Position numbers and translations under genes: made by a program. The notes beneath the pieces were generated by a model. The model worked only from the letters and a program-made list of their open reading frames with translations, did not search any database and was not told the DNA's origin. A stretch of 32,794 nucleotides of DNA from a virus. Shown here one piece after another: positions 1 through 32,794 of the stretch. The stretch is from positions 1-32,794 of the IMG/VR virus record IMGVR_UViG_3300021963_000417. One strand, given 5' to 3'. The stretch's first letter is position 1; every line of letters begins with the position of its first letter.

Positions 1-234
1 AACTATGTTAAGAACCAGATTATGGTTCCTAACGAGGCTCGTGAACTTCTTAACCTACCTGAGCGTGAAGAGAGCGACTCTATGGTACAGCCTACTGCTA
101 GACAGCAAGCAGACTCAAATGCAAATAACGCACAGAACCGAACTCGTGATGCAGAGCGTCAGCAAGCACAAGCAGATAACACTGCAACTACGCAGGGAAG
201 AAATCCAAAAGGTGAAGGGAGACGCTCCGCTTAA
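1..234 (+). CDS. Portal protein, C-terminal end (partial)
   Basis: The open frame runs in from the window edge (codons from base 1) and stops with TAA at 232-234. About 77 residues are visible. They contain a motif of the type MVPNEARELLNLPE, typical of the C-terminal end of HK97-type portal proteins, followed by a Gln/Asn/Arg-rich hydrophilic tail ending GEGRRSA. Portal proteins form the dodecameric ring at the capsid vertex through which DNA is packaged and ejected. The next genes are a prohead protease and capsid protein, which is the expected order. The frame that opens with ATG at position 5 has no phage-like content and was not chosen. The assignment rests on a short motif plus context; the main body of the protein is outside the window. 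Confidence 0.75.
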   Translation, partial: NYVKNQIMVPNEARELLNLPEREESDSMVQPTARQQADSNANNAQNRTRDAERQQAQADNTATTQGRNPKGEGRRSA

Positions 235-238
235 AAAA

Positions 239-250
239 GTGGTATAATAA
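239..250 (+). promoter_or_regulatory. Extended -10 promoter, first of two ahead of the protease gene
   Basis: GTGGTATAATAA with a perfect TATAAT at 243-248 and upstream TGG (extended -10). No TTGACA-like element lies 17 bp upstream. It belongs to the G(G/T)TATAAT family seen ahead of the virion genes. The predicted start is near 255. Confidence 0.6.
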
Positions 251-280
251 CAGTTATATAACACTTTATTAAAAAGGGGC

Positions 281-286
281 TATAAT
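281..286 (+). promoter_or_regulatory. TATAAT element immediately before the protease start
   Basis: A second TATAAT ends 7 nt before the ATG at 294, so a transcript from it would begin at 293 or 294 and be leaderless. There is no TG extension here (GGC precedes). A weak purine run AAAAAGGGG at 271-279 is far for a ribosome binding site and would be absent from a transcript started here. Confidence 0.5.
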
Positions 287-293
287 TATCTAT

Positions 294-1538
294 ATGAGCA
301 TTCAAAAAGCACACTTCAATATTGACGGTGAAAATGTACGCATTTCGATGCCACTTACAAAGGTAGATGCAGAACGTCGCATCGTTTCTGGATTTGCTAC
401 GCTTGATAACATTGACAAGCAGAATGACATTGTTACCCCAGAGGCTTCTGTCAATGCCTTCTCTAAATTCCGTGGCAACATTCGTGAAATGCATCAGCCA
501 AAAGCGGTAGGCAAAATGGTAGCATTCAAAGAAGACAAGTACTTTGACCCAGAGCAAAAGAAATTCTATCAGGGTATCTATGTATCAGCATACGTTTCAA
601 AGGGTGCACAGGATACATGGGAAAAAGTTTTGGACGGAACACTTACTGGCTTTTCTATTGGCGGTAAGATGAACAAGTGGGACGATGCCTACGACGAAAA
701 GATGGATGCAAGCATCCGTATTATTAAAGATTATGACCTAGTTGAGTTGTCACTAGTTGACAGCCCTGCAAACCAGTTTGCCAACATTCTTTCTGTTGAA
801 AAAGTAGACGGTGTTGACATGATAACTGGCGAAGGTGCAGACACAGTTCTAGAAAACGTATTCTGGGACAAAGAGTCAGGACTAGTAACACTGTCAGAAG
901 AAGAAACTGCTGTAAGTCCAATAACTGGAAACACAATGCAGAACATAGGTTTTGTTGAGAAGTCAGACACTGACAAACTTGACATGGTAAAGTTCTTAGT
1001 AGATAGTGCTAAAGGCATTAATACTTCTAAGACTATTAAAAAGGAGAATGATAACATGACTGAAAACGAAAACGTTGAATCAGTAGATGTCGCTCCAGAG
1101 GCAGAAGTTGTTGACGCTCCTGCTACAGAAGAAGTTGTTGAAGAGGCTCCAGTAGCCGAGCCAGCACATGTAGAAGAAGTTGTAGAAGAAGTTGTTCCAG
1201 GTCCAGAGGAAGAGATTGCCAAGGCAGTTTCGGAACTAAGCACAACTGTTACAACAGCCTTTAGCGACATTACAGCAATCGTTAAGTCACTAGCAGATGC
1301 AAACGCATCACTAGTTAACGAGGTTGCTGAACTAAAGAAATCACTAGGTTTGGTCTCTTCAAAAATTGAAGATGCAGAATCAGATTTCACAAATCTTGGA
1401 AAGCGTATTGACGCAGTAGAAGCAGATACCGCTTTCCGTAAGTCTGGTGACCTCGGTGAGGTCATTCAGGAACCAGTACTGGTGGAAAAATCAGTATGGG
1501 GCGGAAGTTTCCTCACAACATCCGATTTACTAAAATAA
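294..1538 (+). CDS. Prohead maturation protease fused to capsid scaffold
   Basis: A 414-residue protein. Residues 1 to about 175 look like an HK97/XkdF-type prohead serine protease: the His motif REMHQPKAVG gives H67 and the Ser motif VELSLVDSPANQ gives S153, the likely catalytic pair. The protease cleaves scaffold and capsid during prohead maturation. Residues about 255-310 are acidic and rich in Glu, Val, Ala and Pro. About 310-385 is a heptad-like coiled coil, and the end (SFLTTSDLLK) may be the capsid-binding tail, as in phage scaffolds. An internal in-frame start at residue 255 would make the scaffold alone. The gene lies 59 bases after the portal gene, with two -10 elements in the gap. 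The start at 294 is the only one that keeps the whole protease domain. The function is well supported by motifs and position; the residue roles are inferred from the family. Confidence 0.85.
   Translation: MSIQKAHFNIDGENVRISMPLTKVDAERRIVSGFATLDNIDKQNDIVTPEASVNAFSKFRGNIREMHQPKAVGKMVAFKEDKYFDPEQKKFYQGIYVSAYVSKGAQDTWEKVLDGTLTGFSIGGKMNKWDDAYDEKMDASIRIIKDYDLVELSLVDSPANQFANILSVEKVDGVDMITGEGADTVLENVFWDKESGLVTLSEEETAVSPITGNTMQNIGFVEKSDTDKLDMVKFLVDSAKGINTSKTIKKENDNMTENENVESVDVAPEAEVVDAPATEEVVEEAPVAEPAHVEEVVEEVVPGPEEEIAKAVSELSTTVTTAFSDITAIVKSLADANASLVNEVAELKKSLGLVSSKIEDAESDFTNLGKRIDAVEADTAFRKSGDLGEVIQEPVLVEKSVWGGSFLTTSDLLK
1056..1538 (+). CDS. Nested in-frame scaffold protein (internal start)
   Basis: ATG at 1056 is in the same frame as the protease gene (codon 255) and is preceded by AAGGAG at 1041-1046, nine bases away. 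This is one of the better ribosome binding sites in the head region and has no reason to lie inside a coding sequence otherwise. The product would be 160 residues: an acidic E/V/P-rich N-terminus (MTENENVESVD), a coiled coil, and the C-terminal tail. That matches a free scaffold made in excess over the protease-scaffold fusion, as with lambda C/Nu3. Seen: the binding site and frame. Inferred: its use. Residue 255 also falls just after the protease domain, which fits an independent functional unit. Confidence 0.6.
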   Translation: MTENENVESVDVAPEAEVVDAPATEEVVEEAPVAEPAHVEEVVEEVVPGPEEEIAKAVSELSTTVTTAFSDITAIVKSLADANASLVNEVAELKKSLGLVSSKIEDAESDFTNLGKRIDAVEADTAFRKSGDLGEVIQEPVLVEKSVWGGSFLTTSDLLK

Positions 1539-1562
1539 CTCACTCAGGAGGTGAAAAATAAA

Positions 1563-2711
1563 ATGTCAGAAGAAATTATCAAAAATATGCCTTCAGGTGC
1601 TAGCCCAGTAAGCAATTACCCTAACGCCGAAGGTGCTTTCGGAACATCAGACAGCGTATCATCTGGTACAGGAGCATTCTCTGAGAATGGTACTTACCTG
1701 GGCAACAGCCCTACCGCTAACTTTGGTGTTACAACAGGAGCAAATGGTGTAAACCCATCAAGCACTGCAAGTCCAAACTATCCAGGTACTGGTATCCTAC
1801 GCCCTGAACAGGCACGTCGTTTCATCGACTATGTTTGGGACGCAACCACACTTGCACAGGACGGACGCAGAGTCACAATGAGAGCAAACACAATGGAACT
1901 TGAGAAGATTAACGTGGGCGACCGTGTTATTCGTGCTGCAAGCCAGGGTGTTTCAACTTACACCAACACTGGTGCAACCTTCTCAAAGGTTGAACTAACT
2001 ACCAAGAAGATTCGTCTAGACTGGGAAGTTTCTGCAGAGTCACTTGAGGACAACATCGAAGGTGCTGCTCTTGAGGACCACCTAGTTCGTCTTATGACTA
2101 ATGCTTTCGGTAACGACATCGAAGACCTTGCCATCAATGGTGACGGTTCAACAGGTTCGTTCCTAAGCATTATGAAGGGATTCATTGACTTGGAGAAGAC
2201 CAACCCTAACGTTGGTTCTGGTTCAAACCTTGGAAGTGCTCACGAAGTTGTAAACGCTTCAGCGATTACAGAGTGGACAACCGAAAAGATGCAAGCACTT
2301 ATCTTGGCTATGCCTCGCAGATACCGTGCTATCACTAACGGTCTAAAGTTCTATGCTGGTACAGACACATTTGCCAACATCGTAAAGAACAACGGTACTG
2401 TTATTGCTAACATCGGTTCTACCGAAGGTAGCCGTGGCGAGTACCTTGGTGGTGCTAACCAGACCTTTGGTGGTGCACGTCAGACTCGTGTTCTAGGTGT
2501 TCCTGTTCTTGAAGTTCCTTACTACCCTGCAGGATTTGTTGACCTAACATTCCCACAGAACCGTATTTGGGGCTTCCAGAGAGACATCACTGTGAACCGT
2601 TTCTACGTTCCTAAGAAGGACACAGTTGAATACACTGTATTCGTTCGTTTCGGCATCGCCTGGGAAGAACTTGATGCAGTTGCATTCCAAGACGCTACAA
2701 CAGAGTCCTAA
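1563..2711 (+). CDS. Major capsid protein (HK97 fold)
   Basis: A 382-residue capsid subunit. The first 75 or so residues are Gly/Ser/Asn/Pro-rich and low in complexity. The rest matches the HK97-like major capsid pattern: an N-arm and long helix (RPEQARRFIDYVWD), an E-loop/P-domain segment rich in beta strands (TTKKIRLDWEVSAESLEDN), and a C-terminal A-domain ending in a VRFGIAWEELDAVAFQ-type strand. I place the start at ATG 1563, not the in-frame GTG at 1551, because that GTG lies inside the strong AGGAGGTG ribosome binding site (1546-1553). The Arg codons are mostly CGT and AAC, GAC and TTC are preferred, unlike the AGA-rich tail genes, as expected for the most abundant protein. A hairpin terminator follows. 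Confidence 0.9.
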   Translation: MSEEIIKNMPSGASPVSNYPNAEGAFGTSDSVSSGTGAFSENGTYLGNSPTANFGVTTGANGVNPSSTASPNYPGTGILRPEQARRFIDYVWDATTLAQDGRRVTMRANTMELEKINVGDRVIRAASQGVSTYTNTGATFSKVELTTKKIRLDWEVSAESLEDNIEGAALEDHLVRLMTNAFGNDIEDLAINGDGSTGSFLSIMKGFIDLEKTNPNVGSGSNLGSAHEVVNASAITEWTTEKMQALILAMPRRYRAITNGLKFYAGTDTFANIVKNNGTVIANIGSTEGSRGEYLGGANQTFGGARQTRVLGVPVLEVPYYPAGFVDLTFPQNRIWGFQRDITVNRFYVPKKDTVEYTVFVRFGIAWEELDAVAFQDATTES

Positions 2712-2737
2712 AATTCTGTAAGCATCTCCCTTTGATT

Positions 2738-2768
2738 GGGGGTAGGGACAAAAATCTCTACCCCCTTT
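2738..2768 (+). terminator. Rho-independent terminator after the capsid gene
   Basis: Stem arms GGGGGTAGGGA (2738-2748) and TCTCTACCCCC (2755-2765) pair over 11 bp with one G-U, with a 6-base loop (CAAAAA) and a following TTT then AT-rich run. It lies 27 bases after the capsid stop codon and just before the next promoter. Confidence 0.8.
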
Positions 2769-2778
2769 CAATATTTAT

Positions 2779-2790
2779 CTGGTATAATTA
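2779..2790 (+). promoter_or_regulatory. Extended -10 promoter for the connector operon
   Basis: CTGGTATAATTA with TATAAT at 2783-2788 and TGG upstream (extended -10). No -35 consensus is present: the corresponding region is the terminator stem. It is followed by a conventional AAGGAGG ribosome binding site (2802-2808) before ATG 2816, so this transcript has a leader. Confidence 0.7.
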
Positions 2791-2815
2791 AAATAAATTC
2801 TAAGGAGGATTTATC

Positions 2816-3211
2816 ATGGCTGAATCAAAAAAGACACCTGAATCAAAGCCTGTTGTTGAAGAGGCAGTTGTAGAAGCAACTGTTGAAGCAGTAGCAGAAG
2901 TAGTTGAAGAAAAGGTAATCACAGCACCAGAGCCTACAAAAGACGTTCCTACATTGTCATTCAATGAAGACGGAGTTATGGGTTCTACAACAACTAAGGC
3001 TACAAAAGAGCCTAAGAAAGAGCCAGTAGAGGGTGTAGTAATGCCAGAAGGCAAGACCGCATTATTCTCTACAAGAAACCTATATGCTGATGGCTTTGGC
3101 AAAATCAATGTTGGATACAACATTGTTGCAAACAAGTATGTAGACTTCTGGCTTAAGCAACGTGGTGTACGAGTAGCGACACCTGACGAAGTTGCGGAGG
3201 CGTTTGCCTAA
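2816..3211 (+). CDS. Small virion-associated protein with acidic N-terminal tail
   Basis: 131 residues. The first 75 or so are a disordered-looking acidic and Lys-rich stretch (repeats of VVEEA, VEAVAEVVEE) that resembles the acidic part of the upstream scaffold. The C-terminal 50 or so residues form a compact conserved-looking domain (FGKINVGYNIVANKYVDFW ... VRVATPDEVAEAF). I do not recognise the family with certainty. Its place between capsid and head-tail adaptor suggests a capsid decoration or head accessory protein. The start is set by AAGGAGG at 2802-2808, eight bases before the ATG. The stop codon is directly adjacent to the next gene's ATG, so the two are probably co-translated. A dedicated promoter and strong ribosome binding site suggest high expression. 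Confidence 0.6.
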   Translation: MAESKKTPESKPVVEEAVVEATVEAVAEVVEEKVITAPEPTKDVPTLSFNEDGVMGSTTTKATKEPKKEPVEGVVMPEGKTALFSTRNLYADGFGKINVGYNIVANKYVDFWLKQRGVRVATPDEVAEAFA

Positions 3212-4354
3212 ATGGAAGTATTGAGGGTTCCACCATATCCAATTACAACTCAATGGACAGTACCTAGTGCTAACACTGCGTACTCAATCTATGTAGAGGA
3301 TTTGGTGGACCACTCATTCGAAACTTCTACTTTAACCTCAGACGCTAACAAAAAGATTTCTTATATTTTGCCAAAATCAAAAATACAGTTTGACAGAGAC
3401 TTTTTGTTTCAAGTAAAAGACTCTTCTGGCGAAATTGTAATTGATGAAAACCTAACAGTTTATAGACCATATGTAAACCCAAACAACCTTGCTATAACCA
3501 CAGAAGAAATTGAAGAATATAAAAGTTGGGAAATCATTGCAAGGTCTATTATTGACCAATACTTGGGTAACTCAGATTTTTATAACCACAAATTGGTTAT
3601 TGTTAAAGAAGGTCAGGGTGGAGACTATTTCCCAGTATGGCATCCTGTAAATAAAGTACTAAAAGTTTATGAAAACAACATGCTTGTTTATAATGGTGAA
3701 GATGTAGCAATAACTCTTGCTACACAGACCCCTACAATTTCATCTGGAACAGTAACCCTAACAACTGCTTCAGCACACGGATTTGAGGTTGGTGACGTAG
3801 TGACTATTTCTGCTGTTGTCCCAACAGGATATCGTGGAACATTTAGCGTTACCGCTGTTCCATCAACCACATCTTTTACTTTTGCTAATTCTACTACAGG
3901 CAACATTACTACTGCTGGTACTGTAACTAGAATTTGGGAATACGAATACAAAACTTTGCTAGATGGTTCTGCAATTGCCAGGGTAGAAGCAAACGGTATT
4001 TACAACAGAAGCGAATCAACCCCACTAAGAATACCATCTGCATCTGGAGACTTGGGCGTTTATGCTGGAGCACGAAATGGCTACGTTGCATTCCCAGAAG
4101 GATATGACTACACTTTTATCCTTGATGCTGGACACAAGGCTATTCCGCCAGATGTAGAAAAAGCAGCACACCTCTTAGTGCAAGAACTAAAATGTGGGAA
4201 TAACGACTACTACAAGCGATTTGTAACTCAATACAGCACAGACCAGTTTGATATTCGATTTGCACCACAATTTTTGGAAGGAACTGGCAACATGCTCGTT
4301 GATAAGATTCTTAACAACTATAAGGGCAGTAACTTCAAGCCAGCAGTACTATAA
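3212..4354 (+). CDS. Head-tail adaptor, enlarged by inserted beta domains
   Basis: 380 residues, much longer than the roughly 100-200 usual for head-tail adaptors. The visible plan is an N-terminal Ig-like beta segment (1-85), a helical segment (EEIEEYKSWEIIARSIID), an inserted module at about 171-240 with the ASAHGFEVGDVVTI ... YRGTFSVTAVPSTTSF pattern common in phage tail proteins (FCCH-like), then a C-terminal connector-like part (KAIPPDVEKAAHLLVQELK, then QYSTDQFDIRF). The C-terminal pattern, a Pro-x-x-Val-x-x-Ala helix followed by a long loop, is typical of gp6/gp15-type adaptors that sit under the portal. The start abuts the previous stop codon, with GGAGG about 11 bases upstream. Function is inferred from position and the C-terminal pattern. 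Confidence 0.65.
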   Translation: MEVLRVPPYPITTQWTVPSANTAYSIYVEDLVDHSFETSTLTSDANKKISYILPKSKIQFDRDFLFQVKDSSGEIVIDENLTVYRPYVNPNNLAITTEEIEEYKSWEIIARSIIDQYLGNSDFYNHKLVIVKEGQGGDYFPVWHPVNKVLKVYENNMLVYNGEDVAITLATQTPTISSGTVTLTTASAHGFEVGDVVTISAVVPTGYRGTFSVTAVPSTTSFTFANSTTGNITTAGTVTRIWEYEYKTLLDGSAIARVEANGIYNRSESTPLRIPSASGDLGVYAGARNGYVAFPEGYDYTFILDAGHKAIPPDVEKAAHLLVQELKCGNNDYYKRFVTQYSTDQFDIRFAPQFLEGTGNMLVDKILNNYKGSNFKPAVL

Positions 4355-4800
4355 TGATATGCGAAACTACAGACTTTGCTTACCCACTACTTGCAGACAT
4401 CTACTATCCAATTGTTGATGTTGGAGCATACGGAAATGTTAAGAAACAGTGGGTTTTAGACAAAACGGTTGCTTGTTTCTTTAATGCTGCTGGAAGTAAA
4501 TATAAGCAAGATATAAATACAGAAGCAAATATCAACATAGAAAATTCAATTATCGGTAGGGTTAAAAATGACCCAACCAGGTCAAGCACTGAATCTCTGT
4601 ATTCCCTGACAAACATTATCATTACAAATATTCGTGGCAATGATGGAAACATTATCTATAATGAAAGTGCAGGACCTCGTTCTGGACAGCCAACCCTATT
4701 TGAAATTGCTACACTAAATCCAATTGTTGGTCCATTTGGAAAAGTAGAATATTACAAAGTTGTTCTTAGGCGTTCAGAGAATCAGGCGGTAGACCTATGA
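4354..4800 (+). CDS. Head-tail stopper / head closure protein
   Basis: 148 residues, starting at an ATG that overlaps the previous stop (TAATG). It is predicted all-beta, with the run FAYPLLADIYYPIVDVGAYG near the N-terminus and a KVEYYKVVLRRSE strand at the end. This size, fold and position (adaptor, stopper, gp10-like, terminator) are those of SPP1 gp16-like head closure proteins, which plug the connector after packaging. No catalytic motif is expected or seen. It overlaps the next gene by ATGA. The identification rests on order and size more than on a diagnostic motif. Confidence 0.6.
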   Translation: MICETTDFAYPLLADIYYPIVDVGAYGNVKKQWVLDKTVACFFNAAGSKYKQDINTEANINIENSIIGRVKNDPTRSSTESLYSLTNIIITNIRGNDGNIIYNESAGPRSGQPTLFEIATLNPIVGPFGKVEYYKVVLRRSENQAVDL

Positions 4801-5474
4801 TTGTAAATCTAAACGCACAAGTATTGCTAAAAGAACTAAACAATATTACAAACTACTCTATTGGCTTTCTTGAAGGGGCAGAAGCAGCCAAACCAATTTT
4901 TATGGATAACCTTGGTCAAACAGTAATCGAATCACTAAAAAGTTTTATTGACTCAAACGCAAGGGTGACTCCAGATACCCTACACCACGTTTACGAATGG
5001 TATCAGACAGGCTCTCCAGAGGCAAGGCTATTTGACATTAACTATGTTTCAAATAGCAATGGTTTATCATTTAACTATACATTTTCACAATCTTCTTCTG
5101 TTTCAAAAAACTCAAAAACTCCGTTTTATGATAAGGCAAGAATTATGGAAGAGGGTAGTCCTGTAACAATTAGACCAAAAAGCAAGGGTGGAGTCCTAAC
5201 ATTTAATCAAGATGGCGAGCAGGTTTTTACACAAAAACCAATAGTTGTAGAAAATCCTGGAGGAGACGGAGTTCAGGGTGGATTCGAAAAGACAATAAAG
5301 TTATTCTTTGATAACTACTTTACACAAGCATTCCTAATGTCTAGTGGAGTTATGAGTCACTTTAACGATGTCAAAGTTTATAAAAACAACTTTAGGGCTG
5401 GCTCAAGACAGGGCAAACCGCTAGGATTTAAAATTGGCTACGAATGGATGGCGAAAGGTGGTAAAATAGACTAA
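4797..5474 (+). CDS. HK97 gp10-like neck / tail completion protein
   Basis: 225 residues. The N-terminal helix (LLKELNNITNYSIGFLEG) followed by a helical segment and a beta-rich middle with TPFYDKARIMEEGSPV fits the minor neck family near HK97 gp10, which sits between stopper and tail terminator. The C-terminal half has a helix (KTIKLFFDNYFTQAFL) and a basic Gly-rich strand end (GFKIGYEWMAKGG). It overlaps the genes on both sides by 1-4 bases, which implies translational coupling. There is no strong independent ribosome binding site. The order of four connector genes supports the call; exact function is inferred. Confidence 0.6.
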   Translation: MIVNLNAQVLLKELNNITNYSIGFLEGAEAAKPIFMDNLGQTVIESLKSFIDSNARVTPDTLHHVYEWYQTGSPEARLFDINYVSNSNGLSFNYTFSQSSSVSKNSKTPFYDKARIMEEGSPVTIRPKSKGGVLTFNQDGEQVFTQKPIVVENPGGDGVQGGFEKTIKLFFDNYFTQAFLMSSGVMSHFNDVKVYKNNFRAGSRQGKPLGFKIGYEWMAKGGKID

Positions 5475-5998
5475 TGAGTAAAACATCAATTCTTAACACA
5501 CCTGTACTATGGATTAACGCTTACCTACAGGAAAAACTAGAGGGGCTAGGCTTTGAGACCATACCGTTCTTTCCAACTACGCCATCTACAATCAATGACG
5601 TAACTGAGTACTTTCCTGCTGGTGGCGTTATGTGTACATACGATAGGCTTATGCGTATGCGTAAAAGTCCTTTCCCACACATTAAGTGTGAACAACTTCT
5701 TTATTACTTCTATGCAACTGCTGAAAACTCAATTATCAACATGATTAAAATCACTGAAAAGGTTAATAGACTTATGGACCGTGAAGACGAAACTGCAGAG
5801 GAACTAAATGAGTGGTGTAGGCGAAAAGGCACGATTACGGTTGAGGGAGAGACTCTTCAGCCCAACTTTAATTTCTTCAATTTCAAGGTATTCCAACTTG
5901 AAGAGGTCAGGGATATCATCAATTTCGGCACAGCCAGAACCTATGGCGGTAACAAGATTATCGTGTACTATGACTATACAATGCTTGAATTGGAATAG
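5474..5998 (+). CDS. Tail terminator protein
   Basis: 174 residues, last gene before the major tail protein, where siphoviruses place the tail terminator (lambda gpU-like ring that ends tail tube growth and joins head to tail). The sequence begins with a helix (VLWINAYLQEKLEGLGFE), then mixed alpha/beta with FFNFKVFQLEEVRDI and a final strand (NKIIVYYDYTMLELE), compatible with the terminator fold. The start overlaps the upstream stop (TAATG). A promoter for the major tail protein lies 14 bases after its stop. The call is mainly positional. Confidence 0.6.
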   Translation: MSKTSILNTPVLWINAYLQEKLEGLGFETIPFFPTTPSTINDVTEYFPAGGVMCTYDRLMRMRKSPFPHIKCEQLLYYFYATAENSIINMIKITEKVNRLMDREDETAEELNEWCRRKGTITVEGETLQPNFNFFNFKVFQLEEVRDIINFGTARTYGGNKIIVYYDYTMLELE

Positions 5999-6008
5999 TT
6001 TTAAAAGC

Positions 6009-6020
6009 GTGGTATACTAA
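6009..6020 (+). promoter_or_regulatory. Extended -10 promoter for the major tail gene
   Basis: GTGGTATACTAA with TATACT at 6013-6018 and TGG upstream. A weak -35 candidate TTGGAA lies 17 bp upstream (5990-5995). The leader of about 45 bases ends in a GAGGTG ribosome binding site before ATG 6071. Confidence 0.65.
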
Positions 6021-6070
6021 TACAGAGGAAACCGCCCATATTTTACATATGAAAATGAGGTGAAAAAAAT

Positions 6071-6844
6071 ATGGCTTATTCAAGAGGTACAAACGCCAAC
6101 ATTATCGTTGGTGCTGCTGCTCTATTCGTTACAAAAGAGGCTGCTTCACTAAGTGCATCAACAATCCCAGGATTCGTTGGTGGTGAATCTTACCGTGAAA
6201 CACTTACTCTCCGTAACAGTGCTAACTTCCGTAACGTTGGTTACACCAACAACGGTCTAGAAATTACCTTTGCTCCAGACTTTGGTGAAGTGATGGTAGA
6301 CCAACTACTAGACACTGCTAAAATCTTCAAGCAGGGTATGAAGGTTACACTAAAGACTACTCTTGCCGAAGCAACCTTGGAGAACCTTCTCCTAGCGATT
6401 GCTGGTAAGACTTCAGACTTTGGTGTTGCTAACCTTGGAACTGTTGCTGAAGGTAACTACCTGGCTAACCTAAGTGCTGCTCCAGCAGCATCTGGTGCAA
6501 CTGCTGCCACCAACTCTGGTGTCACAACTGCACTACCGTCAGGTGCTACTGTTTCAACATCACAGACATTCCTAAACATCACATCAGGTGACCTTGGTGA
6601 CTACCCAATCGAACGTGGTATCATCGCTGTCGGTCCTGGTGTTGGTAACAAGGACGGTCTAGACTCTGGTTCTCCAACCATTACAGACCAGGCAGAGCGT
6701 GTCTACATTGCATACCGTGCTATTTCTATTGATTCAGTAACAGTATCAGCAAAGCGTGACTCAGCAACCGCTTTCGAAGTTAACTTCCGTCTTCTTCCAG
6801 ATGACAACGGTACTTACGGAAAGATTGTTGACCGCAACTACTAA
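6071..6844 (+). CDS. Major tail (tube) protein
   Basis: 257 residues. It has its own promoter, a GAGGTG ribosome binding site (6057-6062), and a terminator 20 bases after the stop, the arrangement expected of a very abundant product. The protein is beta-rich with low-complexity Ala/Ser/Thr/Gly stretches (AAPAASGATAATNSGV), an N-terminal arm (SRGTNANIIVGAAALFVT), and a C-terminal strand pair (VSAKRDSATAFEVNFRLLPDD), consistent with a siphovirus tube subunit that stacks in hexameric rings. No C-terminal Ig-like domain is appended. Codon choice (CGT, AAC, GAC, TTC) resembles the capsid gene. Position just before the tail chaperones and tape measure makes the call strong. Confidence 0.85.
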   Translation: MAYSRGTNANIIVGAAALFVTKEAASLSASTIPGFVGGESYRETLTLRNSANFRNVGYTNNGLEITFAPDFGEVMVDQLLDTAKIFKQGMKVTLKTTLAEATLENLLLAIAGKTSDFGVANLGTVAEGNYLANLSAAPAASGATAATNSGVTTALPSGATVSTSQTFLNITSGDLGDYPIERGIIAVGPGVGNKDGLDSGSPTITDQAERVYIAYRAISIDSVTVSAKRDSATAFEVNFRLLPDDNGTYGKIVDRNY

Positions 6845-6864
6845 AATTTAATAGTGCTTTGAGG

Positions 6865-6899
6865 CTGCCCTGGGATTCGTCCTGGGGCAGTTTCTTTTT
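6865..6899 (+). terminator. Rho-independent terminator after the major tail gene
   Basis: Arms CTGCCCTGGG (6865-6874) and CCTGGGGCAG (6881-6890) pair over 10 bp with two G-U pairs, with a 6-base loop (ATTCGT) and a TTTCTTTTT tract (6891-6899). The tract runs directly into the next promoter. Confidence 0.85.
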
Positions 6900-6909
6900 G
6901 GTATAATAG
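6898..6909 (+). promoter_or_regulatory. Extended -10 promoter giving a leaderless chaperone transcript
   Basis: TTGGTATAATAG with TATAAT at 6902-6907 and an upstream TGG. With normal spacing the transcription start is base 6914, the A of the start codon. No ribosome binding site is available: the sequence upstream is the terminator tract. The -35 region is terminator stem, not a consensus. Confidence 0.7.
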
Positions 6910-6913
6910 ATTA

Positions 6914-7618
6914 ATGCCTACAACAATATACGAAGTATCTGAAATAGAACTTATCGATGGAACAATTATAGAGATTAGTCCTCTAAAGATTAAATATCTT
7001 AGACAGTTTATGGACAAGTTTGACATTCTTAAAAAATCTAATAATGATGAAGAGTCGTTGGGAATTCTTGCTGAGTGTGCAAGAATAGCGATGAAACAGT
7101 TTTATCCACTAATTAAGACTATAGATGACGTGGAAGACAACATCGACTTGCCAACAATATATAAAATAATTGAGTATTGTGCAGGTATTAAAATGAACCA
7201 GCCTGGCAATTCAAAAAACTCAAACCCACAACCCAAAATGAGCCAAGAGCAAGAAGATAATAGTTGGAAAAATTTAGATTTGGTTAAGTTAGAATCAGAA
7301 ATATTTACTTTGGGTATTTGGAAAAATTTTGACGAATTAGAATCAAGCCTTTGCATGTCCGAATTAATGACCATTCTTGAGTCTATACGAGAACTTGATT
7401 ACAATGAAAAGAAGTTTCTTGCAGCAATGCAAGGGGTAGACCTGGACGAGGCAAGCGGTAAATCTAAAGAAGAAGTAGACCCTTGGGAAGCCATGAAAGC
7501 AAGGGTAGCGTCAAATGGTGCTACAAGTGACCCTAATGACATTATATCTTATCAAGGACAACGTGCTGCTAAGGCTGGATTCGGTATTGGCATGGGTCTT
7601 GACTATGAAGTTATCTAA
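6914..7618 (+). CDS. Tail assembly chaperone, long (GT-like) form
   Basis: 234 residues, between major tail and tape measure genes. Residues 1-96 are a G-like domain (DGT-I, PLKI, LR-FM-KF, EC-IA-KQ, DLPT-YKI). About 97-120 is a linker rich in Asn, Gln and Ser. About 120-180 looks like a T domain (LGIWKNFDELESSLCMSEL ... KFLAAMQGVDLDE). The last 50 residues contain a WEAMKARVAS helix. The G domain is clearly paralogous to the short protein at 7669. In lambda and many siphoviruses the G-T fusion is made only by a -1 frameshift; here it is encoded in one frame. Two A-AAU-UUA/U heptamers (7270-7276, 7324-7330) lie in the zero frame and each is followed by a near -1 stop. Translation appears to start without a leader. 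Arg codons are mixed AGA/CGA/AGG/CGT. Confidence 0.8.
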   Translation: MPTTIYEVSEIELIDGTIIEISPLKIKYLRQFMDKFDILKKSNNDEESLGILAECARIAMKQFYPLIKTIDDVEDNIDLPTIYKIIEYCAGIKMNQPGNSKNSNPQPKMSQEQEDNSWKNLDLVKLESEIFTLGIWKNFDELESSLCMSELMTILESIRELDYNEKKFLAAMQGVDLDEASGKSKEEVDPWEAMKARVASNGATSDPNDIISYQGQRAAKAGFGIGMGLDYEVI

Positions 7619-7633
7619 CAATAGTCAATCTTT

Positions 7634-7645
7634 ATGTTATAATTG
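7634..7645 (+). promoter_or_regulatory. Extended -10 promoter for the short chaperone gene
   Basis: ATGTTATAATTG, with TATAAT at 7638-7643 and TGT upstream. There is no clear -35. Its start near 7650 leaves a short leader holding AAGGAGG (7658-7664) before ATG 7669. Confidence 0.65.
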
Positions 7646-7668
7646 TTAAGAAACCATAAGGAGGATTC

Positions 7669-7995
7669 ATGTCTACAACTGTAAACGAAACAAAGACTGT
7701 AGAACTATTGGACGGAACTACCATTCCTGTTCGTCCACTAAAAATCTCACTTCTTCGCCCTTTTATGACAAAGTTCGAAAAGATTGCAGAAGTTGCAGAT
7801 AACAATGAGAAGTCAATGACTCTTCTCATGGAGTGCGTTCAGATTGCTCTGAAACAGTATGCTCCAGAAAAAGCCGAAGACCTGAAGGCACTAGAGGAAT
7901 TGCTAGACCTTCCAACCGTATACAAGATTGTCGAAGAGGCATCTGGTATTAAACTTAGTGAAGCCTCACTAATGGGTGGTCTAATTAACGGCTAA
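7669..7995 (+). CDS. Tail assembly chaperone, short (G-like) form
   Basis: 108 residues, aligned over its whole length with the first 96 or so residues of the upstream gene: shared DGT-I, PLKI--LR-FM-KF, EC--IA-KQ, LDLPT-YKI and GIK positions. It lacks the T domain and has no frameshift extension, since the tape measure begins 17 bases later and the frames after its stop are not coding. Tail chaperones coat the tape measure during tube assembly, with the short form in large excess. This gene has its own promoter, a strong AAGGAGG binding site and CGT/CGC Arg codons, so it is set up for higher expression than its long paralogue. A family match by homology to lambda gpG is inferred from position and pattern. 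Confidence 0.8.
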   Translation: MSTTVNETKTVELLDGTTIPVRPLKISLLRPFMTKFEKIAEVADNNEKSMTLLMECVQIALKQYAPEKAEDLKALEELLDLPTVYKIVEEASGIKLSEASLMGGLING

Positions 7996-8012
7996 TAAAG
8001 CGGTGTAGTTGA

Positions 8013-11000
8013 ATGGCTGATATTGAATCCAACATTAAAGTAAATATAGATACGTCAGAGGCTCTGGCGCAACTAAAACTTTTACAGCAACAAATATCAG
8101 CCTTTCAACAAGCCATGCGAAATGCTGGTTCAGCAAACGCCAAGGCTGCTGCTGCAATGCAGCAAAATCTTGTAAATTCCATTAATGCTACTGGTAAATT
8201 CAGAGCAAACATTCAAACCATTAAAACAAGTGCAGAAACCTTTACTGAATCACTTGAAAAAAACAAAATGTCAATTGGCGAATATTTTCGCTATGCTGGT
8301 GGGGCATCTAAGACATTCGGAAAACTTTTTAAATCTGAATTTGCTGTAATTCAGCAGGTAGCAGAAGAGCGTGTAAAAGCGTTACAAACACAATTCATTA
8401 AACTTGGTCGTGATGCCAATGGTGCAATGAAGGCTATTGCTGTTAAGCCACTAGCACTAGATATGGATAGCCTTGCTGTAAAAACACAACTTGCAGCACA
8501 GCGTCAGCAGTTGTTTAATCAACTTATGAAACAGGGTTCTACCCAACTTCTAAACTTTGGTAAGAATACTCAGTGGGCAGGTCGCCAGTTGATGGTTGGT
8601 TTTACCATTCCACTAACAATGATGGGTGCTGCTGCTGCCAAAGCATACATGCAAATTGAGGCAGCCTCTATTAAATTTAAGCGTGTATATGGAGACATAA
8701 ACACTACAACTACAGAAACAAACAAGATGGTAAAGTCTGTTCAAGCACTTGCCAATGAGTTTACAAAATACGGTCTTGCTGTTGCAGACACTATGGAAAT
8801 GGCAGCCTCTGCTGCTGCAATGGGTAAAACAGGTGCGGACCTGCTTGCACAAATTGACCAAGCAGCAAAACTATCTATTCTTGGTGGTGTAGAACAGCAA
8901 CAGGCTCTTGAAACCACAATCTCTCTAACAAACGCATTTAGCGTGTCAACACAAGACTTGGCTAGAAACGTTGACTTTTTAAACGCAGTAGAAAACCAGA
9001 CCGTTGTAAGTATTGAAGACCTTACAATTGCAATTCCAAAAGCAGCACCTGTTGTTAAGCAACTTGGTGGAGATGTAAAAGACCTAGCATTCTTTCTAAC
9101 AGCAATGAAAGAAGGTGGCATTAACGCATCTGAGGGTGCTAACGCCCTAAAGTCTGGTCTTGCGTCTATGATTAACCCAACTGCAAAAGCATCTCAATTT
9201 TTGCAAAAGTTTGGAATTAATCTAAACGGTATTGTTGAGGCAAACAAGGGAGACGTTCGTGGAACAGTTGTTCAGTTTGCTAAAGCCCTAGACACACTTG
9301 ACCCACTAAACCGTGCTCGTGCAATTGAGCAATTGTTTGGTAAGTTTCAATTTTCACGTCTTTCTACACTATTCCAAAACGTAATTGCTGACGGTAGCCA
9401 AGCAACCAAGGTGGCACAACTAGCAAATCAAACAGCAGAAGAACTTGCAGTACTATCCGAACGAGAAATGAAAAAGGTTGAAAGTTCTCCTATGTTCAAG
9501 TTCCAGAAGTCTATTCAGGATATGCAAGCAAAACTTGCTCCAGTTGGTGAAGCATTCTTAAAAGCAGTAACACCAATTATTGAATTTGTTTCTAAAATCC
9601 TTGATGGATTTAATAATCTTAGCGAAGGCTCAAAACAGTTTGTAACAATTTTGGTAACTGCAGTTGCAGGTATTGGTCCTATTTTGCTAATGACATTTGG
9701 TCTTATCGCTAACGGCGTTGCTAACATTATGAAACTCTTTACCAATATGAAGTCTTTCATTAATAAAACAACCAAGCCATCAGAAATGCTAGGCGAACAG
9801 ACGGAATACATGAACACGGAACAACTCCGTGCTGCTGCCATTGCAGCATCTCTTGACCAAGCACACGCAAAATTAAAGCAGACCTTTGACTCTGAAAGAA
9901 TAGCGGTAGAGCAATTAACACAAGCATACAGAACAGCAGTTAATGCACAGCAAGCATATGCTGGAGTTCCAGGAGTGCCAGTTGGCAATCCAAATGCAAC
10001 ACCACCACAAAAATATGCAGGAGGTGTGCGTAGTGTTCCTGGTCCAAAGGGTGCAGGAGACATTGTTCCAGCACTTCTGTCTCCAGGTGAAGCAGTTATT
10101 CCAGCAAAACAAGCACAAAAATACGCACCAGTAATTCATGGCATGATTGCTGGAAATCTGCCAGGATTTGAAAAAGGAACTACTGGCGTTGGTCAAATGC
10201 GTCAAAGCATTGTTGGACCACTTACACAAAGACAAACAGAGGGTCTTGCTAGAACAGGCATGCAACTAGAAGATATCAGCAATGAAGTTCTCGCTGGTCC
10301 GTATGGCAAAGTTGCTCCTACAAACTATGGAACACAAATTTCACCAACTACAGGACACTCATTCCCTGCATTTGGCGTTGGCGGTATTTACCTAAAGCCA
10401 GATGGTACTAAGGTATTTGTAAAGCCACAAATGGACCTAACTTCTGCTATGGCAGAAATGCGTGGTACAGAGATTGCTCGTGGAGCACATGGACTACAAG
10501 CACCACAACAAAAGATTGGTGTGATGATGGACCCAACAGACCCACAGGGTCGCAGACGCTTCATCGTTCTTGAATCACCAGTTGACGAAAAATTTGCAAA
10601 TATTCCTACTTCATTTACAAAAGACCAATACTTTAAGCAATTGGTTGCTTCACTTCTTCGTGGAGACAAAGACCTTGGACTCGGAAATCTCGGTGGCGAT
10701 ATTCTTGCAGACGTTGGAACTGCTGGTGTATTCCAAAGGGCATCTGGAAAGCGTGAACTTGGTGGCAAGATTAACTCAATGGAAGAGCAAGCCATTATCA
10801 ATCTTCTTGGCGTAAAGGGTGGTGCTAAGAGATTCTTTGCTGAAGCAACGTCAGAGATTGCTAGCAGTATGTCACCATCCGAATATGATGCAGCAATGAA
10901 GGCTGAAATTCAGGCAGTTATGCCACGACTCCAAGCAACTATTGCTGGTTTTGGAAATATGAGTTCCGAAGAAAAGGCAGCATACCAAAACATGCTTATG

Positions 11001-14000
11001 CGTTTGCAATCTGGTATGTCTGTTGACTGGGGTAAATATCAGGTAATGCACTCAGCAGTGCCACCAAAGAAATATAAAGAGGGCACAGTTGCTGCAGGAT
11101 GGGAAAGTTTAACTGACACAAGGGGTCTTGGATGGCTAGATGCTTTAGGCATTAGCACAAAACGAGGAATTCAAAGGGCACACTTGCAAGATGAATTAAG
11201 TGTAGACGACCCAATGGTTTTAGATGCAATTCGTTCTGCATCAAAATCTAGTGTTAATGCATCACAACTTCAAGACTTTAAAGTTCTTGGCAATCTTACT
11301 GCAGATTTACCAGAATGGGTAAACCAAAAATTAATTCCAAGTAAGGGTGGAGTCCCATCTCCAATATTTATCAAGGCTTGGAACTCAATTAAAGGTAAAA
11401 TGCTTTCTTCAGCCAAGGCAGCAAGATTGGGTTCAGAAGTTGCTCCTGCTGTTCAAGAAATTGAAGACCAAATTGGTAGACAGACTGCCTCATTAGCATC
11501 TCAAATATTTGACCCAGAGTTGTCACAAGCAACTAGGAGTGTTCTTCTTGCAAATCAAAATCAGCCAGGAGAGTTGGGAGTTGTAGCAAATGCATTTGCA
11601 CGAAGAGCAGAACTTCCAGGAACACTAAGAGCAGATTTTGGTAAAAATGCTCACGACCAAATATTACTTGGATTACAACAGGGAAGGTATCAACTAACAC
11701 CTAGTGGCAAGGCTGTAATAATGGCTGGAACAAAAGGTCAGTCATTTAGAGTTGGAGAATTAAGAACTGGTGCATCAAGTTCAAGTCCAGAAGGTCTTAG
11801 GTATGCTGAAAAATGGGATGCCTGGGATAGAGCAGGTAGACCGCTAGATGAAAGAATGCCAACTATTAAGAGTGCTTCTGCTCCAAAGGGAATGTTCTCT
11901 GGTGCAAGACAAGAGCAGGAAAGTTATGAAGCAACAATGCCAATGTTTTCAAAGATTATGGATTTCAGCGTTTTCTTTGAAGATAGGTTTATGCGAAAAA
12001 ATGGTTATGCTTTAAATCCACAAACAAAAAGATATGAGCCAGTACAAAAATATGCAGATGGCGTTTTCTCAGTACCAGGACCAAAGGGTGCTGGTGATGT
12101 AGTTCCTGCAATGCTGTCACCAGGTGAGGCTGTAATTCCTGCAAAACAAGCACAAAGATATCAACCTCTTATTCAGCAAATGGTTCATGGCAATATTCCA
12201 GGGTATGAGGAAAGCAATGTTCCAAAACTCCCACCAATTCCAGGTGTTGCTGCACCAACTCCATATGTTGCACCAGAGCCTGGAAAAGCAGCAACCTTCC
12301 TTGATGGGATTAAAAATGCAGTTTCTTCAGGTGCTCAAAAACTAGGTGCAACAGTCGTTGAAAAATCAAAGTCAGCACTGGAAACAGCACTCGTTCCTTT
12401 TGTTAGATATATTACTAATGATGAAGTTACTCTTAAAGACGACAAGGGCACTACTAGATTTGATGCGGATACCAAGGAAAGTTTTGATGCAAAAGGCAAC
12501 ATTATTGCTAAAGAGCAGGTTGTAGAAAAAACAAGAGAAGTAACAGAAGCCGAACGTGTGGCGTACATGGAAGCACAACTACTTGGTGACCAAGAATATC
12601 AACAGGCACTTGAAAGAGTAAATAGACTAACAGAGATGCAAAACTACGGTCAGCAACTTACTGCCCAAGAGCAAGCGGAACTTGACCAAAAGCAAAGACT
12701 GTTGGATGAAAAGAGAAAGTATTACCGAGAAGCAGCATCAGTAGAGGCTGGTCAGGGTGGTGCTACTCCAGAAAAAAGAAGTTTGGTTCAAAGAGCCTTT
12801 ACAAGAAACAAGTTTACTGGAAGACTTCAGGGACTTGCTTATGGTGCTTCTGCTGTTGCTGGTGTAGCATCTACTATGGGTGGTAGTATTGGCGAGGCTG
12901 CCCAAGCAGCACTTCCGTCAATTGGTGCTTTTACAACAGCAATGTCAATGATTCCTGGTCCTGCTGGTGTTGCAGTTGGTGCACTTGCAGCAGTTGTTAC
13001 AATTTTCAATCAAATTCAAGAGCATCTCAAAAAGATGCGAGAAGAATCTTATAAACTTGCATCTGCAATGGGTGCTGGAAATCAGTCAATACAAAAGTTT
13101 GCGGAATTTGCAAAAACAGTTTCTGCTACAGAAATAATGAACAAGAGACGAGAAGCCAGTGCTGGACAGTTCTTTAATGTTGTAGAAGGAAAGAAAACAT
13201 TTGGCGAGTCTTATATGGAAACAGATGCAGGTAAGCAACTGCTAAAAGACATTAATGATTCTGTTAAGCAAAGTGGTGGCGAATTAAGTCAGGCAAAGGC
13301 ATTAATCACACAACAACTTTCTGCTGCTATCGCTGCAGGAGTTATGACCACAGCACAGGCAAGAAGCATTGCAGCAAATCTAGGAAAACAACTTAAGAGC
13401 ACTGACTTTGGACTAACTGTAACTGCAAACATTACCAATATCTTTGGTCCAAATGGAGAAAATCTAAAAGAAAATCCACTAGAAGTTACTATGTCAGTAT
13501 CTAAAAAGTCTGCCACTATATTTAAAGATTTTGCAGAAATGGCTTCGGAAAACTTCTCTAGAGGTTTCGGTGAGGCTGAAAAGATTGGTGGCTCTATGGC
13601 TGCACAACTACAATCAATGCTTGATGTGCAACAACAAATGGTTGACTCACTACAGGTTATTTATGAAAAGAGAATTGCAAGTGCTCGAAAAGCAGGGGAT
13701 GAAGCAAAAGCAATTGACCTACAAAACCAGTTACTAATAGAACAACAAAAACTACTTAATTCAAATAAGGCAGCAGCAACTTCGGCATTTGCAGACCTAA
13801 AGGCTTTAGACCCATCGCTTATTGGTCAGTTTAAAGAAGCGTCTATCGGAAGCATTGAAAGTGCTTATAAGGGCACTGGTATGGAAGGTTATGCCTCTAT
13901 TGCCAAAGACCAAATTAATGCTATGCAGGGAACAGACGCAGAAAAAGGTTATTTTGCATCACTTGTTGGCTCTAAAACAATTGGTTTGCCACAAGTTGGA

Positions 14001-16556
14001 ATTGCTAGCGAAATGTTTGGAGACACCAAAGAAGGTGCAACTAAACTTAATGACATGCTACTAAATATTGGTGGCGTTGAAACAAATAGGGCACTAGGTT
14101 TGACACAGATGATGTCTGGAGAGACTAAAAAGAAATTCATGCTTGAAATTGGTGTTGCTGACCCTGCCAAAGCCAAAGCAATGAATGATGCACTAGAACT
14201 TGTTCAAAAAACAACTGGACCATTTGCCGATGACGATGTAATGAAAACAGCAATTATGAACTTTGCTGTAAAGAATGCAGACAAGGTTGCCGATGCTAAA
14301 AAGAATATTGATGCATTGCAGGGTTTGAGTGGTCAAAAGATTACAGTTGCTGTAACCACTGGCTCCCTATTTGACAAAAATACTCAGGCTGCAATTAAGA
14401 AAGACATTAAGAGATTTAATAAATATAATGACGCAGGTAAGATTACCTATACGACAGAACTACAGCAAATTATGAAAATGTCTGGCGATAAAGATATGAT
14501 TAATGCGTTTAAACTTTGGAGAACTGAACAGGGAGACCCAACACTAACATTCCAAGACTATGCAATTTATCAGGCAGACAGAACTGTTCGTGAATCTGGA
14601 ATTGACCAAACTACTGGTCCTGGCTCACAACAAGAACAACAGGCAGCAGCAATTGAGCCATCTGTATTGGACCAGTTTGTTCAGATGCTTAGAGAGGGTT
14701 CTAACTGGCAACAGAAACTAACTGTTGGTTGGAATGCATCATACAAGGCTTTGAAGAATTATACAGAAAAAGCAATCTTTACAATGGGTGGTTTTGCGGT
14801 AATGCTGAAAAACCAAGGTGTAGATTCAAACATTATTGATATTTTTATGGGAGCAACGGAAGAAGAGCAAAATAAGATTCTTGACCGTAGAACTGGAAAA
14901 CTTAAGGTAGGGGCACTATCGCTTCTTAAAGAACTTAAGAAAATTAAAGATATGCGTGAGTTTGGACTAGCCTATGTTTTGGCAAGCCCAATGGAAAGAT
15001 TAGAAAAAGATAATCAACTTTATCAGGCTGGTCTTGACTTAATTTCTGAAAAAGAAAAGGGTATTAATAAAAAATATGAAGAAAGAATAAAGGCTCTTGA
15101 CGAAATTGGTAAGATTCAAGAAAAGAATAATCAAAGACAAAAAGATACATTAGACTTGGCAGACGCTCTTTCAAAGGGTGATATTGCTGCTGCTGCTCGT
15201 GCTGCATTAGCAGCAAGACAAAATAGCCAGAAGCAAGCACTAGATGATGCAAAATCTTCACTTGAACTTGCTAGAAAGAGTGAACTTGACAGTATTGAGG
15301 TTAACATCCTTGGCTCAACTCAAAAGCGTTCTGACCTAGAAGCACTAATTGCCACAAACTCTGAAAAGATTGCTGGATATAAACTAGATGAAGCAAACCG
15401 TCAGGCAGAGATTGCAAGGGATGCCTTGGCTGCTTCAAAGCATGTTGCTCAAATGCTTAAAGACGGAAAAGCCTTGTCTATGTTGCCAGGATATAATGCA
15501 ACTGGCAATCCAGGTGGAAATCCAACAACTGACCCATATGCTGATTCAAAAAAGTCTAACATTGGAAAAGTAGGTTTTGATGCTAAAGGTAATGCTGTTG
15601 CAAATCAATATTCTGCTGGCGTTGGTGCTGCGTATCTTGGTCAATCTGGAATGACATCGGCATGGGACTTTAAAAACAAAAAGTGGACTGTTGTAAAGAG
15701 AGACCCAAATGAAGGTAAAGAAGGATACGTTCAAGACGAAAAAACTCCAGGTAAGTACATTCCAGTTGCACAGTCTGGTAAAAAAATGGGGCAATATCAG
15801 TATGCCACAAAAGAGGCAGCAGCCAAAACTCTAAAGTCTGGAGAAAAGGTAGAATGGATATATAATAAAGAAACAAACTTTGGATACTTTCAGACCACTA
15901 GGGCAGACAGTGGTTCAAAAGAAAATCCAACCATGCTTCAAATTCCATCAGATGGTTCAAGTTTTGACAAGCCAACAGTTGCTAGTATTGAAAAAGGAAA
16001 ATATTTCTCTATACCAAAGAATTCTTTTGTTTATGGAGTAATTAAAGATGGAAATAAGTACAAAATTAGTTATGGTCTTAAAGACCCAGGATATGGAGAA
16101 GCAGGTAAAAACTTAAAGTCAACTGGTAAGGGATTGCTGGCAGATGATAGCATTTCTCAGGTTGGTGGAAACCAACTTAACTATAAATACTATGACCAGG
16201 TTGCTGGAATGGACCAGTGGACAAGTGGATACTTCCCAATTAAACAATTTGCTCGTGGTGGTATGGTATATGCAAGTCGTGGAATTGAAGTAGAAAGTAG
16301 CAAATATGCTCTTGGAACAGACACCATCCCTGCTATGCTTACCCCAGGAGAATTCGTTATGAAAAAGGCTGCGGTAGATAGAATTGGTGCTGAAACCCTA
16401 AGTGCCATGAATGATGGCACATCTTCAAGCGAATCAGTGTATAATTATAGTATTACAGTAAATGCCAACTCTTCGGATGCAAGCGGTATTGCAGATGCAG
16501 TTCTTAGAGAAATCAAGAGAGTTGACTCACAAAGGATTAGGAGCAGTACAATTTAA
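8013..16556 (+). CDS. Tape measure protein (2,847 residues)
   Basis: The largest gene. It sets tail length and is ejected with the DNA. At about 1.5 angstrom per residue an unmodified tape of this length would imply a tail near 430 nm, but inserted globular domains probably shorten that. The N-terminal part (about 160-600) has the TP901-type core (GFTIPLTMMGAAAAKAY, then repeated DxAxxVDFLNAVENQT-like segments). Hydrophobic stretches at about 543-577 and 1626-1668 may be membrane-spanning. A cassette with P-A-x-L-S-P-G-E-A-V-I occurs at about 664-722 and 1343-1400, with a diverged third copy at about 2764. Between the first two lies a kinase-like segment (about 787-990) and an unidentified region to 1340. 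A coiled coil covers about 2330-2490, and the C-terminus (YNYSITVNANSSDASGIAD) is typical of tape measures. No strong ribosome binding site precedes the ATG. Confidence 0.9.
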   Translation: MADIESNIKVNIDTSEALAQLKLLQQQISAFQQAMRNAGSANAKAAAAMQQNLVNSINATGKFRANIQTIKTSAETFTESLEKNKMSIGEYFRYAGGASKTFGKLFKSEFAVIQQVAEERVKALQTQFIKLGRDANGAMKAIAVKPLALDMDSLAVKTQLAAQRQQLFNQLMKQGSTQLLNFGKNTQWAGRQLMVGFTIPLTMMGAAAAKAYMQIEAASIKFKRVYGDINTTTTETNKMVKSVQALANEFTKYGLAVADTMEMAASAAAMGKTGADLLAQIDQAAKLSILGGVEQQQALETTISLTNAFSVSTQDLARNVDFLNAVENQTVVSIEDLTIAIPKAAPVVKQLGGDVKDLAFFLTAMKEGGINASEGANALKSGLASMINPTAKASQFLQKFGINLNGIVEANKGDVRGTVVQFAKALDTLDPLNRARAIEQLFGKFQFSRLSTLFQNVIADGSQATKVAQLANQTAEELAVLSEREMKKVESSPMFKFQKSIQDMQAKLAPVGEAFLKAVTPIIEFVSKILDGFNNLSEGSKQFVTILVTAVAGIGPILLMTFGLIANGVANIMKLFTNMKSFINKTTKPSEMLGEQTEYMNTEQLRAAAIAASLDQAHAKLKQTFDSERIAVEQLTQAYRTAVNAQQAYAGVPGVPVGNPNATPPQKYAGGVRSVPGPKGAGDIVPALLSPGEAVIPAKQAQKYAPVIHGMIAGNLPGFEKGTTGVGQMRQSIVGPLTQRQTEGLARTGMQLEDISNEVLAGPYGKVAPTNYGTQISPTTGHSFPAFGVGGIYLKPDGTKVFVKPQMDLTSAMAEMRGTEIARGAHGLQAPQQKIGVMMDPTDPQGRRRFIVLESPVDEKFANIPTSFTKDQYFKQLVASLLRGDKDLGLGNLGGDILADVGTAGVFQRASGKRELGGKINSMEEQAIINLLGVKGGAKRFFAEATSEIASSMSPSEYDAAMKAEIQAVMPRLQATIAGFGNMSSEEKAAYQNMLMRLQSGMSVDWGKYQVMHSAVPPKKYKEGTVAAGWESLTDTRGLGWLDALGISTKRGIQRAHLQDELSVDDPMVLDAIRSASKSSVNASQLQDFKVLGNLTADLPEWVNQKLIPSKGGVPSPIFIKAWNSIKGKMLSSAKAARLGSEVAPAVQEIEDQIGRQTASLASQIFDPELSQATRSVLLANQNQPGELGVVANAFARRAELPGTLRADFGKNAHDQILLGLQQGRYQLTPSGKAVIMAGTKGQSFRVGELRTGASSSSPEGLRYAEKWDAWDRAGRPLDERMPTIKSASAPKGMFSGARQEQESYEATMPMFSKIMDFSVFFEDRFMRKNGYALNPQTKRYEPVQKYADGVFSVPGPKGAGDVVPAMLSPGEAVIPAKQAQRYQPLIQQMVHGNIPGYEESNVPKLPPIPGVAAPTPYVAPEPGKAATFLDGIKNAVSSGAQKLGATVVEKSKSALETALVPFVRYITNDEVTLKDDKGTTRFDADTKESFDAKGNIIAKEQVVEKTREVTEAERVAYMEAQLLGDQEYQQALERVNRLTEMQNYGQQLTAQEQAELDQKQRLLDEKRKYYREAASVEAGQGGATPEKRSLVQRAFTRNKFTGRLQGLAYGASAVAGVASTMGGSIGEAAQAALPSIGAFTTAMSMIPGPAGVAVGALAAVVTIFNQIQEHLKKMREESYKLASAMGAGNQSIQKFAEFAKTVSATEIMNKRREASAGQFFNVVEGKKTFGESYMETDAGKQLLKDINDSVKQSGGELSQAKALITQQLSAAIAAGVMTTAQARSIAANLGKQLKSTDFGLTVTANITNIFGPNGENLKENPLEVTMSVSKKSATIFKDFAEMASENFSRGFGEAEKIGGSMAAQLQSMLDVQQQMVDSLQVIYEKRIASARKAGDEAKAIDLQNQLLIEQQKLLNSNKAAATSAFADLKALDPSLIGQFKEASIGSIESAYKGTGMEGYASIAKDQINAMQGTDAEKGYFASLVGSKTIGLPQVGIASEMFGDTKEGATKLNDMLLNIGGVETNRALGLTQMMSGETKKKFMLEIGVADPAKAKAMNDALELVQKTTGPFADDDVMKTAIMNFAVKNADKVADAKKNIDALQGLSGQKITVAVTTGSLFDKNTQAAIKKDIKRFNKYNDAGKITYTTELQQIMKMSGDKDMINAFKLWRTEQGDPTLTFQDYAIYQADRTVRESGIDQTTGPGSQQEQQAAAIEPSVLDQFVQMLREGSNWQQKLTVGWNASYKALKNYTEKAIFTMGGFAVMLKNQGVDSNIIDIFMGATEEEQNKILDRRTGKLKVGALSLLKELKKIKDMREFGLAYVLASPMERLEKDNQLYQAGLDLISEKEKGINKKYEERIKALDEIGKIQEKNNQRQKDTLDLADALSKGDIAAAARAALAARQNSQKQALDDAKSSLELARKSELDSIEVNILGSTQKRSDLEALIATNSEKIAGYKLDEANRQAEIARDALAASKHVAQMLKDGKALSMLPGYNATGNPGGNPTTDPYADSKKSNIGKVGFDAKGNAVANQYSAGVGAAYLGQSGMTSAWDFKNKKWTVVKRDPNEGKEGYVQDEKTPGKYIPVAQSGKKMGQYQYATKEAAAKTLKSGEKVEWIYNKETNFGYFQTTRADSGSKENPTMLQIPSDGSSFDKPTVASIEKGKYFSIPKNSFVYGVIKDGNKYKISYGLKDPGYGEAGKNLKSTGKGLLADDSISQVGGNQLNYKYYDQVAGMDQWTSGYFPIKQFARGGMVYASRGIEVESSKYALGTDTIPAMLTPGEFVMKKAAVDRIGAETLSAMNDGTSSSESVYNYSITVNANSSDASGIADAVLREIKRVDSQRIRSSTI
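10002..10176 (+). repeat. PGE cassette, copy 1 (inside the tape measure gene)
   Basis: Encodes about 58 residues beginning PPQKYAGGV and including SVPGPKGAGD, then LSPGEAVIPAKQAQ and GNLPGF. It matches copy 2 at about 70% of residues, so it is a duplicated unit. It sits just before the kinase-like segment. Confidence 0.85.
10371..10980 (+). other. Putative kinase-fold (HipA/PI3K-like) segment in the tape measure
   Basis: Residues about 787-990 show a kinase-like order: a beta pair ending in VFVKP with K804; a following helix with E815 or E820 (AEMRGTEIAR); a strand-hinge pair (RRRFIVLESPV); then D887-K-D-L-G-L-G-N892-like spacing with an ADVG motif (D900, G902). The D-to-N spacing of five matches the catalytic loop of protein and lipid kinases, but the D900 motif is closer than usual. 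Helices follow. This is recognition by eye, not a profile match, and activity is unproven. Confidence 0.4.
12039..12215 (+). repeat. PGE cassette, copy 2 (inside the tape measure gene)
   Basis: Encodes a second copy of the cassette (PVQKYADGV, SVPGPKGAGD, LSPGEAVIPAKQAQ, GNIPGY). Copies 1 and 2 bracket a segment of about 620 residues with unrelated sequence. DNA identity is lower than protein identity, so the duplication is old or kept by selection. Confidence 0.85.
16302..16425 (+). repeat. PGE-like cassette, diverged copy 3 (end of the tape measure gene)
   Basis: Encodes KYALGTDTIPAMLTPGEFV and a following helix ending AMNDG. It shares the D-x-x-P-A-M-L-x-P-G-E-x-V core with copies 1 and 2, which is a common motif near tape measure C-termini. 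Confidence 0.7.
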
Positions 16557-17164
16557 TGGCTACAAGTACATATTTAGCAGGTAGAAAGAAATATCGCAGA
16601 CCACAAGCAATGCTATGGTCAGATGCTCCACCTATTATTAGCAATGGAGTATATGTTCCACAAGGCTTTGAGGTAGATGCTGCTACCGCAGGAGACAACT
16701 TTTTAATCCTGTCTGACCATAACAGAAAAGACATATCCTTTAAGCCAGAACGTATTGAAAAGCGTGAGCGTATGATTAATGGTCGTATGCGTTCATATCA
16801 CATTGCTGACAAATTAACTATTTCAACATCTTGGGATTTGTTGCCATCAAGAGGGTTTAGTGGTGACCCACAGTTTAATGCTACAACAGGTGCTGTAACA
16901 ACTGGTGGATTAACTCAATACACCGTTGATGGTGGGGCAGGTGGAAACGAACTTCTTGATTGGTATAACAACCACACTGGCTCTTTTTATGTATTCCTAG
17001 CATATGACAAAAAGTCTAATTTTACTACTAATCCATATTCACATTTGGCAGAATATAACGAAGTAATTGAGATGTTTATTTCAAGTTTTGATTATAACTT
17101 AGTAAAGCGTGGAGGCTCTTCCTTTGACTTCTGGAACATCTCTGTTACGCTGGAAGAGGTATAA
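16556..17164 (+). CDS. Distal tail / minor tail protein
   Basis: 202 residues, first gene after the tape measure, where siphoviruses usually encode a Dit-like protein that links tube to tip. It has a basic N-terminus (AGRKKYRRPQAM), then a beta-rich body with HNRKDISFKPERIEKRERM and a KLTISTSWDLLPSRGF strand-turn, ending in an EVIEMFISSFDYNLVKRGG segment. No enzyme motif is visible. The start overlaps the tape measure stop (TAATG), and a TAGGAG run about 12 bases upstream may serve as the binding site. The call is positional with a generic fold resemblance, so the precise role is uncertain. Confidence 0.6.
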   Translation: MATSTYLAGRKKYRRPQAMLWSDAPPIISNGVYVPQGFEVDAATAGDNFLILSDHNRKDISFKPERIEKRERMINGRMRSYHIADKLTISTSWDLLPSRGFSGDPQFNATTGAVTTGGLTQYTVDGGAGGNELLDWYNNHTGSFYVFLAYDKKSNFTTNPYSHLAEYNEVIEMFISSFDYNLVKRGGSSFDFWNISVTLEEV

Positions 17165-20100
17165 TGTATCAAAATACGAATTTACAAAATTACCTAGAGC
17201 AGTCTTCATCGGTAAATCTTCAATCAGTCGTTATTGCTGAATGGAATTTGAACATTTCCGATAAAATTGCTATGCTTGGAAATTATAAGAATAGACCATC
17301 TGTTCCAACGCCAGCATCTTCTACATACGTTACTGAAACGTCTTCTACATCTAATCCAACTTGGTATGGATATACAGATTCAAACATTATTGTAAATACA
17401 GGACTTAGTTCTGTTACATCAAACCCAACTGTTTTTGTTACAAAGAATGAAACAGAAAAAATACTATATTCTTTAACAGATTGCGTTGGAAGATTTAGAC
17501 CACGTTCTGGAATAAACAAGTTACGCTTTTTTAAAGGTAATCAGTATGTAAATGTTGCTAATGAAAATATGTTTTTGCAACCACGCTATTATGTTGCATC
17601 TAAAGATGACGCATTTAAATACTGGAGTTCTTTTAGAGTAGAGGCGGATGCCTATAATCCATCAGCACCGACAGAGTTTCGTGCCATTGAAAGAGGCATA
17701 TCCACAACCTTAAAAACCGCTGGAGAATATTACATTGACGATGCAGCCCCATTCGTAGTTTATACTGAACCACTACCTGCTAACAGAATTGTTGTTAAGA
17801 TGCAAACACATGCTAGCGATTATAACAATGGCACATTTAAAAAGTCAAACAATTCAAATCTGTCAGACCCTTTTTATGAAGACCCTGCCAACACTGGTGC
17901 TTTGGTAAATCAAAGAACTCCAGAGGATTGGAAAATTCAATATCTAGACAACAATGATACTTGGCAAGATGCGGTGGTATTTACAAGTGCATCTGTTAGA
18001 AGCACAGGAAAGAGAGTAATTGGCTCTGACGGCTATGTAGAACTAGCATATGGAATAACAAATACATTGCCAACAGGATTTAGAGATTTAGGGGAACGTC
18101 CGTCTCTAGCATCATTACCAGTTTCTGCAGATATTGGAGATGCATATCTTGTTCCAGACCCAAATAATGTAAACTCTGGAACTTACTATGTTTGGAATGG
18201 TACCAACTGGACAACAAACTCGTTTAACCCAACATATGGCTGGTACTTAAAAGAAGAAGGAGAAACACTACAAACCCCAAATGTTACAGAACTAACATCT
18301 CCACCATTCTATGGAAGTCCAGCAAACAAGTATGTGGCAAATTATAGAGAGTTTAAATTTATCAAAGGTGTTCGTATTGTTGTTAATACAATGAGTAAAC
18401 AAAACTCCATGCTTGAACTAATTGAAATGTCTCCTAGACTTGTTGCTAATATTTCAGATAGGGTAAAAGAATATTCTATTACAAAAATTGCGTCAGATAT
18501 TGGCAATACAGGAATTCCTGTTGGAGAACTATCTGCGTCAAATGGAAGCCTATCAATTTTTGATTATGATGAATCGTTAAATCCTTACAATACATTGACA
18601 CTATCTGGTGGACTTATAACTGGAAGCATTTTAACAAACGTATCGTCTAAAAACTTGCAAATTAAATTCTATGAACAAATTATTGATAATAGAACATCAA
18701 CAATTGTTGATTACTTTGTTCCAATCAAGACATTCTATTCTGACGGATTCCCACAAATTTCTGGTACAGATAGAACCGCTAGCATTGAGTTAAGAGACTT
18801 ATTCTTTTATTTAGAGTCTACAATTGCACCAAGCCTATTAATGAGAAATGTAAAACTAAGCAAGGTTGTTGCAACAATTCTGGACAACATTGGTTATTCT
18901 AATTATAAATTTTATAAAAATGAGAATGAATCAGAAGATGTAATTCCTTATTTTTATGTTGCTCCAGAAACAACGGTAGCCGAAGTATTTAATGATTTAG
19001 CACAGTCGACTCAATCCGCCATGTTCTTTGACGAAGAAAATAACTTTATTGTTATGTCAAAAAATTACATTACTCCAACCGCAGAAGAAAGGTCTACAAA
19101 TATCACTCTTTATGGAACAAAAGATTTTTCCGATACAGGTGTTTTTAGAAATGAATATAATAATCCATCGGCAACAAATTCTCAACTTGCAAATATTATG
19201 AGCATTTCTCTAGAAGATAATGAAGTTTTTAATGGTGGAAAGATTACCTATTCAAATAAGTATATTCAAAAATCTTATGGAACTATCAAAGAGGCATCTT
19301 TATTAAATAGTAATCAGTCGTACAAATATAAGCCAGTATTGCTTTGGGAAGTCGCTGGAACAGAAGCACTGAGACCAACAAATGAAGAAGTAAACACTCA
19401 GTCTAGTTATGTTCTTAGTGCAATGCCATTAGCAAAAACACTAAGCAATGTCGTTCCAACAGTAGTTAACGGACAAATTATAGACAACATCTTTGACCTT
19501 GGACAGTCTATTTACTGGCTAACAAGGTACGAGGGATATTTATATGCTAATGGAGAAATTATCAAATATAAGGGTGTAGAGCACTCAATTCAGTCTAGCC
19601 AAGTCACTGGTCTAAGTGCAACACTTATTAACGGAACCAACACTTTTGTATTGTCAACAGGAAACATTTATAGTCTTTCTGTTGGTCAAAAATTAACCAG
19701 GGTATCTGGGGCAACATTTGGTTCAGCGTCTTGCACAATTACAGGAATTGACAGGGTAAACAAAATAGTAACAGTTTCAGCAAACCATAATAGCAATGGT
19801 GTCATTAATTTTACCGCCAACGCATTAACAAATAATGTGTGGATTGAAAACTTAAATGACTATCAAAAATATTTTGCTCAGGTTAGATTTAATGGAAAAA
19901 TGTTCCCAACAGGACGAGTAAAGATTTACGCAGAACCAAAATATAATCCAACTACAGGTGCTGTCTTAGATGGCAATGTTGCAAAACACGGTCGTATGCA
20001 ATTTGGCACAAAGATTAATAGCCATACAGTCCTTGATTCCTCTAATGCATGGATGCAAACTACTAATCGCAAAGCCTTTGCAATGCAATCAAAATGGATG

Positions 20101-22029
20101 TTTAAAAATAATCATCGATATACTCAAACTAAGTATGTTTTTACTGGAACAAGTGGGACTAGTGGTACAAAAACTATTACACTTGCTACTGGTTCAACTA
20201 CAGGAAACATTGAGGTTGGTTGGATTGTTACAGGAACAGGAATAAATACAGGAACCGTAAAAGTTGCTACTGTTGCAACGGACAAGAAAAGTTTTACAGT
20301 AACTAAAAATTTGACTGGGACGTTTTCTAATGGAACCATTACTGTTGTAGATAGAGAAATTGAAACTCTGTATAAGACTGGATATGCTGTATCTACATTG
20401 CCAAGAAAACCACAGGTAGAATCTACAATTAAGGATATGTTCGATACTTCATATTTTGCGGAATCTAAATCTACCACAACACAGGATAAAACAAAGGCTA
20501 ATGGAAGCATTAAGGCATCGGCACTTGTGGTTACAGGTGTAGAAAAGCCTGGAGGCAATTCTAATGATTACCTATCATATATTTATAAAAGTCACGCAAC
20601 TGATGTTCCTGGAGCAAATGTATTTGGAACTAGAATGAAAATTTTAGGAAAACAAAAAAATAAAAATATTTCTGGAGTTGAGCAATTGCCAATCGGTGCA
20701 GACTCAATTGATGTAATTAAAGATACAATTATTAGCGGAACTGGCGGTGGCATCGCAATCAACCTTGATGTCAGTACCAATACCCACGTTGGATATTATT
20801 TTGAAATTGATGCACTAACTAGCCAAAGCGTTATTGAACAAACTGGCTCTAATCAGACTATTCAAAATATTCCAAATATTTATTTTTATAAGGTACTAAG
20901 CAATAACTCAAATGTTGCTATTCCTGTAACTTTATGGTATGGTTCTGCACCAATTCTAGTTGACAGTGGACTATTTGCTGGCATGGGCAAATTGGCAGGA
21001 GAGCCAACAACAACTGTTTATGACCTATCTATAGAAACTGAAGAAGTTTCAAAAACAGAAAGAAAATTTTATTTATATTTGAATAATAGGCTAGTCCAAA
21101 CTGTAACTGATACAGATGCTATTCCATTAACAGATAATAATAAAAACTTTGCTTTGTTTGTTCGTGGTGGTGGAAAGTGTATGTTTGAAAATGTTTATGC
21201 AATTCAAGAAAATAAAATGTCTCAGTTTGAAACATTAAATTCGCCACTTACCAAAATGCTTGGGGTAGACAAACCATTTGAGTCAGACTCTTATAGAAAG
21301 TATTTAGTTAATCCAGGAATCATTAATTCATTCCTTACAGGAATAAATCCTAGTGGTCAAAATAAACAAGTAATGTACTATGAAGAATTTGGTACCGTAA
21401 TGCGTGAATGTGCTTACTTCAATGTCAGATATGATAAGGCTTACCCTGCATTATACTCAAAGATTTCTCCAACATTTAATGACCTGCAGGGCTATTTAAT
21501 TTCTGGATTTAGAGCAAATCCGTACGGTGCAGAATTTTTAATATTTAATGTTACAGACTTTGCCCTTAATCTAGATGAATCAAGTGGAAACTATTTGAGA
21601 ATTCAGGGCATAACCTTTACTCAGCAATCCGCACACGACCTAACCGTTGACGAGTTCCTGTCTAAGTCAAGTAGTTTAAATAATTATAATAGGTATTCAG
21701 AGTTTAACAACAGATATGTAGATATTCAAAACAGTAGAAATACCTATGGTAGACACGACTTTACAATTTCTGGAACATATATTCAGAGTGCAGACACAGC
21801 AAATAATTTGATGCAGTGGATGGTAGACAAGATAATGGTTCCTAAAAAAGCGGTATCCGTAGAAATCTTTGCAAATCCAATGATTCAACTTGGAGATATT
21901 GTTACAATAGACTATGAAGTAGATGGAGTACAGCAACTTCCTAATTCAAGATTTGTGGTATATCACATTGAATACAGCAGAAGTTCCAATGGTCCATCAA
22001 TGACACTTTATTTGAATGAGGTAATATAA
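17164..22029 (+). CDS. Tail hub / tail-associated protein, multi-domain (1,621 residues)
   Basis: A very large tail-tip protein. The central core (about 430-700) and the C-terminal end (NPMIQLGDIVTIDYEVDG near residue 1570) resemble the hub/Tal proteins that form the tail-tip ring. Several beta modules appear inserted: a GDAYLV ... YYVWNGTNW fibre-type module at about 310-357, two FCCH-like beta modules at about 812-900 and 986-1065, and a jelly-roll or LamG-like carbohydrate-binding region at about 1140-1350 (FYLYLNNRLVQTV strand, G-G-G-K-C-M-F-E-N-V end). Arg codons are overwhelmingly AGA, unlike the capsid gene. It starts with a purine-rich GGAAGAGG upstream and overlaps the previous stop. 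No peptidoglycan hydrolase motif was seen. Confidence 0.7.
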   Translation: MYQNTNLQNYLEQSSSVNLQSVVIAEWNLNISDKIAMLGNYKNRPSVPTPASSTYVTETSSTSNPTWYGYTDSNIIVNTGLSSVTSNPTVFVTKNETEKILYSLTDCVGRFRPRSGINKLRFFKGNQYVNVANENMFLQPRYYVASKDDAFKYWSSFRVEADAYNPSAPTEFRAIERGISTTLKTAGEYYIDDAAPFVVYTEPLPANRIVVKMQTHASDYNNGTFKKSNNSNLSDPFYEDPANTGALVNQRTPEDWKIQYLDNNDTWQDAVVFTSASVRSTGKRVIGSDGYVELAYGITNTLPTGFRDLGERPSLASLPVSADIGDAYLVPDPNNVNSGTYYVWNGTNWTTNSFNPTYGWYLKEEGETLQTPNVTELTSPPFYGSPANKYVANYREFKFIKGVRIVVNTMSKQNSMLELIEMSPRLVANISDRVKEYSITKIASDIGNTGIPVGELSASNGSLSIFDYDESLNPYNTLTLSGGLITGSILTNVSSKNLQIKFYEQIIDNRTSTIVDYFVPIKTFYSDGFPQISGTDRTASIELRDLFFYLESTIAPSLLMRNVKLSKVVATILDNIGYSNYKFYKNENESEDVIPYFYVAPETTVAEVFNDLAQSTQSAMFFDEENNFIVMSKNYITPTAEERSTNITLYGTKDFSDTGVFRNEYNNPSATNSQLANIMSISLEDNEVFNGGKITYSNKYIQKSYGTIKEASLLNSNQSYKYKPVLLWEVAGTEALRPTNEEVNTQSSYVLSAMPLAKTLSNVVPTVVNGQIIDNIFDLGQSIYWLTRYEGYLYANGEIIKYKGVEHSIQSSQVTGLSATLINGTNTFVLSTGNIYSLSVGQKLTRVSGATFGSASCTITGIDRVNKIVTVSANHNSNGVINFTANALTNNVWIENLNDYQKYFAQVRFNGKMFPTGRVKIYAEPKYNPTTGAVLDGNVAKHGRMQFGTKINSHTVLDSSNAWMQTTNRKAFAMQSKWMFKNNHRYTQTKYVFTGTSGTSGTKTITLATGSTTGNIEVGWIVTGTGINTGTVKVATVATDKKSFTVTKNLTGTFSNGTITVVDREIETLYKTGYAVSTLPRKPQVESTIKDMFDTSYFAESKSTTTQDKTKANGSIKASALVVTGVEKPGGNSNDYLSYIYKSHATDVPGANVFGTRMKILGKQKNKNISGVEQLPIGADSIDVIKDTIISGTGGGIAINLDVSTNTHVGYYFEIDALTSQSVIEQTGSNQTIQNIPNIYFYKVLSNNSNVAIPVTLWYGSAPILVDSGLFAGMGKLAGEPTTTVYDLSIETEEVSKTERKFYLYLNNRLVQTVTDTDAIPLTDNNKNFALFVRGGGKCMFENVYAIQENKMSQFETLNSPLTKMLGVDKPFESDSYRKYLVNPGIINSFLTGINPSGQNKQVMYYEEFGTVMRECAYFNVRYDKAYPALYSKISPTFNDLQGYLISGFRANPYGAEFLIFNVTDFALNLDESSGNYLRIQGITFTQQSAHDLTVDEFLSKSSSLNNYNRYSEFNNRYVDIQNSRNTYGRHDFTISGTYIQSADTANNLMQWMVDKIMVPKKAVSVEIFANPMIQLGDIVTIDYEVDGVQQLPNSRFVVYHIEYSRSSNGPSMTLYLNEVI

Positions 22030-22499
22030 TGGGTGCAAAACCTAAAAAAAGAACAATAACTAAGGTTGGTTATAACAACCGTGAGCCTATAAAAATAGCC
22101 ACATCAAACCTATTTATCGAAACCGAAAGTGTGCCCATTGATTACATGGTTGGTGCCATCTTTGGTGAGATTGGTGGTCAAGAATTTATCAATTATGATA
22201 CTGCAGACATATTAACAAATCCAGGAAGTTTGCCAATAAACGATGTGCAGGTGATATTGGATAAATATAGTTCTTCCAATATTTTAGGTATTACGGACGG
22301 CAGTTTATCTATTTTGCTAGGTTTTAGTATTAATTTAAACAACTATTTATTGCCAATAGACTTGTCAGTAGACCAGTTTTTTGCCATCGAAAACCCTAGA
22401 GTTTACATAGACTCAGACTATAAAAACATCGTTATTGAACTGCAAGATGGGGCAGAAGATTACTTAGTTGAAGTAGAATTTATATCTGGCACTGTCTAG
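22029..22499 (+). CDS. Small tail-tip protein, unknown
   Basis: 156 residues. The N-terminus is basic (AKPKKRTITKVGYNNREP). The rest is a beta-rich, acidic protein (VPIDYMVGAIFGEIGG, then IVIELQDGAEDYLVEVEF). I do not recognise the family. It lies between the hub and the fibre gene and overlaps the hub stop by one base, so it is probably a structural tip or assembly component. GAGG just upstream is a modest ribosome binding site. Its stop is followed after six bases by a new promoter, so it ends this transcription unit. Confidence 0.6.
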   Translation: MGAKPKKRTITKVGYNNREPIKIATSNLFIETESVPIDYMVGAIFGEIGGQEFINYDTADILTNPGSLPINDVQVILDKYSSSNILGITDGSLSILLGFSINLNNYLLPIDLSVDQFFAIENPRVYIDSDYKNIVIELQDGAEDYLVEVEFISGTV

Positions 22500-22500
22500 T

Positions 22501-22512
22501 GTGTTATAATTA
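22501..22512 (+). promoter_or_regulatory. Extended -10 promoter for the tail-fibre genes
   Basis: GTGTTATAATTA with TATAAT at 22505-22510 and an upstream TGT. The predicted start is near 22517, six bases before ATG 22523, so the leader is too short for a ribosome binding site. There is no -35 consensus. Confidence 0.65.
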
Positions 22513-22522
22513 GTGTGATAAT

Positions 22523-23926
22523 ATGATTACTTCAACTGGTAGAGACCTTATCTCAAAATACTTAATTGGTCAAACAACCTCGTTTGCTTCACATATTGCT
22601 ATTGGCTGTGGAGCAACCCCTGTATCAGTTTTAGGGGACTATAAAGGCAAAACAGAACTAGATTTTGAAATGGGAAGATATCCAATAATCTCTAGAAGCA
22701 TATCCACAGAATTGCTAACACAGACAGCCACATCGGTTCAGGCTACTGGAACTTCTTTTATTTTTACATTGTCAACAGATGCTCAGTTTAGTTCTGGTCA
22801 AACCGTAATAGTTTCTAATGCAGACCAATTTGTAAATACGCCAGACCCTGCAACAAATTCAAATGGAGCATATACAATAGTTTCAACCACAACAAACACT
22901 ATAACGGTTACAGACCCACAAACTGGTGGAAATACAACAGTTCCACAAACGCTAACAGGTCAAACAATTAGCATTGTTGGATATGTTCCGCAAATTGTTT
23001 TTAGTGCAGAGTTGCCAATTCAAGATAGATATGAGATTACTGAATTTGGTATTTATCCAAGCGGTAGCAATACCTTTTCAAACGGAACTGATAGTTATGT
23101 TTTGTCAAACTTTACAACAACTGAACAGTGGCAGTATGCAAACTATAACGGAGGAAACACAGTATTTTCTGACCTTGTATATTACACAACAATAACCGAT
23201 GCAACCAACAACATTACAGTTACAGATAAGGCATTTCAAACAAATGCAGACAATCCATTTTTTAATGGAACTAGGGTTGCTCGTCAAGAAAGACCAAGAT
23301 TTTTAAAAGATTGCACAATTGTTGTTGGAGATATGTCAGATTTTACTGCTGCATTGACACCATCTTCTACGTCAAACTATATATCAATATCTAATTTTGG
23401 TCTAGATTTGAGTCAAAATTCGTCTTTGGATGAAATACGTCTGGCAATGTCTCTTATAAATGACCAGGCTACGCCAAGCACAACACCAAGAAGTTTAAAT
23501 ATTATGTTTCAGTTTGTGACTGCAGATGGAAATGATAATGCCAAGTATCACTTTAGAACGAGCGATGCAACAAGTTTGATTTCTGGAACTGGTCTTTTTG
23601 CTACAAGCAGATATCAGGTATTGTCCCTGCAACTGTCTCAAGCAACTTTTACCTCAAAAACGTCAAACTTTGACTGGAAAAACGTTCGTGGTATTCGTGT
23701 TTATGCTAGCGTTGAGAGTGCTGCTAATTATAGCGGTTCTGGTTTGACAGATTTTGCAATATGTTTAGATGCAGTAAGATTTGAAAATAAATCAAATACA
23801 AATCCACTCTATGGCTTAACAGGATATACTGTTGTAAATACTGCTGGCATTCCAATAGTTAAAAGTCAAAACACAAATAATTTAATTGAGTTTAAGTTTG
23901 TTGTTGGAGCAACTAGAAATGTCTAA
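22523..23926 (+). CDS. Tail fibre / collar-type protein
   Basis: 467 residues. The N-terminal 60 or so residues (STGRDLISKYLIG ... ASHIAIGCGATPV) and the RYEITEFGIYPSGSN segment match the pattern of phage tail-collar fibre N-termini (DUF3751-like). An inserted beta module sits at about 69-155. Residues about 250-440 form a jelly-roll-like region (ISISNFGLDLSQNSSLDEIR, then LTDFAICLDAVRFEN) that resembles carbohydrate-binding modules. A surface or receptor-binding role is inferred. There is no ribosome binding site: initiation is close to the transcript end. The last codons overlap the next gene by eight bases (ATGTCTAA). Confidence 0.6.
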   Translation: MITSTGRDLISKYLIGQTTSFASHIAIGCGATPVSVLGDYKGKTELDFEMGRYPIISRSISTELLTQTATSVQATGTSFIFTLSTDAQFSSGQTVIVSNADQFVNTPDPATNSNGAYTIVSTTTNTITVTDPQTGGNTTVPQTLTGQTISIVGYVPQIVFSAELPIQDRYEITEFGIYPSGSNTFSNGTDSYVLSNFTTTEQWQYANYNGGNTVFSDLVYYTTITDATNNITVTDKAFQTNADNPFFNGTRVARQERPRFLKDCTIVVGDMSDFTAALTPSSTSNYISISNFGLDLSQNSSLDEIRLAMSLINDQATPSTTPRSLNIMFQFVTADGNDNAKYHFRTSDATSLISGTGLFATSRYQVLSLQLSQATFTSKTSNFDWKNVRGIRVYASVESAANYSGSGLTDFAICLDAVRFENKSNTNPLYGLTGYTVVNTAGIPIVKSQNTNNLIEFKFVVGATRNV

Positions 23927-25601
23927 AACAGTTACAATACCAATTAAAGATGTTCCAAAATTTATTTCTGATGGAAATTATGTTGGCGTTGCATTGAGAT
24001 ATAGATTGGTTGAGCAAAATGGAAATGAAATTTCTCAATGGTCTCCAATAGAAATTTTAAAATTTAAAACAGACTATAATAGCAATAGAACAATTAATCA
24101 AATTCTTGGCGGTACGTCTCAGCCAGCAATATCTAGAGGTGGGTCCCCATTCAACTATTCTTCAATGGAAAATGATGGTAGTTTGCAAAATAGTCAAATT
24201 GACCAGATAACCTCTGACGCACCAGGTCCGCATAACCCAGAAAAAGATTCTTATAAATTTTCTTGGACTAAGCCAAAAGATTCTGTAGTTACTAATTTTG
24301 ACGTATTTACATCTTGGAACATGTTTGCATATGTTAATTCTTTTGGAACTCTGTCTGCACCATCTGCTGGACCTTCACCATTTACTGGAACGCTAACAAT
24401 ACAGTCGTCTGGGGTAAATTCAGCGGTATCACTAAAATCATTTTATGACGTAACAGGAGCAATTAATGACGTAAAAATTTATGCTGGTCCAGGTGGTGGA
24501 ACACCAGGAAACTCTTTTGTAATAACAGGATACGGTGCTGGAAATGTGTTCAATGTGAGGTCTGCTAACACTTGGACTTCTGGAACTGTTAAAAATATTT
24601 CAAGAAGTCATGCCTGGACAGACTTTCAGTATTTGTCAACCACAGACACAGATAACTATAGTTTTGTTAGACAAATGACATCAAATAGATTATCTGCAAC
24701 AATATCTTCTGGTAGTTGTTTGGTTTATGTAAACGAAAATTTAATTCAAAGTGGCGTTGTTCCTGGAATGAGCCTGACAAAACTTTCAGGCGATGGAACC
24801 TTTGCTGGTAACGCAGTAATTAGTCAAATTGATTATGCAGAAAATATTTTAGTTATTTCTGCAACGCAGAGTGCTCTTACAACTGTCGCTGCCAGCGGAA
24901 CAATTGGCTCTGTTGTTAACAATGCTGGAATTTATACTGCAACAATAAGCAGCATGTCTTCCACAAGTCCATTATATGTAGGTGCTGTTGTAACTGCTAC
25001 CGCAGGTACTGGAAATCTTGGTATTGCAAATGTAAAAGTAACATCAGTATCGGCTAACTCAATTACAATAATTTCTGATGCTGCAGTTACTGCTGGAACA
25101 ATTACAGCAATTCAAACAGCAACTCCAAATAATCACACAGCAAGTGGTTATGTTGAGTTTGTTGCTAATTCTGAACTAGTTGGGGGCACTTTTGCCGATA
25201 GTGGAAATACAATTGCCATTGACCAATATTGGCTAAAGCCAATGTTTGTACAGGCTATAGCAACTGCATCTACAGCAGATACTTCAAACATAGTAGATGT
25301 AAATGACTATACAATAGTGGCAGTATCTGAAGCACAGTCTACATATTTTGATGGATATGGTACTATCTCAAATAGAACAACTGTCGCACCGTTCACAGGA
25401 ACATTGACTGGAATGAATCTCCCATATTCATCAAGCGTTAAAAATGTTGGGCTAAAGGTTTACTCACAGACTGGCGTGAGTGGTGCTGTAAACCTTGGAA
25501 ATGGCGAGGTAAAGATTGCTGACTATGTAAATGGTATTAAGGTTGAACTACAGTCTACCTCAGCACTTAATAACGGAACGGTAGTCTCAATAAGACTATA
25601 G
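23919..25601 (+). CDS. Minor tail / fibre protein with tandem beta modules
   Basis: 560 residues. I start at ATG 23919, which overlaps the previous stop and has GGAG nine bases upstream, rather than at the upstream TTG (23886) inside the preceding gene. The N-terminus has an FNIII-like look (GVALRYRLVEQNGNEISQWS). Residues about 257-402 are two or more tandem Ig/FCCH-like beta modules (PGMSLTKLSGDGTFAGN; then a second unit with YVGAVVTATAGTGNLG). Two segments with PFTGTLT flank these (about residues 150 and 490), which suggests an internal duplication around the insertion. Ser, Thr, Gly and Asn are abundant and Cys is almost absent. A role in host recognition is inferred from place and composition. 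Confidence 0.6.
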   Translation: MSKTVTIPIKDVPKFISDGNYVGVALRYRLVEQNGNEISQWSPIEILKFKTDYNSNRTINQILGGTSQPAISRGGSPFNYSSMENDGSLQNSQIDQITSDAPGPHNPEKDSYKFSWTKPKDSVVTNFDVFTSWNMFAYVNSFGTLSAPSAGPSPFTGTLTIQSSGVNSAVSLKSFYDVTGAINDVKIYAGPGGGTPGNSFVITGYGAGNVFNVRSANTWTSGTVKNISRSHAWTDFQYLSTTDTDNYSFVRQMTSNRLSATISSGSCLVYVNENLIQSGVVPGMSLTKLSGDGTFAGNAVISQIDYAENILVISATQSALTTVAASGTIGSVVNNAGIYTATISSMSSTSPLYVGAVVTATAGTGNLGIANVKVTSVSANSITIISDAAVTAGTITAIQTATPNNHTASGYVEFVANSELVGGTFADSGNTIAIDQYWLKPMFVQAIATASTADTSNIVDVNDYTIVAVSEAQSTYFDGYGTISNRTTVAPFTGTLTGMNLPYSSSVKNVGLKVYSQTGVSGAVNLGNGEVKIADYVNGIKVELQSTSALNNGTVVSIRL

Positions 25602-25602
25602 T

Positions 25603-25614
25603 ATGGTATAATTA
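25603..25614 (+). promoter_or_regulatory. Extended -10 promoter giving a leaderless transcript
   Basis: ATGGTATAATTA with TATAAT at 25607-25612 and TGG upstream. The expected start is exactly 25619, the A of the start codon. The spacing is identical to that at 6902. There is no ribosome binding site and no -35 consensus. Confidence 0.7.
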
Positions 25615-25618
25615 GATT

Positions 25619-26047
25619 ATGGCACAAGTACCTTCATTACCAAGCAATGGTCAACCCATAGATACACAGTATCTATATGACATTGTTAACTCTTTAATTA
25701 GTATCAATGGCGAAATTTCATCTGTTGGTTCTTCTCAGTTGCAAACCTATAATGGCAACCCAATTACTAAAAATACAAACAATCTTAAGTTTCAGGCTAG
25801 AACTGTAAACATTGTAAACAGTTCACCAGTTACGAAAAATAACCCATCAACTGGTCAAATTTCTTTTAATACCCAATACAACCAAACACCAATTGTTACT
25901 GCAACTTTAGTATCTCGCAACTCTTCAACTGTAAAGGCTACGCTAACAATCACAGGCGTTGACACATCTGCTGTCTACTACAGGGTAGATTATGAAAACA
26001 ATGGAACAACAACCCTGGACGTAAATATTATTGCTATTGGAGCATAA
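25619..26047 (+). CDS. Putative H-type-lectin-like receptor-binding tip protein
   Basis: 142 residues. The first 40 or so form a helical N-terminus (IDTQYLYDIVNSLISINGEI) suited to trimer attachment. The C-terminal 75 or so residues follow the H-type lectin pattern: TGQISFNTQYNQTPIVTATL, then TITGVDTSAVYYRVDYEN and VNIIAIGA. H-type lectins bind sugars, and small proteins of this plan cap phage fibres. Translation appears leaderless from its own promoter. The stop overlaps the next gene's ATG. The lectin call is from pattern only. Confidence 0.55.
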   Translation: MAQVPSLPSNGQPIDTQYLYDIVNSLISINGEISSVGSSQLQTYNGNPITKNTNNLKFQARTVNIVNSSPVTKNNPSTGQISFNTQYNQTPIVTATLVSRNSSTVKATLTITGVDTSAVYYRVDYENNGTTTLDVNIIAIGA

Positions 26048-26577
26048 TGGCTGCCCTAACAATGGAAGAGTATAACGCTGCTCCAGTTATTCCAGGTAAT
26101 AAAAAGGTCTGGTTTTTAAATGGAGATTTGGTTCGTGTTCATCACCTTAATAAATCTAATGGAATAATGTCTGTTTATAATATTATAAAAGACCAGATTG
26201 AAAGTTGTTTAATTAGTGATTTTAAAAAGAATAGGGAACGTGCTTACACCGTTGGACAAACAGCGGAACTTGTAAATAGGCACAAAAAATATATGCCAGA
26301 ACTAGTAAAGAAAGGCGTAATCCCAGAGCCTATGGGGGCACAGCCAGGCGGTGCTAGAGGCTGGCAGGTAAGAAGTTACTATTCGGAGTCGCAAGTTCGT
26401 GAACTTCGTGATATACTAGCATCTTACCACCACGGCAGACCTCGTAAAGATGGGCTGATAACCAACGATGTAACTCCTACAAAACAGGAGTTGACAAGAC
26501 GTATGGGTGATGGTATACTGGTATATACCAAGACTGACGATGGGCGATTTGTGCCTATCTGGTCTGAATCTATTTAA
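26047..26577 (+). CDS. MerR-like winged-helix DNA-binding protein
   Basis: 176 residues. An HTH with MerR character lies at about 66-125: AYTVGQTAELVNRH, then MPELVKKGVIPEP, then a wing and YSESQVRELRDIL. The N-terminal 60 residues form a small beta domain (WFLNGDLVRVHHLN). No metal or ligand-binding C-terminus is evident. GGAG lies four bases before the ATG, which overlaps the lectin stop, so the gene is expressed with the tail tip unit. The promoter for the replication operon lies inside its 3' end and its -10 overlaps an inverted repeat, so this protein may switch that promoter. That is an inference from proximity. An alternative is a MerR-fold excisionase-like protein. Confidence 0.65.
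   Translation: MAALTMEEYNAAPVIPGNKKVWFLNGDLVRVHHLNKSNGIMSVYNIIKDQIESCLISDFKKNRERAYTVGQTAELVNRHKKYMPELVKKGVIPEPMGAQPGGARGWQVRSYYSESQVRELRDILASYHHGRPRKDGLITNDVTPTKQELTRRMGDGILVYTKTDDGRFVPIWSESI
26491..26519 (+). promoter_or_regulatory. Strong sigma70-type promoter of the replication operon
   Basis: TTGACA (26491-26496), a 17-bp spacer, TGG, then TATACT (26514-26519): a perfect -35 with an extended -10. It lies within the 3' end of the MerR-like gene. The start near 26526 gives a leader of about 74 bases before ATG 26600. Confidence 0.75.
26511..26530 (+). promoter_or_regulatory. Inverted repeat over the replication promoter -10 (candidate operator)
   Basis: TGGTATA (26511-26517), six bases, TATACCA (26524-26530), a perfect 7-bp inverted repeat. 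TGGTATA also recurs at 26519-26525 as a direct repeat with an 8-bp period. It covers the -10 and start region, a place where a bound protein would block or alter initiation. Confidence 0.45.
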
Positions 26578-26599
26578 CCTTGAAAGGGTATGAGAAATA

Positions 26600-26809
26600 A
26601 TGGAAAACGAAAACACCAAGGTAACAGTTGGTCTAGGCTATACACTAAATCTAGGCAACTTTCAGTCATTACGCATTGACCTATCTGTAACAGATAACAA
26701 GCGTGAGGGTGAAAACACGAACGATGCGTTTGAGCGTGTCTACTCATTTGTAGAAGCCAAACTTGCTGAAAAGGTTCGTGAGTCAGTAGAAGAAGCAGAA
26801 AACAAGTAA
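26600..26809 (+). CDS. Small conserved-looking protein, unknown
   Basis: 69 residues, first gene of the replication operon. It has a beta hairpin (VTVGLGYTLNLGNFQSLRID), a loop (LSVTDNKREGENTNDAF) and a C-terminal helix (FERVYSFVEAKLAEKVRE) ending in acidic residues. I recognise no named family, though the pattern of a Gly-rich strand plus an acidic helix looks like that of small phage proteins found near replication genes. A GAAAGGG run about 11 bases upstream may be the binding site. Its stop overlaps the next start (TAATG). Confidence 0.6.
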   Translation: MENENTKVTVGLGYTLNLGNFQSLRIDLSVTDNKREGENTNDAFERVYSFVEAKLAEKVRESVEEAENK

Positions 26810-27117
26810 TGGCAGACCGCAAAGACCGTATGGCTTTGCTCAGTCGCTATAGCAAGTTACACACTGCAAGGTATGAGCAAAAGCCATCCCTAAATTTAAA
26901 TGTTGAACAATGGGCAGCAGATGCTCTCATTGAATCGTATGGTCTACCACAATGCTACAATATGCTAGACTACTACTTTGATGCAAATCAAACTCCCAGT
27001 TGGAAGTGGTTTGCAAACTATGCGGACAGAATTGTTGATGCAATTGAGGCTCGCAAACAAGATGAAGAAGAACGCCGAGAGCGTAGACAGAGAGCGAAAG
27101 AGTGGCTAAGTGAATAA
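26809..27117 (+). CDS. Small replication-module protein, possible helicase accessory
   Basis: 102 residues, immediately before the helicase, with a start overlapping the preceding stop. The body has VEQWAADALIESYG and CYNMLDYYFDANQTPSWKWF, a helical pattern, and the C-terminus is a highly charged helix rich in Glu and Arg. The PSWKWFANYADRIVDAI segment resembles parts of small helicase-loader-like proteins, but that is only a suggestion from position and helix content. No Walker motif is present, so it is not an AAA+ loader of the DnaC type. The gene overlaps the helicase gene by eight bases, which implies coupled translation and a shared role. Confidence 0.5.
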   Translation: MADRKDRMALLSRYSKLHTARYEQKPSLNLNVEQWAADALIESYGLPQCYNMLDYYFDANQTPSWKWFANYADRIVDAIEARKQDEEERRERRQRAKEWLSE

Positions 27118-28330
27118 CACAGAATCAAAATTAATTTCAGCGGTACTGCAAGATAAGCAAGTACACGTTTTACTACAAGCAAACGTAGACAACATTCTGC
27201 GTACCCACAACGATATCTGGAAGTTTATTCGTAACTATTCTGAGACAAATGGTACAGTGCCACCAGTATCTCTAGTCGTAGATAAGTTTCGTGACTTTGC
27301 ACCTGTTGAGGGTGTTGGTGCTACCAAGTATCACCTAGAAGAACTACAGGCTGAATTCCTAAACGACAGCCTAAAGGATGTTCTTCGTTCTACAGCAACA
27401 GAGGTTCAGGCAGGTCAGGGGACTAAGGCACTAGAAGACTTAATCCAGAAAACATCAGAACTAAAAAAGAATACTGCAGTCATTCGTGACATCGATGCTA
27501 CTGACATTGATTCCGCCGTTGCCTATTTTGAAAATCTTGCTAGACAGCAAGCACTAGGTGCTATCGGTATCAAGACTGGTTTGCCAGGATTTGACAACTA
27601 CTTACCTGCTGGTATTACTCCAGGTCAGTTGGGTGTGTTCCTAGCCTACCCAGGAATTGGTAAGTCTTGGTTTGCTCTTTACATGGCAGTACAAGCATGG
27701 AGACAGGGTAAGTCGCCACTAATCATCTCGCTTGAAATGTCTGAGACAGAAGTTCGTAACCGTGTCTTTGCAATTATGGGCGATGGTCTTTGGTCACACC
27801 GCAAACTTAGCAACGGTCAGGTTGAGATTGAAGACCTAAAGCGTTGGCACTCTAAAGAACTTGCTGGTAAGCCTGAGTTTCACATCATCTCTAACGACAA
27901 CGGTGGAGAAGTTACTCCATCAGTTATTCGTGGAAAGATTGACCAGTACAAGCCAGACCTAGTTATCGTAGACTACCTGCAACTTATGTCGCCTAACCAG
28001 AAGTCAGACAACGAGACGGTACGCATGAAGAACCTATCTCGTGAACTAAAACTTATGGCTATTAGTGAAGAGATTCCAATTATTGCCATCTCGTCTGCAA
28101 CACCTGACGATGTTACTAAGTTAGACACTGTTCCTACTTTGGGACAAACTGCTTGGTCACGCCAGATTGCCTACGATGCTGACTGGGTGTTAGCACTTGG
28201 TCGTGCCACCAACAGCGATATTCTTGAATGTGTCTTCCGTAAGAACCGTAATGGCTTTATGGGTGAATTCCTAGTCCAAGTTGATTTTGATAAGGGCTGG
28301 TACAAATACAAGGATTATGAAGATAACTAG
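27110..28330 (+). CDS. Replicative DNA helicase, DnaB-like
   Basis: 406 residues starting at GTG 27110, overlapping the preceding gene by eight bases. The N-terminal 150 residues resemble the shortened DnaB N-domain. The RecA-like C-domain has Walker A in AYPGIGKSW (K185), the LIISLEMSETEVRNR segment, Walker B in LVIVDYLQL (D288) and a QIAYDADWVLAL segment. It unwinds DNA ahead of the polymerase as a hexamer. The length is short compared with bacterial DnaB (about 470) but normal for phage DnaB-like proteins. Arg codons are mostly CGT, as for an efficiently expressed gene. No intein is visible. Confidence 0.9.
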   Translation: MNNTESKLISAVLQDKQVHVLLQANVDNILRTHNDIWKFIRNYSETNGTVPPVSLVVDKFRDFAPVEGVGATKYHLEELQAEFLNDSLKDVLRSTATEVQAGQGTKALEDLIQKTSELKKNTAVIRDIDATDIDSAVAYFENLARQQALGAIGIKTGLPGFDNYLPAGITPGQLGVFLAYPGIGKSWFALYMAVQAWRQGKSPLIISLEMSETEVRNRVFAIMGDGLWSHRKLSNGQVEIEDLKRWHSKELAGKPEFHIISNDNGGEVTPSVIRGKIDQYKPDLVIVDYLQLMSPNQKSDNETVRMKNLSRELKLMAISEEIPIIAISSATPDDVTKLDTVPTLGQTAWSRQIAYDADWVLALGRATNSDILECVFRKNRNGFMGEFLVQVDFDKGWYKYKDYEDN

Positions 28331-28331
28331 T

Positions 28332-28337
28332 TATAAT
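28332..28337 (+). promoter_or_regulatory. TATAAT element before the small gene at 28343
   Basis: AGTTATAATAG, with TATAAT ending five bases before GTG 28343 and no usable ribosome binding site between them, so a transcript from it would be leaderless. There is no TG extension or -35. It resembles the late -10 family but lies among replication genes. Confidence 0.45.
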
Positions 28338-28342
28338 AGAGT

Positions 28343-28687
28343 GTGGAACAAATACATCACAAGTCTATTAAAACTTTTAAACTTGATGGTATCATCAAGC
28401 AGGATTCAGCCATTGGCAGATTAAGAGTTGAAGTAGCAAGACTAAAAATTGAAGAGATGCGTGAGTTGGGGTATGTGCCAAGGCTTGACATAGACCCAAA
28501 CTTTACGATACAATATAACCACACAAAAGATTATTACGAGTTTACATTAACAATATATGGAACATATGTAGGAAAGAAGAGAGCACAATGCACACAGGGA
28601 GTAGACGGAACATCACTAGTTCCTATTCAAAAGAACAAGTTAAAAGAGTTATCACTGGGTCAGGAATCGAAATTGAATCAGAAGTAG
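28343..28687 (+). CDS. Small basic protein of unknown function
   Basis: 114 residues from a GTG start. The N-terminal half is helical and charged (IGRLRVEVARLKIEEMRE) and the C-terminal half has a strand pair (HTKDYYEFTLTIYGTYVG) followed by a basic tail. No named family is recognised. It overlaps the primase gene by 100 bases in another frame, which is unusually long for this genome. The stretch up to about residue 80 lies outside the overlap and has a plausible protein pattern with an amphipathic helix, so I think it real. The overlapping C-terminal part may be poorly constrained. Start: the first in-frame ATG is far inside (about residue 39), so GTG 28343 is chosen. Confidence 0.5.
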   Translation: MEQIHHKSIKTFKLDGIIKQDSAIGRLRVEVARLKIEEMRELGYVPRLDIDPNFTIQYNHTKDYYEFTLTIYGTYVGKKRAQCTQGVDGTSLVPIQKNKLKELSLGQESKLNQK

Positions 28688-29532
28688 ATTCTGACTACAT
28701 CATCTTCTGCCCATTCCACAACAACTATCGTTCCCCTGCTGGCGAAGTTGACAAGTCTTCTGGCTACTTCTTTTGCTTTTCTTGCCAGCACGTTTGTGAC
28801 TTAACAGCCCTAGTAATGCACACATCTGGTCGCACCTACTTTGAAGCGGTACGGTTCATTAAGTCCAAAGAAACACAGACTGACCTAGAGTACCAAATTA
28901 ATCAAGTATTGGTAAATAAGCCTGATTATATTGCTTATGATGATACTCAGATTACTAGGCTAAACGAACAGGCACTTGGCTCTGACCGTGCCATGAAATA
29001 CTACTCAAATAGGCTCATAACAGCCGATTCTGTACGCAAATTCGCTTTGGGGTACTCAGAGAAGCAAGATATGGTTACAGTCCCTGTAGCGTCCCCTGAA
29101 GGCGTTTCTGTAGGGTTTGTGGGACGGTCCATAGAAGGCAAAGAGTTTAAGAATACCCCTGGCTTACCAAAAGCCAAAGTTTTATTCAACCTACATCGTG
29201 TAAAGACTTCTAGTAAAGTCTATGTAGTTGAATCATCATTTGATGCTATCCGCTTAGACCAATGTGGGTTTCCAGCGGTAGCCACTTTGGGTGCAAACGT
29301 ATCCAACTTCCAGATAGACCTACTTCAGAAATACTTCAACAATATTTATATTATTGCTGATAATGACGAGGCTGGCGGTAACATGAAAGACAAGATAATT
29401 GAAAAACTTGGCTCTCGTGTAACCGTAATTAAAATAGATAAACAATACAAGGATATTGGCGATATGCCAGATGCGGAGATAAGAAATATCGAAGAAACAT
29501 TTGACAAAACCATCGCTGGTATGCTAAACTAA
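28588..29532 (+). CDS. DNA primase, DnaG-like (zinc-binding and Toprim domains)
   Basis: 314 residues. The N-terminal zinc-binding domain has C41-x-x-H44 ... C63-x-x-C66 (CPFH, CFSC). The middle segment (DRAMKYYSNRLITADSVRKF) is typical of the primase core. The Toprim motifs are E215 in VYVVESSFDA and D258-x-D260 in IIADNDEAGG. It lays the RNA primers for lagging-strand synthesis and works with the adjacent DnaB-like helicase. There is no C-terminal helicase-binding domain, so the protein is shorter than bacterial DnaG (about 580). The start is ATG 28588, with the purine run GGAAAGAAGAGAG upstream. It overlaps the preceding gene by 100 bases. Confidence 0.85.
   Translation: MHTGSRRNITSSYSKEQVKRVITGSGIEIESEVDSDYIIFCPFHNNYRSPAGEVDKSSGYFFCFSCQHVCDLTALVMHTSGRTYFEAVRFIKSKETQTDLEYQINQVLVNKPDYIAYDDTQITRLNEQALGSDRAMKYYSNRLITADSVRKFALGYSEKQDMVTVPVASPEGVSVGFVGRSIEGKEFKNTPGLPKAKVLFNLHRVKTSSKVYVVESSFDAIRLDQCGFPAVATLGANVSNFQIDLLQKYFNNIYIIADNDEAGGNMKDKIIEKLGSRVTVIKIDKQYKDIGDMPDAEIRNIEETFDKTIAGMLN
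29501..29530 (+). promoter_or_regulatory. Promoter for the ssDNA-binding protein gene
   Basis: TTGACA (29501-29506), an 18-bp spacer, TGC then TAAACT (29525-29530), inside the last codons of the primase gene. A second weak element, TATGCT (29520-29525), would be too close to this -35. A leader of about 25 bases carries AAGGAG (29551-29556). Confidence 0.55.
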
Positions 29533-29562
29533 TATACCGCTAAAAAACATAAGGAGAATATT

Positions 29563-30216
29563 ATGAGCGTAATCAAAGGGCTAAAAGATATCAATGCAAT
29601 TCTTGATAAGCCAAAGTACGAAAACAATGGTCAGAAAGTTCGTTGGGTCAAGTTGGCTGACGGACAGTCTGCAAAGATTCGTTTTGTTGAGGAACTTGAC
29701 AGCGATTCTGCAAACTTCAGCGAGGACCGTGGACTATCTGTGGTAATCGCAGAACACACCAATCCAAAGGACTACAAGCGTAAGGCAGCCTGTACAATTG
29801 ACTCTGAGGGTCGTTGCTACGGTTGTGAAATGGCTCGCAAAGAACCAAAGGGTGGTTGGCGTTCACGCCTTCGTTGGTACGGAAACGTAATCATCGATGA
29901 TGGCACAGAAGCACCTTACGTTGCTGTCTGGTCACAGGGCATTTCAAAGCAGTCTGCATTCAACACAATTCGTGAGTATGCAATTGAGACTGGCTCTATC
30001 TCAAACCTTGAGTGGAAGATGAAGCGTAACGGTCAGGGAACTGAAACCAGTTACACCTTGCTTCCAACCAAGCCAGATTCAGAGCCTTTCAAGTGGGGAG
30101 ACCTTGAGTCGTTTGACCTTGAAAAGGTTGTTCGTGAGGTTCCTTACGCAGAGCAGGAGAACTTCTACTTTGGGTTCGATGCTCCATCAGTTACATCGTC
30201 AAACATTGACTGGTAA
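29563..30216 (+). CDS. gp32-like zinc single-stranded DNA-binding protein
   Basis: 217 residues. A zinc ribbon is visible as H65, C77, C85 and C88 (AEHTNP; C-T-I-D-S-E-G-R-C-Y-G-C), a spacing very close to the His-Cys-Cys-Cys zinc site of T4 gp32. The surrounding beta-rich sequence (WRSRLRWYGNVIIDD, YVAVWSQG) fits the OB-fold core. The protein protects ssDNA at the fork and coordinates the primase, helicase and polymerase that flank it. The C-terminal tail is only mildly acidic (ending SSNIDW). It has its own promoter, a strong AAGGAG site seven bases before the ATG, CGT-rich codons and a terminator, all consistent with high expression. Assignment to the gp32 family is from this zinc spacing plus context. 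Confidence 0.8.
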   Translation: MSVIKGLKDINAILDKPKYENNGQKVRWVKLADGQSAKIRFVEELDSDSANFSEDRGLSVVIAEHTNPKDYKRKAACTIDSEGRCYGCEMARKEPKGGWRSRLRWYGNVIIDDGTEAPYVAVWSQGISKQSAFNTIREYAIETGSISNLEWKMKRNGQGTETSYTLLPTKPDSEPFKWGDLESFDLEKVVREVPYAEQENFYFGFDAPSVTSSNIDW

Positions 30217-30226
30217 CAACTAGACT

Positions 30227-30268
30227 GTGGGGGTAGGTGAGTAAGTCCCTGCCCCCACTTTTCTATTT
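30227..30268 (+). terminator. Rho-independent terminator after the ssDNA-binding gene
   Basis: Arms GTGGGGGTAGG (30227-30237) and CCTGCCCCCAC (30248-30258) pair over 11 bp with one G-U, with a 10-base loop and a TTTTCTATTT tract. The first arm shares GGGGGTAGG with the terminator after the capsid gene. Confidence 0.85.
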
Positions 30269-30295
30269 GACAAAACATCCACAATGCTTTATACT
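30267..30295 (+). promoter_or_regulatory. Sigma70-type promoter for the polymerase gene
   Basis: TTGACA (30267-30272), a 17-bp spacer, TATACT (30290-30295). The -35 overlaps the terminator T-tract. The leader is about 29 bases and carries AAAGGAAA before ATG 30331. Confidence 0.75.
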
Positions 30296-30330
30296 GTTAA
30301 TACAAACACAACTACTAACAAAGGAAATGA

Positions 30331-32794
30331 ATGAGCAGTTACGCTCCACTTCACGTTCACACACACTATTCACTATTTGATGGAATTGCTACACCACAAG
30401 AGTACGTTCAACGTGCCGTTTCGGTTGGCATGACTTCCATAGCAATCACAGACCACGGTTCACTATCTGGACATCGTGAAATGTATCGTGCTGCTAAAGA
30501 AGCAGGTATCAAACCTATTCTTGGAATCGAAGGGTACATCTGTAAAGACCGCTTCGACCACGAAGACAAGAAAGAAAAGAACGACCTACTAGACCTAAAC
30601 TATAACCACTTAATCATTCTTGCCAAGAATGCTAAAGGTTTAGAGAACCTAAATAAACTTAATGAGATTGCCTGGACTGAAGGTTTCTTCAAGAAGCCAC
30701 GCATTGACTGGGACGTTCTTGCCAAGTACAAAGAAGGTCTAGTAATTACATCAGGCTGTTTGTCTGGATATCTTGCTAAGGCTATTGAGGCTGACAATCT
30801 TGCTGCTGCAAAAGAGCACATGGCTTGGGCTAAAGAAACCTTTGGTGATGACTATTACATTGAGGTAATGCCACACAACCCTGCAGAAGTAAACAAGACA
30901 CTACTTCAACTTGCGGATGAATTTAATATCAAGCCTGTCATTACTCCAGACTGCCACCACGCAGACACATCACAGCGTGAGATTCAGGAACTTAAACTAA
31001 TCCTAAACTCATACTCAAATAAGACTGAGAAAGATGTTACATTTGCTGGTAGCCAAAAGTATGACAATCTTATGGATAAACTGGACTACCTGTATGGTGC
31101 AGAACGTCAAATGTCATTTAAGAACTTTGAGATTCACCTACTGTCTGACGAAGAAATGCGTAATGCTATGCTTGCTCAGGGTATTGACCGTGAAGACATG
31201 TATCAAAACAGCAAGGACATTGCTGACCAGATTGAAGATTATGAAATTCAAGATTACCTAGACTTGCTACCTGCACAGTATCAAGACCCAGACAAGGAAC
31301 TCTACGAACTTGCAATTGAAGGACTAAAGGCTCGTGGTTTGGCAGACAAGCAAGAATATCTTGACCGCCTTACTGAAGAACTAACTATTATTAAAGATAA
31401 AAAGTTTGGTCCTTACTTCCTAGTTGTTCGCAACATGATTAACTGGGCTAAGAAAGAAGGCATCATGGTAGGACCAGGACGTGGTTCGTCTGCTGGTTCG
31501 CTACTCTGCTATACTCTTGGCATTACAGACATTGACCCACTGGTTCATGGTCTTCTGTTCTTCCGCTTTATTAACCCAGAGCGTAACGACTTCCCAGATA
31601 TCGATACAGATATTCAGGACTCAAGACGTGAAGAAGTAAAAGATTACTTGGTACGTCAGTATCGTCACGTTGCTTCGATTGCCACGTTCCTTGAGTTTAA
31701 GGGCAAGGGTATGGTGCGTGATATCGCTCGTGTGCTAAACATTCCACTACCAGATGTAAACAAAGTGCTTAAACTTGTTGATGACTGGGATGACTATCTA
31801 AACTCAAAGCAAACTGCAGAGTTCCGTGAAAAGTATCCAGAGATTGAACTTTACGGAGAGCAGTTGCGTGGTCGTATTCGTGGTACTGGTATTCACGCTG
31901 CTGGTGTTGTAACTTCTAAAGAGCCTATCTTTAAGTTTGCTCCACTAGAAACACGCACAGCCCCAGGTACAAAAGAACGAATCCCTGTAGTGGCAGTAGA
32001 CATGGAAGAAGCAGAGCGTATTGGTCTAATTAAGATTGATGCTTTGGGTCTAAAGACCCTATCTGTTATTCAGGATACGCTTGCAATTATTGAAGAGCGT
32101 TCTGGTGAAAATATTGACTTACACAAGATTGACATGGAAGACAAAAAGGTTTATGCAATGCTCTCTGACGGATACACTAAAGGTGTATTCCAATGTGAAG
32201 CCACACCATACACCAACCTGCTAGTCAAGATGGGTGTCAAGAACTTTGCAGAACTTGCTGCCTCTAACGCTCTTGTCCGTCCAGGTGCTATGAACACCAT
32301 TGGTAAGGACTACATTGCTCGTAAGCACGGTAAACAGAACCTAGACTATAAGCACCAAGTTTTAAAAGCATTTACACAAGAGACTTATGGATGTATTCTG
32401 TATCAGGAACAGGTTATGCTTGCGTGTACAGAACTTGGCGGTATGACAATGGCTGAGGCTGACAAGGTTCGTAAGATTATTGGTAAGAAGAAAGATGCCA
32501 AGGAGTTCAAGCAATTCCAAGACAAGTTTGTTACTGGTGCATCACGCTTCTTGTCACCTAACATGGCAGAAGACCTGTGGCACGACTTTGAGGCTCACGC
32601 TGGATACTCATTTAACAAGTCTCACGCTGTTGCCTATTCAACTGTTTCTTATTGGACAGCATGGCTTAAGTATTACTATCCACTAGAGTTTATGTTTGCA
32701 TTGCTCAAGAACGAGAGCGATAAGGATGCTCGCACAGAGTATCTAATTGAGGCAAAGCGTATGGGTATTCCTATTCGCCTACCACACATCAACG
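30331..32794 (+). CDS. dnaE: DNA polymerase III alpha subunit, DnaE type (partial)
   Basis: 821 codons are visible and the frame is still open at the window end. The PHP domain opens with HVHTHYSLFDG (H8, H10, H12) and has TDHGSLSG (D41, H42). The polymerase core has GPGRGSSAGS (about 381), the catalytic PDIDTD motif (D425 and D427) and KIDALGLKTL (D570), equivalent to the three aspartates of E. coli alpha. The finger segment (LVRPGAMNTIG, CILYQEQVM, KVRKIIGKKK) is present too. The start ATG 30331 is chosen over ATG 30327, which is in another frame, and AAGGAAA precedes it. This is the replicative polymerase. The metal-ligand-like residues of the PHP domain look largely intact, so it may have proofreading activity; that is an inference from motifs. 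Confidence 0.95.
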   Translation, partial: MSSYAPLHVHTHYSLFDGIATPQEYVQRAVSVGMTSIAITDHGSLSGHREMYRAAKEAGIKPILGIEGYICKDRFDHEDKKEKNDLLDLNYNHLIILAKNAKGLENLNKLNEIAWTEGFFKKPRIDWDVLAKYKEGLVITSGCLSGYLAKAIEADNLAAAKEHMAWAKETFGDDYYIEVMPHNPAEVNKTLLQLADEFNIKPVITPDCHHADTSQREIQELKLILNSYSNKTEKDVTFAGSQKYDNLMDKLDYLYGAERQMSFKNFEIHLLSDEEMRNAMLAQGIDREDMYQNSKDIADQIEDYEIQDYLDLLPAQYQDPDKELYELAIEGLKARGLADKQEYLDRLTEELTIIKDKKFGPYFLVVRNMINWAKKEGIMVGPGRGSSAGSLLCYTLGITDIDPLVHGLLFFRFINPERNDFPDIDTDIQDSRREEVKDYLVRQYRHVASIATFLEFKGKGMVRDIARVLNIPLPDVNKVLKLVDDWDDYLNSKQTAEFREKYPEIELYGEQLRGRIRGTGIHAAGVVTSKEPIFKFAPLETRTAPGTKERIPVVAVDMEEAERIGLIKIDALGLKTLSVIQDTLAIIEERSGENIDLHKIDMEDKKVYAMLSDGYTKGVFQCEATPYTNLLVKMGVKNFAELAASNALVRPGAMNTIGKDYIARKHGKQNLDYKHQVLKAFTQETYGCILYQEQVMLACTELGGMTMAEADKVRKIIGKKKDAKEFKQFQDKFVTGASRFLSPNMAEDLWHDFEAHAGYSFNKSHAVAYSTVSYWTAWLKYYYPLEFMFALLKNESDKDARTEYLIEAKRMGIPIRLPHIN

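Follow-up and report, generated by a model that had tools for sequence, protein, structure and literature searches.

A Predicted Kinase-Fold Domain Carried within a Phage Tape Measure Protein

Introduction

The tape measure protein (TMP) sets the length of the phage tail and is usually pushed hostward in infection. The enzymatic domains that we know of in TMPs, as a rule, attack the cell wall. A TMP encoded on a viral record of 32,794 bases (IMG/VR record IMGVR_UViG_3300021963_000417, analyzed over its full length and called the window here) raises the question of whether such a protein can also carry a kinase and, if so, in which cell that kinase would act. The original prediction had placed a possible kinase-fold domain at TMP residues 787 to 990, which do correspond to window positions 10371 to 10980, and had likened it to HipA and to the PI3/PI4 kinases.

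Results

The gene encodes a long protein within a tail gene cluster and was identified as a TMP by its matches to the PhageMin_Tail (E value of 1.6e-25), TIGR01760 (8e-31), and PHROG tape measure (1.7e-99) models. Its front part is common to Streptomyces phages and to relatives whose TMPs lack a kinase. Three copies of a repeat of the PGPKGAGD-VPAxLSPGEAVIP type are present in the window TMP, and the first two flank a variable stretch, the cargo slot. The main features of the gene are as follows.

8013..16556, + strand: TMP gene, 2847 amino acids (aa), with PhageMin_Tail, TIGR01760, and PHROG tape measure matches
8013..10082, + strand: conserved TMP front part, aa 1-690, from tblastn with 355 phage records and comparison with kinase-less TMPs
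9999..10208, + strand: first repeat, aa 663-732, bordering the cargo slot upstream, where homology to kinase-less TMPs mostly ends
10278..11048, + strand: kinase-like domain, aa 756-1012, from the AlphaFold2 model, Foldseek kinase matches, and a conserved family
11160..12002, + strand: post-kinase region, aa about 1050-1330, with 28-41% identity between relatives
12036..12245, + strand: second repeat, aa 1342-1411, bordering the cargo slot downstream
16260..16469, + strand: third, more divergent repeat copy, aa 2750-2819

The kinase-like domain was modeled with AlphaFold2 from 53 non-redundant relatives, giving a pLDDT of 88.7 and a pTM of 0.89. The model runs through three strands, helix C, two strands, a hinge, a helix, the catalytic loop, and a helical C-lobe. 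In the numbering of the modeled domain, these elements are strands 19-23, 36-39, and 45-51 (bearing K804), helix 54-69 (bearing E815), strands 79-84 and 94-101, the hinge, and helix 115-128. The lowest confidence within the core, a pLDDT of about 70-87, falls after the N892-D900 stretch. The features of the protein kinase-like superfamily were thus found in the model and its alignment, namely, an N-lobe sheet with helix C, a hinge, a helical C-lobe, and conserved Lys, Glu, Asp, Asn, and metal Asp residues. The predicted active-site elements map to the window as follows.

10422..10424, + strand: K804 in VFVKP, the predicted strand-3 lysine contacting the ATP phosphates, invariant in 89/89 sequences
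10455..10457, + strand: E815, the predicted helix-C glutamate and partner of K804, invariant in 89/89
10548..10580, + strand: RRRFIVLESPV, aa 846-856, strand 5 and hinge, a strand followed by a hinge in the AlphaFold2 model
10662..10688, + strand: catalytic loop GDKDLGLGN, aa 884-892, with D885, D887 (the predicted base), and N892, all three invariant in 89/89
10710..10718, + strand: D900-V-G902, with the predicted metal-binding (DFG-like) aspartate; D900 and G902 invariant in 89/89

When the model was compared with the PDB using Foldseek, all of the recognizable top matches were proteins with a kinase fold (LepB, CtkA, JNK, HipA, PI4K, Vps34, and Rio1). The E values were 1.0e-3 for the N-terminal part of LepB, 3.2e-3 for CtkA, 7.8e-3 for HipA, and 9.2e-3 for PI4KIIIb, with Vps34, PI4KIIb, and RioK1 also matched; these scores are modest, the best E value being 1e-3 and the TM-scores 0.2-0.4. 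Against the viral models of BFVD, there were eleven matches at an E value of ≤1e-3, and those with names included two ADP-ribosyltransferases, an HK97-type portal protein, a PI3/4-kinase-type phage protein, and proteins of phage GodonK and the haloarchaeal virus HHTV-1. Coordinates and length identify the latter two as GodonK gene 67, which adjoins the portal gene, and HHTV-1 gene 13. A shallow AlphaFold model built from 16 sequences (pLDDT of 63) had given kinase matches at E values of 0.03 or worse and is superseded by the 53-sequence model. With the predicted fold and the structural matches in agreement, it is nearly certain that TMP aa 756-1012 adopts a kinase fold, a slightly larger extent than had been proposed.

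The 53 non-redundant relatives of the domain are 44-88% identical to the window sequence, and K804, E815, D885, D887, N892, D900, and G902 are the same in every one of them. A further 36 sequences had been recruited by the TMP front part rather than by the kinase, and all 36 keep the seven residues, so that the pattern is not an artifact of motif-based searching. The original prediction had named K804, E815, E820, D887, N892, D900, and the RRRFIVLESP segment, and each was present at the place given. It had left the helix-C glutamate as E815 or E820; the choice falls on E815, since position 820 varies (E/T/Q/V) among the relatives. A single D-x4-N match means little, as it could arise by chance; the full residue pattern, judged from these alignments, is not a chance one. 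The stretch from N892 to D900 is only 8 residues long, shorter than in HipA or PI3K.

Selection on the domain was compared with that on the rest of the TMP in seven relatives. Identity to these is 75-88% in the kinase domain, with dN/dS values of 0.11-0.22, and the TMP front part gave dN/dS values of 0.09-0.17. Judged from these ratios, purifying selection on the kinase domain equals that on the TMP core. The rear part of the TMP is 40-55% identical in the same relatives, and the post-kinase region is fast diverging, at 28-41% identity. No family match was obtained for this latter region (window 11160-12002).

At the level of sequence models, the domain stands apart from the named kinase families. 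It had no match among Pfam, PHROG, NCBIfam, or PADLOC models, and no Pfam kinase match was obtained with any of 16 domain members. The HipA family HMMs (PF07804 and PF20613) did not match, PF07804 being absent from the record in a search that detected its controls, and the PI3/PI4 kinase HMM (PF00454) likewise did not match the domain. The proposed likeness to HipA and the PI3/PI4 kinases thus stands at the level of the fold and does not extend to the HipA_C and PI3_PI4_kinase sequence models. The domain profile gave only chance matches to PDB chain sequences. An alignment of active sites with E. coli HipA was sought directly, and hhalign returned an E value of 0.13 with the wrong region aligned.

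Profile comparison was more telling with kinases of other phages. A profile of nine phage HipA-like kinases matched the domain profile with a P value of 7e-5 and a score of 38.7; 200 column shuffles gave a maximum of 28.5 and a mean of 14.8, and the reversed profile gave 12.3. The significant part of this match is the N-lobe (GG-Y-kPDG-VKP...AE); when the two profiles are aligned less strictly, the alignment runs on through D887, N892, and D900. Of 58 viral and E. coli proteins tested with the domain profile, HHTV-1 gene 13 came out on top, and direct profile comparison aligned the two active sites, with AS-L-G-D-x4-N common to both. The corresponding comparison with HSTV-2 gene 16 gave no active-site alignment and no meaningful match. 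By sequence, then, the domain is closest to HipA-like kinases of isolated phages, where they form part of large proteins that are portal-adjacent or ADP-ribosyltransferases.

These HipA-like kinases come from Gordonia phages GodonK, Mareelih, and Sixama, Pseudomonas phage Dolphis, and Actinomycetia phage DSL-LC01. Their strand-3 Lys, helix-C Glu, catalytic Asp, Asn, and D-x-G segment align with those of the window domain. They differ in having about 13 residues between the Asn and the metal Asp, compared with 8 in the window domain, and in that two of the nine weakly touch the Pfam HipA_2 model, which none of the window-type domains does. They also sit in large phage proteins, several of which adjoin the portal gene, whereas the window kinase is in the TMP. 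In the lake phage DSL-LC01, the related kinase is in a 3289-aa head-cluster protein and the TMP is a separate gene, so that placement in the TMP is what sets the window apart.

The tailed viruses HHTV-1 and HSTV-2 infect haloarchaea, and their genes 13 and 16, respectively, encode proteins with a kinase fold like that of the window domain. They lie in the head gene region, not in a TMP, and have no close sequence identity to the window domain. Both (HSTV-2, L219:10647-12119; HHTV-1, L220:9436-12738) are recorded as hypothetical only, and close relatives of HSTV-2 gene 16 are annotated as phosphatidylinositol kinase. Among cellular proteins, E. coli HipA has a similar general fold by structure search, and its HipA_C match is absent from the window domain. 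The fold is likewise similar in PI4KIIIb, Vps34, PI4KIIb, CtkA, and the N-terminal part of LepB; compared with the PI3/PI4 kinases, CtkA, and LepB, the window domain has no PI3_PI4_kinase Pfam match and a shorter loop between its catalytic and metal-binding residues.

Kinase domains in phage proteins with predicted delivery are already known, but they are of another family than the window domain. The kinase domain of polyvalent proteins occurs in phage proteins that are predicted to be delivered with the DNA (Iyer et al. 2017, PMC5512222). That domain has lost the C-lobe and kept a catalytic His with an insert, and the paper mentions no TMP (PMC5512222). The window domain, unlike it, retains a C-lobe, which is helical, and its catalytic loop contains no such His; membership in the polyvalent kinase family was ruled out on these defining features (PMC5512222). 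The literature searched, which lay mostly outside subscription journals, yielded no description of a TMP with a kinase.

Environmental viral contigs commonly carry the domain, which was matched in 153 and 162 of them in two overlapping scans, and its location was the TMP in the relatives examined. It was not found in 50,697 phage records, nor was the kinase found in 84,980 species genomes, the nearest TMP in the latter being without it. The kinase is likewise missing from Streptomyces phage TMPs whose front part is similar. A phage TMP that is 36% identical to the window front part and has no kinase was observed in a metagenome-assembled genome labeled as a cyanobacterium (L232).

Even among close relatives, the domain comes and goes. 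We compared 70 related TMPs with front parts 64-88% identical to that of the window and long enough to cover the slot; the kinase is present in 38 and absent from 32. An unfiltered HMM search of 26 kinase-less TMPs detected no kinase (best E value of 0.12). In these 26, homology to the window TMP mostly ends near aa 727, within or just past the first repeat, and mostly restarts at the second repeat, from aa ∼1345 onward. Rows produced by the isolated kinase fragment, a second query in the BLAST comparisons, were set aside. These breakpoints indicate that the kinase domain is an optional content of the TMP cargo slot between the two repeats. The kinase begins farther along the TMP in some relatives, at aa 1000-1400 compared with about 755 in the window, so that other inserts can precede it. 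Other unrecognized sequence occupies the slot in the kinase-less TMPs of L238, L239, L244, L262, L291, and L302.

A second enzyme-like domain is found in the same slot in some relatives. Downstream of the kinase, 15 of 107 distinct kinase-bearing TMPs have a HAD-type phosphatase domain, recognized by PF03767 (E values down to 3e-18) and by DxDDT and further HAD-like motifs, and the other 92 do not. In some related TMPs it lies at the end of the post-kinase region; it spans aa 1356-1574 in L079, aa 1432-1644 in L008, and aa 1337-1529 in L009. The HAD domain of one relative has a weak resemblance to the PNKP phosphatase. For the window TMP, a forced alignment hinted at a HAD remnant, which HMM search did not support.

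Discussion

The model and the alignments describe a complete protein kinase-like domain of the HipA/PI3-PI4-kinase type with an intact predicted catalytic apparatus. The structure prediction that had been proposed as a check returned the order of N-lobe and C-lobe expected of a kinase, with HipA and PI3/PI4 kinases among the folds matched; the conservation check found K804, D887, N892, and D900 invariant; and profile-profile comparison linked the domain to HipA-like kinases of other phages and failed to align the active sites of E. coli HipA. From the conserved residues, we consider the domain likely to be an active enzyme. In such an enzyme, K804 and E815 would serve ATP, D887 would act as the base, and N892 and D900 would bind metal.

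A kinase needs ATP and so must act in a cytoplasm, that of either the newly infected or the producing cell. We favor the newly infected cell, given the optional, cargo-like distribution of the domain and the occurrence of its relatives in large phage proteins thought to be delivered along with the DNA. The best overall explanation, and in our judgment a probable one, is that the tail ferries an active kinase as cargo and that this enzyme, once ejected, modifies a host target. The domain would be carried in the tail as part of the TMP, would enter the host with it at DNA ejection, and would then fold or refold there; early in infection, it would phosphorylate or, less likely, AMPylate a host molecule. 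The lumen of a tail tube measures roughly 4 nm, and a globular domain of ∼28 kDa hardly fits there in folded form and thus would need to pass unfolded. That the domain reaches the cytoplasm and acts on a host target there is, taken by itself, somewhat better than an even proposition. Such early action would be in keeping with what has been predicted for large phage proteins delivered with the DNA.

The narrow tail tube can also be read as favoring action before ejection. An active kinase in the producing cell might phosphorylate the TMP, its chaperones, or tail-tube proteins and so time tail assembly, and the TMP is indeed synthesized and folded in a cytoplasm containing ATP, where a kinase that would probably not fit the tube when folded could still work. 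We regard this as unlikely, however, because 32 of the 70 related TMPs and those of the Streptomyces phages do not have the domain. The kinase-less relatives have complete TMPs, and so building such tails does not require the domain, and relatives of the domain occur in other, non-tail proteins. The substrate might also be something other than protein, with the enzyme transferring AMP or phosphorylating a small molecule, a lipid, or a nucleic acid end, perhaps together with the HAD phosphatase of sister TMPs. The lipid kinases PI4K and Vps34 among the fold matches and the weak PNKP likeness of one co-resident HAD domain point this way, but no substrate-specific feature was found and the HAD domain is missing from 92 of the 107 kinase-bearing TMPs and from the window, which makes the idea distinctly unlikely. 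A pseudokinase or purely structural domain, with the fold serving as a tail plug, spacer, or binding module, would suit the short N892-D900 loop and the lack of a known family match but is quite improbable, since such proteins usually lose catalytic positions and here the predicted ones are invariant in 89/89 sequences though many other columns vary.

Returning to the kinase as cargo for the newly infected cell, the arrangement of the slot tentatively suggests a more general scheme, to which we give slightly less than even weight. In long-tailed phages, the TMP may serve as a carrier whose cargo slot is exchangeable, and the kinase, sometimes with the HAD phosphatase, may be threaded through the tail and enter the host as an early effector pair. 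Genomes with and without the domain between the flanking repeats can serve as natural controls, and simple point mutants are available at the invariant residues. If the kinase is active, then either the TMP can deliver a host-modifying enzyme or it regulates assembly, and either would change the view of the TMP.
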